Shown: positions 1-64,000 of the stretch, one piece after another
How the letters are laid out: every line of letters starts with the position of its first letter
How positions within the stretch are numbered: position 1 is the first letter of the stretch
Assembly (NCBI GenBank): GCA_021781475.1
Contig: JAJXWT010000002.1
Location: 1 to 64,000, forward strand
Origin: a bacterium
Lineage (GTDB): Bacteria; Patescibacteriota; Saccharimonadia; Saccharimonadales; Saccharimonadaceae
Reading direction: 5' to 3'
DNA: 64,000 nt
Translations under genes and position numbers: made by a program
The notes under the pieces: generated by a model
Told to the model about the DNA's origin: nothing
Databases searched by the model: none
What the model saw: the letters and a program-made list of their open reading frames with translations, nothing else

Positions 1-702
1 CAGGTTCTTTACATAGCTGGTAATACCGCCCTCAAAATAGAACGCCTGCCGCTGCTTTGTACGCTCATCATAAGCGGTTACATATACCCCTTTTGTGAGG
101 TACGCCTGGTGGCGTAGATAGTTAATCACCCACTTAAAGTCAAAATCTATGGTCTCTTTAAAAATTGTTGGGTCTGGATAAAAAGTAATCGTTGTTCCGC
201 TCGCGCGATCTGTCTTGCCAATCTTTTTTAGGGGCACCACAGTGCGGCCCTGTTCGAATTCAATATGATACAGCTCGCCATTCTTGACGACTTCGGCAAT
301 CATTTTGGTCGACAGCGCGTTAACAACGCTCGAGCCCACACCGTGTAGACCCGACGATACCTTGTAGCCACCGCCGCCGAACTTACCACCGGCGTGTAGG
401 ATAGTCAAAACTGTTTCAAGGGTGCTTAGCCCCGTCTTCGCGTGCTTATCTACCGGAATACCACGGCCATCATCAACAACCGTTATACCGCCGTCGGCGC
501 GCACGACAATATCAACCCGTGATGCAAAGCCTGCAATCGCTTCGTCGATTGAGTTGTCGGCGATTTCTTTAATTAAATGGTGTATGCCATCGTAGCCGGT
601 GCTCCCAATATACATGCCTGGGCGCTTGCGCACTGGTTCAAGGCCTTCAAGCACCTGAATTTGAGACGCGTCATACGAGCCATTGTCTGTTTGTTTAGCC
701 AT
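1..702 (-). CDS. gyrB: DNA gyrase subunit B, N-terminal part (runs off window start)
   Basis: Reverse-strand translation from ATG at 702 gives [55 protein letters not shown]..., the GHKL ATPase N-terminus of GyrB. Confidence 0.95.
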
Positions 703-865
703 TTCCCCTCACTTTTCTTCGGTCAATTCTGCTATTTACAATAGCACCATTATAACATGGCAATAGTTGTTCACGCTAGCTATTGTAGTGAACATATTTC
801 TTATGCTAAAATAACAACCAGAGGTAAAGCACTCAGTTTCAACATAAAAACCAGGGGAAAGCGTC

Positions 866-2551
866 GTGTTTAAAAAAATTGTATCCAGCCTTCCATTTAG
901 CCCGGCACTTGTCGAGCAACTCAGCTTTTACGCCAAACGGCTTAAGAACGAAGAAGCCACGCGCAAAATGGGGCTCATTTTTACTGCCCTTGCCCTTATT
1001 GTCCAGTCTTTTGCAGTGTTTCAGCCGCCCGAGAATGCCAACGCATCAAGTGCGAACGATTTTATTCGCGGTGGGTTTTCGACTAAAGCAGAGTACATCG
1101 CTGCATATGAGGCGAATACCGGCAATATTAAAGATCTTTTCACCGCTATTGGTATCACTCTTCAAGATTTACAATCAACAAAGGACGGTACCTGGAACTC
1201 GCTCAAAGACGGCGGCTATACCTGGGGCCACCTATCGCGCCTAAGCTATGCGCAAGGTGAACGATCCTACACGGTGCCGACGTCATCAGGTGGGTCCACG
1301 ACCTTTTACTATCGACCGCTCCGCCCTTATGACACGCTCGCCTATACCATTAAATACGGCTCAACCTACCCTGTTCTGACCGGTAGAACAGCAAGCGGCA
1401 TGGCATTTGCCCTTATGAAGGCGTGCGGTAACTTACTGCTGAAAGTATCGCCCCCACCAGTTCGTTGTAGTAATGGCATGACCGGCACCTACCCTCATTG
1501 CGTCACTCCTATCAAAATGTGCACAATCGCGGGCAAAACAAACATCGCCGCAACAGATAGCCGGTGCACCGCCAACGTCGTGACACAATGTAGTTCACTG
1601 GCGGTCGACAAAATACTGACAAATTATCAATTTACCACAAACGCCAGCCCCAGCAATAGCAAAGCAATATCTGCCTACAAGTATATAATTAAGCGCGACG
1701 GCAAGGTAATCGAAACAAAAACTATCACATCGACCAACTCAGTGAATCTTTACACTTATACCCAATCCCAGCAGGGCTCTTACACGGTTGAGGCATCCGT
1801 TATCACCCCAAGCGGCGCACAGATATCACCTAACTGCGTGAAAGCCTTTACAATCACCGCCCCGAACGTATGCCCGCAAAACCCAAAACTGCTCCAATCA
1901 AGCCCAGAATGCCAGCCTTGCCCAGGCAACTCAACTATATGGATCAACGATCAGCAATGTAGCGCACAAATTGTTCAAACAAAGACTGCTGCCAACCTAA
2001 CTCAAAATAATGCCGATGCCCAAACAGTTGTTGCACAACCCGATGATAAAATTCTTTACACCCTAACCGCACAAAATAAGGGGCTCGCGCCTACGCCTTT
2101 TACCTTTACTGAACGCATTGACGACGTCGAGGAATACGCGAACGTACTTGATGCTGGCGGCGGCACCCAAGGTATTGACCCTCAAACAAAAACTGCCGTG
2201 ATTACCTGGCCACAAGTCACAATTCAACCAGGGCAAAAAGTAACCCGTATGTTTACCGTACAAGTAATGAGCACCATACCGGCGCTTGCCACCGGCGCAA
2301 GCAACCCAAGCTCATACGACTGCCGTATGTCAAATACATTCGGCAATAACGTCACAATCGCCGTTGCCTGTCCTGTGCAAAAACAAGTTGTCGAAACGGT
2401 CGCAACCGAGCTCCCCCACACCGGGCCAACCGATAATATACTGATATCTGGGATTGCACTCGCCATCGTTGTATTTTTATACGCACGCACCCGGCAGCTC
2501 AAGACAGAAGTCCGCTTAATCCGTCGCGATTTCAATACAGGCACAATATAA
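866..2551 (+). CDS. Secreted cell-surface protein with DUF11-like repeat and C-terminal LPHTG sorting signal
   Basis: 561 aa, GTG start after an AGGGGAAAG SD; N-terminal hydrophobic segment; C-term ELPHTG + hydrophobic helix + basic tail. Confidence 0.8.
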   Translation: MFKKIVSSLPFSPALVEQLSFYAKRLKNEEATRKMGLIFTALALIVQSFAVFQPPENANASSANDFIRGGFSTKAEYIAAYEANTGNIKDLFTAIGITLQDLQSTKDGTWNSLKDGGYTWGHLSRLSYAQGERSYTVPTSSGGSTTFYYRPLRPYDTLAYTIKYGSTYPVLTGRTASGMAFALMKACGNLLLKVSPPPVRCSNGMTGTYPHCVTPIKMCTIAGKTNIAATDSRCTANVVTQCSSLAVDKILTNYQFTTNASPSNSKAISAYKYIIKRDGKVIETKTITSTNSVNLYTYTQSQQGSYTVEASVITPSGAQISPNCVKAFTITAPNVCPQNPKLLQSSPECQPCPGNSTIWINDQQCSAQIVQTKTAANLTQNNADAQTVVAQPDDKILYTLTAQNKGLAPTPFTFTERIDDVEEYANVLDAGGGTQGIDPQTKTAVITWPQVTIQPGQKVTRMFTVQVMSTIPALATGASNPSSYDCRMSNTFGNNVTIAVACPVQKQVVETVATELPHTGPTDNILISGIALAIVVFLYARTRQLKTEVRLIRRDFNTGTI

Positions 2552-2573
2552 CAACCATAAGGAGTTATCACAC

Positions 2574-3140
2574 ATGGCACACCCCGAAATATCCCCCTCT
2601 GAGGCCAAGGCCAGCCCCGAGCGTGACCCTAGGCCTACGCAAGTCGAGCACTCGCCCGAGTTGACCCAAGAGCGCACCATGGAAACCGAGCAATCGCGCA
2701 ATCCCGAACGCGTCATCAACGACGCGCGCCACGAAATCGAGCGCATCCACGCAGAACGTGATCCACAAAAGACAGAGCGCCCCGCCGCCAACAAGCCTGA
2801 AAAAAAGCTCGACAGTAAACACGCAAGGGACCAAGCGTACGCAGCCATAATGCAACAAGCCCAGGCCGAAATGTCGGCCCCGGCGCGCGTATTTAGCAAG
2901 ATTATTCACGCTCCTGTGATAGATGCGCTCAGCACCGCCACCGCAAAAACTATAGCACGGCCAAACGCAATCTTGGCCGGTTCAGCGTTCGCCTTCTTTT
3001 TAACTCTCGCAATATATGTCACCGCAAAAATAAATGGATATTCATTAAGCGGTACAGAAACAATCGCCGCTTTTATTATTGGCTGGCTACTAGGCAACCT
3101 ATTTGATTTCTTTCGAACCGCGCTTCGTGGCAGTAAATAA
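2574..3140 (+). CDS. Hypothetical protein, charged N-terminus, two C-terminal TM segments
   Basis: 188 aa ORF, SD AAGGAG upstream, same direction as preceding gene. Confidence 0.7.
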   Translation: MAHPEISPSEAKASPERDPRPTQVEHSPELTQERTMETEQSRNPERVINDARHEIERIHAERDPQKTERPAANKPEKKLDSKHARDQAYAAIMQQAQAEMSAPARVFSKIIHAPVIDALSTATAKTIARPNAILAGSAFAFFLTLAIYVTAKINGYSLSGTETIAAFIIGWLLGNLFDFFRTALRGSK

Positions 3141-3168
3141 GTAGCGCATGCCTACACTGCGCTGTAGG

Positions 3169-5988
3169 CTAGCGTAGGCTAACCGATACCTCGCTCGCAT
3201 CACTATCGGTAGCCCCAGCGTCGCGGAGCCGGAGGTGCGAAGCATCTGTAGCGCCCGGCGCGGCGGCACTCACCGAGGCCGGCTCTTCGGTAACAGTAGG
3301 GCTATCACCTTTTAGCTGAGGCTCGGTAGCAGCTTGTAGCTCGGTTTGCGGCTGGACTTGTTCGTTTGGCTTACCAGGCGATGTCAGCATAGGCCCCGCG
3401 GGCGTTATGGCTGTTGCTGCCGGAGCTGCCGGCGTAAGCTGCTTCCGTTTCGCAAGCCACTCATCAAGGAACGATGACCCCGAGCGTGGCGCGCCACTGC
3501 TGGCGGTATTTATACTACCTGGTATCGCTCCATTGACTTGTGGTGGTTGTGGTGGACGCAAACGCTGCATAATCTCGCGCTCAATCGTGGCGCGTGGATG
3601 GCCATATTTTGCCGCCGATAGCCGCTTAAGCGCATTGTTCAGCTGTGGGTTCGCGTGGCCCATTGGTGGCACCCAACTCATGCTAAATGGCGCCGAGGGC
3701 ACGCCCTGGATCTGTGCGACACACACCGATTCATGGTTAGGGAGCTTCGTCAGATCTTCTGCATCAAATACGGGCGCGTACCGCTTCACCATAATTTCAG
3801 CATCTGTAATACCAATACGCCCTGTAATTGTAGTGCCTACGTTCCCAATTATCGCCTCACGTAGATCTTCCTTTAGCTGTGTCATAAACTGATTGCCGAG
3901 CACGAGGCTCAACCGATACTTGCGAGCCTCGCTTAAAATAGTCTCAAAACTGTCAGTCGCAAAGTTCTGGAACTCATCAACATACAATGTAAAATCTTTT
4001 CGGTCTTCTTCGGCCATGCTCGCGCGCGCCATTGCTGCCGCTTGAAACTTCATGACAAATATAATACCCAGCAACTTTGAGTTCAAATCTCCCATTTTTC
4101 CCTTTGAAAGGTTGACGAGCAGGATTTTTTTATTGTTCATAATATCCGCAAAGTTAAACCCGCTCTTGGTCTGGCCAATAATATTGCGCATTGCGTCGTT
4201 GCTAATAAACGGCCCGAACTTAGACACAACCCAGCTGATCACCTCGCCAGCTTCGTTCGAGCGCTGGCTAGCCGGGAACTCTTTTGTCCAAAAATCGAGC
4301 ACGTTTTGGTCAGTTACGTACTTTAGCTTACTCTTCATAAATTGCTCATCAATTAGGACCTTTGGGATATCAATAAACGTACCGCCAGCCGGGTCACTCA
4401 TTAATAGCAGCGCGCAGTTACGGAAAATATGCTCAAGCCGAGGCCCAACAATCCCAGTGTGCCCCGGGTCGTAAAGACCATACAACATGCTAATCGCCTC
4501 TTGCACTAAAAAGTCCTTTTGGTCAGGGTGCTCAAATTCAAACATATTCAGCCCGATTGGGTTGTCCATATCGCTCGGGTTAAAGTAGACTACGTCTTCA
4601 ACTCGCTCTTTAGGCACCTTGGATAATATCGCCTCTACTGAGTCGCCGTGCGGATCAACGAATGCGAACCCCCTCCCGTCCATCATGTCTTGGAACGCCA
4701 GATTCTCCAGTAGCACCGACTTACCTACGCCCGTCTGTCCAATAATATGGATATGTCGGCGACGGTCTTGGTCACTGAGGCGAATTGGCTTTTTTACACC
4801 ACGGAACTCGTTATATCCAAGCAATAACCCATGGTCCATTACCTGGGTTGGCCCATCAACCTGCTTGCTCATTTGGCGCTGCACCTGTGACGTCGGAATA
4901 CTACTTTGGTCTGGCAAATGAAACAATGTCGCAAGTTCAACGGTATTCAAAATATTGCGCGATACTTCGGGGGGAAAGAACCGAAAAATAAATGCCGTCA
5001 CTAGTTCCTCGATATTTTTCGACACCGTGAACTTAAAGCCGTTAAAGCTCGGCGAATCAAACAAAGCAAAGGCGCCCACGATGTTTTGCAAAAGCGCCTG
5101 TGCGCGCGCCGATGTATTGGACGAAACAACAACCCGAACCAAAACTTCAAAGCCAGGGTAGCGAGTTTTTTCTTGAATTGCCTCTATTGTTGCCTGCTCA
5201 ACTGCATTAAGCTGCTTGTCTTCGGGCTTAACGTCTTTTTGTTCAGGCGGTTTCCATAGCGCCTCCATAATCTCTTTTGGCGCAAAGATTGACCGAGCCC
5301 CTCCCTTTTGGCCTTTTTCCTTTGCAATCTGGTCGGCCTTAAACATCGACGACTTAGCCCAGCCCTCCCGGGCGGGGCGCATTAATATCTGAATACCAAT
5401 GCCATCTTCGCGCGTTGCGGCCGATATAGCGTTTAGTAGCGCACGTGAAGCATCGCGCTTTGACTCGACATACGTCGCAATAGGATACACGTATTCTTTC
5501 CGAAGGGTGAACTCGCCGCCAATCGTCCCACTCATCTGGCCAACTTGACTAAATACGTTGTGTTCCTCAACCTCCTGAAGCCGCGCAGATGGGTAGGCGG
5601 CGGCGACAGCCTGCGTCACAATATCTGTAAGCACCGTAGGGACAATGGCGTAGTAGTACACCAAGCCCTCATGAGCAACGATTTCGAACGAGATATGGCG
5701 CTGACCATAAACACGGCTCTTAAAGCCCTTGGTTGCCGTACTCGCAATGATGTTATACATAACCTGCGCCTGGCTTAACACCTCCTCGGTTAGGTCGCGC
5801 TTATCCCTGCCGTTGCCATCAATGTCATCACTGGCGGGCGGTAAATGAATTAGGAGCGGCACCATCTTGAGCCCGCGTTCGTAATTCTTCGCCTCGCGCA
5901 ACGTCGCACGGTAGGTATAAAAGCCAAACACGCCAAAGAGTATTGCAAGAGAAACAACAATAAATATTGTGATAAACACTCCTGTCAT
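3169..5988 (-). CDS. Type IV secretion VirD4/TraG-like (HerA/FtsK superfamily) ATPase
   Basis: 939 aa; N-terminal TM; Walker A IIGQTGVGKSVLLENL; FAFVDPHGD; Walker B-like FTLYVDEFQNF; coupling-protein-like architecture. Confidence 0.8.
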   Translation of the reverse strand: MTGVFITIFIVVSLAILFGVFGFYTYRATLREAKNYERGLKMVPLLIHLPPASDDIDGNGRDKRDLTEEVLSQAQVMYNIIASTATKGFKSRVYGQRHISFEIVAHEGLVYYYAIVPTVLTDIVTQAVAAAYPSARLQEVEEHNVFSQVGQMSGTIGGEFTLRKEYVYPIATYVESKRDASRALLNAISAATREDGIGIQILMRPAREGWAKSSMFKADQIAKEKGQKGGARSIFAPKEIMEALWKPPEQKDVKPEDKQLNAVEQATIEAIQEKTRYPGFEVLVRVVVSSNTSARAQALLQNIVGAFALFDSPSFNGFKFTVSKNIEELVTAFIFRFFPPEVSRNILNTVELATLFHLPDQSSIPTSQVQRQMSKQVDGPTQVMDHGLLLGYNEFRGVKKPIRLSDQDRRRHIHIIGQTGVGKSVLLENLAFQDMMDGRGFAFVDPHGDSVEAILSKVPKERVEDVVYFNPSDMDNPIGLNMFEFEHPDQKDFLVQEAISMLYGLYDPGHTGIVGPRLEHIFRNCALLLMSDPAGGTFIDIPKVLIDEQFMKSKLKYVTDQNVLDFWTKEFPASQRSNEAGEVISWVVSKFGPFISNDAMRNIIGQTKSGFNFADIMNNKKILLVNLSKGKMGDLNSKLLGIIFVMKFQAAAMARASMAEEDRKDFTLYVDEFQNFATDSFETILSEARKYRLSLVLGNQFMTQLKEDLREAIIGNVGTTITGRIGITDAEIMVKRYAPVFDAEDLTKLPNHESVCVAQIQGVPSAPFSMSWVPPMGHANPQLNNALKRLSAAKYGHPRATIEREIMQRLRPPQPPQVNGAIPGSINTASSGAPRSGSSFLDEWLAKRKQLTPAAPAATAITPAGPMLTSPGKPNEQVQPQTELQAATEPQLKGDSPTVTEEPASVSAAAPGATDASHLRLRDAGATDSDASEVSVSLR

Positions 5989-5991
5989 AGC

Positions 5992-6429
5992 CTACCCATT
6001 GGTTTCCGACGCATCATCCAATGCCCCTATCACACGACCATATCGCTTACGTATATAGTCACGTTGCAGCTTACCAATTTCAAGTTCACGCCTATACGGG
6101 TTCTCTTTGGTCGATTCAATAACCTTTTTAATTTTATCAATCCACTCCTTTTCGATCAGGTCGTCATCGCCAGCCACAGAAGGATTTGAATTTGTCGCAT
6201 CATCACCCTGCTGCGCTGCCGCTGTAGGCTGAATTGGCAAAATTGGAGCAGGCGCTTGGACTACCGGCGGTAGGGCCTCGATTTCTCGCCGCTCAGGAAT
6301 CGCCTGTACCAGCTCAGGAGCGACCTCGGGATTGCTCCCAAGCGTCTCGCCACCAAAGGGACGCGCACCACTCTGCTCTAGCGGTCTGCTTCCATGTGGC
6401 ATCTCCGGCGCGCTCTGTCTTGGTTCCAT
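5992..6429 (-). CDS. Hypothetical protein, Pro/Glu-rich, directly upstream of the VirD4-like gene
   Basis: Start MEPRQSAPEMPHG chosen at 6429; 3-nt gap to downstream ATPase gene. Confidence 0.6.
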   Translation of the reverse strand: MEPRQSAPEMPHGSRPLEQSGARPFGGETLGSNPEVAPELVQAIPERREIEALPPVVQAPAPILPIQPTAAAQQGDDATNSNPSVAGDDDLIEKEWIDKIKKVIESTKENPYRRELEIGKLQRDYIRKRYGRVIGALDDASETNG

Positions 6430-6471
6430 ATCTGTTAAATTATACCATAACCGCAAATAAAAATAACTACC

Positions 6472-6849
6472 CTACCGGCGTTTCGCGACATATAAACATG
6501 CAAAAAGCTCAAATGCCACCACGAGTATAAAATCGCCAAAGCCACCCCTGCCAATTGAACGCATTGCAATCAAAAGTACTGGGGCGAGTGCGACGACAGA
6601 CGCGAAATAGTACGAATCCCGCAAGCTCATTGGGTTGCTGTTCGCGGCAGGGCGCCTCCTCAGCATAATGAGCAGCCTACTAAACCAATACATAAAAAAA
6701 GTTAGCACGCCAAGTGCTATAACGTAGAACAAAACAAATACAAAAAGTATACCGATTGGTGGAATTGAAGAAGGCGACGTCACTTGCAAAATAATAGATA
6801 GAAGCACAAATGCCACTAGTGTGACGGCTGCAAGTATTCGTGAAAGCAT
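6472..6849 (-). CDS. Small integral membrane protein
   Basis: 125 aa with several hydrophobic segments. Confidence 0.55.
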   Translation of the reverse strand: MLSRILAAVTLVAFVLLSIILQVTSPSSIPPIGILFVFVLFYVIALGVLTFFMYWFSRLLIMLRRRPAANSNPMSLRDSYYFASVVALAPVLLIAMRSIGRGGFGDFILVVAFELFACLYVAKRR

Positions 6850-6975
6850 AAGGCTATTGTACCATCAAGAGGATGGTTCGTGGAGCCCTAGAGCGGCAGC
6901 GAATTTATAATTTGGCGAGTCCTATTGGTATATAACTATTTTGGATCGCCCGCTTATTCCGCTCTGGTGGGCCTC

Positions 6976-7016
6976 TGACCGCTCCGCAGATGCGGGGCAT
7001 AGGTCATTTTTGTTTG
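6976..7016 (+). terminator. Hairpin plus T-rich tail (possible intrinsic terminator)
   Basis: TGACC-GC.CCGCA-ga-TGCGG.GC-at-AGGTCA followed by TTTTTGTTTGTTTTTT. Confidence 0.45.
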
Positions 7017-7032
7017 TTTTTTAAGTTTTCCG

Positions 7033-7155
7033 CTTCGTGGCTGGATGGGCTACTGGCATAGTTTGGACAAATGCTAGGAGTATTCCAGCCACGAGGTACT
7101 AACTCGTGCAGCTACCAACACCGAGGCAAGAGCCTCAAGGCGGAGCTGAGGTAGC
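7033..7155. ncRNA. Candidate structured RNA (strand unresolved)
   Basis: 13-bp stem 7033-7045/7084-7096 (CGTGGCTGGA/TCCAGCCACG core); competing hairpin CACGAG/CTCGTG; GCTACC(7111)/GGTAGC(7150) enclosing GAGGC-aaga-GCCTC. Confidence 0.4.
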
Positions 7156-7429
7156 ACCATATGTTCGTGTAAAAGAGCGATACACTTGTTTCTTAAAAAA
7201 GAACCACATTGTGCATTATTGTCACGATCTCATGTTGCTACCTTATTTCCGTCCGTGTGGGCCGGCGTAGGCTGCTGAAACAAATTGTAAAGGTAATTTT
7301 ATTGGCGCTTTTTTGTTTTTGTAAAAGCTTATTTATACACTAGCACGATTACCTAAAACATGCAATAGATACAGATGGTAATACGTTGTAATTATTTAAT
7401 TTACGAACCACAACAACAATCTCCCATCT

Positions 7430-7735
7430 TTAAATTACGTTTGTTGTAATATTAACGTCGTTGTTTAATATACTATTTTCGTATGCCGTATCCTCCCGTC
7501 TATGCCCTCGGGCGCTCATGTTTCGTAGGTGCAGAAAGCCATGTGTTATGCGCCTGGTACAAGTACTGCGCGGCATGTGGCATGCGTAGTACAGGCGTTC
7601 CACTCTAGGCACTGCGCGCCACCCACACAACCAAACGTCATACTCCAGGCCGCTACATGCGCTCAGTATTGCGTCTATTTGATTGCCGCGTAGCAGCTCA
7701 GCGTCAAGCTGCGCAAATAATCGCAATCGCTCCAT
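7430..7735 (-). CDS. Possible orphan small protein (low confidence)
   Basis: 101 aa; GGAGG 8 nt before ATG; no recognised family; lies in an otherwise non-coding region. Confidence 0.25.
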   Translation of the reverse strand: MERLRLFAQLDAELLRGNQIDAILSACSGLEYDVWLCGWRAVPRVERLYYACHMPRSTCTRRITHGFLHLRNMSARGHRREDTAYENSILNNDVNITTNVI

Positions 7736-7985
7736 AGCTAAAGCCTCCGCCGCCTATGCCGTTTTGGCGCGGCTAAACAACCTGCGCGGGCCGAGGGGGC
7801 CCCATGCCATAATACCCGCCGTGCACACACATGCATTTACATGTGCGTACGCGGGTAGAGTATGCGCCCGAACACAACCGCCAGGTGTGGTGTCGTCCCT
7901 CATTTTCCACGCCCACCGCACAATCGTTCAAAAAAACAAGGTAAATTTTGTAGTAATTTTTACGTAAAGATTCTAACAAATATTG

Positions 7986-8014
7986 TTGACATAAGCTCTT
8001 TCGCGTCCTATTAT
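7986..8014 (+). promoter_or_regulatory. Sigma70-type promoter
   Basis: TTGACA (7986-7991) - 17 nt - TATTAT (8009-8014). Confidence 0.65.
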
Positions 8015-8020
8015 AGGGGT

Positions 8021-8115
8021 AGCTTCTGAATAAATAAATTGTGCAGGGGCCAAAAATAAACAAAATTGCAAAAACTCCACATAAAACAACCGCTACTCGC
8101 AGGCGGTTGTTTTTT
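8021..8115 (+). ncRNA. Candidate small RNA of about 95 nt between consensus promoter and intrinsic terminator
   Basis: Starts about 7 nt after the -10 box; ends at AACAACCGC...GCGGTTGTTTTTT; no credible ORF. Confidence 0.5.
8083..8115 (+). terminator. Intrinsic terminator, possibly bidirectional (would also serve tmRNA on minus)
   Basis: AAAACAACCGC-tactcgcag-GCGGTTGTTTTTT. Confidence 0.7.
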
Positions 8116-8186
8116 ATATCGCGTAAAATTGCGTTTGGCACTAAAAATAGGCCTAGTAAGGCCTATTGATACACAGTGAATTGTAT

Positions 8187-8572
8187 TGGTGGAGCTGCCG
8201 GGTACTGCCCCCGGGTCCGTCAGGTAACCTATCGTCCGTCTACAAGTATAGTCTTACTCGAGCGTTTAACCACAAAATAGAATTAGAGTAAGACAAAGAG
8301 GCCTATCTCGTGGATTTCGGTAAGAGTTAAGCGCGCATGGTCGAAATAGCCATAGGTGCCGAGCCTGCTATATATAACACACTAGCCCATAGCGGGCGTC
8401 CGGTCTAGTGCGATGCTGCATAAATTAAGCAGCAACAGCCTGGAATTGGCGTCCGAAGACGGTATTCCAAGCCTGAGCAACACGATTTGTTGCAATTATT
8501 ATCTGATTACGTCAGAAGTCGGCTTGCAGAACGATCTGTTAAAGTCCCGGCGTCGAAAGCTATATCAGCCCC
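8187..8572 (-). ncRNA. ssrA: tmRNA (transfer-messenger RNA)
   Basis: 5' end GGGGCTGATATAGCTTTCGACGCCGGGAC; 3' end GGACCCGGGGGCAGTACCCGGCAGCTCCACCA; resume codon GCA after TAATT; ORF 8425-8493 encodes ATNRVAQAWNTVFGRQFQAVAA*. Confidence 0.9.
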
Positions 8573-8638
8573 GTTCACCCACCTGCTATTATACCATGTA
8601 TTGCCAGTGGCCGGTAGGTATGCTTAACTAAGGGAATT

Positions 8639-10156
8639 ATGGGGAAAGTTGCAAGAATTGTATCTGTAGCCCCTGTGGGGTTTGAGGGGCACCTAGTCGA
8701 AGTAGAGAGTGACATCACCAAAGGCCTACCAGGGTTACAAATTGTCGGCATGGGCGACAAGGCTATTAGCGAAGCCAAGGAGCGTGTCAAAAGCGCCATC
8801 ACGAATTCCCTGCTCGACTGGCCCGCAAAACGGATTACCGTCAACTTAGCGCCCGCAGAGCTCCCGAAAGATGGCACCCACTACGACCTCCCTATCGCCT
8901 TGGCAATTTTAGCTAGTAGCGGGCAGTTGCGGCCCGATGAGGTCGCTGGTGCCGTCTTTGCCGGTGAGTTGGCCTTAGATGGCCGGATACGGCCAATTAG
9001 CGGTGCAATTACCGTTGCGGAGGCAGCGAGAAAGGCTGGGATTACAACTGTTTACGTTCCTGAACAAAACGTCAGCCAGGGGCTACTCGTGGAAGGGGTC
9101 TCCATTATTGGCCTCACAACGCTACAGAGCCTTTATCTCCACCTCAAAAAGGAGGCCCCTATCCCACCCGCCGTGCCACCGCAGCGCCTCCACACTGCAC
9201 CGGCCTCGAGCGGCCCCTTTTTAGATGACATCTACGGGCAAGAGCAAGCAAAACGCGCACTTACCATCGCTGCAGCGGGTCATCACAATATTTTATTCAC
9301 AGGGCCGCCCGGTGCTGGCAAAACAATGCTTGCAAAGACACTCCTTTCGCTACTCCCCGCCCTATCCCCAGAAGAGCTGCTTGAAGTAACAAAGATCCAC
9401 AGCCTTGCCGGTGTGCTCATTGATAATGTGGTAGCTATCCGACCGTTTCGCGCCCCGCACCACACTTCAAGCCAAATAGCCTTAATCGGTGGTGGCGTAA
9501 AGGCTAAACCGGGCGAGGTCAGCCTAGCACACCGCGGCGTCTTATTCCTTGACGAGATCCCCGAATACCAGCGAACGGCGCTAGAGGCCTTGCGCCAACC
9601 GCTCGAAGATAAATACGTGAGTATCACCCGCGCGAACGGTCGTGCCGTCTACCCGGCCGATTTTATGCTAATTGCCACTATGAATCCCTGCCCCTGTGGA
9701 TATTACGGGGACCCCTCGCACGAATGTACGTGTAGCACCTCGCAATTGCTCAATTACCAAAAGCGGCTCTCTGGCCCACTACTCGACCGTATCGACATGG
9801 TGGTAGCTGTCAGCAGGGTTGCGAATAACAAGTTACTCCAAAATAGTTCGTTGAGTAAAATACAGCACCTAGCAGCGCGGAGTGCTATCGATAAATCTAA
9901 ACATAAGCAAAATCAAAGATACGGAAGTAGTATTAAAAGCAACAGTTCACTGACAAATCGTGATATAAAACACTATGTTCGACTTGAGCCCGCCGCTGAA
10001 CAGCTTTTAAATACAGCCACCGAAAAACTTAGCTTAAGCGCGCGCAGCTATTTTAAGGTAATAAAAGTTAGCCAGACCATCGCAGACTTAGCAGATGCGG
10101 ATACCATTACAGCTCACCATATAAGCGAGGCTCTTCAATACCGGCACACCTCTTGA
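8639..10156 (+). CDS. comM: YifB/ComM-family Mg-chelatase-like AAA+ ATPase
   Basis: 505 aa; GLPGLQIVGMGDKAISEAKERVKSAI..., GPPGAGKTMLAK, FRAPHHTSS, NPCPCGYYG motifs. Confidence 0.93.
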   Translation: MGKVARIVSVAPVGFEGHLVEVESDITKGLPGLQIVGMGDKAISEAKERVKSAITNSLLDWPAKRITVNLAPAELPKDGTHYDLPIALAILASSGQLRPDEVAGAVFAGELALDGRIRPISGAITVAEAARKAGITTVYVPEQNVSQGLLVEGVSIIGLTTLQSLYLHLKKEAPIPPAVPPQRLHTAPASSGPFLDDIYGQEQAKRALTIAAAGHHNILFTGPPGAGKTMLAKTLLSLLPALSPEELLEVTKIHSLAGVLIDNVVAIRPFRAPHHTSSQIALIGGGVKAKPGEVSLAHRGVLFLDEIPEYQRTALEALRQPLEDKYVSITRANGRAVYPADFMLIATMNPCPCGYYGDPSHECTCSTSQLLNYQKRLSGPLLDRIDMVVAVSRVANNKLLQNSSLSKIQHLAARSAIDKSKHKQNQRYGSSIKSNSSLTNRDIKHYVRLEPAAEQLLNTATEKLSLSARSYFKVIKVSQTIADLADADTITAHHISEALQYRHTS

Positions 10157-10181
10157 TACAAGAGGTAAAGTCTGCTATAAT
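10153..10181 (+). promoter_or_regulatory. Sigma70-type promoter for infC-rpmI-rplT
   Basis: TTGATA (10153-10158) - 17 nt - TATAAT (10176-10181); overlaps the comM stop codon. Confidence 0.65.
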
Positions 10182-10224
10182 TGCTCGGACAAACGCTATA
10201 ATGCACTCAGCAAGGAGAGTCGTA

Positions 10225-10731
10225 ATCAATACATCAATCCGCATCAATGAAGCAATTCGTGCTAATGAACTTCGTGTCATCGGTAACGATGGTGAGCAAC
10301 TTGGCATCATGTCGCGTACAGAGGCGTTACGGGTAGCAGAAGAGGCTGGAGTCGATTTGGTAGAGATTTCACCAAACGCCAACCCACCTGTCGCTAAAGT
10401 TGTCGACTGGGGCAAGTACCAGTACCAAGAAATGAAGAAACAGCAAAAAAATCGCCGCTCTAATAAAGCAAGCGAGCTAAAGCAGATGCGATTCGGTTTA
10501 AAGATTGGCGCAAATGATCTAGAAATCAAACTCCGAAAGATCCGTGAGTTCCTAGCCGATGGTCACAAAGTAAAGATTTTAATCTTTTACCGCGGACGGG
10601 AAATGGCTCACAAAGAGCTTGGATATGAGTTGATCGAGCGCATGGCCGCCATGCTGGAAGACGCAGCGATTGTAGAACAGAAGCCTCAGATGGCTGGACG
10701 CAATCTGAGTATAGTAGTAAGGAGCAAATAA
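10225..10731 (+). CDS. infC: Translation initiation factor IF-3 (start uncertain: ATC at 10225 or ATG at 10201)
   Basis: IRINEAIRANELRVIGNDGEQLGIMSRTEAL...; AAGGAG SD at 10213-10217; the track ORF from 10153 overlaps the promoter. Confidence 0.93.
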   Translation: MNTSIRINEAIRANELRVIGNDGEQLGIMSRTEALRVAEEAGVDLVEISPNANPPVAKVVDWGKYQYQEMKKQQKNRRSNKASELKQMRFGLKIGANDLEIKLRKIREFLADGHKVKILIFYRGREMAHKELGYELIERMAAMLEDAAIVEQKPQMAGRNLSIVVRSK

Positions 10732-10925
10732 TGCCTAAATTAAAGACCCACAAGGGTACTGCCAAGCGTGTGAAGCTCACCAGCACCGGCAAACTCACCC
10801 GCAGGCGCGCCTTTGGCAACCACATGCTTTCTAAAAAAAGCAAAAGCCGCAAGCGTACCATTAATACTAGCGCTACTATCACCGGTAGCATGAAGCGCAA
10901 CGCGAAGCGCGCGTTAGGAGTGTAG
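10731..10925 (+). CDS. rpmI: Ribosomal protein bL35
   Basis: [38 protein letters not shown]. Confidence 0.95.
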
Positions 10926-10929
10926 TTAT

Positions 10930-11274
10930 ATGCGAGTAAAACGAGGTGTCCCCGCACGGGCAAAGCACAAAAAGATCTTGCAAGCCGCAAAAGGCATGCA
11001 GCACTACCGTACGCGTAGCTTTCGGCTTGCGAAACAGGGCGTCATCAAGGCGCTTGTCTACGCATACCGCGATCGTCGCACAAAAAAGCGTGACTTACGC
11101 GGCTTGTGGATTACGCGCATCAATGCTGCCGCCCGCGAAAATGGCACTACCTACGGCAAATTAATCGCCAGCCTAAAAACAGCTGGCGTACAGCTCGACC
11201 GCAAGGTCCTTGCCGAACTTGCCGTCAGCGACCCCAAAGCTTTCACGGCAATTGTCAAAAGCGTGACAAAATAG
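10930..11274 (+). CDS. rplT: Ribosomal protein bL20
   Basis: [36 protein letters not shown]... Confidence 0.96.
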
Positions 11275-11286
11275 CACACGCCAGCT

Positions 11287-11329
11287 GCCAACAAAAAACC
11301 GCGCCTACGTAGCGCGGTTTTTTGTTGGC
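11287..11329. terminator. Bidirectional intrinsic terminator (rplT operon / rnpB)
   Basis: Perfect 18-bp inverted repeat GCCAACAAAAAACCGCGC-ctacgta-GCGCGGTTTTTTGTTGGC. Confidence 0.9.
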
Positions 11330-11676
11330 AGTCTATCGATAAGCCGGGTTCTGTCGTGGATGATCATCTATCTAGCCTATCCGTTGCCGAACAGTTCAAG
11401 CGGGTAGCGATATGCAGACGGATCGCCTTTTTATGCACATCTCCTTGCAGCCGACAGGGTTTACCTCCTTGGCATGTTACCATGCCTCGCTGTGGGCTCT
11501 TACCCCACTCCTTTCACCCTTACCGTCAGTCACCATTGATGGCTTGAGACGGCGGTATCGTTTCTGTGGCACTTTCCCTAGGGTCGCCCCCGGCCGCCGT
11601 TAGCGGCTGTCGTATCCTATGCTGCCCGGACTTTCCTCTTACCTTTTTACGGGCAAGCGATCATCTAATAGACTGC
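11328..11676 (-). ncRNA. rnpB: RNase P RNA (bacterial class A-like)
   Basis: Minus strand GAGGAAAGTCCGGGC ... AGGGAAAGTGCCACAGAAA ... ACAGAACCCGGCTTATCGATAGACTG; P1 pairs CAGTCTAT/ATAGACTG. Confidence 0.93.
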
Positions 11677-11694
11677 TGTATTCATTATAGCAAA

Positions 11695-11770
11695 TGGTCG
11701 GGGTGACAAGACTCGAACTTGCGACCTCACGGCCCCCAGCCGTACGCGCTACCAACTGCGCCACACCCCG
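11695..11770 (-). tRNA. tRNA-Pro (anticodon GGG)
   Basis: CGGGGTGTGGCGCAGTTGGTAGCGCG TACGG CTGGGGG CCGTG AGGTC...GTTCGAGTCTTGTCACCCCGACCA; cloverleaf folds. Confidence 0.92.
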
Positions 11771-11789
11771 ATATGCCTATAATGTACAT

Positions 11790-11965
11790 GAAAGCGCGAC
11801 CTACCGGTCGCACCTAGAAGCCCCGTCGTTCAAAAGGCGCTTGATATTCCCTGGCTATATGCAAGGTGGGTTCCCTCACGCTCACCCCACGGGGCAAGGC
11901 AGATATTAGGATCCCTATCGTATGATGTTAGGAAAATCATACACGCCTGAGAACGTCCGGGACAC
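11790..11965 (-). ncRNA. Candidate structured RNA of unknown class upstream of tRNA-Pro/rnpB
   Basis: TATAAT at 11971-11976 (minus); serial hairpins GTATGAT/ATCATAC, CCCC-gt-GGGG, AAGCgCC/GGgGCTT, terminal GCGACC-ggta-GGTCGC. Confidence 0.4.
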
Positions 11966-11983
11966 TACTTATTATACACCGAC

Positions 11984-12628
11984 CTAGGCGACAGATATGC
12001 CAAAAATATTACTAAACATCACCAAGATAATATGGATTGCCGCCCCCATAAAACTAATAATAACCGGGCTTGCGACCATGATAATAATAAACACGACAAT
12101 AACGCCAAACTGCTCAATTACTTCCATGGCTCGACGTACAAATTCAGGCGCAAGCGCATACAATACCCGAGAGCCATCAAGCGGTGGTATCGGTATGATA
12201 TTGAACACAAAAAACCCAAGGTTTACCACCACCGCAGTCGCGAGTATGGTGGCAACGATCGAGCCGGTAGCTGGCATAAAAAGCGCATACAGACCAAATG
12301 CCAAAAAAGCCAGCACAAAGTTAGTGAGTGGACCAGCGACCGCGACAAGGGCGGCACCCCATTCGCCAAACTTAAGATTGCTTGGGTTAAATGGTACCGG
12401 CTTAGCCCCACCAAACACGGGCAGACCAGAAACAGCCAAAATCAGGGGCAAAAGTATCGTCATAAACGGATCGATGTGTTTAATCGGGTTAAGCGTCAAC
12501 CGACCGTGCAGTTTTGCGGTATCGTCACCAAGCCAATATGATGCAAAGCCGTGCATTGCCTCGTGGAGCGTCATCGACACCAAAATAACCCCCAGCACGA
12601 TTAGTATGTATGTGATATTCATTACCAC
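11984..12628 (-). CDS. Site-2 protease family (M50) metalloprotease
   Basis: HEAMHGFASYWLGD zinc motif (HExxH), NIIPIPPLDGSRVL motif, multiple TMs. Confidence 0.9.
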   Translation of the reverse strand: MVMNITYILIVLGVILVSMTLHEAMHGFASYWLGDDTAKLHGRLTLNPIKHIDPFMTILLPLILAVSGLPVFGGAKPVPFNPSNLKFGEWGAALVAVAGPLTNFVLAFLAFGLYALFMPATGSIVATILATAVVVNLGFFVFNIIPIPPLDGSRVLYALAPEFVRRAMEVIEQFGVIVVFIIIMVASPVIISFMGAAIHIILVMFSNIFGISVA

Positions 12629-12640
12629 TATTATAGCATC

Positions 12641-12669
12641 TTGACCACCGGGCTAAAACAGAGTACAAT
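12641..12669 (+). promoter_or_regulatory. Sigma70-type promoter for rpmB
   Basis: TTGACC - 17 nt - TACAAT, about 35 nt before rpmB. Confidence 0.6.
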
Positions 12670-12703
12670 AACAAAGATTGTTATCAATAAATAAAGGAAC
12701 GTT

Positions 12704-12913
12704 ATGGCATCAAAGTGTGAACTTACCGGAAAAGGAAAACAGTTCGGCCACAATGTGAGCTTTTCTTTGCGTCGCACCCAGCGCGTATTTAAACCGAATC
12801 TTCAAAAAAAGACTTTTCTGGTCAATGGCCAAAAAATCACGATGATTCTGTCCACCCAAGCTATTCGCACGCTAAAGAAAAAAGGGCTCCTTGGCGCACC
12901 AGCAGTAAAATAA
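12704..12913 (+). CDS. rpmB: Ribosomal protein bL28
   Basis: MASKCELTGKGKQFGHNVSFSLRRTQRVFKPNLQKKTF. Confidence 0.94.
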   Translation: MASKCELTGKGKQFGHNVSFSLRRTQRVFKPNLQKKTFLVNGQKITMILSTQAIRTLKKKGLLGAPAVK

Positions 12914-12947
12914 ACTGAACCTGGCGACCGTAGCCTGCCGATATTTT

Positions 12948-12983
12948 ATAATAAACACCCTCCATAAAGAGGGTGTTTATTAT
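12948..12983. terminator. Bidirectional intrinsic terminator
   Basis: ATAATAAACACCCTC-cataaa-GAGGGTGTTTATTAT. Confidence 0.85.
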
Positions 12984-13011
12984 ATTTTCATCAATATTCC
13001 GCTGCCTGCTA

Positions 13012-13647
13012 TTAACTACGCTTGAGAGCAAACACTGTCAGCACAGGAGGCAGTGCCGCGGCTGCCTTCAACTTTAGCTTATCGATTTGCTCAACTGGGG
13101 CACCAAGCTCTTTCGTGAACACCTCGAGAGTGTCCTGTGGCACCTCGTACTGCAACCCAGAATCTGCATAATGCACCGGCACAACAACTTTTGGCTCCAC
13201 TTGGCGCACAATTGCGGCAGCGCTGGTCGCATCAAGCGTATAGCCACCGCCACCCACAGGAATCACCAGTATGTCGACAACGCCAACCGTCTCCAGCTGG
13301 TCATCAGTGAGCTTTTGCTTGATGTTACCGATTAGCCCAATACGCACGTCACCGGCGTCAATGTGATAAATAGTGCTCAACTTTTCGTCTGTTTCCATGT
13401 CAAGGTGGCGAATAGCTTCAATGCCGCGTATAAAGAAGTCGCCAACCTCGTATTCACCAGGCGCCTGAATAATAACCCGGGCGTCAGAGTTTTCTACGAT
13501 AAAACGCGGCTCGGTTGCAATTTCAATCTCGTCTTTGGTTTTCACGTCTTTTAGCCCAACCAAGGAAAGCCGTGGGTCAGCAATCAGCGTCGTTTTTTTG
13601 GTCGAAAATACAACGCAGTTTCCACCTTTATATTCAATTTCAAACAT
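13012..13647 (-). CDS. MBL-fold metal-dependent hydrolase-like protein
   Basis: MFEIEYKGGNCVVFSTKKTTLIADP...PVGGGGYTLDATSAAAIVRQVEPKVVVPVHY. Confidence 0.75.
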   Translation of the reverse strand: MFEIEYKGGNCVVFSTKKTTLIADPRLSLVGLKDVKTKDEIEIATEPRFIVENSDARVIIQAPGEYEVGDFFIRGIEAIRHLDMETDEKLSTIYHIDAGDVRIGLIGNIKQKLTDDQLETVGVVDILVIPVGGGGYTLDATSAAAIVRQVEPKVVVPVHYADSGLQYEVPQDTLEVFTKELGAPVEQIDKLKLKAAAALPPVLTVFALKRS

Positions 13648-13655
13648 TATTCCTC

Positions 13656-14258
13656 CTACTGTTCTTTCAGGATATTATCAGCATCCAGTAGCACCATATG
13701 CTTATTTGTGAGTATGCCACTAACAAAACGGTCATGCACACTCAACCGGTAGTAGAACTCGTCGTATGTCATGGTGGTATAGACTAGCTCCCTGCCTTCT
13801 TGTGCCTCTATTAATTGTACCAAATCATTCACCTTTTGGTGCGAAACATCACCAACAATTAGTAAATCGACTGAACTGGCCGAACCCTTTACAAGTGCTC
13901 CGGCAACCACAACCACCCTTGCGCTACTAAGGGCCGCGACAAGCTGTTGCCACCGATCCTGCTGGCTCACCGCCTCTACCCTGCCACCACGCGTTGATTT
14001 TTGGTTATTGCCAAAAATCTCGCGAAACGGCCCGTAGTATTCGTACAGCTGATTCACCTCGTAATACAGCTTATTGTCAGCTGTGGAACTCACAATGACA
14101 CCAACCTCAAGGAGGTTCGACAACTCTCGCCTAACTGAATTTATTTGTTCATCTATGAGCCGCGTAATCTCACGGACGTAAAAGGACTTACCAGGATTGT
14201 TCAAAAATAGGTAGAGTAACTTTACCCGTGTTTTTGAACCAAATAATGCGTCAATCAT
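13656..14258 (-). CDS. Winged-helix transcriptional regulator
   Basis: N-term FGSKTRVKLLYLFLNNPGKSFYVREITRLIDEQINSVRRELSNLLEVGVI (wHTH). Confidence 0.7.
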   Translation of the reverse strand: MIDALFGSKTRVKLLYLFLNNPGKSFYVREITRLIDEQINSVRRELSNLLEVGVIVSSTADNKLYYEVNQLYEYYGPFREIFGNNQKSTRGGRVEAVSQQDRWQQLVAALSSARVVVVAGALVKGSASSVDLLIVGDVSHQKVNDLVQLIEAQEGRELVYTTMTYDEFYYRLSVHDRFVSGILTNKHMVLLDADNILKEQ

Positions 14259-14295
14259 GCTGGTTTGTGTCCTCTATTAGTATACGCATATGATA

Positions 14296-15171
14296 TCATA
14301 GGTTGTTCAACTTATCGAGAGCGTGAGCAATGTATGTGTACGCACTACCGATATCCAGCCACATTACGTGTTCACCCCGACGGAACCAGGTCATTTGACG
14401 CTTCGCGAGCTGCCAGTCTCGATTAATAAATAGTTCTTTCGCCTGCTCGATGCTCACCACCCCCTTTACGTATTCATGGATAACCCGGTACACATTGGCT
14501 TTCATTGCTTCGCTTTCCCAGCCGTAATGGCGAGCCAGGCGCAGTGCTTCGTCTACGGCACCACCTTGGAAAATTTGTTCAGCGCGTTGGGTAATTCGGT
14601 CATGAAGAGCATGCCGTTCTGTTGCTATTCCTACAACTATTGAGTTTTTATCCGGTACCACCGACTTCTTTAAAGCATAACCGTTTCGGAAGATCGCATT
14701 TACCACATAGCGTTTGTTGTGCTTGTTTTCCGGTATATGAATGTTGTTTTTTACACAATATTCATGAAGCGCCCCTATGTCCATTCCCTCCCACTTTGCG
14801 CGCTCCGACGTAGGTGGTTCCGGCGGAAAATTGTAATTAAAAATCACCGCATCGACATAAAGACCAGTGCCCCCCGCAAGTATGGGCACATGACCCCGCG
14901 CCCGTATTTCGGCAATTTTACAATTTGCATATTGTTGGAAATCGGCCGCTGTAAAACGTTCGCCGGGCTCGACTAAATCAAAGCCCCAGTGCGGTACGTT
15001 CTGCCGCTCATCGACACTGGGTTTGGCAGCACCAATATCTACGCCTTTATAGATTGCGCGAGAATCAGCTGAAATCACTTCGCCGTTGTACTGTTTGGCA
15101 ATCCGTATGGCAAGGTCGGTTTTGCCGCTTGCCGTCGGTCCCACAATTACTATCAGCGGTATGGGTTCCAT
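14296..15171 (-). CDS. miaA: tRNA dimethylallyltransferase
   Basis: IVGPTASGKTDLAIRIAKQYNGEVISADSRAIYKGVDIGAAKP, LAGGTGLYVDA. Confidence 0.95.
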   Translation of the reverse strand: MEPIPLIVIVGPTASGKTDLAIRIAKQYNGEVISADSRAIYKGVDIGAAKPSVDERQNVPHWGFDLVEPGERFTAADFQQYANCKIAEIRARGHVPILAGGTGLYVDAVIFNYNFPPEPPTSERAKWEGMDIGALHEYCVKNNIHIPENKHNKRYVVNAIFRNGYALKKSVVPDKNSIVVGIATERHALHDRITQRAEQIFQGGAVDEALRLARHYGWESEAMKANVYRVIHEYVKGVVSIEQAKELFINRDWQLAKRQMTWFRRGEHVMWLDIGSAYTYIAHALDKLNNL

Positions 15172-15461
15172 CGCTTCTCCTGAAACTCATCGACAGTAAA
15201 ATCTGTACACGTTACCCCTTCTTGCCGTAATGCCATTGCTTGCGCTTCGCGCCCACCATGATAGCCACTGGCAAGGCCACCGTTCCGATTCACCAACCGG
15301 TGCCATGGTAGGTCTATGTCACCAAAGTGCGCAATCCCACCGATAGCCCTGGCAGCCTGCGCCTGTCCCGCAAACGCCGCCAAGTCACCATACGTTGTAA
15401 CCTGGCCAAGCGGCACTTGGCCCATCAGCTTTTCGACTCGTTCGCGAAAGTTGCCGTTCAT
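15153..15461 (-). CDS. Alkyltransferase-like (ATL) protein, MGMT-family DNA-binding domain
   Basis: PLGQVTTYGDLAAFAGQAQAARAIGGIA...PWHRLVNRNGGL: PWHR replaces catalytic PCHR. Confidence 0.88.
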   Translation of the reverse strand: MNGNFRERVEKLMGQVPLGQVTTYGDLAAFAGQAQAARAIGGIAHFGDIDLPWHRLVNRNGGLASGYHGGREAQAMALRQEGVTCTDFTVDEFQEKRWNPYR

Positions 15462-15464
15462 CCT

Positions 15465-17279
15465 TTACGCGATATTGATTAGATATTCTTGCAAGTCCGT
15501 AAGCGACACTTTTGTTTCCCCCTGCTGGGTGCGAACGCTCACCTCGCGCGCCTCCATATCTTTTGGCCCGACAATTAACTGCACCGGGATCTTGTAGTTT
15601 GCTGCTTCACGGATTTTTTTGCCCAATGACTCATTACGGTCATCGACCGTGTAACGTAGTTCGTTATATTTCACTGGTTTCATAAATACGATGCCATCGA
15701 GCATGGTGGTAATTTCCCTCACATAATCTGATACCGTGTCATTAACCGTCAGAATACGCAATTGTTCTGGTGCCACCCACAGTGGGAACCAGCCTGCCGT
15801 ATGCTCAATAAAGACCGACAAAAACCGCTCAATTGAGCCAAGAAGCGCACAGTGAATCATGACTGGGCGCTCGGCATGGCCATCATGCTCAATGTATTCC
15901 AAGCCAAAACGCTCTGGCTGCACAAAATCTAGCTGTACGGTTGCGACTTGATGTTCACGGCCAATTGCGTCCGTTGCCATAAAATCAATCTTTGGTCCGT
16001 AGAATGCCGCTTCACCATCTTGCTCAAAATATTCCAAGTTGTTGGCGATGACAGCGTTCTTTAACTGTGTCTGCGCTTTTTCCCACAACGCTAGATCACC
16101 CAAGTAGCCCTCGCCGCTATCACGATAACTAAGGCGTACTCGCAGGTGCATACCAAGCGTGCCGTATAACTCGTTCGCAGCTGCCAGCAGCTGGTTAATT
16201 TCAGTTTCAATTTGGTCCGGTCGGCAAAATACGTGACTGTCATCTTGAGTGAGTGAGCGAACACGATTCAGACCCCCCAGCTCACCGGTTTTTTCATCAC
16301 GATAATCAGTTGTGGTTTCCAAAAATCGCACTGGCATATCCCGGTAGCTGCGCAGTTGCGAGGCATAAATCTGCGTATGGTGGGGGCAGTTCATTGGCTT
16401 GAGGGCCATTTTGTCACTCGTTTCTTGGCTCGTGACTAAAAACAGCTCATCACCAAACTTTGCCCAGTGACCAGAGGTCTCATACAAATCTTTCTTCGTG
16501 ATATGCGGTGTCCAGACTTTCTTAAAGCCATAGGCTTGTCGCAGCTGGTTGGAGTACTGCGCCAACATATCACGGAGCACGGTACCGCGCGGCGTAAAGA
16601 GCGGCAGGCCAACACCCACTAAGTTCGACATTGTGTAGAGATCAAGCTCTTTGCCGAGCTTGCGGTGATCGCGTTTTTTGCCTTCTTCAATCATCGCTAT
16701 ATGCGCATCAAGCTCGTGCTGGCTTGCAAATGCTACACCGTACAGCCGCTGCATTTGTGGATTTGTTTCTTTTCCGCGCCAGTATGCACCCGCCACGCGC
16801 ATTAATTTAAACGCGCCGACCTTACCGGTGCTTTCGGCGTGCGGACCACGGCATAAATCAGTAAAATCGCCGTCGGCATAAAATGACACAACATCTACTT
16901 TGCTGTCGCCATCTGCCGCAACCCCCAATGTTTCAGCGTCCAGATCTTTAGCAACTGTCGTACCGGCGCGCTGCAAGTCGTTGAGCAATTCGGCCTTATA
17001 CGGCTGCTGTTTCTCCTCCGCCCAATGAATTGCATCCTCGATTGCCTTCTCGCTGCGTTCGAATGGATAGTCCACTCCAATTACTTTGCGCATTTCTGCT
17101 TCAATTTTTGGAAAATCGGCTTCCGAGATTTTAATATCACCTAAGTCAATGTCATAATAAAAACCATTTTCTACCACTGGCCCAACCCCAAATTTTGCGT
17201 GTGGCCATAGGTGCTGCACTGCTTGGGCGGTAATGTGGGCCAAGCTGTGGCGCATGGCGTAAAGTTCTTGCTCGTTCAT
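15465..17279 (-). CDS. thrS: Threonyl-tRNA synthetase (no N-terminal TGS domain)
   Basis: RHSLAHITAQAVQHLWPHAKFGVGPVVENGFYYD; MALKPMNCPHHTQIY; catalytic and anticodon-binding domains. Confidence 0.96.
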   Translation of the reverse strand: MNEQELYAMRHSLAHITAQAVQHLWPHAKFGVGPVVENGFYYDIDLGDIKISEADFPKIEAEMRKVIGVDYPFERSEKAIEDAIHWAEEKQQPYKAELLNDLQRAGTTVAKDLDAETLGVAADGDSKVDVVSFYADGDFTDLCRGPHAESTGKVGAFKLMRVAGAYWRGKETNPQMQRLYGVAFASQHELDAHIAMIEEGKKRDHRKLGKELDLYTMSNLVGVGLPLFTPRGTVLRDMLAQYSNQLRQAYGFKKVWTPHITKKDLYETSGHWAKFGDELFLVTSQETSDKMALKPMNCPHHTQIYASQLRSYRDMPVRFLETTTDYRDEKTGELGGLNRVRSLTQDDSHVFCRPDQIETEINQLLAAANELYGTLGMHLRVRLSYRDSGEGYLGDLALWEKAQTQLKNAVIANNLEYFEQDGEAAFYGPKIDFMATDAIGREHQVATVQLDFVQPERFGLEYIEHDGHAERPVMIHCALLGSIERFLSVFIEHTAGWFPLWVAPEQLRILTVNDTVSDYVREITTMLDGIVFMKPVKYNELRYTVDDRNESLGKKIREAANYKIPVQLIVGPKDMEAREVSVRTQQGETKVSLTDLQEYLINIA

Positions 17280-17308
17280 AACTTCTCCTTATTATTTATA
17301 AATAAAAA

Positions 17309-17352
17309 CATGCGATTGATAAGTTTAAATCGTTAAACTCACTGATCGCATG
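17309..17352 (-). terminator. Intrinsic terminator in thrS leader
   Basis: Minus CATGCGAT...GTTTAA-cgat-TTAAAC...ATCGCATG followed by TTTTTATTT. Confidence 0.7.
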
Positions 17353-17480
17353 TCTCGGGTCCAGATTGATTGGACGGTTCCACCGGACTTCCCAGCCCCT
17401 TAGGCTAGGCGCTTATTGAAGCAACGTTCTCGCACGGCGCTCCTTCCCGCGGGACTCCAGAGATGGTTGGGCTCTATCGA
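17353..17480 (-). promoter_or_regulatory. T-box-like riboswitch leader of thrS
   Basis: Minus GTC CGG [TGGAACC] GTCCA-atcaatc-TGGAC CCG a GAC: 7-nt T-box bulge between two helices; preceding stem CTAGCC-taag-GGGCTGG; followed by terminator. Confidence 0.7.
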
Positions 17481-17591
17481 TATCCAGCTATTATGGTAAC
17501 GCACCGCCCCGTATATTGCAAATTCTCCCCTGTTTTGTTACTATTCTCAAGTAGTCACGTAATTTTTCAGAGGGCAAATTAGGTGGCTCAT

Positions 17592-17668
17592 GGGTGATTA
17601 GCTCATTTGGCTAGAGCGTCTCATTGACGTTGAGAAGGTGGTAGGTTCGAATCCTACATCGCCCACCA
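17592..17668 (+). tRNA. tRNA-Val (anticodon GAC)
   Basis: GGGTGATTAGCTCATTTGGCTAGAGCG TCTCA TTGACGT TGAGA AGG...TTCGAATCCTACATCGCCCACCA. Confidence 0.93.
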
Positions 17669-17672
17669 TATA

Positions 17673-17698
17673 AAGATCCACCTTGAAGGGTGGATTTT
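17673..17698 (+). terminator. Intrinsic terminator after tRNA-Val
   Basis: GATCCACC-ttgaa-GGGTGGATTTTTAT. Confidence 0.75.
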
Positions 17699-17764
17699 TA
17701 TATGGTTGGTTCGCCCGCAGACAGTGTATTCGCTCCATGATATATCGGTGCTACTCTGTAAGCA

Positions 17765-17793
17765 TTGACTTTTTTAAACACTTATGCTAATAT
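17765..17793 (+). promoter_or_regulatory. Sigma70-type promoter
   Basis: TTGACT - 17 nt - TAATAT. Confidence 0.6.
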
Positions 17794-17799
17794 GTACGT

Positions 17800-17913
17800 A
17801 TGAGTCACAGTACTACCCAATCAACCCTTCAGCTCATACCCCTAAAGTTTGAATACGATAAAACCTGGCAGCAGGCAAAGCAGGATGGCCTCAACCATTC
17901 AGCTGCGAGTTAG
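17800..17913 (+). CDS. Possible 37-aa small protein (own promoter and terminator)
   Basis: ATG...TAG encodes MSHSTTQSTLQLIPLKFEYDKTWQQAKQDGLNHSAAS; no SD noted because ATG is very close to the predicted TSS. Confidence 0.4.
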   Translation: MSHSTTQSTLQLIPLKFEYDKTWQQAKQDGLNHSAAS

Positions 17914-17926
17914 TTATGAGCTCTAC

Positions 17927-17957
17927 AAATATCCTCGGCGCCGCCGGGGATATTTTT
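17927..17957 (+). terminator. Intrinsic terminator
   Basis: AAATATCCtCGGCG-ccg-CCGgGGATATTTTTA. Confidence 0.65.
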
Positions 17958-18018
17958 ATCCCCAACCCTAAGTAATTATCCACTAGCTTTTTTAATAGCT
18001 GTATGACAATATGTATAC

Positions 18019-18459
18019 ATGCTTTGCATATATTGCCACAATCAAACAACCGAAGTAACTAATAGCAGGCCACACAAAAAAGAGCCCAGCGTATGGCGGC
18101 GGCGGCGGTGCACGCACTGCGACGCTTATTTTACGACACAAGAAAAACCAGTCTTTAGTGATAGCGTATGGGTTATTGCTGCAAAGACAGGCGCTAAAAG
18201 CCCATTTTACCAGGGAAAGCTTGTAGCTTCGATTGCAAAGAGTTTTGCACATGACGAACCCCGCGGAGCGATTAACGCGCTCCCCCTTAGCGACACCATT
18301 ATAAGCATGCTGCTTTTTGAAAACGCGTCAGTCTCAACAGCGCAGATTTGCGCGCTGACCCACACGGTCCTGAAACGTTTTGACCCTAGCGCGGCGCTGC
18401 AATACGCGCTTTCCCACCACCTGGAAGCTGCACCTGCACGGCGTCGGAAAGGCATTTAA
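18019..18459 (+). CDS. nrdR: NrdR-like transcriptional regulator (divergent)
   Basis: CIYCHNQTTEVTNSRPHKKEPSVWRRRRCTHCDAYFTTQEKP zinc ribbon followed by ATP-cone-like region. Confidence 0.75.
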   Translation: MLCIYCHNQTTEVTNSRPHKKEPSVWRRRRCTHCDAYFTTQEKPVFSDSVWVIAAKTGAKSPFYQGKLVASIAKSFAHDEPRGAINALPLSDTIISMLLFENASVSTAQICALTHTVLKRFDPSAALQYALSHHLEAAPARRRKGI

Positions 18460-18461
18460 GT

Positions 18462-20111
18462 TTAGTGGGCAGCTTTCGTGCTTTTTGCTCGTGACTCAGC
18501 TGTCGCTTTTTCAGTGACATCAAACTTGTCCAAGTAGTGACCAAGTGCCAAATGTGTTTGCGCATTGTACGCTGCAATAGAGTTAAAGCAGACTGACGTA
18601 ACCGGCATGAGTATCCACTGAAGCACCATAAACACTGTGCGGCGGCGCTTGTACCGCTCTGGCCGCGGCGGGAGCATTTTGAGCATTAAGAATATCGTAA
18701 TAAAAATTCCGGCCATTGCAATCCGCTGGATAATACTCACCACCCCTGGCAGCTGGTGCGCGGCGATGCTATGTGACGCCTGCGGGTTTACCAACAGCGG
18801 TACCCAGCCACCAAATGTGATAAGAATAGAAATCGCCGCAAGGGTAACGTGACCATCAATCAAGCGAATAAATCGCGCAAATCCTTCAAGAAACGGTATG
18901 TTGCGCTGCCGGGTGAACAAACGGACAGCGACATATGGCACATCGGAAGCCCCATAGGACCACCGGCGCAACTGTTTAAACTGGGTGATGAATGTCTTTT
19001 TTAGCGTGTCGGCCATGACCGCATCTTGATAGATTGGCACATAAATTGGTACGAGATCATAATCACCACCAAAGTAAAAATAGCTCCGCCAATACTGGTG
19101 ACCATCTTCGACGATGCTCCGCGTGCTCCAAAAGTTCATACCCACCAACGCTTCGAGTGGCTGGGAGTGCGAGGCAAAATTACGTAACGTATGCGGGCGC
19201 ATACTTGATATAATTGTCCAAAATGAGTTGCCCGTTGCAATAACCCGCATTGGCGCCGGCGCGTCCCAAATGTTCCCAAAATACAAGGAGATAGGCTGAT
19301 ACGATAGGCGCTGACGGTTTTCGTGCGTGATAAATTCGTAGGCAACTGCGTCGAAATACGACGCGAACGGCTTGTTGTCACAATCAAGCGTCGTGACAAT
19401 TACGTCGGCGTACGCAATCCCCATCCGATTGCAATATTCCTGCAGGCGATGCCCCGCATAGGTAATGTTTGGCCCTTTGCCGATTACCTCACCCGGCAAA
19501 TCCTTAGGGTGTTTAACGATCATGAACTCAAAAAAGGTATCGCTGAACTCTTTGCGAAGACGCTCTGCAGTGTGTTCAATGGCCGCACCGCCACGTTCTT
19601 CGTACGCAAACACCACAATCATTTTTTTGTTGTCATAGGTAGTGTTTTTAAGCGAGCTAAGCGTCGGCCGAATCACTTCGTAGGATTCATTGTAGGCGGC
19701 AACTATTACCGCCTGGTAGAGCTGTGACGGTTTTGGGTAACGCGCGGAGTCGTTCGCCATGAGCCTCAAGTTGTTTAGATGTTCGCGAAGGCCAAACTCG
19801 CTATGTTTCGCCAGACTAATGTGCTCATCGACATGACGAGGGCGCTCAAGCTCCTGCAAGCGTGCGTGCCAGTCGACCTTTTGCGCAGCAACGAGCCGAT
19901 CATGGCCACGGATTGTGTGGTAGGCAATCCCGACAAACTTAACAAGCAGAGTAATAATAACTATCATCAGGTAAATAGCCGCCAAATCGGGGCTCACAAG
20001 CGATAACACGATAAGCAGCACGAGCGCCCCATAGCTTAAGACAGCCGGGAGCATTTCAAACAGGCGATATTTAGTTGCGCGCTTACCTAAAGGAAGTTCA
20101 AGATCAATCAT
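18462..20111 (-). CDS. Family 2 glycosyltransferase, membrane-associated
   Basis: 549 aa; VIVAAYNESYEVIRPTLSSLKNTTYDN...VIVTTLDCDNKP; C-terminal TMs; QLRRWSYGASD (Q/RxxRW motif). Confidence 0.85.
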   Translation of the reverse strand: MIDLELPLGKRATKYRLFEMLPAVLSYGALVLLIVLSLVSPDLAAIYLMIVIITLLVKFVGIAYHTIRGHDRLVAAQKVDWHARLQELERPRHVDEHISLAKHSEFGLREHLNNLRLMANDSARYPKPSQLYQAVIVAAYNESYEVIRPTLSSLKNTTYDNKKMIVVFAYEERGGAAIEHTAERLRKEFSDTFFEFMIVKHPKDLPGEVIGKGPNITYAGHRLQEYCNRMGIAYADVIVTTLDCDNKPFASYFDAVAYEFITHENRQRLSYQPISLYFGNIWDAPAPMRVIATGNSFWTIISSMRPHTLRNFASHSQPLEALVGMNFWSTRSIVEDGHQYWRSYFYFGGDYDLVPIYVPIYQDAVMADTLKKTFITQFKQLRRWSYGASDVPYVAVRLFTRQRNIPFLEGFARFIRLIDGHVTLAAISILITFGGWVPLLVNPQASHSIAAHQLPGVVSIIQRIAMAGIFITIFLMLKMLPPRPERYKRRRTVFMVLQWILMPVTSVCFNSIAAYNAQTHLALGHYLDKFDVTEKATAESRAKSTKAAH

Positions 20112-20119
20112 GCAATCAC

Positions 20120-20497
20120 CTATTGGAAAGCGAACCCTATGATTGAGAGCATGATTACCATCGCTATTGCTAAAACCGCAATGCCAAGCCAGCCGACAAG
20201 AAGCCCTGACTGCCGACGGCCAAGCGCATATAACTTAACCATCAAAGCGGTATGTACGGCTGTAACGGCAATGCCAAACACGACAAACAGGATCGTATAC
20301 TGCCAAGGACTTTTGTAAAAATGCGCTTCACCAAACGCCGTGTAGCGGGTGTAAATTTGCACATCCCTTGAGTGGATGGACAGCCCGATGACCGTTGCAT
20401 ACACCATGCCAGCAAGCAGTAACGCAAACATCAACAAGACAAAACCACGGTCCGTGATTGCTTGTTTGACTGATTGACGAATTGCTTCTTTTGTCAT
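20120..20497 (-). CDS. Small membrane protein
   Basis: Start MTKEAIRQ at 20497; the longer track ORF (to 20617) translates tRNA-Thr. Confidence 0.6.
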   Translation of the reverse strand: MTKEAIRQSVKQAITDRGFVLLMFALLLAGMVYATVIGLSIHSRDVQIYTRYTAFGEAHFYKSPWQYTILFVVFGIAVTAVHTALMVKLYALGRRQSGLLVGWLGIAVLAIAMVIMLSIIGFAFQ

Positions 20498-20511
20498 AAT
20501 AAAGATTCCGC

Positions 20512-20587
20512 TGGAGCCACCTGCCGGATTCGAACCGGCGACCTGCTCGTTACGAGTGAGCTGCTCTACCAACTGAGCCAAGGTGGC
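20512..20587 (-). tRNA. tRNA-Thr (anticodon CGT)
   Basis: GCCACCTTGGCTCAGTTGGTAGAGCAGCTCACTCGTAACGAGCAGG...TTCGAATCCGGCAGGTGGCTCCA. Confidence 0.92.
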
Positions 20588-20681
20588 ACTCCTGTGTGGT
20601 ATTATACCATATCGCATTCCGGCTGGCCCCTGTTGATTTAATTGGTTGGAACTGCTAAAATACCTTGAGTTAACGCTGCAT

Positions 20682-20759
20682 GCGCTCGTAGTGAAGTTGG
20701 CCTATCACGCCTCCCTGTCACGGAGGAGATCGCCGGTTCGAATCCGGTCGGGCGCGCCA
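20682..20759 (+). tRNA. tRNA-Asp (anticodon GTC)
   Basis: GCGCTCG acceptor; CCTCCCTGTCACGGAGG anticodon arm; TTCGAATCC T-loop; CGGGCGCGCCA 3' end. Confidence 0.9.
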
Positions 20760-20800
20760 AAATAATACGCTCACCTTACTGGTGGGCGTATTATTTTTTA
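20760..20800 (+). terminator. Intrinsic terminator after tRNA-Asp
   Basis: AATAATACGCtCACC-ttact-GGTGgGCGTATTATTTTTTAT. Confidence 0.8.
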
Positions 20801-20805
20801 TACTG

Positions 20806-21396
20806 CTACGCGCTAAGGTTGTTGTAGCGCTCTTGAACAAATTGCCAGTTCACTATGTCCCACCATGCCTTTACGTAATCGGCACGGACGTTTTTGTAGT
20901 CTAAATAGTAGGCATGCTCCCAGACATCGAGCCCAAGTAGCGGCTCCGCTTTGCCAAGTAGCATGGGCGTATCTTGGTTCGGTGTTGTAACGATTTCCAT
21001 GTCAGGCATCAACCATGCCCAGCCGCTGCCGAATACATTATTTGCTCGGCTTGAAAATTCATCTGTAAACGCCTGGAATGAGCCAAACTTTTGTTCAATA
21101 CGCTCGGCCAGCCTACCGGTTGGTTCGCCACCCGCGCTTGGTGCCATCCATTGCCAAAACAGTGCATGGTTGTAGTGCCCACCGCCCTGGTTACGGACTG
21201 CCATTGGCAAGTCCGCCCTGCCGAGTAGCTGTGGCAAATCAATGGCCTTGAGCGATGGGTCGCCGCTATCAAGCGCGGCGTTCAATTTATCAACGTAGCC
21301 CTGATGATGCTTGTCGTGATGCAATTTCATAATATCAGCACTAATATACGGGCTGAGCGCAGCATAATCATATGGTAATTCTGGTAACGTGTACAT
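20806..21396 (-). CDS. sodA: Superoxide dismutase (Fe/Mn)
   Basis: MYTLPELPYDYAALSPYISADIMKLHHDKHHQGYVDKLN...DVWEHAYYLDYKNVRADYVKAWWDIVNW. Confidence 0.95.
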   Translation of the reverse strand: MYTLPELPYDYAALSPYISADIMKLHHDKHHQGYVDKLNAALDSGDPSLKAIDLPQLLGRADLPMAVRNQGGGHYNHALFWQWMAPSAGGEPTGRLAERIEQKFGSFQAFTDEFSSRANNVFGSGWAWLMPDMEIVTTPNQDTPMLLGKAEPLLGLDVWEHAYYLDYKNVRADYVKAWWDIVNWQFVQERYNNLSA

Positions 21397-21454
21397 TTTA
21401 ATCCGTCCTCCTTGCTTTACCACCTATTATACCGCAACAGCTCGTGCGCTATGG

Positions 21455-22498
21455 CTACTGGGCGCCGTTAATTGTAATAAATTCGTGAATTTGGTGAGTC
21501 TTTTTTAAGTCTGCAAGCTTAGCATTAAATGCCGTGAGCTTGATTTCAATAAAGTCAAAGTTTACCTGCGTATCTGTTTTTTGCGTAACCTTTACAAAAT
21601 AATAGCCATCGTCGGTGCTACTTTTAAGCGGACCCGACACCTTATTGAGTGGCAACGCTGCGACATTCGACACATTCAAACCGCTGAACGAGCTTGTCGT
21701 ATCAATGAGGCCCGGACTTTGAATCGCCACACCGTTCCCTAGCGCAGATGCTACCGCGCCCAGATCCTTGCCCGAAGCGATAAGCGATGAAGCCTTATCA
21801 GCAAGATCTTTGGCATTTGTATCAATTGCAAAGGCAACTTTCGCTTTTACCAGGCTTTCTTTTATCGCCTGTCTGTACTCTGCGGGTGACCAGCCGTACA
21901 GCATCATAGTCGAAGCGTCGTAGGCCTCTTGGGTAATTTGTCCATCGGCGGTGTTACGCTTACGCGCAACAGCGTTGTTCACATCGGCGGTCGTAACAGT
22001 AATGTGCATTTCGCGGGCAAGCTTAGCCGCATACGCATTTGCCTCGGCGTTATCGAGCACTTGCCGCTTTATGCCCGCAAGGAGGCGCCGGCCATCGGCG
22101 CTATCAAGCTTTGTCTCGTCGTACTTTCGCAACCAAAACTCAGACGCCCTATATTGCATTAAGTAGTCGCTATACCGAACAGGCTCGCTTGCAATCGTTG
22201 CAACCGGGACAGGCACGAGCTGCGTAAACCGGTACATAAAATCGTCAGAATTTTGAGCAAAATACAGTTGTTGGAACGCCAAGCCAGCTAGTAGCAGTAC
22301 GCTCACAAAGGCAATAATTACCGTGTTGAGCACGAGCTTATGCCGCGCGTATTGTACTGGATATTTAAAACGACGCCCGCCAGCTAAAATCTGCTCGCGA
22401 TGTTCCGCCACAGTTTCGTTTGTAATACGTGATGGCAAGCTAGGCTTTTCTGTCTTGCGGCGCCACGGTACCAGTTTATATAATCGTATCTTTTTCAT
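21455..22498 (-). CDS. SurA/PrsA-like peptidyl-prolyl isomerase, membrane-anchored
   Basis: 347 aa; single TM; SurA-like N-domain; rotamase-like C-term (SGPLKSSTDDGYYFVKV). Confidence 0.75.
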   Translation of the reverse strand: MKKIRLYKLVPWRRKTEKPSLPSRITNETVAEHREQILAGGRRFKYPVQYARHKLVLNTVIIAFVSVLLLAGLAFQQLYFAQNSDDFMYRFTQLVPVPVATIASEPVRYSDYLMQYRASEFWLRKYDETKLDSADGRRLLAGIKRQVLDNAEANAYAAKLAREMHITVTTADVNNAVARKRNTADGQITQEAYDASTMMLYGWSPAEYRQAIKESLVKAKVAFAIDTNAKDLADKASSLIASGKDLGAVASALGNGVAIQSPGLIDTTSSFSGLNVSNVAALPLNKVSGPLKSSTDDGYYFVKVTQKTDTQVNFDFIEIKLTAFNAKLADLKKTHQIHEFITINGAQ

Positions 22499-23021
22499 TC
22501 GTCAGCCCACTCTCGGACACAGTTGTAGCGGCATGGACCGCGTCTTGTAGCTTGTTATAGATTTCGTCTGGCTTTTCGACTTTGTTGATGATAAGGTCGC
22601 CAACAAACGTTTGAATAATTATTGTGCCAAATTTAAACAATTCGCCTGTAAATCCTGGTATATTATAGCTGATATTTTGAATTTTTGATAGCCGGAGCTC
22701 GACCACATCTTTACCAAAAAAACCACGCTGTGTTACCTGCCTTAAGCGCTCAGTTGTAACGATGTACACCGTGAAGTACCACATGATATAGTGGTAGCCA
22801 AATAAAATCAGCCCGAGCGCCAACCCGGCGATTGGCAGCAAAAACAACTGGAGTTGATCTTGCCAGATAAGCGGCGGAATCGACGAGAGCGCAAACGGAA
22901 TCAAGAGCGCATAAAAGCCCTTTCGCATTGCAATGATGTGGCGGCGGAACACAAACAGCACCGATTCGCCTGGGTGCTGCCCGGCGAATTCAAAGTCCTG
23001 TTTACCCGCTGCCTGTGCCAT
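22476..23021 (-). CDS. Bacterial PH-domain membrane protein
   Basis: HPGESVLFVFRRHIIAMRKGFY..., two TMs, YIVTTERLRQVTQRGFFGKDVVELRLSKIQNISY. Confidence 0.78.
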   Translation of the reverse strand: MAQAAGKQDFEFAGQHPGESVLFVFRRHIIAMRKGFYALLIPFALSSIPPLIWQDQLQLFLLPIAGLALGLILFGYHYIMWYFTVYIVTTERLRQVTQRGFFGKDVVELRLSKIQNISYNIPGFTGELFKFGTIIIQTFVGDLIINKVEKPDEIYNKLQDAVHAATTVSESGLTNEKDTII

Positions 23022-23150
23022 TTATGCTTTTAATAGTACCACTTATCGTGCGCAGTTGCCATCAGGGCTGATGGCTAAACAGAATGCCCACCAAAATGCT
23101 GGAAAGCACCCGACCCTTTGCTGCCTATGGCAGGCCGCGGGCAAGCTACC

Positions 23151-23190
23151 ATAAAATAATACCCATCAAATGACGGGTATTATTTTATGG
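23151..23190. terminator. Inverted repeat/terminator abutting tRNA-Arg 3' end
   Basis: ATAAAATAATACCC-atcaaatgac-GGGTATTATTTTAT. Confidence 0.75.
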
Positions 23191-23263
23191 TATCCCGAGC
23201 TGGAATCGAACCAACATCTGCTCCTTAGGACGGAGTTATTCTATCCGTTGAACTATCGGGACA
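23188..23263 (-). tRNA. tRNA-Arg (anticodon CCT)
   Basis: TGTCCCGATAGTTCAACGGATAGAATAACTCCGTCCTAAGGAGCAG...TTCGATTCCAGCTCGGGATACCA. Confidence 0.9.
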
Positions 23264-23298
23264 CTCTGGTCTATGATACCAGATAGCCCCTGTTTCCT

Positions 23299-23877
23299 CT
23301 ACTGCATGTGCTTTTGGTGGATTGTGTCATAACGCATAATCTCATTGTCACTAAACCAAAGATCAAGCTCAAACGCTGCTTCTTCGGCATTGCCCGATGC
23401 ATGAATAAGGTTTTTAATCGGGCGTTTTGCTGAATTCGCCAGGTATGATGAGTCAAATGAGTAGTCGCCCCGTATTGTCCCCGGCTGCGCCTTTTGGGGC
23501 AATGTCGAACCGACAATTTTACGCACAACTTCGATAGCGTGCGGACCTTCGAGCACAAAAGCAAAGACCGGACCTGAGCGCATAAAGTCTGTCAGCCATG
23601 TACGTACCTGCTCACCAATGCGCGCAGCGTCATCGTTTCCAAACTGCTCTATTGGGTCGAGCCCCATTTCACGGTAACTCTCAAGCGTACGGCTGCCCAG
23701 GCCTTCGACAAATTCCGCCCTATCAGCTGGATAGTGTTTATCCATAAGCTCTTTGCTCGGAATAAAAAGCTTTGCCGCGACAATTTTAAGGCCAACGCGC
23801 TCAAACCTACTAATAATCTCACCAACAATACCCCGCTGCACGGCATCTGGCTTTAGTACAACAAGTGTTCGTTCCAT
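23299..23877 (-). CDS. ndk: Nucleoside diphosphate kinase
   Basis: MERTLVVLKPDAVQRGIVGEIISRFERVGLKIVAAK...GTIRGDYSFDSSYLANSAKRPIKNLIHASGNAEEAAFEL. Confidence 0.93.
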   Translation of the reverse strand: MERTLVVLKPDAVQRGIVGEIISRFERVGLKIVAAKLFIPSKELMDKHYPADRAEFVEGLGSRTLESYREMGLDPIEQFGNDDAARIGEQVRTWLTDFMRSGPVFAFVLEGPHAIEVVRKIVGSTLPQKAQPGTIRGDYSFDSSYLANSAKRPIKNLIHASGNAEEAAFELDLWFSDNEIMRYDTIHQKHMQ

Positions 23878-23940
23878 GGTGTCCTTTCAAGTCTTACTGT
23901 TTCCGTGTTGATTGTAGCAAACCAAGCATCGCCTGCATAC

Positions 23941-23985
23941 CCACGCATAACCGCGCATAACCGCGCATAACCGCGCATAACCGCT
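23941..23985. repeat. 10-bp tandem repeat, about 4.5 copies of CC(A/G)CGCATAA
   Basis: ccacgcataa ccgcgcataa ccgcgcataa ccgcgcataa ccgct. Confidence 0.95.
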
Positions 23986-24019
23986 AACATTTTACCACTG
24001 TATAGGCTATGCTAGATAT

Positions 24020-24946
24020 ATGAAGCATGAGCCGTATATGTCGGAACTAATTATGGATTTTATTGAGAGCATTGAGGTTGAAGGTGGCCGGAGTGCAAAA
24101 ACGGCCGAAAACTACCGGCACTACCTTGAACGGTTCATTGAATTCGCCGGCGACATACCTGTTGACACTATCACAACTGAACTTATTCGCAAATATCGCC
24201 TATGGCTGAACCGTTATGCAAACGACAACGGCGACGACCTAGCCACGATTACCCAAAGCTACCACCTTATTGCAATGCGCGGCTTTTTACACTACCTATC
24301 GCGGCGGAATATCCCCAGCCTCACCCCCGAAAAAATCGAGCTCCCAAAGGTTGCCAGAAAGCAGGTCACGTTTTTACATTTCGACGAGATTGAGCGTATG
24401 CTGGCTGCGATTCCTTCAGATGATACCGAGCAAAACCTGCGCGACCGGGCAATCCTTGAACTCCTTTTTAGTTCAGGTTTGCGTGTGTCAGAACTGGTAA
24501 ACTTAGATCGTGGCCACATTAACATCAAGCGCCGCGAATTCACCGTGCGCGGCAAGGGGCAAAAAGACAGGCCAATATTTATTAGCGTGCGTGCGGCGCA
24601 TGTTGTCCAAGAATACCTACACAAGCGGCTCGACAACTTACCACCATTGTTCTTGAATTATAGCCGTAATACAGTCGTTTCGAACGGTGGCGATTACCGC
24701 CGGCTCACGCCCCGCAGCATCCAACGAATTATCGAAAAATACGCCAAACTTGCTGGCATCACCAAGCATGTCAGCCCCCACACCATGCGCCACAGCTTTG
24801 CGACCGATTTGCTTATGAACGGTGCCGATATCCGGAGCGTACAAACCATGCTTGGGCATAGCAGCATTAGCACGACCCAGGTATATACCCATGTCACCGA
24901 TTCACACCTGCGCGAGGTGTACGAAAAGTTCCATAGCGAAGATTAG
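24020..24946 (+). CDS. XerC/XerD-family tyrosine recombinase
   Basis: 308 aa; RDRAILELLFSSGLRVSELVNLDRGHI; HTMRHSFATDLLMNGADIRSVQTMLGHSSISTTQVYTHV. Confidence 0.95.
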   Translation: MKHEPYMSELIMDFIESIEVEGGRSAKTAENYRHYLERFIEFAGDIPVDTITTELIRKYRLWLNRYANDNGDDLATITQSYHLIAMRGFLHYLSRRNIPSLTPEKIELPKVARKQVTFLHFDEIERMLAAIPSDDTEQNLRDRAILELLFSSGLRVSELVNLDRGHINIKRREFTVRGKGQKDRPIFISVRAAHVVQEYLHKRLDNLPPLFLNYSRNTVVSNGGDYRRLTPRSIQRIIEKYAKLAGITKHVSPHTMRHSFATDLLMNGADIRSVQTMLGHSSISTTQVYTHVTDSHLREVYEKFHSED

Positions 24947-24953
24947 CCTTTAC

Positions 24954-26120
24954 TTACGGGGCGGTTGTGCACGTCACGCCTGCCGGCACCTGCGCGGGTG
25001 TTTGGTTATCAGTCAAATAAAAGTCTTTGCAAATGCTACCGGTAATATCGATTGCCGCAGGTGGTAAAATGGCCGGCGACAAATCAAGGCGGCTCGAAAT
25101 CCGGCGGAACATATTGCTTGCCCGCCCCGTTGAATCGACAACTGGTTGCACACCATCGAACTGCAATGCTGGGTTCGCCTTACCGGCCACGGTCACGCGG
25201 AACGACGTATCGCGATACAGCGAAGTCACCCGTAAAAACGCCACGGTTGATTCAGTAGGGACCGGCGGCACCGTAAGCGTGACCTTACATGCGTAATCGC
25301 CCGCCTGGTAGCCCGCGTTTGAACACGCGACCGCATACGGTGTGGTTGTTTGGGCCTGGGCTGATGTTGCGCGCGAGCCTGGTAGGGCAAAGGTTGGTAT
25401 GGGGGCACCCGCCGCCGCGCTTACCATTGTCGGTCGCAAAAATACTGTTGAGGCAACGCTAGAATCAAGCTCTGCCGTTGCTACTGAGTTTGCGTTGGGC
25501 GGCAAGACCGCCTGCACGCGTAACATCGCCGGCGAATTGGGATTCCAGCTACCCTGCGTAGGCAACGAAGTGCCCGTAACCGCCGTAGGTGGTGACAACG
25601 ACGATGGCTCGCCCCCGCTGTAACTGCTACCCTGGTGCATCCATTCAATAGTAATACTGGTTATGGTATCGGGTGACCCGTTCGGGGCAACCACCTTAAT
25701 TGGCACGAGCTGTGAAGCCCCGCTGGTCAAATTCCCCAAAAAATCATCGGCCTGATTATGAATAATGACGCAGGTATAGCCCTGATTTAAATTAGTCGTT
25801 GCACCGTTTGCTTGAATAATTGTTTCGCTTGAATTTGCAGCGTTCGATACGACACCCGCCTTTGACACTGTGTCGCATTGCTGGCTGTTAATAGCCGCAC
25901 ATGCGTTTTGGTTGCCAGTATCGCAGGCACGGATAACGCGCTTGGCATCGGCCACACCAGATACCGCCGAATCGTAGGCGCTCTGCGAGAGGTCACGGTT
26001 CGTGGCCTGTATTTCGTCTTGCACCATTAAGCGTAAAAAACCGACCACCAAGACTGTCAACAATAACGTTGTAAATATGACTATAAATAATGATACGACG
26101 CCTTGTTGTTTGTGGTTCAT
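24954..26120 (-). CDS. PilX-like pilus accessory protein
   Basis: 388 aa; N-term QQGVVSLFIVIFTTLLLTVLVVGFLRLM; in pilus operon. Confidence 0.65.
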   Translation of the reverse strand: MNHKQQGVVSLFIVIFTTLLLTVLVVGFLRLMVQDEIQATNRDLSQSAYDSAVSGVADAKRVIRACDTGNQNACAAINSQQCDTVSKAGVVSNAANSSETIIQANGATTNLNQGYTCVIIHNQADDFLGNLTSGASQLVPIKVVAPNGSPDTITSITIEWMHQGSSYSGGEPSSLSPPTAVTGTSLPTQGSWNPNSPAMLRVQAVLPPNANSVATAELDSSVASTVFLRPTMVSAAAGAPIPTFALPGSRATSAQAQTTTPYAVACSNAGYQAGDYACKVTLTVPPVPTESTVAFLRVTSLYRDTSFRVTVAGKANPALQFDGVQPVVDSTGRASNMFRRISSRLDLSPAILPPAAIDITGSICKDFYLTDNQTPAQVPAGVTCTTAP

Positions 26121-26123
26121 TGC

Positions 26124-26804
26124 CTAATACCCTACCCTGACCATTATATCAAAGGTGTTAACGGCACAAAAATTAAAGTTGTTCGTTGCCGCCGACGGCG
26201 GCTCACACGCAACCGCACTTGTGATAGTACCCGCTTGATTTGTTCCAATCGCGTAGCTAATGTCGTACAGCTTGCTTTGGCTCGACGTGGGGATAACAGT
26301 GAGCTGCATTGCCTGGAGCGCGTAGTCGCCTTGGTCGCTTGGCAGCATTTCAGTAGCCTGGCTCTGGCTAACTGCGGTGGGGTACGTACCATTTGCACCC
26401 TTGGTACAGTAGCTGCCGCCAGCATCGGCGACTCTTGCCAGAATAATATCCGTGCTTGTGCCTTGATAGGTTGGCGCCGTACCGTTTTGGCTACGCAATT
26501 TTGCCGGATCGCCCCAAAGGTAGCTATAGCCGCCAAGGCACAAACGACCTAAACCACCAGCGGCCGGGTCAGTAGGCTGCACAATTGGGTTGGCTACATT
26601 CCCCGCGTTCTCGGCGTCGCGCGTCATAGCGGCCCCCAAGTCGCGGCCAGCCTGATCAATAAGCTTATATGTGACCCCTTTGCTATACATATTGCTCACC
26701 TGAATAATCACCGTAACTGTTGCGACAAGTAAAATACCCACAAATGCCATGGCAAGCGTTAGCTCAATAAGCGTAAAGCCGGCGCGTCCTTGCCTAACTC
26801 GCAT
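26124..26804 (-). CDS. Prepilin-type N-methylation domain protein (PilW-like minor pilin)
   Basis: GRAGFTLIELTLAMAFVGILLVATVTV prepilin motif. Confidence 0.85.
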   Translation of the reverse strand: MRVRQGRAGFTLIELTLAMAFVGILLVATVTVIIQVSNMYSKGVTYKLIDQAGRDLGAAMTRDAENAGNVANPIVQPTDPAAGGLGRLCLGGYSYLWGDPAKLRSQNGTAPTYQGTSTDIILARVADAGGSYCTKGANGTYPTAVSQSQATEMLPSDQGDYALQAMQLTVIPTSSQSKLYDISYAIGTNQAGTITSAVACEPPSAATNNFNFCAVNTFDIMVRVGY

Positions 26805-27375
26805 CGTAGACCCTCCTTACCGTTGCAATGGTCGTGGGGCGCGCATCACCCATGCTGTACCAACAAGCGCGCACATGAACATCATACGCATGGTTCGCAG
26901 TAAAACCTTCGGACTTTACCAACATAACCCATATACCGTACGACACAGGTGCCTGAGCGGTTTTAGCGAACGTGTCGACCATTGCATACGTGGGTGCAGG
27001 CTGGAGGTTGGTTGCCGAAACCGTATTGGGGACCACGGCAGTTTTTGCGCTATTGGCCGCCATAAAGAATGCGTTCGACGACGAAAGCGTGCTCGAGGTT
27101 GGGCACGTCGTGTAAGTCGAGAGATTGGGTGGCTGCGTAGAGGTAGCATTGCTAGCCAGCGCCTGCCAGCCGGTCGGGTTTGTCTGCTTAAAGTCGCTGA
27201 GCATCGTCAGCTGCGCATCAACCTGCTGGCGGACCAGTGTCAGCTCGAGCGCACGTTGGGCGGTGTCCATACCTTTGTTCATCAGCATAATCGATCCAAC
27301 AACAACAAGGCTAAAAATAGCAAAGGCAAGCATTACTTCAATAAGCGTATCGCCCCGGCTTGTTTTCATTGACAA
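26794..27375 (-). CDS. Prepilin-type minor pilin
   Basis: RGDTLIEVMLAFAIFSLVVVGSIMLMN. Confidence 0.8.
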   Translation of the reverse strand: MSMKTSRGDTLIEVMLAFAIFSLVVVGSIMLMNKGMDTAQRALELTLVRQQVDAQLTMLSDFKQTNPTGWQALASNATSTQPPNLSTYTTCPTSSTLSSSNAFFMAANSAKTAVVPNTVSATNLQPAPTYAMVDTFAKTAQAPVSYGIWVMLVKSEGFTANHAYDVHVRACWYSMGDARPTTIATVRRVYDAS

Positions 27376-28121
27376 TCCCCCGGGTTCGTAAACTTAATCG
27401 CGCTCACACTGGCGGCGTCTTTCACAATCCGTACGCCACTTGGCTGTTGGGACACGAGCCCGGCAGGGTCAAGGCACACAACCATATCTTGCCGCGTAGC
27501 GCCACCATTGCCTGTAACCATATCGGTAAGTGATTGATTGGGATCGGTGCTGGTAAATGTGCGGATGGTGCCCGATGTCGGCGAGCGAAGAATAAGGAGC
27601 CGCCAATTATCGAGCGAGGTTGAACCAGTTGTATTTACCAGTCGAGTTGACCACTCGGGCGAATATATATCGGGCACCTCACCACTTTGGGCGGCATCAA
27701 TAAATAACCCCGAGCTTGCGAGCGCCTGAATATCATCGTTGCCAGTCCCCTGTTTGCTCGCAAACACCGACTGGGCCTGTATACTTGTACCATTGTTTGA
27801 CACCGTTATAAGGCGGCCGATAATAAAACACGACAAGCTGCTGCCAATCGTTACCGGGCCATCCTTGGTCGTAAAACCCGAGCTCGTGCACGCAACACTA
27901 CTCATGCTATTCGAACCGCCAACACGGTTGTCTTGCACATTTGCTACCTGGTCATATTCACCCTGGAAATAGCTTAGGAGCGAGTTTGTGGCATCTTTAT
28001 AGCGCTGCACATTAATAGCCGCACCGGCACCCGCCATCACGCCGACCGCCAAAAGACCACTAATCGCCAAAAAAAGCATCACCTCAATGATCGTAAAACC
28101 GCTGGTTTTTGCCCCGCTCAT
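27366..28121 (-). CDS. Prepilin-type minor pilin
   Basis: TSGFTIIEVMLFLAISGLLAVGVMAG. Confidence 0.85.
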   Translation of the reverse strand: MSGAKTSGFTIIEVMLFLAISGLLAVGVMAGAGAAINVQRYKDATNSLLSYFQGEYDQVANVQDNRVGGSNSMSSVACTSSGFTTKDGPVTIGSSLSCFIIGRLITVSNNGTSIQAQSVFASKQGTGNDDIQALASSGLFIDAAQSGEVPDIYSPEWSTRLVNTTGSTSLDNWRLLILRSPTSGTIRTFTSTDPNQSLTDMVTGNGGATRQDMVVCLDPAGLVSQQPSGVRIVKDAASVSAIKFTNPGDCQ

Positions 28122-28145
28122 ATACCTTTCAGTATAGCATAAGCA

Positions 28146-29030
28146 CTAAAACAGCAGCAGCGACTTGCTAAACAGCCAACTGATAAATGGTGCGCCCCAC
28201 CAAAGTGAAAGCAAGGTACCGGCGATCAAAAACGGCCCGAACGCAATCCGCGAACCACCGCTAAGGCGGCTTAACAGCACCCCTGGCAAGGCCACAAAGG
28301 TACCAATGAGGTTTGCTAGGAATAACGCCAAGAACCCAAGGCGCCAATCGCCAAGGATAAGCCCCAGGCCAACGCCAAGCTTTACATCACCAAGGCCAAT
28401 CCAGGCCCCCTTGCTGAGCACATAAATGGCTGCGTACAGGCCCGCCAAAATGGCCACAGCGCCCAGCGCCGAAATAACATCAACCGTACCAGGTAGGGCT
28501 AAGGCGCGTAAGCCAATAAACACCACCGACAGCGCAATGAGCGTAATGTTCATACTGTCGGGCAAGAGCTGCCATTTTATATCGTAGGCCGCTAAAATCG
28601 CGAGCACCACCATAATAACAAGCCAGGTCACAAACAAGGCAATGTGCGCCGCGTTCACAAGCCCAAACGGCCAAAATAGATACGAGGCAACAAAAACAAT
28701 CGCGACGCCCAATTCCATTGCGGGCTCAAATGCACCAATGCGTGCGCCGCAGTAGCGGCAACGACCGCCTTGTGCAGCCCAGCTAAATAATGGAATCAGG
28801 TCAAGAAACCCAAGTGTATGGCCGCAGGACAAACACTGCGAACGATCAGGCTTATGGCGGTACTGCGCCATAAGGGGCTTAAGCTTGGCGTATTCGTGCT
28901 TGTCGTACGGCTCTTTGTGTTTTTTGTCGTATGCAACCTGGTGAGCCCGTAGGCGCCATACCTGGGCCCCCGCAAAGCTCCCCATTACCACCCCCACCAG
29001 GGCCATGAGCGCGCTATAGAGTATATTCAT
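28146..29030 (-). CDS. pilD: Prepilin peptidase (A24)
   Basis: CLSCGH...CRYCGARIG pair; AAYDIKWQLLPDSMN; IGLGDVKLGVGLGLILG; start moved to MNILYSAL. Confidence 0.93.
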   Translation of the reverse strand: MNILYSALMALVGVVMGSFAGAQVWRLRAHQVAYDKKHKEPYDKHEYAKLKPLMAQYRHKPDRSQCLSCGHTLGFLDLIPLFSWAAQGGRCRYCGARIGAFEPAMELGVAIVFVASYLFWPFGLVNAAHIALFVTWLVIMVVLAILAAYDIKWQLLPDSMNITLIALSVVFIGLRALALPGTVDVISALGAVAILAGLYAAIYVLSKGAWIGLGDVKLGVGLGLILGDWRLGFLALFLANLIGTFVALPGVLLSRLSGGSRIAFGPFLIAGTLLSLWWGAPFISWLFSKSLLLF

Positions 29031-29050
29031 AACCTTTATGATACCACACA

Positions 29051-29080
29051 AAATGCGCGCACCTAGTGGTGCGCGCATTT
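29051..29080. terminator. Strong GC hairpin between pilA and pilD
   Basis: AAATGCGCGCACC-tagt-GGTGCGCGCATTT. Confidence 0.7.
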
Positions 29081-29099
29081 ATGCTAGGCTAGCTTAGCC

Positions 29100-29654
29100 C
29101 TAAACGTCTTCGCAGAACGATGAGCTTTGTAGGTTACTTGTATCTAGGCCGTTTTCAAGCAATATAATCACTGCTGCGTTACGCGTTGAACCAGCAATGG
29201 CGGTGTGGCCCGTTGAGTCACATTTAGCGCCAGTAAATACTTGAATAACGTCCGTGTCCGCGTAACCAATAGTACCTGCGGCCGCCGTACCGGCGGGCAA
29301 TGGTGATACATGCAGGACATAGGTATTGTCTAGCACTACGTCAGGATCGGCTGGCGTATACTTACTTTGATGATCCGGCGTCGGTGCAGTTGAAGCCGCA
29401 CTATACAATGTGCCATCAACATAATTCATTAGGTCTTGACCATTCGCTGGCTGCAGCCCCCGATTGTTCGACTGGTACGTGGTAATGGCCGAGGTCACCT
29501 TGCCTAGTTCTGTCTTACGAGCAGCGTCTCGCTGGCTGCGCTGCAATGCAGGTAATGCAATAAATACCATCAAAAAGATTAACGCTGCAATAGCAAGGAC
29601 TAACACAACCTCAATGATCGTAAAGCCCCGTTCTTTCATTTGTTGTCGACTCAT
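29100..29654 (-). CDS. pilA: Type IV major pilin-like protein
   Basis: ERGFTIIEVVLVLAIAALIFLMVFIALPALQRSQRDAARKTELGKVTSAITTYQSNN. Confidence 0.88.
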   Translation of the reverse strand: MSRQQMKERGFTIIEVVLVLAIAALIFLMVFIALPALQRSQRDAARKTELGKVTSAITTYQSNNRGLQPANGQDLMNYVDGTLYSAASTAPTPDHQSKYTPADPDVVLDNTYVLHVSPLPAGTAAAGTIGYADTDVIQVFTGAKCDSTGHTAIAGSTRNAAVIILLENGLDTSNLQSSSFCEDV

Positions 29655-29723
29655 ATACCCCTACTCCACCTTTCTTATGATCAACCAATCACCCTTAATA
29701 ATACATAAGCGCGTTTATTTTGT

Positions 29724-30932
29724 CTAGTGAATCGCCCCCACGAGTGAATAAATTGGGAACAAAATAGCCCCCACCATGCCGCCGGCAACCACCGCAAGCA
29801 CCACCATTAAAATCGGCTCGATTGCAGTTGAAATTGCCTTAAGCTCTTCGTCCAGCTCATCTTCGTACACCTGGGCGGTCTTTCCCATCATTTCATCGAT
29901 TTTACCGGACTGCTCACCAATTTTAATCATTTGCGGCACCATGGGCAAAATATAATCTTGGCCTTCGAGCGAAATCGAGAGCGCCTTACCACCCCGGACC
30001 TTTTCGGCAGCGCGGTCAATCACCTCTTTGACAATCACATTGTTTACGCCCTCCGCGCTGATACGGAGCATGTCAAGCATTGCGACCCCTGTAGCAAGCA
30101 ATGTTTGACCCGTGCGCACAAACCGCGCCATGTAAAGTTTACGGAACAAATTCTTAAAAACTGGCACATTCAGCTTAAAAATATCAAGCGCTCGGGAACC
30201 ATTCGCAGTTTTTGACCACTGAATGAAAAAGTAGATACCAACTACCAACACAAGCAGCACTAGCCACCAAAAATTAATCACAAAGTTAGAGGTACCTATC
30301 ATAACCTGTGTCAAAAGCGGCAATGTTTGTTTCATATCGCTATATAACTTTGCAACCTGTGGCACCACTGTGACCATCATGAACACCAGCACGCCTAAAA
30401 TTACCACCAATACAATAATTGGGTACGTCAGGGCGCCTTTTACCTTGCTCATCATGGCGGCGTCTTTTTCTTGTTGCGACGCGACACGCTTAAGGGCTTC
30501 GTCGAGTGTGCCCGAGGCTTCACCGGCGCTTACTAGCGCCAAAAATATCTTGTCAAAAATCTCTGGGTGCTTGCCAAAAGCGACTGACAGCTGTTTGCCG
30601 CCTTCAATGTCAGCAATCACCTCTTGCACGATTGCCTGGAGCCGCTTGTTGGAGGTTTGGTCTAGCACTGTGCGCAAACTTTGGCTCAGCGGTAACCCGG
30701 CGCCAATCAGCGTTGAGAGCTGGCGCGTAAATACAATCCGATCCTTTATGGTAACCCGGTTTTGCAGGCGGGAAAAAAGCGAGTTCTGCGAACCTTCAGC
30801 CTGAATAGACAGTGGCACAAAACCTTGTTCAAGCAAGACTTTTGCCGCGGCCTGTTCGGATTCCGCCTGAACAATCGACTCAACGATCTTTTCGGATGCT
30901 TTATCGCGCGCGCGGTAGGTAAACTTTTTCAC
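29724..30932 (-). CDS. pilC: Type IV pilus inner-membrane platform protein
   Basis: 402 aa; FTRQLSTLIGAGLPLSQSLRTV; LVSAGEASGTLDEALKRVA; MIKIGEQSGKIDEMM. Confidence 0.95.
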   Translation of the reverse strand: MKKFTYRARDKASEKIVESIVQAESEQAAAKVLLEQGFVPLSIQAEGSQNSLFSRLQNRVTIKDRIVFTRQLSTLIGAGLPLSQSLRTVLDQTSNKRLQAIVQEVIADIEGGKQLSVAFGKHPEIFDKIFLALVSAGEASGTLDEALKRVASQQEKDAAMMSKVKGALTYPIIVLVVILGVLVFMMVTVVPQVAKLYSDMKQTLPLLTQVMIGTSNFVINFWWLVLLVLVVGIYFFIQWSKTANGSRALDIFKLNVPVFKNLFRKLYMARFVRTGQTLLATGVAMLDMLRISAEGVNNVIVKEVIDRAAEKVRGGKALSISLEGQDYILPMVPQMIKIGEQSGKIDEMMGKTAQVYEDELDEELKAISTAIEPILMVVLAVVAGGMVGAILFPIYSLVGAIH

Positions 30933-30935
30933 CTA

Positions 30936-32015
30936 TTACCCCCTCATTAACCGTTCAAATTCTGTTAGGTCAACCGCGTACTCGCGGGCGCTATCGTAGG
31001 TAATGGTGCCACTTTGCACTAAGCTTACGAGCGTACGGTCCATTGTCTGCATGCCTTGGTCGGCACCAGTTTGAATAATCGCATCAAGCTGGTGGCTCTT
31101 GCCCTCGCGAATCACATTGCGCACCGCAGGGTTTGCAATCAAAACCTCGGCCGCCACCACGCGGCCGCCACCGATTGCCGGCACAAGCCGTTGGCTACAA
31201 ATTGCCATCAAAATATTTGCAAGCTGCGAACGAATTTGCGGCTGCTGGTGGGGTGGAAACACATCAATCATACGGTCGATACTTTGCGCCGCGCTATTGG
31301 TGTGCAGGGTTGCAAACACCAAGTGGCCTGTTTCGGCGATAGTGATTGCCGCGCTGATTGTTTCGAGGTCGCGCATTTCGCCAATCAGCACCACATCGGG
31401 GTCTTGGCGTAAGCTCGAGCGCAAGGCCGCGCTAAACGAATACGTGTCATAGTGAACTTCGCGCTGCACAACCACCGATTTTTTGGATTTATGCGTAAAT
31501 TCAATTGGGTCCTCAATGGTAACAATGTGGTGTGCTTTTTCGGTATTGATCTTGTCGACCAATGCCGCCAGCGTCGTTGACTTACCGCTACCGGTCGGCC
31601 CCGTCACCAGTACCAACCCCCGTGGGTAGTCGGCAAACGTCATCGTGACTGGTGGCATGCCCAGTTCGGTGACTGATTTGATTTCATTTGGAATAAGTCG
31701 CAGTGCCGCCGCCAAGTTGCCACGCTCATGAAACGCATTTACCCGGAACCGGCCAAGCGTGCCAAATGCAAAGCTAAAGTCAAACTCTTTATCTTTCATT
31801 AGTATTTGCTGCTGGTCTTGGTCGAGGATAGCGAACACAAGTGATTCAACCATCTGCCCATCAAGCGGCGCCAAGCCGGGAACCGGCGTCAGCGAACCAT
31901 CGACTCGCAGCATCGGCGGAACGCCAACCTGAATATGCAAGTCAGAGGCACGTTTTTTTACTACTTCTTCAAGCAGTAATTCTATCCTTAGTGTCTGTTG
32001 TGGTTGTTGCTGCAT
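30936..32015 (-). CDS. pilT: Pilus retraction ATPase
   Basis: VTGPTGSGKSTTLAALVDKINTEKAHHIVTIEDPIEFTHKSKKSVVVQREV...AITIAETGHLVFATLHTNSAAQSIDRMIDVFP. Confidence 0.96.
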   Translation of the reverse strand: MQQQPQQTLRIELLLEEVVKKRASDLHIQVGVPPMLRVDGSLTPVPGLAPLDGQMVESLVFAILDQDQQQILMKDKEFDFSFAFGTLGRFRVNAFHERGNLAAALRLIPNEIKSVTELGMPPVTMTFADYPRGLVLVTGPTGSGKSTTLAALVDKINTEKAHHIVTIEDPIEFTHKSKKSVVVQREVHYDTYSFSAALRSSLRQDPDVVLIGEMRDLETISAAITIAETGHLVFATLHTNSAAQSIDRMIDVFPPHQQPQIRSQLANILMAICSQRLVPAIGGGRVVAAEVLIANPAVRNVIREGKSHQLDAIIQTGADQGMQTMDRTLVSLVQSGTITYDSAREYAVDLTEFERLMRG

Positions 32016-32026
32016 ATGCCTCCCCT

Positions 32027-33790
32027 TTAAGCTGTATCTGATGTCACACGGTTTACTTCTTCGAGCGTGGTAAGGCCGGTGAGCGCCTTTAGGTAACCAT
32101 CTTGCCGCATTGTTACCATTCCCTGCTGCATTGCCATTGTCTGTATCTGCAAGCTGGTAGAGTGCGCCGTAATAAGCCCTTGTATCTCCGGCGTCACATC
32201 CATGACTTCGTAAAGCCCCGCCCGACCGGCGTAGCCCCTTGGCGTCGCTGGCGTGTCGTGACCCTTCACTAGAGTATAAGCGGTTTGGCCTGCTAACGGC
32301 AAGTCCTTGTAACCCATATCGGCTGATACGCGGGCTACATCATCCTTTGTTTTAGGCAGTAAGTGCCCAACCGTTTGCAATATACTCTGGGTTTCAAGCG
32401 GTGTTGACCAGTAGGCATCACGCTGGGGCGATACACGGCGCACCAACCGCTGACCAATAATTGTGTTCACCGTACTTGCGATTAAAAATGGCTCGATGCC
32501 CATATCGAGCAAACGTGGCAATACGCCCGCCGCGCTGTTGGTGTGGAGTGTGCTAAATACCAGGTGGCCCGTAAGCGCTGCTTGTACGGCCAGGTTCGCC
32601 GTTTCGTCATCACGAATCTCACCTACCATCACCACGTTGGGGTCCTGGCGCAAAATTGAGCGTAACCCGTTCGCGAACGTCAGGCCAACCTCGCTATTCA
32701 CCTGAATCTGGTTGACGCCATCCATCTTGTATTCCACCGGGTCTTCAAGGGTAACAATGTTAATACTATCGTCTTTGATTTCTTTAATCAGCGCGTACAA
32801 ACTAGTTGACTTACCGCTACCAGTCGGCCCACTCGTAAGCAGCATGCCATTCGGCTTTTTTAGGCCCTTTCTAATGGCGCGCAGCGAGCGGCCGGCGTAC
32901 CCCATCTGCTCAAGGTCAAACGAGTTCCCTGACTTATCAAGCAAACGAATTACCACTTGCTCACCCCACACAACCGGGCTAATGGCGATACGGAGGTCTA
33001 CCTCTTTGCCGACCACCTTCACCGCAAACTGGCCGTCCTGTGGCACACGGTGCTCGTCAATTTTCAGGTTCGATAAAATTTTTATTCGGCTCACAAGTGC
33101 CGGCTCAATACTCTTAGGCAGCTGCATGACCTCGCGCAATACGCCATCAACACGGCAACGGATTTTGAGCGCCTTTTCGAGCGGCTCAATATGAACGTCA
33201 GAGGCGCGCGACTTAACGGCATACTCCAAAATAGTGCTGAGTGCACGGCTAATTGGCGAATCTTGAACAATGGTTTTGATATCGCCCGCTTGCTCATCCA
33301 CCGCTTCTTGCTGCGACGCGCTGGCTGCTTCGTCCACGCTTGAAAGGTCGGTTTTGTACTGGTCCAGTACATGTCGCACCCCTGCTTCTGACGCCATAAA
33401 TACCTTGAGTGGGCGTTGGATACGGTTCGACAAATAGTCGACCGCTTGCACATTGCTCGCATCGACCATGGCGACTGCCAAACGGTTTTGCACTTCTGCA
33501 AGCGGCACCGCCATAAATCGTTCAGCCGCGTCCTGCGGCAGCAGGGACAGAATATTCTGGCTCACCATACTGTTAGTAAGGTTCACATAGGGCACGCCAG
33601 AAACATGGGCAATCGCATGGGTCAGCAGCTCGTCATCGATAATGCGCTGTTCTGTCAAAATAGAAAAGAGTGGCTTGTTGGCCGCTTTTGCCTGGGCGCT
33701 CACCGTATCAAGCACATCACTCGCAACTAGCCCCTCGTCTTTAAAGAGTGCGGTTATTTTTGCCTGTAGTTCATCGGTCATTAATGACAT
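32027..33790 (-). CDS. pilB: Pilus assembly ATPase
   Basis: TSGPTGSGKSTSLYALIKEI...ALTGHLVFSTLHTNSAAGVLPRLLDMGIEPFLIAS. Confidence 0.96.
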   Translation of the reverse strand: MSLMTDELQAKITALFKDEGLVASDVLDTVSAQAKAANKPLFSILTEQRIIDDELLTHAIAHVSGVPYVNLTNSMVSQNILSLLPQDAAERFMAVPLAEVQNRLAVAMVDASNVQAVDYLSNRIQRPLKVFMASEAGVRHVLDQYKTDLSSVDEAASASQQEAVDEQAGDIKTIVQDSPISRALSTILEYAVKSRASDVHIEPLEKALKIRCRVDGVLREVMQLPKSIEPALVSRIKILSNLKIDEHRVPQDGQFAVKVVGKEVDLRIAISPVVWGEQVVIRLLDKSGNSFDLEQMGYAGRSLRAIRKGLKKPNGMLLTSGPTGSGKSTSLYALIKEIKDDSINIVTLEDPVEYKMDGVNQIQVNSEVGLTFANGLRSILRQDPNVVMVGEIRDDETANLAVQAALTGHLVFSTLHTNSAAGVLPRLLDMGIEPFLIASTVNTIIGQRLVRRVSPQRDAYWSTPLETQSILQTVGHLLPKTKDDVARVSADMGYKDLPLAGQTAYTLVKGHDTPATPRGYAGRAGLYEVMDVTPEIQGLITAHSTSLQIQTMAMQQGMVTMRQDGYLKALTGLTTLEEVNRVTSDTA

Positions 33791-33810
33791 AGGTATACCC
33801 CTTAGGCCGA

Positions 33811-34032
33811 TCAGTTCCCGCCAATGATAGTTTCGACGGTTGGGTTAATCGCGCCAGAATGGAACACTGTTTTGTCCGGCGTAGCGACCTGCGCCGAAAT
33901 CGGTTCGATTGTTTTTACGCTTTCGCCTTTACCAGTTGTTTTCAAAAATGGCAGCGAATTAGCGACAAAAAACGCAACTACAACCGAAATTGAAGCGATT
34001 AATACAATCATGGCGATATCTGTTTTTTTCAT
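33811..34032 (-). CDS. Small single-TM protein in pilus operon
   Basis: 73 aa, overlaps pilO by 4 nt. Confidence 0.75.
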   Translation of the reverse strand: MKKTDIAMIVLIASISVVVAFFVANSLPFLKTTGKGESVKTIEPISAQVATPDKTVFHSGAINPTVETIIGGN

Positions 34033-34697
34033 TGTATGGGAACCACCTTATTAGTAAGTTGTATGGTTTTTTCTGGTGCATAGTACACATGGCCCTGAAT
34101 TGTAGCGGTCATGCCCAGTGCATTCTCGTCAAGCTGCAGATTATCAACATCAATAGTGCGGATAGAGGCTTCGAGGCGTTTAAGGAGCAGTTTAATATTC
34201 GTTGGGTCCGACGACGATACGCTGAGCGTAAACGGAATAACCTGCGCCTGCGGGTTTGGGCTGACAGCGGTTACCGAGCTGGTATCGCCTAGCGTGAATG
34301 ACTCAAGCTTGATACCTGGCATAACCGTAAGTACCTGCTGCATCGAGGCGCCGAAAGCAAACGGGTTATCCTCTGACGGCAGCGCGTCTAAAATCACCTG
34401 CACTGCTTTTTCATTATTCACCTTTAGCGCGTTCAGTGAATCGCTTGCTTCAAGCGCACGTATATTATTGGCGAGCTGTGGCGCTGCTGTGTTGTTGGCC
34501 TGCAATACCTTTACTGTGTTTGCTTTCGCAGCAAGCACCTTTTCGGTGTACATAATTTGCTGGAACAAAAACCAGGATGCAACAACGGCAAAGCCGACAA
34601 TTACCGAGGCACCGGCTACCCATATAAACATCTTGCGAGCCGAGGCCTGTATCAACTGCCTTTTGCGCAATGCGATATCTTTTCTACCGGCTTCCAT
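34029..34697 (-). CDS. pilO: PilO-like protein
   Basis: Position after pilM-pilN; N-terminal TM then coiled/ferredoxin-like region. Confidence 0.7.
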   Translation of the reverse strand: MEAGRKDIALRKRQLIQASARKMFIWVAGASVIVGFAVVASWFLFQQIMYTEKVLAAKANTVKVLQANNTAAPQLANNIRALEASDSLNALKVNNEKAVQVILDALPSEDNPFAFGASMQQVLTVMPGIKLESFTLGDTSSVTAVSPNPQAQVIPFTLSVSSSDPTNIKLLLKRLEASIRTIDVDNLQLDENALGMTATIQGHVYYAPEKTIQLTNKVVPIQ

Positions 34698-35431
34698 TAG
34701 TTACCCCCCTTCAGCGAGCCCGCAGGCTGCGAGAACAAGCTCGACGGCACCCCGGCCTGCGAATCAGTGACATCAACTGCACCGGTTGGCGACTGCACTG
34801 TGACGCTGGATACATCGTTCGAAAATAGCTGGCTTGGGTACGTAAACATAAGCGTAAACCGCAACACTGTCTTGCCAGAGCTGTCCATACCAAGGCTCGT
34901 GTTGGATACTGTCACGCTGTTCGACAGTGGCGTGGTAGCGGTTTGGCCATTTTGCGTGTACTGCACATTGGTGTTTAAAATTGTCTTTTTAAAACCATCG
35001 GCACCGTTAAAGCCGGCGTCTGCCGAGCCTTCAATTGTAATGGCGGTGTTCGAAGGGTCCAGGCTCACCGTGCTGACCGAAATGTGATTCGGGCTTGGGG
35101 AGGCTGGGTTAATGGCACTTAATAGGTCGAATATCCGTGACGAAACCAGCTTATTGCTATTAAGGTCAGAGATAATGTTCAGTTGGTTTTGGATTGTCAC
35201 TAGCTTAGTAAGATCCGGGTTGTTGCTATTGAGCTTGGCGGCTTCGGACTTAATCTGGCTGTCGTCAAGGGCGTTGCGTATCGCCTGGGTACCCGCGTAC
35301 ATCGCAAGGGCCACCACGGCGCCAATCGCAATAAGCGATACCACTACAGATAGCGCGATGACCCGCGCGCGGAGCCGCTGTGAGCGCAAAAACTCAATCT
35401 TGATATCTGGAACCAGGTTAATTTCAATCAT
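34697..35431 (-). CDS. pilN: PilN-like protein
   Basis: MIEINLVPDIKIEFLRSQRLRARVIALSVVVSLIAIGAVVAL. Confidence 0.82.
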   Translation of the reverse strand: MIEINLVPDIKIEFLRSQRLRARVIALSVVVSLIAIGAVVALAMYAGTQAIRNALDDSQIKSEAAKLNSNNPDLTKLVTIQNQLNIISDLNSNKLVSSRIFDLLSAINPASPSPNHISVSTVSLDPSNTAITIEGSADAGFNGADGFKKTILNTNVQYTQNGQTATTPLSNSVTVSNTSLGMDSSGKTVLRFTLMFTYPSQLFSNDVSSVTVQSPTGAVDVTDSQAGVPSSLFSQPAGSLKGGN

Positions 35432-36480
35432 CGCTGGTTACTCCTTTTCGCTAAGCCCACAGCAATCGTAAACTCCGATGCTACGGCGGCAAGCTGCTGC
35501 TGGTCGTTTGCACTTAAACGCACCCCCTGCCATGGGTTGGCAGGAACGCCCCGAATACCTGCTTTTGTGCCCAAGTAATCACCGAACATTGGAATAATGG
35601 CGCTAAACCCTGATAGTAACAGGGCATTAATGGGTATGTTGGGGTAACGGGTTTGGAAAAACTTTACTGATTTTGTTACTTCGGCAACAAAGCCATCAAG
35701 CGTGCCTTCGATTGCCCGCAGCACCTGGCCTTCAAGCCTGTCGGGCGCTAAGCCAAACTTTAAGATAAACTGGCGCGCTTGGTCTTCTTGTACGTTTAGG
35801 TTTTGCACCGCCGCTTTTAGTAAGCTGCTAAGCCCCGTGGGTATCGTGCGAACAAGGCGCGGCGTATCGCCGTACGTAATTACAAGGTCGGTTGCCTGCT
35901 CGCCCATATCAATCATCACTAGTGCCATTCCGTTTGCGCTTGGCGGCGTTAAGGCACGCACCATCGCAATGGGGTCGGGTTCGGCCGCAATGACATTGAG
36001 CCCAAGCGCTTCAACCATTTCAAGGCGGTCTTCGCTGTAGGTTTTGGCCGTGCTACTCACGAGCACCTCTTGCTGGTTCTGTTCGCGGAGCGACGGCCCC
36101 AGCAGTGCCCAGTCTACTTTGGCATCATCAATTGACATAGGAATATACTGGTCAATCTGGTATTTCATGGTTGCGCGGAGTTCGGCATCACTCACATTCG
36201 GCACATCAATGACCGTAGTAAACGTTTTATTCGACGGCAGGCCAATCGCAACATTTTTTGTGCGGATACCGCTCTGCCCCACGGCAGTCATAATTACCTC
36301 ACCAAGCTTACGTTTTGCCTCGGGTGAATCGCTGGTGGTAATACGGTGGTCAACTGGCACATAGGCGTGCGCCGCGAGTGACCACTGGCCAGTACCGGCT
36401 TGGTTCAGTTGCACCACACGAATGGCATTCGTGCCAATGTCGAGTGCAAAAAAGTCGCCCATCCCGTTTGCTAATTTCAT
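35428..36480 (-). CDS. pilM: PilM actin-like protein
   Basis: FFALDIGTNAIRVVQLNQ...MALVMIDMGEQATDLVITYGDTPRLVRTIPTG. Confidence 0.93.
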   Translation of the reverse strand: MKLANGMGDFFALDIGTNAIRVVQLNQAGTGQWSLAAHAYVPVDHRITTSDSPEAKRKLGEVIMTAVGQSGIRTKNVAIGLPSNKTFTTVIDVPNVSDAELRATMKYQIDQYIPMSIDDAKVDWALLGPSLREQNQQEVLVSSTAKTYSEDRLEMVEALGLNVIAAEPDPIAMVRALTPPSANGMALVMIDMGEQATDLVITYGDTPRLVRTIPTGLSSLLKAAVQNLNVQEDQARQFILKFGLAPDRLEGQVLRAIEGTLDGFVAEVTKSVKFFQTRYPNIPINALLLSGFSAIIPMFGDYLGTKAGIRGVPANPWQGVRLSANDQQQLAAVASEFTIAVGLAKRSNQR

Positions 36481-36531
36481 CTTAGTTCCTAGTATACCTA
36501 AACGTAAGCATTTTAGACAAGCCCGATTCGC

Positions 36532-39078
36532 TTAATACCTCGGCGGCAGCTCTGTCGTAAAGGTTGTTTCAATTGGCAACCCGCCGCCGCTGCCGGCAGA
36601 TGCTGGTTGCGCCCACATATAGGCATCGGCACGCAGGTTGACTACCTCGGCCGGCGTATTATAGCCCGTGGTTTTATCGGCCCCATACGTACGGCGGAAC
36701 TGTACTTCGCGCGCCATAAGTGCCCCATTAATTTGTAGCGGCGCGTTACATACGCCCAGTGTTAAGCCGTCGATATAATTTGGCATGATACTGTCACAGG
36801 TTGATATTTGCCCACCACTTGGATCGCCAACTGTTGGGCGCGCTACAAGCCAGGCGTCAATGTTGGTCACATTACTGTTCACAATAATTTTGTCGGCAAT
36901 AATAATCACCTGTGCAGCCGACCCAAGGCTAGTAATTGGCTGCTGCTGTAAGTTGATGTTGCCGGTAATTGTCACTGTACCCTGCGATTCCAAAATCGCC
37001 ACACCATTCGCCGTAAAGTTACCCGCAAGGTTCGTGTTCGCCGCCGTGAGTGGCACGCGCATTATATGTTTTGCACTGCTTGTACCGACCCCAAGCGATT
37101 GCATAGCCGACAGGTCAAGTGACGACGCACCGACCGAGCTTGTAGCCGGGTATTGGGCCGCAAATGATTCAATCGAAGGAATCTGCTGGGCAGCGCCCCA
37201 GTCACCATAGGGATAGCCAGCGATAACGCCTGTGTTCGCAAACGAAAGCGGGTTTGCGGTTAGGTCCGGTATCTGGGCTGGCGCATAGCCGTTCGGGCCC
37301 GAAACTGCCCCACCCGATATCGAGCTAATCCGTGCTGGTGCAAAAATGCCGTATTCCGCCCAGCTGCCAAAGGTTGCTTGTTGGCCGACCGAGTTTTGCG
37401 CATTAAAGTGCGAGGTAAACACCGTGGCATTATTGTTCACGGGCAGCCCGGTGATATTGTCGCCCGCATGAACATCATCACCCAAAAACTGCACTTCTGG
37501 CTCTTTGGCAATCACCACGCATACTGGGTGGTTTACGCGGTAAGAGGTGCTGTTATCTTTGTTTGCGGTACTGTAGCGCGACACCGCGCCAAACACGCAT
37601 ACCCAGTCGCCAGGATTATAGTTGGCTGCATTAATTGTGGCGCTCGCCAGACCGTTGGTGTAGCCCGACCAAAAATCTTGGCTGCCGCTGCCTAGCTCGG
37701 TACACTTGGTAATATCACCCGGGTATTTACTCGCAAGCCAGCCCGTGCACGCCGAACCCGGCGCAAAATCTGCCACTGTGTACGGCGGCGCCTTGTGACC
37801 CGGCACCACGGTATTAAACAAGCTATCGAACGCTGGTTTGTTTGCCACACTACTTGGCACCACAAACTGGTGGATTTCAAACGGTGAGCCCCAACCTTCT
37901 TTGCTGCCACTATTGTACATACCGACTGACATATTACTGGTTGCGCCCTGCTGCAGCGGCTGCAGTGACTGCAGTGTCGTACCCCACCCATTAACATTGG
38001 GGTACATATCAGCGTTAGATACAACCGTAGCACAAGCTGGCGTGCTCGAGCCATCCGAAGAAACGGCTGAGCTGGCAGGGTTCCAGTATATATTTTCACA
38101 AAATGTTTTGCCCACATCCTTATCCTGCACATAATACTGTAAGCGTCCATCTGTTCCAGGGCTACTAGCATACTGCGTGATCAACTGGTTGGGCGCCATA
38201 GTTACCGACTTTTGGGCTGATGTGCTGCCCGACCAAAATTTCACCCAGTACGATAGATTCGCATTAGCGCCATCGTTTGTAGCATTGCGGATATCATGGT
38301 ACCAGTAAATCGTTTGGCCGGGCACAACAGTAATCGGCCCTGCACTATTTGATTTGACACCCGTCGTGTTCACGTAACTTTTGCCTAAAATCGACCAGTC
38401 AGATGGCGCAGGGGGCGGTGCTGGTGTATCGGCGATGTTTGCGCAACGCAACTCGATTTTTGTAAATATTTGGTTATTGGTCTTATTGTAAAATTCCAGA
38501 CCAGCAACGGTCTGTTGAGCGCCCAGGTATTTTTCTACATCCCACCCCCTGCCACTGGTGAACAAGTGATTCACTGTATGTAGACTAAACTGCATATTAT
38601 AGTCGATCTTCATGCCAACATTACCCTGATTCATCATACTAATCCATTGCTGAACGTATGGTGAGTTATACGAAAATGCAGCGTGGCCACCACCCGATAG
38701 CTGTGGTAAGTTTAGCATCGACGAGACTAGAAACTCCGCACCGACCTTATCCTGCGCGGGCGAGCTTGCTTTCACGGGGGAGCTTGGATCACCTAACTTT
38801 CCCTGAATAAAAGTAACGAAGTCCGACTTGCTCGCACACTTGTTCGGGCACCCATACGTGGTGCTCCATGAAGTATCCCCGCCTGTACCGGTTACTCCTA
38901 AGTCGATAACCGATGTCACAGGATTATAGTAACTATATGACTCAAACGGATAGGCATTAAAATAGCTGTTATTACCACTCCAGCTCCACGCCTGCGCAAC
39001 ACCAGAATTTAGCACCGCAACAAATATAGCGGCAGCCACAATCAAACTATACAGGCTAGCGTATAGCTTATTGCGCAT
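36532..39078 (-). CDS. Large secreted protein of unknown family in pilus locus
   Basis: 848 aa; signal-like N-term ASLYSLIVAAAIFVAVLNSGVAQA; C-terminal repetitive beta-rich region VTITGNINL...KIIVNSNVTNIDAWLVAR. Confidence 0.85.
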   Translation of the reverse strand: MRNKLYASLYSLIVAAAIFVAVLNSGVAQAWSWSGNNSYFNAYPFESYSYYNPVTSVIDLGVTGTGGDTSWSTTYGCPNKCASKSDFVTFIQGKLGDPSSPVKASSPAQDKVGAEFLVSSMLNLPQLSGGGHAAFSYNSPYVQQWISMMNQGNVGMKIDYNMQFSLHTVNHLFTSGRGWDVEKYLGAQQTVAGLEFYNKTNNQIFTKIELRCANIADTPAPPPAPSDWSILGKSYVNTTGVKSNSAGPITVVPGQTIYWYHDIRNATNDGANANLSYWVKFWSGSTSAQKSVTMAPNQLITQYASSPGTDGRLQYYVQDKDVGKTFCENIYWNPASSAVSSDGSSTPACATVVSNADMYPNVNGWGTTLQSLQPLQQGATSNMSVGMYNSGSKEGWGSPFEIHQFVVPSSVANKPAFDSLFNTVVPGHKAPPYTVADFAPGSACTGWLASKYPGDITKCTELGSGSQDFWSGYTNGLASATINAANYNPGDWVCVFGAVSRYSTANKDNSTSYRVNHPVCVVIAKEPEVQFLGDDVHAGDNITGLPVNNNATVFTSHFNAQNSVGQQATFGSWAEYGIFAPARISSISGGAVSGPNGYAPAQIPDLTANPLSFANTGVIAGYPYGDWGAAQQIPSIESFAAQYPATSSVGASSLDLSAMQSLGVGTSSAKHIMRVPLTAANTNLAGNFTANGVAILESQGTVTITGNINLQQQPITSLGSAAQVIIIADKIIVNSNVTNIDAWLVARPTVGDPSGGQISTCDSIMPNYIDGLTLGVCNAPLQINGALMAREVQFRRTYGADKTTGYNTPAEVVNLRADAYMWAQPASAGSGGGLPIETTFTTELPPRY

Positions 39079-39586
39079 TTGTTAAGGCCTTTAGGCGATT
39101 TTTGTAAAAAGTGATTGAATCTGGCATATCTGAGCCATCATTGGCATTTGAAATCGCTTTCTTGTAGTATTCAATTGCTACCGCCTTATTCCCTATTAGC
39201 TCGGCTTTCTGCGCAATTGTCCCCTCAGTCGCCGCCCATGGGGCGAGTTGATCAGCCTTAATAAGAGCGTCGATTTGCGGCTGTCCAGTTAAAAGCGCCC
39301 CTTGCTGCAAGTAGGCTGAGCGTTTGTCTTGAGTGCTCGTGCTGGAGTTGTTGATATACTGCTGCAATACGGCGACCGCCTGACTACTCTTGCCCTGACT
39401 TGCTAGTGTTGTTGCCTTGTCGATTTGGGATTGCAAAGACTGGCGCCCTAGTAGTCCATCAAGTAACCCCGGTGTCATATATACATACACTCCAGCGCCC
39501 ACCAGGACAACACAAACTACCACTAGCGTTACTACTAATTTTCGGTGCTTAAATTGCTTTTGACTTACATTAATAATATTCGCCAC
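39068..39586 (-). CDS. Membrane-anchored TPR-like protein
   Basis: 172 aa; single TM; helical repeats; overlaps next gene by 11 nt. Confidence 0.6.
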   Translation of the reverse strand: MANIINVSQKQFKHRKLVVTLVVVCVVLVGAGVYVYMTPGLLDGLLGRQSLQSQIDKATTLASQGKSSQAVAVLQQYINNSSTSTQDKRSAYLQQGALLTGQPQIDALIKADQLAPWAATEGTIAQKAELIGNKAVAIEYYKKAISNANDGSDMPDSITFYKNRLKALTNAQ

Positions 39587-39676
39587 GTATTCTAAATTCC
39601 CTTATGCTTATTATTGTACCAAATAACCACCCAAAAACGCTTAGTGCTTTTTGCCGCCTCTGTTATAATGGCACGT

Positions 39677-40765
39677 ATGAGTTTAAGTATTGGAATCGTC
39701 GGCCTACCTAACGTAGGTAAAAGCACCCTGTTTAACGCCCTTACTAATAATGATATTTTGGCCGCCAATTACCCCTTTGCTACCATTGAACCAAACACCG
39801 GTATTGTGCCCGTGCCAGATGCGCGCTTGGACACCCTCCAAAAAATGTATAACGCCGCCAAGGTAATCCCGGCCACTGTTACGTTTGTGGACATTGCCGG
39901 CCTGGTTGCGGGCGCCAGCACCGGCGAAGGCCTGGGCAACAAGTTTTTAGCAAACATCCGCCAATGCGACGCCATTGTGCATATTGTTCGTGCATTTGAA
40001 AACAGCGATATTTTGCATGTCGAAAACAATGTGAACCCCGCGCGCGACATTGCAACCATTAACACCGAGCTATTGCTTGCCGACATTCAAACCCTTGAAA
40101 CTCACCTGCCAAAACTGCAAAAAGAGGCCAAAGCCGACCCCAAACTACGCGCTCAGGTTGAATCGCTCCGCACTCTACAGGCTGATTTAGAACACGATAT
40201 TTTAGCCAACCAGAGCGACGCCTACCACGCCCATGCCGATGATTTTAAAAGCCTTCACCTGTTAACCGCCAAGCCAGTAATTTATGTGTTCAATATTAAC
40301 GAAGAAGCCCTTGGCGACACGGCTACCAAAGCACGCCTACAAGCCCTTGTGCCTAATGCGGCTGCCCTGTTTATTTGCGCCAAACTCGAAGACGAGCTAA
40401 AAGGCCTTGACCCCGCCGACGCGCAGGAGCTATTAGATACCTACGATGTGCGCGAGCCCGGCCTTACCCAAATGATTCACGCTGCGTATGATATTTTAGG
40501 CCTGCAGAGCTACCTCACGGCAGGGCCAAAAGAGGTGCGCGCCTGGACCATCCACCAGGGCGACACTGCCCCGCAGGCTGCCGGGGTGATCCATACCGAT
40601 TTTGAAAAGGGCTTTATTGCCGCCCAGGTTGTTGACTATAACGATTTAGTTGCCGCTGGCAGCGAAGCTGCGGCACGGGCCCAGGGTAAAATCCGCACCG
40701 AAGGCAAAACCTACGTTATGCAACCAAACGATATTGTTGAATTCCGCTTTAATGTCAGCAAATAA
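39677..40765 (+). CDS. ychF: Ribosome-binding ATPase YchF/OLA1
   Basis: MSLSIGIVGLPNVGKSTLFNALTNNDILAANYPFATIEPNTGIVPVPDARL; start moved from 39614 to ATG 39677. Confidence 0.97.
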   Translation: MSLSIGIVGLPNVGKSTLFNALTNNDILAANYPFATIEPNTGIVPVPDARLDTLQKMYNAAKVIPATVTFVDIAGLVAGASTGEGLGNKFLANIRQCDAIVHIVRAFENSDILHVENNVNPARDIATINTELLLADIQTLETHLPKLQKEAKADPKLRAQVESLRTLQADLEHDILANQSDAYHAHADDFKSLHLLTAKPVIYVFNINEEALGDTATKARLQALVPNAAALFICAKLEDELKGLDPADAQELLDTYDVREPGLTQMIHAAYDILGLQSYLTAGPKEVRAWTIHQGDTAPQAAGVIHTDFEKGFIAAQVVDYNDLVAAGSEAAARAQGKIRTEGKTYVMQPNDIVEFRFNVSK

Positions 40766-40804
40766 AAAAACCGCCCACTGGGGCGACTAGGCGTAGATAT
40801 GACC

Positions 40805-40833
40805 AGCCCCCGCACGTAAAACGTGCGGGGGCT
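40805..40833. terminator. Perfect 13-bp hairpin between convergent genes
   Basis: AGCCCCCGCACGT-aaa-ACGTGCGGGGGCT; no long U-tract on either strand. Confidence 0.55.
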
Positions 40834-40877
40834 TGCCTTAGGGATGGCGTGGTAAAACTACCGCGCCAACTTGTTCA

Positions 40878-42215
40878 TCAGTGCATCTGGAGCCGCTGGC
40901 GCCGGCGAACCAGCACCAGAGCGACGAGAGCAGTCGCGGCAATGATTGCCGCATCCTCCCAGCCGTTCAGGCCCGTGGACGGCCCCTGCGGCGTGCCGGC
41001 GTCACCGGTGTGCGGCAGCGGAGCCGCGCTCTGCTCTACGCTCGTGGTCGTGTGAACGACCGCGGGGGTGGTTGCTGAAGTCAGGTGCTGCGCGGGGGTG
41101 GTCACCGACGTAGTCGGCGCGACACTCGGAGTCGTCTCGCTCGCGCTGGGCGCGGGCGGGAGGCTCGTCACGGGCGCACTCGGTGTCACCGAAGCCGACG
41201 GTGTCGGCGACGCCGTGCTGCAGTCCGAGAGCGTGAACACGACCTTCGTCGTGGGCACACCGCTGTAGCGGTACTGCACCACGGTGTTTGTGGTGACGGC
41301 ACCCGGGTACGTGTACCCGAACGACCCTTCGCCGTTCTGGGCCATGTTGGCCCAATCGCCGCTGCCGACCTTGACCTGAGCGGCGCTGATGCCCTTGCCG
41401 TGCAGCACCCAGTGAACCTGGCTGCTGCACGGGAGGTTCTCAGCGCCGTTCTTGTGGTTCCACGTTCCCGTGGTCCAGCTCGGCGCGCTAGGCGTCGTGC
41501 TGGGCGCGAGTGCAGTGAGGGTCTGGTCGTAGACAATTGTCGACGCCCCAGGACCCGTGTAACTGACGTCCGCCACCTTGGCGACCACCTGGACCTGGGT
41601 CGGCCGCCCAACAACGAGGAGGTCGACCAGGGTGTAGCTGGAGCCAGGGTTGATGGCATAGGTGTAGGCGTCGGCCTCCCCGTTGAGAAGGAGGTAGACA
41701 ACCGTCTTGTATCCCTCAACCCCAGGGGCCTTTCCGGTGACCTTCAGGTTGCCCTGAGAATCCAGGGTAACCGTCGGAGCGGGCTCAGTGATCACAGTGG
41801 GGGTCGGCGTCGCGCTGGGCGTAGCGGTACCAATGGTGAACGGCGCTGTTGCCAAGAACGATCCGCTGACGTTCGAGGCCGTGCACGTGACGGTGCCGGT
41901 GTAGTTACCATCCGGCAAGTTGCCGCTGATGGTGCTACCGCCGGCCATGGAGTCGATCACGATGGTCTGGCTGTGGCCCGAAACCGGTCCGGTCCACGAG
42001 AAGACGCAGCTCGCAGTGAAATACGAGCTATCGCTTGCACTCACGGAGAACTTGGACTCCTCGACACTGTTCGACAGTGTCACCATCTGGTTGATGGTCA
42101 CGCTGTCGGTCACCGCCGGGCTGGCCGAAGCGGTTGCCGGCGAGCCAAACAGGCCCACCATCACCGCCAAGAATGCAGCAAAGGCGCTCACGAGCGCCAG
42201 GATTTTGCTTCGCAT
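40878..42215 (-). CDS. Secreted LPHTG surface protein, high G+C, Ser/Thr/Pro-rich stalk
   Basis: Start MRSKILALVSAFAAFLAVMVGLFGSPATASA at 42215 with SD GGAAAG; C-term LPHTGDAGTPQ...AAIIAATALVALVLVRRRQRLQMH. Confidence 0.85.
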   Translation of the reverse strand: MRSKILALVSAFAAFLAVMVGLFGSPATASASPAVTDSVTINQMVTLSNSVEESKFSVSASDSSYFTASCVFSWTGPVSGHSQTIVIDSMAGGSTISGNLPDGNYTGTVTCTASNVSGSFLATAPFTIGTATPSATPTPTVITEPAPTVTLDSQGNLKVTGKAPGVEGYKTVVYLLLNGEADAYTYAINPGSSYTLVDLLVVGRPTQVQVVAKVADVSYTGPGASTIVYDQTLTALAPSTTPSAPSWTTGTWNHKNGAENLPCSSQVHWVLHGKGISAAQVKVGSGDWANMAQNGEGSFGYTYPGAVTTNTVVQYRYSGVPTTKVVFTLSDCSTASPTPSASVTPSAPVTSLPPAPSASETTPSVAPTTSVTTPAQHLTSATTPAVVHTTTSVEQSAAPLPHTGDAGTPQGPSTGLNGWEDAAIIAATALVALVLVRRRQRLQMH

Positions 42216-42384
42216 TTCTGCTTTCCTTTCCCGGCGCCGAAGCGTCGGACGGGGTAATCCAGGTGTCAACCAAAGATGAACAAATTGTTAAGGCTCCCGA
42301 CGTGCAGGGAACCAAAACAAATCAGCTCACCTTTAGCAGGGATTACCGCTACAATAGCACAAAATTATAAAAAAGTAAACCCTT

Positions 42385-43104
42385 TTACGCCCCTGTACGC
42401 AGCAAGTAAAACCGCTCATGGTTGCCATGTGCACCAGCTATAGTGCTATCGGCCTTGTTTTGCACCATAAAGCGCAGTTTGGCCCATTGCTCAAAATCTT
42501 TTAAAATTGCCCGGCGTACGGTATCGTTTTTGATTACCCCCGTGCTGCCAAGCTGTTTTTTGGTAGCCTCGAACTGGGGCTTTACCATGGCAATAACCTG
42601 CGTAGCGGGGCCGCTAATGCGGGCAATGTGCGGTAAAATTTCGCGCAGGCTTATAAAACTCACGTCAATCACCACAATCTGTGGCGTTTCGCTAGGCATA
42701 AAGCCCCGAATATCAGTTTTTTCGTGGAGCTCCACCCTTTTATTGCCCCTTAGGCTCGGGTGCAATTGCTCGGTGCCGACATCTACCGCAATTACCTTAG
42801 CAGCACCATGCTGCAGGGCGTAATCGGTAAAGCCACCGGTGCTACTGCCGACATCGAGTACCACCTTACCGGCAAACTCAACCCCCAAAGCCGCCGCCAC
42901 ACTGGCAAGCTTTAGCCCCGCCCGGCTGACATAGCGCTCCGGCGCATCGAGTATAACCGCAGCGGTCGTGGCCACAAATGTGCCAGCCTTTTGCACCACC
43001 TTGCCATCAACCCGCACCCGGCCCAGGCGAATCCAGCTTTCTGCTTCGCTGCGCGTGGCTGCTAGGCCCTGCTGCGCCATTACTTTATCAAGCCGTTCTT
43101 TCAT
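42385..43104 (-). CDS. tlyA: TlyA-family rRNA (cytidine-2'-O)-methyltransferase
   Basis: S4 domain RLDKVMAQQGLAATRSEAESWIRLGRVRVDGKVV; FtsJ-like VVLDVGSSTGGFTDYALQHGAAKVIAVDVG. Confidence 0.93.
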   Translation of the reverse strand: MKERLDKVMAQQGLAATRSEAESWIRLGRVRVDGKVVQKAGTFVATTAAVILDAPERYVSRAGLKLASVAAALGVEFAGKVVLDVGSSTGGFTDYALQHGAAKVIAVDVGTEQLHPSLRGNKRVELHEKTDIRGFMPSETPQIVVIDVSFISLREILPHIARISGPATQVIAMVKPQFEATKKQLGSTGVIKNDTVRRAILKDFEQWAKLRFMVQNKADSTIAGAHGNHERFYLLRTGA

Positions 43105-43188
43105 ATACCCCTATTATAACAGAGGTGGCACAAAACAAGCCGCGGCTTGCTGTTTCTTTTTGCCACACTTAAGCGACTGCAACCCAAA

Positions 43189-43217
43189 ACTCCCCCGGCC
43201 ATTATCCGAGGGAGTTG
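43189..43217 (-). terminator. Hairpin downstream of efp
   Basis: Minus AACTCCCtCGG-ataatgg-CCgGGGGAGTTTT. Confidence 0.6.
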
Positions 43218-43268
43218 TGGCGCGGAAGGGTGCCCGCAGATGAAATGCCGTGGAAGGCGCCCTAATGT

Positions 43269-43829
43269 TTACTTTTTGCGTTCGCGGTATTCGCCCGTGG
43301 CGGTATCTACGCTGACAATGTCGCCCGTTTTAATAAACGATGGCACTTTTACCACCTTGCCGGTTTCGAGTGTGGCGTCTTTTAGCACGCTACTGGTGGT
43401 GTCGCCTTTTACCACTTCTTCGGCGTACGTGACTGTCAAAAACAGGTTTTTAGGCAGCTCCACGTTAATCACCTTGCCGTCAAACATCTGCAGCGTAAGG
43501 GTATCGCCCTCTTTTAGGTAATCCGCCGCCTCATCCACCACATCGGCGGCAAGCTCAAACTGTTCAAACGTGGCCGGGTCCATAAAAAAGAACGTTGCGC
43601 CGTCGTTATACAGGTATTGCACCTCGCGGCCGCTCACCTGTGCCGTCTCGATCTTGTCTTGGCCTTTAAAAGTCTTAGGGATCACGCTGCCGTTAATTAA
43701 GTTTTTTAGCTTAACATTCACAATTGAACCACCGCGGCCCATCACCTTTTGGTTGTAATCAATCACGCGGTAGGGCTGGCCATCAATTTGGCACACGGCA
43801 CCTTTTTTTAAATCAGTTGGTTGGTACAT
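43269..43829 (-). CDS. efp: Elongation factor P
   Basis: LKKGAVCQIDGQPYRVIDYNQKVMGRGGSIVNVKLKNLINGSVIPKTFKGQDKIE... Confidence 0.95.
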   Translation of the reverse strand: MYQPTDLKKGAVCQIDGQPYRVIDYNQKVMGRGGSIVNVKLKNLINGSVIPKTFKGQDKIETAQVSGREVQYLYNDGATFFFMDPATFEQFELAADVVDEAADYLKEGDTLTLQMFDGKVINVELPKNLFLTVTYAEEVVKGDTTSSVLKDATLETGKVVKVPSFIKTGDIVSVDTATGEYRERKK

Positions 43830-43903
43830 ACTTTCTCCTGTTACTAATACCTCTGTTATAGATTAGAGATGCTATGTGGTGCAGATCAAGGCAAAAGTGA
43901 GTA

Positions 43904-43942
43904 CCGATTCTAGCTGTACACAGAGGGTACTGCTCGAATCGG
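43904..43942. repeat. Near-perfect inverted repeat between rpsR and efp
   Basis: CCGATTC-TAGCtGTAC-acagagg-GTACtGCTc-GAATCGG. Confidence 0.7.
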
Positions 43943-43987
43943 CACGGAACTTTTAACGCCGATATGCGCCACGGAGCGCTCTAATCA

Positions 43988-44185
43988 CTAGCCCTGTGCA
44001 ACAAACGGTAAGAACGCAAGGTGGCGGGCGCGCTTAATAGCAGTTGCCAACTGACGTTGTTGCTTGGCACTGAGCGCGGTTTTTGAAATCGGCTCAATTT
44101 GGCCATAAATGTTAATGTAGCGGCCAAGTGTTTTGGCGTCTTTGTAATCAAAATATACTGGTGCGTCTTTTTTAAACTTCCTCAT
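43988..44185 (-). CDS. rpsR: Ribosomal protein bS18
   Basis: [51 protein letters not shown]. Confidence 0.95.
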
Positions 44186-44205
44186 GGTTTTTCGCCCAAG
44201 GGCTT

Positions 44206-44232
44206 ATAGGACAAACCTACGGTTTTTCCTAT
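44206..44232 (-). promoter_or_regulatory. Hairpin in rpsR 5' leader
   Basis: Minus ATAGGAaAAACC-gta-GGTTTgTCCTAT. Confidence 0.45.
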
Positions 44233-44311
44233 CGCGCCGAGCGCCGGAATGAATCCGTCGACTCGGGCTTTGCTTTTCCCTGGAATCTCCTTTCTTATAG
44301 ATTAACGTCTA

Positions 44312-44764
44312 TTAAAATGGAATCTCAGACAAGTCGATAGGCTTGTCATCGATGTCCTCAATTACTACATCGTTTGATTTGCTACTCGATGAGCTGGGGG
44401 CGCTAGCGCTACCACCCTCGCTGCTGCCACGCCCGCCAATAAAGTTAAAGTCTTCTACGTTCACTTCTACCGTTGAGCGCTTTTGGCCACTTTCTTTGTC
44501 GTCCCAGCTACGCTGGTCAAGCCGACCACTGACAAGCAGCGGGTCGCCCTTTTTTACGTACTGCGCAATGATTTCGCCCGGCTTACCCCAGGCCACACAG
44601 TTAATAAAACTGGTTTGGTCTTGAGTCTGGCCGTCTTGGCCTTTCCAGCTGCGGCTGACCGCAAGGCTAAAGTTTGCCACGGTTTGTCCACTTGGCGTTG
44701 TGCGCACTTCGATGTCGCGTGTTAAGTTGCCCATCAAGATTACTTTATTGAACCCTTTTGCCAT
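44312..44764 (-). CDS. ssb: Single-stranded DNA-binding protein
   Basis: FNKVILMGNLTRDIEVRTTPSGQTVANFSLAVSRSWKGQDGQTQDQTSFINCVAWGK; C-term DLSEIPF. Confidence 0.96.
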   Translation of the reverse strand: MAKGFNKVILMGNLTRDIEVRTTPSGQTVANFSLAVSRSWKGQDGQTQDQTSFINCVAWGKPGEIIAQYVKKGDPLLVSGRLDQRSWDDKESGQKRSTVEVNVEDFNFIGGRGSSEGGSASAPSSSSSKSNDVVIEDIDDKPIDLSEIPF

Positions 44765-44798
44765 GCCTATTCTCCCTTATCCCACTCGTTTAGTTCAA

Positions 44799-45146
44799 TT
44801 ACTCTTCCGAAGATTCTTCGTTTTCGCCACGGGCTTTAGCTTCAGCTAATAAAGCGCGGCCTTTCAAATCGGCTTTCACCAATAGGTAGCGGATAACGCC
44901 GTCGGTGATGTTCAGCGTGTTGCTGATTTTAAGCGGCGCGTCAGCTGGCAGCTCAAGCTCCATGTACTGGTACACAGCAAAATCTTGGCCCTTAATGCGG
45001 TACGCAAGCTTTTTTTTGCCCCAGGCTTCTTCTTTTAGCACCTTACCACCGTTGTCGGTGATAAGTTTTCGCACCACTGTAAGCGGTGCTTCCAAATCTG
45101 TTTCCAGGTCTGGGTGAATAAGAACGGTTAGTTCATATTCCTTCAT
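44799..45146 (-). CDS. rpsF: Ribosomal protein bS6
   Basis: MKEYELTVLIHPDLETDLEAPLTVVRKLITDNGGKVLKEEAWGKKKLAYRIKGQ. Confidence 0.95.
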   Translation of the reverse strand: MKEYELTVLIHPDLETDLEAPLTVVRKLITDNGGKVLKEEAWGKKKLAYRIKGQDFAVYQYMELELPADAPLKISNTLNITDGVIRYLLVKADLKGRALLAEAKARGENEESSEE

Positions 45147-45261
45147 AAGCGAACCTCCTTTGGAATCCTTATGGATGTTTACACTGTTTCATGTAAACTC
45201 AGGTTAATAACACGCTGTATTATACTAGTTTTATCTGTAAAAGTCTAGCGCCACGGGGCTG

Positions 45262-47493
45262 CTACATACTGTCATCTGGAATGCTACTGGTAGCATCGAG
45301 GTCGGCCATGCTGCTAATCAAGACTTCGCGGGGGCGGGCGCCATCGGCGGGGCCGATAATCCCCTGTTCTTCCATTTCTTCGATAATACGCGCGGCGCGG
45401 GAATACCCCACGCGGAGTTTACGCTGCAACAGGCTTGTACTAGCTTTACGCATGTCAATCACTACGCGTACGGCGTCGTTAAACATATCGTCGCCGCCTT
45501 CGTGGTCAAAGTCCATCACCACACCGCCCTTGCCGTTTAGCTGGACCGGCTGGCTAATGATATCGTTGTTATACTGCGGCGCGCTTTGCATGCGCAGGTG
45601 GTCAGTAATCTTTAGTACTTCGTCGTCCATCACCCACGCACCCTGGATACGCTTTGGCTTTGGCATGGTGGCGGTTTTCATGAGCATGTCGCCTTGGCCC
45701 AATAGTTTTTCGGCGCCAATTTGGTCCAAAATCGTACGACTGTCCACCTGGCTTGCTACCGTAAAGGCAATGCGAGCCGGAATATTTGCCTTAATAAGGC
45801 CGGTAATGACATCAACGCTTGGGCGCTGCGTGGCGAGCACCAGGTGGATACCAACCGCGCGGGCTTTTTGGGCAATGCGCACAATCAGCGCTTCAACGTC
45901 ACGGGCCGCCATCATCATCAGGTCGGCCAGCTCGTCAATTACAATCACAATGTAGGGCATGGTGCCTTCATCTACTTGCTGTAAGTTGCCTTCGTCGTCT
46001 TTTATGGCCACGTGCTTGCCCTTGGCTTTTACCTTGGCGTTATAACTTTTTATGTCGCGCACCTTTTCTTCGGCCAGCAAACTATAGCGGCGCTCCATTT
46101 CGTTGACCGCCCATTTTAGGGCACTAATGGTCTTTTCGGGCTCTACAATCACCGGCGTGAGCAGGTGCGGAATATCGGCATACGGCGCCATTTCCACCTG
46201 CTTTGGGTCAACCAAAATCAGTTTCATGTCGCTGGGCGCGTTGCGATACAGCAAGCTACATAGCAGCGTGTTAATCATAACCGACTTACCAGAACCAGTT
46301 TGACCGGCGACCAAAAGGTGCGGCATTTTGTTGAGTTCGCCCACCATTGGCTCACCGCTAATGTCTTTACCAATTGCAAATGTTAACGGCTCGGTCGCCT
46401 TTGACCACGAGCTACTGTCTAAAATACCCCGTATACGCACGTCGGCGGCCTTTTTATTTGGCACTTCAATACCAACCGCCTTTTGGCCGGGGATTGGCGC
46501 CTCGATGCGCAGGCTACTGGCGGCTAGGTTAAGGGCAATGTTCGTTTCGAGCGCGGTGATCCGGTTCAGCTTAATGCCCGCCGGGGGTCGCAACGTGTAC
46601 TGAGTAACCTTTGGCCCAATGTTAGCGCCTTCCATTTCGACATCAATACTAAATTCGTGCAAAGTGTCTTGGATAATATGGGCGTTGCCCTGAATATCGC
46701 CAGCATCGGCCGGGCTTTGCTTTTTTTCAAGCAAATCAAGGCTTGGGAACTGCCAGTTGGGGTCGCTCACCGCCAGCATGGCCTGCTTGCTTTCCGCCTC
46801 TTTGTCGGGCCTAATGCTATCACGCAAGGTGCTGCGTGACTGTTTTTTGCGATCTTCATCGGTCAGCATTGGCACGCCGGCGTTCAGCTTAAAGTCGTGC
46901 ATTGGCGTGGCCTTGGCATCGCTTTCGGCGGCACGGCGCATCACACTGACGTTCGCCTCTTGCTCAGACTTATCGGTTTGCACCAACTGCCATAGCCGCT
47001 GTAGCACCGCCACTGGTGACACTTTCACCACAAACATGGTGGTGATTAAAATAAACAACACGTAAATAAAGGCGGCGACCGGTTGGTTCACCAGGTTAAG
47101 CGTGAGGCCGTTAAGACCGTCGCCAATTAGGCCGCCTGTACTTGGTGCGCCTTGCGCCCTGAACAGGCCAAATAACCCAGCAAACCACACAATCAGTAAA
47201 AACGCACCAAATTTAACCATGCCTGGCAGCTTATTGCGCTCGGCGCGGAATATCTCAATACCTAAATAAACGCACAAAAATGGCAGCACATATACCGCCA
47301 TGCCAACCGCGCCGTCCATTACGTCTTGCACAGTAACAAAGAACGGCCCACCCATGCCGAACCAGCTCACAACCAGCAGCGCACCAAATGAAATCAAAAG
47401 CAACGCAAATACTTGCGCCCAAAAGCCAGCCGGCAGCGTGTGCTGCGGCGTGGCGGGTTGTTTTTTGCTACCCTTCTTTTTCCTTTTTGCCAT
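45262..47493 (-). CDS. ftsK: DNA translocase FtsK/SpoIIIE
   Basis: PHLLVAGQTGSGKSVMINTLLCSLLYRNAPSDMKLILVDPKQVEM; C-terminal gamma domain LLQRKLRVGYSRAARIIEEMEEQGIIGPADGARPREVL. Confidence 0.97.
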   Translation of the reverse strand: MAKRKKKGSKKQPATPQHTLPAGFWAQVFALLLISFGALLVVSWFGMGGPFFVTVQDVMDGAVGMAVYVLPFLCVYLGIEIFRAERNKLPGMVKFGAFLLIVWFAGLFGLFRAQGAPSTGGLIGDGLNGLTLNLVNQPVAAFIYVLFILITTMFVVKVSPVAVLQRLWQLVQTDKSEQEANVSVMRRAAESDAKATPMHDFKLNAGVPMLTDEDRKKQSRSTLRDSIRPDKEAESKQAMLAVSDPNWQFPSLDLLEKKQSPADAGDIQGNAHIIQDTLHEFSIDVEMEGANIGPKVTQYTLRPPAGIKLNRITALETNIALNLAASSLRIEAPIPGQKAVGIEVPNKKAADVRIRGILDSSSWSKATEPLTFAIGKDISGEPMVGELNKMPHLLVAGQTGSGKSVMINTLLCSLLYRNAPSDMKLILVDPKQVEMAPYADIPHLLTPVIVEPEKTISALKWAVNEMERRYSLLAEEKVRDIKSYNAKVKAKGKHVAIKDDEGNLQQVDEGTMPYIVIVIDELADLMMMAARDVEALIVRIAQKARAVGIHLVLATQRPSVDVITGLIKANIPARIAFTVASQVDSRTILDQIGAEKLLGQGDMLMKTATMPKPKRIQGAWVMDDEVLKITDHLRMQSAPQYNNDIISQPVQLNGKGGVVMDFDHEGGDDMFNDAVRVVIDMRKASTSLLQRKLRVGYSRAARIIEEMEEQGIIGPADGARPREVLISSMADLDATSSIPDDSM

Positions 47494-47576
47494 AACTGTT
47501 TTCCATTATACGCTGTTTGTTATCTGATGGTATAGCTTTATTGTAGCATAAATTACTACGAAATGCAAGCTAGCAC

Positions 47577-47915
47577 CTAGTCTTTGGAGTGCTGCGGCGC
47601 AGGGAACAACCGTGCGATGCGCGCGAACCGATCAACCATCACCTGAACATAGCGTGGGTAACGGTAGTGCTCGATTAAGACAATCATAGTTGCGTAATAC
47701 ACAGCCCAAAGCACATTTGCCCCGGCCCACAGCCAGTTACCGGACTGCAACACGTACGGCATCGATAATATCTGGAACACCAACCACATGTCGTACGTTT
47801 CAAGGCTAATACCCTCAACATCTTTCGTTTTGAGCACCTGAATAATTTGCGGCAAACCAGACACCACAAGTGCGATTGCCGAAATGCCATAGATGATTGC
47901 GAATATTTGATCCAT
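47577..47915 (-). CDS. SemiSWEET/PQ-loop-type membrane protein
   Basis: 112 aa, three TMs, VVSGLPQIIQVLKTKDVEGISLETYDMWLV. Confidence 0.75.
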   Translation of the reverse strand: MDQIFAIIYGISAIALVVSGLPQIIQVLKTKDVEGISLETYDMWLVFQILSMPYVLQSGNWLWAGANVLWAVYYATMIVLIEHYRYPRYVQVMVDRFARIARLFPAPQHSKD

Positions 47916-47990
47916 TGGTGTTTGTTTTTACTACTTTCATCTACAACCTTAGCATAAACGTTACGTAAAGTCAATACCAGCCACCGCCCA

Positions 47991-48498
47991 ATGCCCTTAC
48001 GCTACAATAAAATGATGGAACGCATAGCCAGGTTAGGTGGGAACGCAAGGCGCCGCGGATTTGCTCTTGTGGAACTACTCATTGTAGTAGTTGTGATAGC
48101 AATCTTAGCAGCGATTACTATTGTGGCGTACAACGGCATCCAAGACCGCGCAAACTTTTCGAGCGCCCAAGAAAGCCTATCAACCCTACATAAAGCTATT
48201 TTGATGTATTACGGCGTAAACGACAAATACCCAAACACCAGTGGCGCCTGGCTGACGTACGGCACCCAGGGTAGTTAGGTTGTGCCCGGCATTGATATCT
48301 ACAATGCCAGCACCACCCACCACCTCGTATAACGGCATGTGGTATTACAACTCAAACGGCACCGACTATAAGTTGCTGTATCTTACGCCAGGCGCCGGGC
48401 CGCTGCCTTCCGTTGAGCTGAACAACAACCCCCTGTTAGACCCAGTACGCCCCACGCGTGGGTGGGGCTATTGGACGCCAGGTGGCAGCTCGTTTTAG
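47991..48498 (+). pseudogene. Disrupted prepilin-like gene (internal TAG plus frameshift)
   Basis: RRGFALVELLIVVVVIAILAAITIVAYNGIQDRA...WLTYGTQGS* then +1 frame SYNGMWYYNSNGTDYKLLYLTPG...RGWGYWTPGGSSF. Confidence 0.8.
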
Positions 48499-48508
48499 GG
48501 GCCCGCAA

Positions 48509-50647
48509 CTAGTAACTAGTGTCGCGGCGCGTTACGTGCGGCTCAACGACTTCAGTATCAGGTACCTGTGGCTGTGGGAATGCGATATTTGTGGGCCTGG
48601 GTGGCAGCAGAGGTTTTTTAAACTGGCGCGGCTTTTGCTGCGCACCCTGCTGTGCCCCGCCTTGCTGGGGCGGACGGTTGCCGCCGCCGACTTCGTTCAC
48701 CACTGGGATGACGATTGGCGTGCGGCGTGTTTGGTCGTACAAAATGTGCGTGATTTCGTCTTTAATCTCTTTTTTGACGACATCAAGATCATACCTGCCA
48801 CTAAAGCTGCGAGCAACTTTTTGCTTTAAGTACGCACGGATCATGCCCATGAGCTCTTCGCTGTCACGCAGGTAAATGAACCCGCGGCTAATGATGTCCG
48901 GGCTAGTCAGCAAGCGGCCCGTGCCGCGTTGCACGGTCAGCACTACCACAAACATACCTTCTTGGCTCATATGGATACGATCTTTTAGCACCACGTCGCT
49001 GACAACTGCACCAGCGTCGTCGTACATCACGCCGCCTGCCTGCACGCGGCCGATTTTTTTAGCGCCGTTGTGGTCAATTTCGACCACATCACCTGGGTCG
49101 CACACAAAAATGTTCTCGCGCGGGATAGCGCACTCTTTATTCGCAAGTTCGGCGTTATGGGCCAACATATGGAATTCACCGTGGTATGGCAGGTAATAGG
49201 TTGGATGCACGGCGTTAATCACCCGCACGTGGTCCTGATAGTAGCCGTGGCCGCTTAGGTGGAGCGGACCAATGCCCGTCAGGTGAGTTTTGCCATTTTG
49301 TATGACGTTGCTGCCTTCGCGCATCAGGCCATCAACCGTACGCACGACATATTTTTCGTTACCCGGGATTGGGTTACTGCTAAACACCACCACGTCGCTA
49401 TTTTTAATTTTGATGTACTTGTGGGCGCCCGTTGCCATGCGGTTCAGCACGGCGCTAAATTCGCCTTGGCTCCCCGTACACACGATAGTTACTTTGTTAT
49501 CGGGGAATTTTATAATCTCTTCCATTTTCACCACCGTGTCCTTGGGGATTTTGATGGTATTTGTGCGCAAAGCAACTTCGAGGTTTTGGATCATACTATA
49601 GCCGGCAAACGCGACCTTGCGACCATGCCTTTGGGCCTCTTCTAAAATGAGCTGCATACGGTGGAGCTGGCTACTAAAGCTACTGATAATTACCCGGCCG
49701 TTCGGATACTTATCCATGACCTCGCCCATGCTGTGTTGAATATCCGGCTCACCATGGGTGTGCGTGCCTTCGCTTTCGCAGTTGGTACTTTCGTTTAGGA
49801 ACAGCAAAAAGCCTTCTTTTTGCTGAATTTCGGTGATACGGTTAAAGTCGAACTTTCGGCCATCAACCGGGTTTTCTTCGATACGCCAGTCACCACTAAA
49901 CAGTAGGTTACCAATTGGGGTACGGACAACAATAGCCGCAGCGTCAGGGATACTGTGGTTCACGCGTACGAATTCGGCACTAAAGCTGTCGCAGAGTTGC
50001 ACTTGATCGTGCGATTCAGGGCTCATTTCGTGGTAGTCGGGCTCCAGTGTGCTGGTGCCTTCTTCGTAGGTGCGCTGGAGCATGCCAATGGTAAATTTGG
50101 TGGCATATACCGGGGCTGGAATTTGTGGGAACAAGTGGCGGAATGCGCCAATGTGGTCGAGGTGCCCGTGCGTAAACAAAAGTGCTCGAATTTTATGACG
50201 GTTTTCAACCAAATAGCTGATATCGGGCGTAATGTAGTTAATGCCTGGGTAATCAGCCCCGGGGAACAAAAAGCCCATATCGACAATGATGATATCGTTG
50301 TCGTATTCTATGGCGGTCATATTTTTACCGATACCCATTTCGCCTACACCACCGATAGGGATTACCTTAAGGGTTGGGCGTGGCGCGCGCGGTTTTTTGG
50401 GCTGCATTGCCAGGCTGAATTGCTGGCCGTTGTAGCCGTTGAACACGTTTTTGTTGACTGGCACGTTAATATGGTGCTGGCCTGCCTGCGCGTTCACATT
50501 ATCACTGGTGCGTCGCTGCGCGCGGAAAACCTCGCCCTTGCGGGTGGTCGTAGCGTTCAGCACGGTGTTATCTGATTTGTTTTTTGGCCCAGCTGGTCGT
50601 TTTGGTACGTTATCAGCCTGAGGGCTAGCGAGTCGTCGTTGACCCAT
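48509..50647 (-). CDS. rnj: Ribonuclease J
   Basis: VIPIGGVGEMGIGKNMTAIEYDNDIIIVDMGFLFPG; LFTHGHLDHIGAF; HVSGHGYYQDH-like motif (LHLSGHGYYQD). Confidence 0.94.
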   Translation of the reverse strand: MGQRRLASPQADNVPKRPAGPKNKSDNTVLNATTTRKGEVFRAQRRTSDNVNAQAGQHHINVPVNKNVFNGYNGQQFSLAMQPKKPRAPRPTLKVIPIGGVGEMGIGKNMTAIEYDNDIIIVDMGFLFPGADYPGINYITPDISYLVENRHKIRALLFTHGHLDHIGAFRHLFPQIPAPVYATKFTIGMLQRTYEEGTSTLEPDYHEMSPESHDQVQLCDSFSAEFVRVNHSIPDAAAIVVRTPIGNLLFSGDWRIEENPVDGRKFDFNRITEIQQKEGFLLFLNESTNCESEGTHTHGEPDIQHSMGEVMDKYPNGRVIISSFSSQLHRMQLILEEAQRHGRKVAFAGYSMIQNLEVALRTNTIKIPKDTVVKMEEIIKFPDNKVTIVCTGSQGEFSAVLNRMATGAHKYIKIKNSDVVVFSSNPIPGNEKYVVRTVDGLMREGSNVIQNGKTHLTGIGPLHLSGHGYYQDHVRVINAVHPTYYLPYHGEFHMLAHNAELANKECAIPRENIFVCDPGDVVEIDHNGAKKIGRVQAGGVMYDDAGAVVSDVVLKDRIHMSQEGMFVVVLTVQRGTGRLLTSPDIISRGFIYLRDSEELMGMIRAYLKQKVARSFSGRYDLDVVKKEIKDEITHILYDQTRRTPIVIPVVNEVGGGNRPPQQGGAQQGAQQKPRQFKKPLLPPRPTNIAFPQPQVPDTEVVEPHVTRRDTSY

Positions 50648-50801
50648 AATGTTAAATACTCCTTTTTTGTTGAAAAAATATACTTAATTAATAATTCTAC
50701 CCGAGGAAAAGGGATTGTGTCACTTTGGTAGTTCCCTCTTACAGTACAGCCAGTATAGCACACTCTGCCGGTATACGCAAGCGGGTGGCCAAGCCCCACC
50801 C

Positions 50802-51365
50802 CTAGCGCACAAGTTGGGCCGTCGCGATAAAATCGTCAATGAGCGTTTGGCGCATACCGCCGTTATACAGAGCGGCCGCCGGGTGATACAGGGGCACTAC
50901 CATAAATTCTTGCCCGTGGTAGGCCACACGGCGTGGGTGGCCATGGTCATGCGAAATATGCAAATCGGGGATAAAATAGCCGCCACTATGCCGCCCAAGC
51001 GTAATGACAAATTTTGGATCAATAATTTCAAGCTGGCGGAGTAAATACGGCCAAAATTCTTGTTTTTCAGCGGGCAGCGGGTCGCGGTTATTGGGTGGCC
51101 TGTATTTAACAATATTGGTGATATACACGTCGCTCCGTGCAAGGCCAGCTTGGCGCAGCATTTCGTCTAAAAACTTGCCCGCAGCACCTACGAACGGCTT
51201 GCCTTGTAAATCTTCGTTTTTGCCCGGCGCCTCACCAATAAGCACAATATCGGCGTTTGGATTCCCATCGCCCATCACTAACTGCGTTGCCTGGGTGGCA
51301 AGTTCGGGACACACATTATTCGCAATGATTTCCTGGGCAAGGTCGTCGAGCTGCTGCTGTTTCAT
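50802..51365 (-). CDS. Uracil-DNA glycosylase (family 4/5-like)
   Basis: IVLIGEAPGKNEDLQGKPFVGAAGKFLDEMLRQAGLARSDVYITNIVKYRPPNNRDP; start moved to MKQQQLDD. Confidence 0.92.
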   Translation of the reverse strand: MKQQQLDDLAQEIIANNVCPELATQATQLVMGDGNPNADIVLIGEAPGKNEDLQGKPFVGAAGKFLDEMLRQAGLARSDVYITNIVKYRPPNNRDPLPAEKQEFWPYLLRQLEIIDPKFVITLGRHSGGYFIPDLHISHDHGHPRRVAYHGQEFMVVPLYHPAAALYNGGMRQTLIDDFIATAQLVR

Positions 51366-51390
51366 AGTGCTATTATACCTGGCTTTAACC

Positions 51391-51420
51391 AAAAGCCGGT
51401 GCAACACAGTGCACCGGTTG
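51391..51420 (-). terminator. Hairpin downstream of pnp
   Basis: Minus ACCGGTGCA-ctgtgt-TGCACCGGCTTTTGG. Confidence 0.6.
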
Positions 51421-51438
51421 CGGGTTTAAAACCAACCG

Positions 51439-53592
51439 CTAGTCTTGCTTAACGCCTTTCATAGTGAGGCTTAACCGGCCTTTTTCGTCGATGCCCGTAA
51501 GGAGCACGTTTACCATTTGGCCTTCTTTTAGCACGTCGGTCACCCTTTCGACGCGCTGGTCGCTCAGCTGGCTAATGTGGAGCATGCCGTCGGTGCCGGG
51601 CATAATATTCACAAAGGCGCCAAAGTCTTTAATCGTGACCACTTTGCCGCGATAAGTCTTGCCGACTTCGGGCTCTTCTACCAAGCCACGGATCCATTCC
51701 AGGGCTTTTTCAATCGAAGCCGTATCAACGGCCGATACCGTCACAAGGCCGTCGTCGCGGATGTCAACTTCGGCGCCAGTTTCTTTGGTAATCTTATTGA
51801 TCGTTTCGCCGCCCTTGCCAATAATGGCACCAATTTTATCAGGGTTAACCATCAACTTTTCAATGCGCGGTGCGTAGGGGCTTAAGTGGTCGCGTGGTGC
51901 TGGCAATACCGACAGCATGTGCTCCAAAATGAATGCGCGGCCCGGCTTGCTTTGCATGACGGCCTTGCGGAGTACCTCCACCGGCAAGCTATGCACTTTC
52001 ATGTCCATTTGCATGGCAGTCACGCCCTTTTCGGTGCCTGTGACCTTAAAGTCCATGTCGCCGGCAAAATCTTCGGCGTCAGCAATGTCGCTCAGCACAT
52101 ACGGCGTATCGCCGTCCATCATTAGGCCCATAGCGATACCGCTCACTGGGCGTTTGATTGGCACGCCGGCGTCCATTAGGGCCAAACAGCTGCTGCAGGT
52201 TGCGGCCATGCTGGTGCTACCGTTTTGACTCATAATCTCGGTGACGCTACGGATAGCGTACGGGAAATCTTCGACACTCGGCAGCACGGCCGTCAGAGCA
52301 CGTTCGGCCAGGTAGCCATGGCCGATTTCGCGACGGCCTGGGCTGCCAAGGCGGCCGACTTCGCCCACCGTGTAAGGTGGCGCGTTGTAGTGGTGCATGT
52401 AGCGGCGTTCGTCGTCACTGCGCTCCATGGTGTCGACCATTTGGGCGTAGCTGAGCGGCGCCAACGTCACAATGTTCATGCCTTGGGTCACGCCACGGGT
52501 AAACAGGCTGCTACCGTGGGCGCGTGGCAAAATGCCGACTTCGGAGCTTAAGGGGCGGATTTCGGTTAGTTCGCGGCCGTCTGGGCGCAGGCCATCTTTC
52601 ACAATTCCGTCGCGGACATCCTTATGTACAGCTTTTGTAAAGGCTTCGTCGTATTCGTCGCGGAGTGGTTTGTATTCGTCTTCACCACCGTTCTTTTCGG
52701 CCATTTCTAGGTGGAACGCCAAGCGGATTTCGTTAATAAGCTCGTTACGTTCTGGGTACGGCTTGCGGATAGCAGCGCCAAGTTTGCCCACCACCCATTC
52801 ATCGGCGGCTTTTTGAATCGCCTCGTCGGGCAACACCAGCGTGTATTGTTGCTCTTTGGGCGCAACCTTTTGTTTGAGCTGTTTTTGCAGCTCGATTGCT
52901 GGCTGGAACGCCGTAAAGGCCCATTCCATAGCGTCAATAATCACGTCCTCGGCTACTTCTTCGGCGCCGGCCTCTACCATGGTAATGCCGGTACCAGTAC
53001 CTGCCACCACAAGGTCAAGGTCACTCGCGGCGCGCTCTTCGGCGGTCAAAAAGGCCTTAAATTCACCGTTCACGCGACCAACGCGCAAACCGGCAACGGG
53101 ACCGTCAAACGGCGTGCCGGTCAGCATTAAAGCACTGCTCGCAGCAATCATAGCCACCATGTCGGGCCTAAAGTTCGGGTCCATCGACAGCACAGTGCTA
53201 ATCACCTGCACTTCTTGGCGGTACCCCTTAGGGAACAACGGGCGGATTGGGCGGTCGATAATGCGGCCAATCAAAACTGCATCGTCACTTGGGCGGCCTT
53301 CGCGCTTAATAAAGCGGCTGCCACTGATTTTGCCGGCGGCGTAAAACTTTTCTTCGTAATCGATGCTTAGTGGAAAGTAATCCAGCACGACTGGGCGGGT
53401 GCCAACGCTGACGCTGCCAAGCACCACGGTGTCGCCGTAAGTTACCAGTACGCTACCGGTGGCACGAAAGCCCACGCGGTTGACCTCGAGCGTTAAGGTT
53501 TTACCACACAGTTCGGTGGATACGCTAAAGATATCCTTGCCGTTAGGGTTGATGATGTTGCTCATAAATAAGCCTCCTTTTATAGTTCTCAC
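51439..53592 (-). CDS. pnp: Polyribonucleotide nucleotidyltransferase
   Basis: FPLSIDYEEKFYAAGKISGSRFIKREGRPSDDAVLIGRIIDRPIRPLFPKGYRQEVQVI; KH and S1 domains. Confidence 0.97.
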   Translation of the reverse strand: MRTIKGGLFMSNIINPNGKDIFSVSTELCGKTLTLEVNRVGFRATGSVLVTYGDTVVLGSVSVGTRPVVLDYFPLSIDYEEKFYAAGKISGSRFIKREGRPSDDAVLIGRIIDRPIRPLFPKGYRQEVQVISTVLSMDPNFRPDMVAMIAASSALMLTGTPFDGPVAGLRVGRVNGEFKAFLTAEERAASDLDLVVAGTGTGITMVEAGAEEVAEDVIIDAMEWAFTAFQPAIELQKQLKQKVAPKEQQYTLVLPDEAIQKAADEWVVGKLGAAIRKPYPERNELINEIRLAFHLEMAEKNGGEDEYKPLRDEYDEAFTKAVHKDVRDGIVKDGLRPDGRELTEIRPLSSEVGILPRAHGSSLFTRGVTQGMNIVTLAPLSYAQMVDTMERSDDERRYMHHYNAPPYTVGEVGRLGSPGRREIGHGYLAERALTAVLPSVEDFPYAIRSVTEIMSQNGSTSMAATCSSCLALMDAGVPIKRPVSGIAMGLMMDGDTPYVLSDIADAEDFAGDMDFKVTGTEKGVTAMQMDMKVHSLPVEVLRKAVMQSKPGRAFILEHMLSVLPAPRDHLSPYAPRIEKLMVNPDKIGAIIGKGGETINKITKETGAEVDIRDDGLVTVSAVDTASIEKALEWIRGLVEEPEVGKTYRGKVVTIKDFGAFVNIMPGTDGMLHISQLSDQRVERVTDVLKEGQMVNVLLTGIDEKGRLSLTMKGVKQD

Positions 53593-53803
53593 TCGCCTAC
53601 TGTTCGCGAATAAGTAACGGGTAGAAAAATTCTCTAGTTCAGAATGGTTCTATCCAGCACTTATGCGCATTGAGTGTGTATCTATTTTACCATAAATTTA
53701 AAACCCCGGGCGGCGCCGCTCTTGTAACCGAGCACATGCGGCCCACGGGGGCATACCCTTACGGGTACCAACAATGTCGGGTACTGATCTTTGAAGTTTA
53801 TAC

Positions 53804-53833
53804 AAAAAACTCCCCTGTTACGGGGAGCTTTCC
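53804..53833 (-). terminator. rpsO intrinsic terminator
   Basis: Minus AGCTCCCCG-taaca-GGGGAGTTTTTTG. Confidence 0.8.
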
Positions 53834-53848
53834 GGCTGAACAAATGAA

Positions 53849-54115
53849 TTATTTGCGCAGGCCTAATTTGTCGAGCAATGCTTTGTATGCATCAAAGTCG
53901 TGTGCTTCAAGGTATTTCAGCAGTTTTTTCCGCTTGCCTACCATCTGAATTAGCCCGCGGCGCGCCATGTTGTCGTGCTTGTTGAGCTTGAGGTGTTCAG
54001 TCACCTCTTTGATACGAGCCGTCAAAACTGACACCTGAGCTTGCGGGCTCCCAACGTCGGTTTTTTTGACCTGAGTCAAAGCAATTGCCTTAGCTTTGTT
54101 ATCTTTTGTTATCAT
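53849..54115 (-). CDS. rpsO: Ribosomal protein uS15
   Basis: GSPQAQVSVLTARIKEVTEHLKLNKHDNMARRGLIQMVGKRKKLLKYLEAHDFDAYKALLDKLGLRK. Confidence 0.96.
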   Translation of the reverse strand: MITKDNKAKAIALTQVKKTDVGSPQAQVSVLTARIKEVTEHLKLNKHDNMARRGLIQMVGKRKKLLKYLEAHDFDAYKALLDKLGLRK

Positions 54116-54138
54116 AACGCGTAATTATAACAGAGATA

Positions 54139-54753
54139 CTATTGCGTTGCAAGGGCCGCCGCGACAGCCTGTGCGACTGCGGCAGTTTTATCGCGTAGCT
54201 CGTTTGCCGCGTCAACCCGGAGGGTTGGGTATAGCGCCGCCAAGCGCTCCACGATTGGCGCCGACTCCTCAGCGTAGTTCCGCAAGCGTTCAGCCGCATT
54301 TTCCGCCACGCCGAGTGCTTGCCGGTGCCGGCTCGTGATCCGCTGTGTTGCAAGTTCATCGCTGCCTTCTAGGATAACGAGCAGGCCGACCCGCAGGGAA
54401 TGTTCGGCAAGCAAACGCTGGAAACCTGGCAATAAGAGCTCATACCGCGGGTAGCCATCAATGACGCTGACGTGCGTGCCACGCTGGGTGGATTGTTCGC
54501 AAAACTCCCCCACGATCTCGGCCGTCAGCGCACCATCCGGGATTGGCAAATGGTGGCTCAGTTCTGACTGGTAACGCCGCACCTCGCTCGCAAAACGCGA
54601 GGGGATGTCACCGCTACTAATACCACGGAGCGTATCACCCATTGACAGGCGATCGGCGGTAATGCCCGCCTGGTTCAATGCCGCCACGACGCTTTGTGCC
54701 AAGGTTGACTTGCCAAGGCCCGGCTTGCTTTGGATTAACACAATCATATGCAT
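54139..54753 (-). CDS. Adenylate kinase-like nucleoside/nucleotide kinase
   Basis: IVLIQSKPGLGKSTLAQSVVAALNQ (P-loop), IDGYPRYELLLPGFQ, TQRITSRHRQALGVAENAAERLRNY. Confidence 0.7.
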   Translation of the reverse strand: MHMIVLIQSKPGLGKSTLAQSVVAALNQAGITADRLSMGDTLRGISSGDIPSRFASEVRRYQSELSHHLPIPDGALTAEIVGEFCEQSTQRGTHVSVIDGYPRYELLLPGFQRLLAEHSLRVGLLVILEGSDELATQRITSRHRQALGVAENAAERLRNYAEESAPIVERLAALYPTLRVDAANELRDKTAAVAQAVAAALATQ

Positions 54754-55451
54754 CAGGCGATCGTAAAGCTATAGGTTTTTGTTTCGCCAGGCTGCAGCAT
54801 GTCGGTACGGCGGTGGTTTTCGCTAACGAACGTAAAACCGCCATAGCTTGGCTCGACGCAAAAGTAGCCCGCCAAGCGGTCGCTCCACTGCGCCCAAAAT
54901 GGCATATCGGGGCTTTTCAGCACGAGAGTACGGCCGTTCGTGTTTACCACCTTTTCTGGCGATTCATCACTTAACATCATGTCGTTATAGGCCGTCATGT
55001 CAAACGGTTCACCATCAATCACTAAGTGGTCGCCGGTCGCGAAGTACGGGTGGAAAGCCGGGCCGGTTTCGAGGACATGCTCGCCAGTGTTAGTGAGTGT
55101 CAGGGTACCCGTCAGCTCGTGTTCATTGATTTCATAACGGAGAGTCGCTGGCATTGCCGCGTAGTCACCCTGGCCGTCGAGGCTCAGGGTGACATGGTCG
55201 TCGCCTGATTCGGCAATGTTCCAATCACTTGTTCGGCCGTAGCCGTGTTGATCAAGACCGCTGTCACCCCCCGGCCCAAAGTTTGGCATGCACACGTGGC
55301 AGCCGCCACGCGTTTTTTGCTCACCGTTATCTGTAGTAATCACTCGCTTGGGGTATATAATGTCCCCTTGCTCATCGGCATAGTTGGTCAGGTAGCCGCC
55401 TTTCGTATCGACGACTGCTTTTTTGTCACCGTTCCTAAGCTCAATGATCAT
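54753..55451 (-). CDS. Aldose 1-epimerase family protein
   Basis: LRNGDKKAVVDTKGGYLTNY...LTNTGEHVLETGPAFHPYF...FWAQWSDRLAGYFCVEPS. Confidence 0.82.
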   Translation of the reverse strand: MIIELRNGDKKAVVDTKGGYLTNYADEQGDIIYPKRVITTDNGEQKTRGGCHVCMPNFGPGGDSGLDQHGYGRTSDWNIAESGDDHVTLSLDGQGDYAAMPATLRYEINEHELTGTLTLTNTGEHVLETGPAFHPYFATGDHLVIDGEPFDMTAYNDMMLSDESPEKVVNTNGRTLVLKSPDMPFWAQWSDRLAGYFCVEPSYGGFTFVSENHRRTDMLQPGETKTYSFTIA

Positions 55452-55466
55452 ACTACCTCCTATTAG

Positions 55467-56126
55467 TTAGTGTACGCCAAAATCAGCCAATGTGCGTGCC
55501 CTTTTTACATCCCAATCAGCAATCTCAAGCCGCCGCAGTTGTTCACAGTAGGCCCCCACCCCAAGCGCGGCGCCGATATCAACGGCTAGGCTGCGAATAT
55601 AGGTGCCACTGCTCACGTGCGTACGGATAGTGAGGTGTGGCCATTTGTACTGGATAATATCAAGGGAATACACGGTAACTTGGCGCGGGGGAATGTCCAC
55701 CGCTACCCCTTTACGCGCTAAATCGTAGGCGCGGCGACCATTGATTTTAATGGCACTATAAATGGGCGGCGTTTGGGTGATTTCGCCGACAAATTGCTGC
55801 ACCACGTGTTCAATCTGTTTGCGGCTCGGCGGCTCGGCCAACGAATCTTCGGTAATTTCGCCTTCGGGGTCGCCGGTGGTGCTCGTGGCGCCAAGGTGAA
55901 CAGTCGCTTCGTAGACTTTATCGAGCTTTGTATAGGCCCCCGCGTTCTTGCACTCACCACCTGTCACGATTAATAGCAGCCCGGTCGCAAACGGATCGAG
56001 CGTGCCACAGTGGCCAACTTTGATTTTTTTGCCGTATTGCTCGCTCAGCACGCGGCGAATTCGGGCCACAACGCCAAAACTGGTCATGCCAGCCGGCTTA
56101 TCAATAAGGAGCAGACTGTCTTGCAT
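55467..56126 (-). CDS. truB: tRNA pseudouridine(55) synthase
   Basis: LLIDKPAGMTSFGVVARIRR...KVGHCGTLDPFATGLLLIVTGGECK. Confidence 0.95.
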   Translation of the reverse strand: MQDSLLLIDKPAGMTSFGVVARIRRVLSEQYGKKIKVGHCGTLDPFATGLLLIVTGGECKNAGAYTKLDKVYEATVHLGATSTTGDPEGEITEDSLAEPPSRKQIEHVVQQFVGEITQTPPIYSAIKINGRRAYDLARKGVAVDIPPRQVTVYSLDIIQYKWPHLTIRTHVSSGTYIRSLAVDIGAALGVGAYCEQLRRLEIADWDVKRARTLADFGVH

Positions 56127-56155
56127 GCTCCTTATTGTAACGTACCGTAGGGGGA

Positions 56156-57907
56156 TTACATACCTGGTATCTTAAACTGACCGGGGTCGGACTTTCCTTG
56201 CTCTGGTGGCGCCTGAGCGGGTGGGAGCGTACTGCCAAGTGGCTCAGAGGGAACGCCAGTACTCCCTTGCAGCGCATCTGGGAGCGGTGGCAATGTGCCA
56301 AAATCAGGCATCGGAGGTGTTGGCGGGAGCGGTGGCAAGCCGCCATTCGCTACAGGGTTAACCTGTGGCGGTTGGCCGGCAAACGCAGCATGCACATCAC
56401 CTAATAGGTCGGTGTGGGAGCGGTTTTGCGCGTCAATTTCGGCAAGTGTAGGCGCGTTATAGGCGGGAGCGACCGGCCCTTGCCCTGTGGGGGCTGGCGG
56501 TGCCACAAAGGGCGCGCTTGGCTGAGCTGTAGGTGCCATGGGTGGGAGCGTCGACACGGGCGGCGCGCTGCTTGGCGCTAGTGATTCGCCATGTAAATCG
56601 TGAATCTGGGGTGACATACCAAACGCCGGCTGCGGTGCTGGCGCATCGGCAAATATATCGCGCACCTCTGGCTCGCCGTTTGTCGTGTCGGCAGCGGCTG
56701 AAATCGGGGCCTGATACGACGGCTGGTCGGCAACATAGTGGCCGCTATCGTGGCTTAAGATCGTGTGGTTTTGATCACCCTCAAGGTCGCGGCGACCTTC
56801 TTCGGCTGCCTCTTCGGTTGTGGCGTTTAGTGTTCCGCCAAGCGATGGCTCCACTTGCGAATGCGGTGGTGTCTCTTCGTAATCGATTTGGGGTTGCACT
56901 AGGGGCAACGCAGCATCACTCGGCGGCTGTAGCTGTCGGCTCAGCTCGTCCTCTGCTTCTTGGGCTGCTGCCACCTGGTTTGCCGCCTGCACCTGGCCAG
57001 CAACCTCATCTACCGTGCCCCTAAAGGCGTGGTCAATTGCTAGCTCACCGTTGGCGCCTGTCTGCGCGGCTGGTTGCTCGGGCGCCGCTAGTTGCGCCGT
57101 AGCGGCAGCGTTTGGCGCCGCGGCAACAGGCCTGATGTCAGGCGAAATTTCGTCGGCTTTTTGGAGTTGGACTGCAATGAGCTGCTGGTTGGCACCAGCA
57201 GCCATTAAATCGGCAGCGGTTGTCATCACGCGGCTACTTGTTTTTTCGTTGCTAAAACGGTCAGTCGCCGCCACAATCCCCGTCAGCAGTGCTGTTGCAA
57301 TCTGTTCATCCAAAACACCTGGTTCTGGCTGTAGGTCCTTGACCAGGCTCGCCACGATTTCACAGTAGCTACTGGCATTTTTGTCGCTCCAGTTAATACT
57401 GCCAAGGGCGCCCGCTTGATCAAGGCTCACGCTTGCGACAGTCGCATCTTCGAGGATTTGGCCGTGCGATTCCAGCGCCTTATCAAGGCTCGCCGCATCT
57501 TGCACGCCAATCGCCAGCACAAAATCAACGTTATAATCACCCTGACTAAATTCCAGGTCACTTTCGTCAATTGTCGTACGATACGGCGTAATAAAAATTT
57601 TAACCATGTCGCCGTCCACTTTGTAGCGCAGGTGGTCGGCCTTTTCTTTATCGAGTGCAATAATAAAATCTTGCAAGCTTAAGACCGTATTTTCAAAGGT
57701 TTTTTCAGGCTCCAAAAATTCGATTGCCGCTGGAATATTGCCGCTGAACACCGCCGTTGCGTGCTTGTCAATTTTGTTAATGGCCAGTGTTAGGCCAAGT
57801 GCTGCAGAAAGCTCATCAACAGTTGGATTGTTATTCAAGGCAACGAGCACATTGTTACTATCCTTGATTTTGTCGATGATCTGCTTTTTGAGCTTGGTGT
57901 CGTTCAC
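56156..57907 (-). CDS. Degenerate DHH/NrnA-like domain protein with long Pro/Ala-rich C-terminus
   Basis: 583 aa; N-term NNVLVALNNNPTVDELSAALGLTLAINK at the nrnA position upstream of truB; C-term proline-rich, low complexity. Confidence 0.7.
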   Translation of the reverse strand: MNDTKLKKQIIDKIKDSNNVLVALNNNPTVDELSAALGLTLAINKIDKHATAVFSGNIPAAIEFLEPEKTFENTVLSLQDFIIALDKEKADHLRYKVDGDMVKIFITPYRTTIDESDLEFSQGDYNVDFVLAIGVQDAASLDKALESHGQILEDATVASVSLDQAGALGSINWSDKNASSYCEIVASLVKDLQPEPGVLDEQIATALLTGIVAATDRFSNEKTSSRVMTTAADLMAAGANQQLIAVQLQKADEISPDIRPVAAAPNAAATAQLAAPEQPAAQTGANGELAIDHAFRGTVDEVAGQVQAANQVAAAQEAEDELSRQLQPPSDAALPLVQPQIDYEETPPHSQVEPSLGGTLNATTEEAAEEGRRDLEGDQNHTILSHDSGHYVADQPSYQAPISAAADTTNGEPEVRDIFADAPAPQPAFGMSPQIHDLHGESLAPSSAPPVSTLPPMAPTAQPSAPFVAPPAPTGQGPVAPAYNAPTLAEIDAQNRSHTDLLGDVHAAFAGQPPQVNPVANGGLPPLPPTPPMPDFGTLPPLPDALQGSTGVPSEPLGSTLPPAQAPPEQGKSDPGQFKIPGM

Positions 57908-58069
57908 GGTGATTTAGTGCCTTTTTGTTTATAAAGAGATTTCAGCGACTACTATACCACAAGCGGTTTGCCATCGTCAACATGAGGGCACTCCCTTTAC
58001 AACACCTTTGTTTTCCTTTATAATACGACGTTGATTCATCACTAACAGTTAATAATCAAAGGAACATGA

Positions 58070-58459
58070 ATGCCCATCATTAAATCAGCCATTAAGCGCA
58101 TGAAACAGACCGCCGTTCGGCGCGAACGCAATGTTGCAACCAAACGAGACATCAAGTCGGCCGTAAAGGCGTTTTTGGCCAAGCCAACCGCTGAATCATT
58201 AGGCGCTGCGCAAAGCGAATACGACACGGCAGTCAAAAAAGGCTTGCTAAAAAAAGCAACCGCCGCACGTCGCAAATCATCGCTTGCCAAGGTGGCAAAA
58301 AATGCGGGCGTAAAACTTGCGCCAGCCCAAAAGGCCGCCGCTAAGCCAAGCGTCGCTGCTAAAGCTAAAAAAGCCGCGCCCGCAAAAGCCGCTGCTAAGC
58401 CTGCCGCAAAACCCGCAGTAAAAAAAGCTGCGCCTAAAAAGCCAGCTCCAAAAAAATAA
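58070..58459 (+). CDS. rpsT: Ribosomal protein bS20 with extended Lys/Ala/Pro tail
   Basis: MPIIKSAIKRMKQTAVRRERNVATKRDIKSAVKAFL... then AKAKKAAPAKAAAKPAAKPAVKKAAPKKPAPKK. Confidence 0.9.
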   Translation: MPIIKSAIKRMKQTAVRRERNVATKRDIKSAVKAFLAKPTAESLGAAQSEYDTAVKKGLLKKATAARRKSSLAKVAKNAGVKLAPAQKAAAKPSVAAKAKKAAPAKAAAKPAAKPAVKKAAPKKPAPKK

Positions 58460-58468
58460 TCTGGGCAC

Positions 58469-58507
58469 ACTAAAAAAATCGCCGAGCTATTCGGTGATTT
58501 TTTTAGT
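58469..58507. terminator. Bidirectional intrinsic terminator (rpsT / holA)
   Basis: CTAAAAAAATCgCCGA-gctat-TCGGtGATTTTTTTAG. Confidence 0.85.
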
Positions 58508-59440
58508 AGCAAGTTCACCCACAAATCGATCAACAATTGCCCAGGGATCGCCACCGGTACTCTTTGCTTTGCTATCAAGCGCTGCCAGCAAGAGCGTCAG
58601 CGCCCGTACGCGTTCATACGACAACGCGTCAGCCATTGGCTGTAGATTTTTAACAGCATAGGGAGTCACCCCAAGCTGCCCCGCAATTACTTCGGGGCGT
58701 TTTTCGCCACTTACCTTTATAGCTGCCAGCTGTGACCACTGGCTCGCCAGGTAACCTAGCGCCATATACGGGTCCGCCGTGACATGCAGCTGACGCAGCA
58801 GTTCTTGCACGCGGGCCCTATTTCCGCCAAGTGCCACTCCTATGAGCGTAAATATATTATTCACAGAGCTTTCGGGTAACACTGCGGCAATCGCGTCGTC
58901 GGTAATGGTATCAAGCACCGCCAGCGACTGCAAAGCGTTCTCGAGCTGCTGCTGATTGATACTGATACTCCCTGGCCGGGCGCCCTGCCCAGTGGCTCGC
59001 GCAACCAGCTCGTCCGCCTGGCGGTTGTCGAGCGACGCCCCAAGCTCGGCGGCACGCTGCACGACCCACGCGCGCGCGGTGTTCACGTGCCGCTCTGTCC
59101 ACGGGTCAGCTGCCCGCAGTGTCGCCACCTTGCTAATTATTTTGTACGCTTTTGTCCGTTTATCGGGTTTTGCTTCGACAAGCACCAGCGTTGTGTCACT
59201 GCTCACCCGGTCGACCCAATCACCGAGCCGCCCCCATACGGCAGGATTTTCCGATGTATTGTAAAGAACGACCAACCGCTCGGTGCTAAATAGCGTTGCG
59301 CCCGCGATAATATCCGCCAGCTGGTTTTCGGTGCATTCGCTCCCATCAACCGTCTCGGCCGGGACCGTGCTTGCAGCAATAATGCTATTCACGGCTTGCC
59401 GCTGTTTATAGGTGTCTTCGCCCGTAATAAGGTAGATCAT
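58487..59440 (-). CDS. holA: DNA polymerase III subunit delta
   Basis: Start MIYLITGEDTYKQRQAVNSIIA at 59440; DPYMALGYLASQWSQLAAIK. Confidence 0.88.
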   Translation of the reverse strand: MIYLITGEDTYKQRQAVNSIIAASTVPAETVDGSECTENQLADIIAGATLFSTERLVVLYNTSENPAVWGRLGDWVDRVSSDTTLVLVEAKPDKRTKAYKIISKVATLRAADPWTERHVNTARAWVVQRAAELGASLDNRQADELVARATGQGARPGSISINQQQLENALQSLAVLDTITDDAIAAVLPESSVNNIFTLIGVALGGNRARVQELLRQLHVTADPYMALGYLASQWSQLAAIKVSGEKRPEVIAGQLGVTPYAVKNLQPMADALSYERVRALTLLLAALDSKAKSTGGDPWAIVDRFVGELATKKITE

Positions 59441-60315
59441 AGCTGCTCTTCTACCTGGCATACTGGGCATACATGGGTGCCCCGCCCCGCAACACGTCGC
59501 TTTATAATAACCCCACCACACCGTGGACATATTTGACCCTCGCGGCGGAATACGTTTGCAAACTTTAAGTAGCTGCCCTTGTTACCTTCGGCATCAACAT
59601 AATTTTTGTCCGTGCTACCACCATATTGCAGGCTCAACTCCATCACATACTTAATTTGTTCGAGCAGCACCGCAAGCTGTTCGTCGGAGACATTTTTTAC
59701 CCGCATCGCCGGGTGAATTTTTGCGCCCCACAGGCTTTCGTCGGCATAAATATTGCCCACCCCGGCCAGCACCGTTTGGTCCAAAATGGCCGCTTTAATA
59801 GTTGTATTGTTACGGCGGCGCATACGCGGTATAAACTCCGCAGCCGTAAAACTGGGCTCCAGCGGTTCGGGGCCGACTTTTTTCATAAAATCGATGTTGG
59901 GCACTTCGAGCGTCGGGAACAACTTTAGCCAACCAAATTTGCGTAGATCGTTAAAATAAAGGTGTGAATCATCGGTAAAATCCAGGACGACACGGGTAAA
60001 CCTGTCGGGTAAACTACCCACCAGGCTGTCGCTCGGGTGCCCCCCACCCCAACGCTCGCTGCCGACATACACCAGCTGACCCGTCATTTTTAAGTGAACC
60101 GCTAACGTATAACCAGTGCTCAGCTCTATTAGCAGCACCTTGGCGCGACGACGTACCGTGGTGATGGTAGCGCCCACTAAAAAATTACGCACATCGGCGG
60201 GGCTATTTGGAAAGCTTTTCGGCGAGTCTATCTGATGTGCTGCCGTAATACGCTTGCCAATGATGAGGCGCTCCAGGCCCCTTCGAATTGTCTCTACCTC
60301 GGGCAACTCAGGCAT
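59437..60315 (-). CDS. mutM: Formamidopyrimidine-DNA glycosylase
   Basis: Start MPELPEVETIRRGLERLIIGKRI; C-terminal zinc finger CPRCGGVIIKRRVAGRGTHVCPVCQ. Confidence 0.97.
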   Translation of the reverse strand: MPELPEVETIRRGLERLIIGKRITAAHQIDSPKSFPNSPADVRNFLVGATITTVRRRAKVLLIELSTGYTLAVHLKMTGQLVYVGSERWGGGHPSDSLVGSLPDRFTRVVLDFTDDSHLYFNDLRKFGWLKLFPTLEVPNIDFMKKVGPEPLEPSFTAAEFIPRMRRRNNTTIKAAILDQTVLAGVGNIYADESLWGAKIHPAMRVKNVSDEQLAVLLEQIKYVMELSLQYGGSTDKNYVDAEGNKGSYLKFANVFRREGQICPRCGGVIIKRRVAGRGTHVCPVCQVEEQL

Positions 60316-60880
60316 GTTGCAAGAATTCCCGGACATGTGCCTTTGCCGTTTCGTTGTCGGCAAACCACACCGCCTGCATACCCGCCGCCTCGGCGCCGTG
60401 ACAGTTTTCAAACACATCATCAATCATCAGGCAATCACCCACCGGCACACCTAGTTTCTGCGCCATAAGTGTAAATATATCTGGGTTTGGCTTCACAATC
60501 CCTGCCTCACTCGACACCATATAGCCATCAAAAACGCCACCGTGCAGCTCGTGATCGTTAAACAGTACGCCCGGCATATCACGGCCCGCATTGGTCAGGA
60601 GGCCAATTTTTACCTCTGGCGCACGAATTTCTTGAATAAAATCAAACATCGGCTGGTTACGGACGCGTTTTTGCTTAAAGATTTCAAACATTTCATCTTT
60701 GGTTTTGCCAAGCAACGCCGCGAGTTGTGTTGCATAATCATCAAACACTAAAAACCCATAATCGTTCTGGCGGTTAATGTCCACCATATCATTCCGCTTT
60801 TCGGGCGGGCACATGGCAAGGAGCGCGAACATACTGCCGCCATAGAGCACGCCAAAACAGTCAAAGATTACCGCCTTCAT
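60308..60880 (-). CDS. HAD-superfamily hydrolase
   Basis: MKAVIFDCFGVLYGG; KIGLLTNAGRDM; IVKPNPDIFTLMAQKLGVPVGDCLMIDD. Confidence 0.9.
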   Translation of the reverse strand: MKAVIFDCFGVLYGGSMFALLAMCPPEKRNDMVDINRQNDYGFLVFDDYATQLAALLGKTKDEMFEIFKQKRVRNQPMFDFIQEIRAPEVKIGLLTNAGRDMPGVLFNDHELHGGVFDGYMVSSEAGIVKPNPDIFTLMAQKLGVPVGDCLMIDDVFENCHGAEAAGMQAVWFADNETAKAHVREFLQHA

Positions 60881-60897
60881 GCCCCTATTATACAAAT

Positions 60898-61530
60898 TTA
60901 TTGCAGTGGTGTGGTAATAGTTTGCGTTTTAGTATCAATATAGTTCGGCTGAAAGTCAGGGATTTGGTTCACAAACAATGCTTTTATTTGCGCAATGTTC
61001 GCGCCCATATTGCCCGGCGACCCCTTACAGGTTGACGTCCAAAGCGTATGGGTAGCGGCACCATTATTATTGGTTTCAAATGTATACAACCGGCCATTTG
61101 TTGCGCACACGCCGCGCGTGTCGGTGTCACTTGCCGAACCCTGCACGCGGTAGGCGTACGCCTTATCAAGCGCATACACAAACTGTTCATATGCCGCTTG
61201 GCTGTTTGGGTATGTTTTAAACGTCACAACGTCGTTCTGATAGCCGCGATAGGTAGTGTAGGTGCGCGTTGTTGGCGTAACGACAATCTGATAGCTTTTA
61301 AAGCTTTCATTCGCAACGATTGGCCCGCGTTCAATAAAACTCACGCCACGACCACTTGACGTATCAAGCAAATCACTCTGAATACTGCTCGACTGCGAGG
61401 TAGTGGTGGTATTTGACGTGCCGCCGCTAAATAGTATGCGGCCAAGGCTCACAAGGGCGGCAACAACAAGCGCAACGACAACAATTGCGATTATTATGGG
61501 GATTATCCTTGGTTTGCCACCTTTGTACAT
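60898..61530 (-). CDS. Hypothetical membrane-anchored extracytoplasmic protein
   Basis: 210 aa; single N-terminal TM then secreted domain. Confidence 0.7.
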   Translation of the reverse strand: MYKGGKPRIIPIIIAIVVVALVVAALVSLGRILFSGGTSNTTTTSQSSSIQSDLLDTSSGRGVSFIERGPIVANESFKSYQIVVTPTTRTYTTYRGYQNDVVTFKTYPNSQAAYEQFVYALDKAYAYRVQGSASDTDTRGVCATNGRLYTFETNNNGAATHTLWTSTCKGSPGNMGANIAQIKALFVNQIPDFQPNYIDTKTQTITTPLQ

Positions 61531-61565
61531 GCAACTATAGTGCCACAGTACACTCGAATTGTCAA

Positions 61566-62480
61566 CTACCTATAGACGCCGTACCTGCCATCATTCAAAC
61601 CGTGCTCACGAATCAAAAAATTTAGCATTTGGCGCATGGGCTCGCTGTTCAGTAAACGAAAATCCCCAAACTCACCAAACTTATCGGGCAACATGCAAAG
61701 CACAATTACTTCGACAGCGCCCGGACTGTGCCCGTTATGCTCAATCACGTAACTACGCGTGTCGGCTTGTAACAGCTCGGTATCTGTGAGACGGCCCTCT
61801 TGCACGAGCTCTTCGAGCCGGCGCCGAAAACTACTCGGTGTTTTTACATCAATGTTAATATAGCGGCCACTTTCTGGGTCACGAACCTGTAAATCTATGC
61901 CTATCGCATCACCAGTCCGGTTTGGCATCGTGGCGTCAAACCCGCGATCACGCGCGGCTTGATACACCGCAATTTCGCGCGTGAGGCCACGCACAATTGC
62001 CCGCCATTGAGCATCGCTAAATAGCGGACCGCGGGCCTGGTAGCACACGCTATCACACCCCTGCTTTGCCCTGGTCACAAACTGTGCCCGCTGCGACTGG
62101 TCCATCGCTAAAATTGCTGCCACGAATGTGTCATTAAAATCTATTAATTCGTACAAACGTGCTTTTTTGTCGTGGTACCCGTATGGGTGCTGGTCCATCT
62201 GTTGCTGAGCGGCGGCGGCCCTTGGGGCTTGCGAATACAAAGACACAAGCCAGTCTAGCGGCCGTCCACTTTGCTCGGCCTGAGCGCGAAAATGTTTAAT
62301 AAGCGCATCAAGCCGGGCAGCCTTTGGGCGGCGGTGTGGCATTGCGCGCTCAACCACGCGCAGCGCACCTGCATATACATCCTGCTCGTTTTGGCTGCTT
62401 TGACGGCCATACGAACCCCCAAACTGGGGACGGAATCGGCGCCACAGGACTACTTTTTGTAACGTGTTTGTGTGTTGCAT
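61566..62480 (-). CDS. Hypothetical protein with PD-(D/E)XK-like motif
   Basis: 304 aa; GDAIGIDLQVRDPESGRYINIDVKTPSSF. Confidence 0.65.
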   Translation of the reverse strand: MQHTNTLQKVVLWRRFRPQFGGSYGRQSSQNEQDVYAGALRVVERAMPHRRPKAARLDALIKHFRAQAEQSGRPLDWLVSLYSQAPRAAAAQQQMDQHPYGYHDKKARLYELIDFNDTFVAAILAMDQSQRAQFVTRAKQGCDSVCYQARGPLFSDAQWRAIVRGLTREIAVYQAARDRGFDATMPNRTGDAIGIDLQVRDPESGRYINIDVKTPSSFRRRLEELVQEGRLTDTELLQADTRSYVIEHNGHSPGAVEVIVLCMLPDKFGEFGDFRLLNSEPMRQMLNFLIREHGLNDGRYGVYR

Positions 62481-62516
62481 GCTTTGAATTTTAGTATAGC
62501 ATACGCGCCGGCAGGG

Positions 62517-64000
62517 CTACAGTTCGCCCCAGTTGTCACCCACATGCACATCCACCTGCAGCGCCACACCCAGGTCGGGTGCAATATGCTCCATAGTGTC
62601 CTGCAAAATCTCGGCGATTTTGTCGGCATTTTGCCGCGAACATTCCACCAAAATACTGTCATGCACCTGCAATAATTGCTCGCCCAGGCCTTCTATTTTT
62701 TGATCGATTGCGACCATTGCCTTTTTCATTAAGTCCGCTTCGGTGCCCTGAATCGGCATGTTCGCTGCCGCACGTTCGGCTGACTGGCGCACCATAAAAT
62801 TGCTGCTGTGGATATCGGGTGTGGAGCGGCGGCGCCCGTAGAGCGTTTCGACGTAACCATCACTCCGTGCCCTTTCGACAATTTGTTTGGTATAGGCGAC
62901 CAACTTAGCGCGCACCGTGTTATATTCGTCGATAAACGCTTTGGCTTCGGTAAAGCTCATGCCCGTCGCCGCGGTAAGCCCATGCACACTCATGCCATAC
63001 AAAACGCCAAAGTTTACCGTTTTTGCTGCGCTACGCTGTGCTTTTGTTACATTATCAAGCGGCACCTTGTAGACTTCGGCCGCTGTTTTAGCATGGATAT
63101 CAGTGCCGGCATTAAAATCATTAATCATCTTTTCGTCGCCGGCCAGTACGGCCGCAAGGCGCAGCTCAAACTGGCTGTAATCGGCATTCACAAATACATT
63201 ACCTTTTTCGGGCACAAAGGCATCGCGGATTTTGCGCCCCAACTCAGTGCGCACCGGAATATTTTGTAGGTTCGGCTCGGTGCTACTAAGGCGCCCCGTT
63301 GCCGCCACATCTTGGTTAAAGGTTGTATGTATGCGACCATGCTCATCGACCAATTTTGGCAATGCTGTGACATACGTATTTTGCAGCTTGCTAAGCTCCC
63401 GGTGCTGTTCAATCAGCTCGATAATTGGGTGCTGACCGCGTAGCTTATCGAGCTCGCTCTGGCCAGTACTAAAACCCGTTTTCCCACGCTTAATGCCAGC
63501 AGTTGGCAGTTGTAATTTTGTAAACAGCACCCCGGCTAGTTGGCTCGGGCTCGCAATATTAAATTCATAGCCAACCATGTCGAACATTTGTGTCTGCACT
63601 ACTGCCAAGTCTTGAGTAATTTTTGTATTCATCTGTTCAAGCTGCCCGCTGTCGAGCTTGATGCCCCGGTACTCCATTCGAGCCAGCACTGGTATTAACG
63701 GGAAATCAATTGTTCGTGCCACGCTAGCCAGTTTGGGTAGTTCATCGAGCGCCTTTGCTTGCTCTTCGAACAATGTCCACAACGCGCTGATTGCGAGTTC
63801 CGGGCTGTCAACTTCCATACCAATCAGGTCGCCAAGTGCCCTACTTTTACGGAGTGGGTTAAGCAAAAACGAACCCTGGGCAATGTCATGGTGGACTTCA
63901 GGCAAGTCAACGTAGCCCGTGGCCAGTAGCATTTTCAAAAATATTTTTGCATCGTGCGCCACAATCGGCACATTCAACAAAATATCCTTTGCCTCGGCAA
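62517..64000 (-). CDS. polA: DNA polymerase I, C-terminal part (runs off window end)
   Basis: VFVNADYSQFELRLAAVLAGDEKMINDFNAGTDIHAKTAAEVYKV; RSAAKTVNFGVLYGMSVHGL; frame stays open to 64000. Confidence 0.96.
   Translation of the reverse strand, partial: AEAKDILLNVPIVAHDAKIFLKMLLATGYVDLPEVHHDIAQGSFLLNPLRKSRALGDLIGMEVDSPELAISALWTLFEEQAKALDELPKLASVARTIDFPLIPVLARMEYRGIKLDSGQLEQMNTKITQDLAVVQTQMFDMVGYEFNIASPSQLAGVLFTKLQLPTAGIKRGKTGFSTGQSELDKLRGQHPIIELIEQHRELSKLQNTYVTALPKLVDEHGRIHTTFNQDVAATGRLSSTEPNLQNIPVRTELGRKIRDAFVPEKGNVFVNADYSQFELRLAAVLAGDEKMINDFNAGTDIHAKTAAEVYKVPLDNVTKAQRSAAKTVNFGVLYGMSVHGLTAATGMSFTEAKAFIDEYNTVRAKLVAYTKQIVERARSDGYVETLYGRRRSTPDIHSSNFMVRQSAERAAANMPIQGTEADLMKKAMVAIDQKIEGLGEQLLQVHDSILVECSRQNADKIAEILQDTMEHIAPDLGVALQVDVHVGDNWGEL

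Follow-up and report, generated by a model that had tools for sequence, protein, structure and literature searches.

The window, by which we mean the whole stretch of 64,000 nucleotides of DNA analyzed here, carries a threonyl-tRNA synthetase gene (thrS) followed, with a 3-nt gap or an overlap, by genes for an alkyltransferase-like protein and for MiaA. We infer an operon in which thrS and the two genes behind it (14296..15461) are likely to share one transcript. Ordinary tmRNA and RNase P RNA genes also lie in the window (8187-8572 and 11324-11676, minus strand).

The features recognized in the thrS leader are collected in Table 1. The first-pass annotation had read this leader as a T-box-like riboswitch in a Patescibacteria-like genome and placed it at 17309-17480. 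All of the sequence elements that it named were found on the minus strand upstream of thrS, among them the Stem III-like hairpin and an ACC triplet, which lies in CCCAACCAU. The type of genome was also confirmed, the relatives pointing to Saccharibacteria. The element proved to be real but larger than proposed, as the putative -10 box lies at 17495-17490 and the U-run extends to 17304.

Table 1. Features of the thrS leader and of the genes behind it, in window coordinates.
Feature	Position	Strand	Details
Possible -35 box TTGCAA	17521-17516	minus	spacer long, 20 nt
Putative -10 box CATAAT	17495-17490	minus
Ultrashort Stem I	17485-17452	minus	starts at about 17485; from the alignment of 64 leaders
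Stem I basal helix GGAU/GUCC	17485-17482 with 17455-17452	minus
Stem I kink-turn	17478-17477 with 17457-17456	minus	3-nt bulge AUC; tandem G-A/A-G at the positions given
Stem I apical helix AGAG/CUCU	17475-17472 with 17462-17459	minus	4 bp
Specifier loop	17471-17463	minus	CCCAACCAU, 9 nt
Specifier ACC (Thr)	17467-17465	minus	followed by A17464
Pseudoknotted hairpin	17451-17418	minus	in the position of Stem II and IIA/B
Pseudoknot triplet CGC with loop GCG	17451-17449 with 17433-17431	minus
Pseudoknot hairpin stem	17443-17434 with 17427-17418	minus
Stem III region	17414-17389	minus	purine motif AAGCG 17414-17410, hairpin 17409-17391, AA 17390-17389
Antiterminator	17388-17352	minus	GUC CGG [UGGAACC] GUCCA-AUCAAUC-UGGAC CCG A GAC
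A1 helix	17388-17383 with 17358-17352	minus	GUCCGG with CCG.A.GAC
T-box bulge UGGAACC	17382-17376	minus	7 nt, between A1 and A2
A2 helix GUCCA/UGGAC	17375-17371 with 17363-17359	minus
Intrinsic terminator	17356-17304	minus	GAGACAUGCGAU 17356-17345 with AUCGCAUGUUUU 17316-17305
Terminator U-run	17308-17304	minus
Shine-Dalgarno AAGGAG	17290-17285	minus	outside the terminator
thrS, threonyl-tRNA synthetase	17279-15465	minus	TIGR00418, 616 bits, E 9e-185
Alkyltransferase-like protein gene	15461-15153	minus	PF01035
miaA	15171-14296	minus	PF01715

Using the Rfam T-box model (RF00230), we obtained an alignment that spans the leader end to end (17489-17353, minus strand) with a score of 28.3 bits. The match is the only one in the whole genome (E 6.6e-5), weak in bits and specific in place. 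It does not reach the curated Rfam cut-off (gathering score 93 bits), and the score is low because the long Stem I of the model is nearly all deleted here; the cut-off is a database threshold of a long-Stem-I model and not a defining molecular feature. The folding energy taken by itself (z +0.76) told us nothing about the aptamer.

A search for relatives of thrS yielded 80 loci, mostly labelled Saccharibacteria or Patescibacteria. Three were cut too short upstream to judge, and 65-66 of the 77 usable orthologs contain the element, recognized by GGUGGAAC[C/A] in a leader whose neighbors are the same. The cultured Saccharibacteria strain TM7i (L042) is among those that have it. The alignment comprised 64 thrS leaders including that of the window, and GGUGGAAC was invariant across them. 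In a few orthologs (L082, L095, L107, L108), the bulge reads UGGAACA and not UGGAACC. Five thrS orthologs lacking a T-box (L043, L050, L064, L074, L078) have a promoter-like box a few nucleotides before the ATG, as if leaderless; a tRNA-Val gene lies just upstream of them, as it does in the window.

Given the alignment, RNAalifold unaided inferred 17 pairs, 14 of them with changes on both sides. A hand-written T-box fold showed compensatory changes in 16 of its 19 helix pairs over the 64 leaders, a number reached in none of 500 shuffles, and 91.1% of the cells paired in comparison with a mean of 76.3 after shuffling. Sliding the fold by one to three columns left between 22.5 and 49.3% of the cells paired. 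Shuffling breaks the relatedness of the sequences while sliding keeps it, and the two controls agree. Changes on both sides were found in all eight pairs of the two Stem I helices, and A2 was compensatory in five of five pairs. The orthologous leaders keep UGGAACC and its flanking helices with compensatory changes, and this conservation, together with the RF00230 match, upholds the T-box reading: neither of the two outcomes named in the first-pass annotation as refuting it occurred.

Stem I and the specifier, which the first-pass annotation could not place, were resolved by the alignment of the 64 leaders. The specifier is only ever ACC, ACU or ACG, all of them threonine codons, and is followed by a purine (A or G) in all 64. 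The same loop carries AUC in ileS leaders of the same order and GUC before a valS-like gene. The element has the kink-turn and the apical-loop specifier within an ultrashort Stem I that characterize class II. In 58 of the leaders, a TATAAT-like hexamer with at most one mismatch precedes Stem I by 8-22 nt, mostly at -14 to -9, and transcription would start at or next to Stem I. With the -10 box adjoining it, there is no space for a longer Stem I; a distal Stem I with an elbow-binding IDTM was not found, Stem I being about 34 nt and bounded by the -10 box. We rejected a longer upstream Stem I present in the minimum free-energy (MFE) structure (GGGC...GCCC), which uses the specifier loop, is unconserved and would fall in the promoter.

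The genome contains tRNA-Thr genes with anticodons CGU and UGU and a tRNA-Thr(GGU) whose anticodon loop is interrupted by ~200 nt of inserted sequence; all of them end in U-CCA. The A of UGGA complements U73 of every tRNA-Thr gene found, and the ileS T-boxes of the same order have UGGU in place of UGGA. The split tRNA-Thr(GGU), the expected ligand (L186, G000:C30, 6266-6549, minus strand), would need splicing before being read; it is intact, with the U-CCA end, in several relatives. Its insert carries a group-I-like AAGAUACAGUC stretch, and an Rfam scan of the insert matched no known intron family. Another tRNA with an insert of more than 200 nt in the anticodon region was reported by aragorn in a different genome (L163, G129).

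Directly 3' of Stem I, a CGY triplet pairs with RCG in a hairpin loop, giving an H-type pseudoknot. The arms of the hairpin pair at a mean of -8.6 kcal/mol with their own partners and at -4.6 (sd 0.3) when swapped between species. The triplet occurs as CGU/ACG, CGC/GCG, CAU/AUG and UGU/ACA, a covariation that lends modest support to the predicted pseudoknot, and we infer that the pseudoknotted hairpin is an enlarged Stem IIA/B. The pattern of an S-turn Stem II was found in none of the 64 thrS leaders, the pseudoknot strand coming straight after Stem I. An S-turn Stem II has been described as needed where Stem I is truncated (PMC7583486). The Stem III of the window matches the RRRxG-Stem III-AA motif (PMC7583486); the hairpin is missing in many of the aligned orthologs. 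According to structural work (PMC7583486), the amino acid is sensed mainly by a G-U pair at the foot of A2. In the window, the foot pair is G-C, and in the alignment it is G-C in 29 leaders, G-U in 15, U-A in 14 and A-U in 4. With a short Stem I, no S-turn Stem II and no conserved G-U pair, the T-box is smaller here than those reviewed.

The 3' strand of A1 reads CC-GAGAC or CC-GAGGC, and its 5' partner matches, giving GUC/GAC or GCC/GGC. The same GAGAC/GAGGC is also the foot of the terminator, where it pairs into the U-run with all five nucleotides in 62 leaders and with three or four in the remaining two. Antiterminator and terminator are therefore mutually exclusive through this conserved segment. 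The terminator of the window has a folding energy of -23.9 kcal/mol. The U-run terminator of the first-pass annotation is present, although its stem starts at 17356 and not at 17352 and its U-run ends at 17304; the view that terminator and T-box barely overlap fails, as they share five nucleotides (GAGAC). In the MFE structure of the lone leader, A2 stays while the terminator forms, and therefore only A1 switches. We saw no sequestrator over the Shine-Dalgarno sequence in the window leader, which has a free Shine-Dalgarno sequence and a U-run terminator instead.

Under the mechanism that we propose, the transcript would begin at or near the ultrashort Stem I with its kink-turn, and ACC in the apical loop would be offered to the anticodon GGU. 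If the tRNA-Thr is uncharged, its 3' UCCA would pair with UGGA of the bulge and stabilize the antiterminator (A1 and A2), making the 3' strand CCG-A-GAC unavailable to the terminator. With charged tRNA, A1 would not be held, GAGAC would pair with GUUUU at the terminator foot, and transcription would stop before thrS. Judging from sequence and comparison, the thrS leader is very probably a T-box riboswitch through which uncharged tRNA-Thr governs the attenuation of thrS transcription. Sequence and comparison establish the fold, the specifier, the exclusive pairing of GAGAC, the terminator and the tRNA-Thr genes with U73, whereas the binding of tRNA, its discrimination by charging, the start of transcription and its termination are predicted. 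The low bit score, the A2 foot that is mostly not G-U, the lack of an S-turn Stem II and the persistence of A2 in the MFE structure count against this explanation.

Reports of an ultrashort Stem I whose specifier sits in the apical loop mainly concern translational T-boxes (PMC7583486), and the thrS leader could be one of these, resembling the ileS T-boxes of Actinobacteria, with the terminator incidental. We consider this improbable: a strong hairpin and U-run are present in essentially all leaders, the foot of this hairpin is the 3' strand of the antiterminator, and the Shine-Dalgarno sequence of the window lies outside both folds. Alternatively, the element could be a T-box in decay, its fold preserved but its sensing of charging lost, leaving thrS simply attenuated. 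The missing S-turn Stem II and G-U sensor pair and the frequent absence of Stem III would fit such decay, but 64 divergent leaders show sustained compensatory evolution, strict threonine specifiers and an invariant GGUGGAAC, and several orthologs without the element have a clean leaderless promoter and no decayed copy, which makes this explanation highly improbable.

That the leader contains no T-box at all, but a hairpin and terminator arisen by chance or some other kind of regulator (for instance an operator bound by ThrS), has the score below the Rfam cut-off as its sole argument. This reading, to which we give almost no weight, is already refuted by the conservation data, the sole genome match and the shared GAGAC, and the same architecture recurs with fitting specifiers at ileS and at the valS-like gene. 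We retain the transcriptional T-box as the explanation of the thrS leader.

The class II ileS T-boxes of Actinobacteria (Mycobacterium tuberculosis, Nocardia farcinica) share with this T-box the kink-turn and the short Stem I with an apical-loop specifier; both lack an elbow-binding distal Stem I and have a T-box bulge and antiterminator. They differ in that the class II ileS elements read tRNA-Ile, control translation and need the S-turn Stem II, whereas the thrS leader is specified for tRNA-Thr and has an intrinsic terminator and no S-turn. With the class I transcriptional T-boxes (RF00230; Bacillus glyQS, tyrS, thrS), it has in common the UGGNACC bulge, the competition of A1/A2 with the terminator and, in the window, the RRRxG-Stem III-AA motif. 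Unlike them, it has neither a long Stem I nor the conserved G-U in A2, its antiterminator and terminator share a strand of only 5 nt, and its score is far below the Rfam cut-off. The glyQS T-boxes also lack Stem II and have strong codon-anticodon pairing, comparable to the two G-C pairs formed here for ACC, but unlike the thrS leader they have a long, elbow-binding Stem I. For glycine T-boxes, strong codon-anticodon pairing has been argued to lower the need for lateral support (PMC7583486); by analogy, and speculatively, ACC-GGU with its two G-C pairs might need less of it than AUC. The ileS T-boxes of the same order also have an ultrashort Stem I with an apical-loop specifier, and 26 of 27 have a U-run terminator. 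A strict pattern for an S-turn-like motif fits 20 of the 27, in contrast to 0 of 64 thrS leaders.

Matches to RF00230 were found in 65 of 294 genomes of the window's order, none of them over the cut-off, and in 128 of 382 genomes of the phylum, 13 of which exceed it; owing to strict filters, these genome counts are lower bounds. Because of the 13, routine pipelines would already annotate long-Stem-I T-boxes in Patescibacteria, while the curated threshold misses the thrS T-boxes of the window's order. A model built from the thrS leaders studied here had matches in 66 of the 382 phylum genomes, likewise a lower bound, several of the distant matches being ultrashort thrS T-boxes with threonine specifiers. 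Ultrashort T-boxes with AUC and U-run terminators occur before ileS across the order (L003-L031), and one with GUC precedes the valS-like gene (L009). The whole-genome search with RF00230 found no T-box at ileS of the window's own genome.

A 2008 survey placed T-boxes in Firmicutes, Actinobacteria, Chloroflexi, Deinococcus and a few Proteobacteria (PMC2494555), and TBDB looked for class II only in Actinobacteria (PMC7778990). In the open literature, we found no paper that joins the T-box with Saccharibacteria or Patescibacteria, and two open papers containing both T-box and TM7 were unrelated; as the search covered open papers, priority is uncertain.

In present accounts (PMC7583486), a T-box that controls transcription has a long Stem I, which accelerates the capture of tRNA, and an ultrashort Stem I goes with control of translation and an S-turn Stem II. 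The thrS T-boxes break both pairings, making the needs of a minimal T-box directly testable, and they bring tRNA-sensing control of synthetases to Patescibacteria, bacteria of reduced genomes. On balance, we favor the view that they represent a class of minimal T-boxes acting on transcription that is widespread in Patescibacteria. Its members would recognize tRNA-Thr by means of an ultrashort Stem I, with an enlarged pseudoknot replacing the S-turn Stem II, and would read charging without a conserved G-U pair and often without Stem III. If this is true, co-transcriptional tRNA sensing needs neither an elbow-binding Stem I nor an S-turn clamp. T-boxes with a long Stem I were also observed in other Patescibacteria (L197-L226), some of them over the Rfam cut-off; the genes downstream, named by eye from sequence, resemble proS, argS, ileS, argG, trpE and leucine dehydrogenase.
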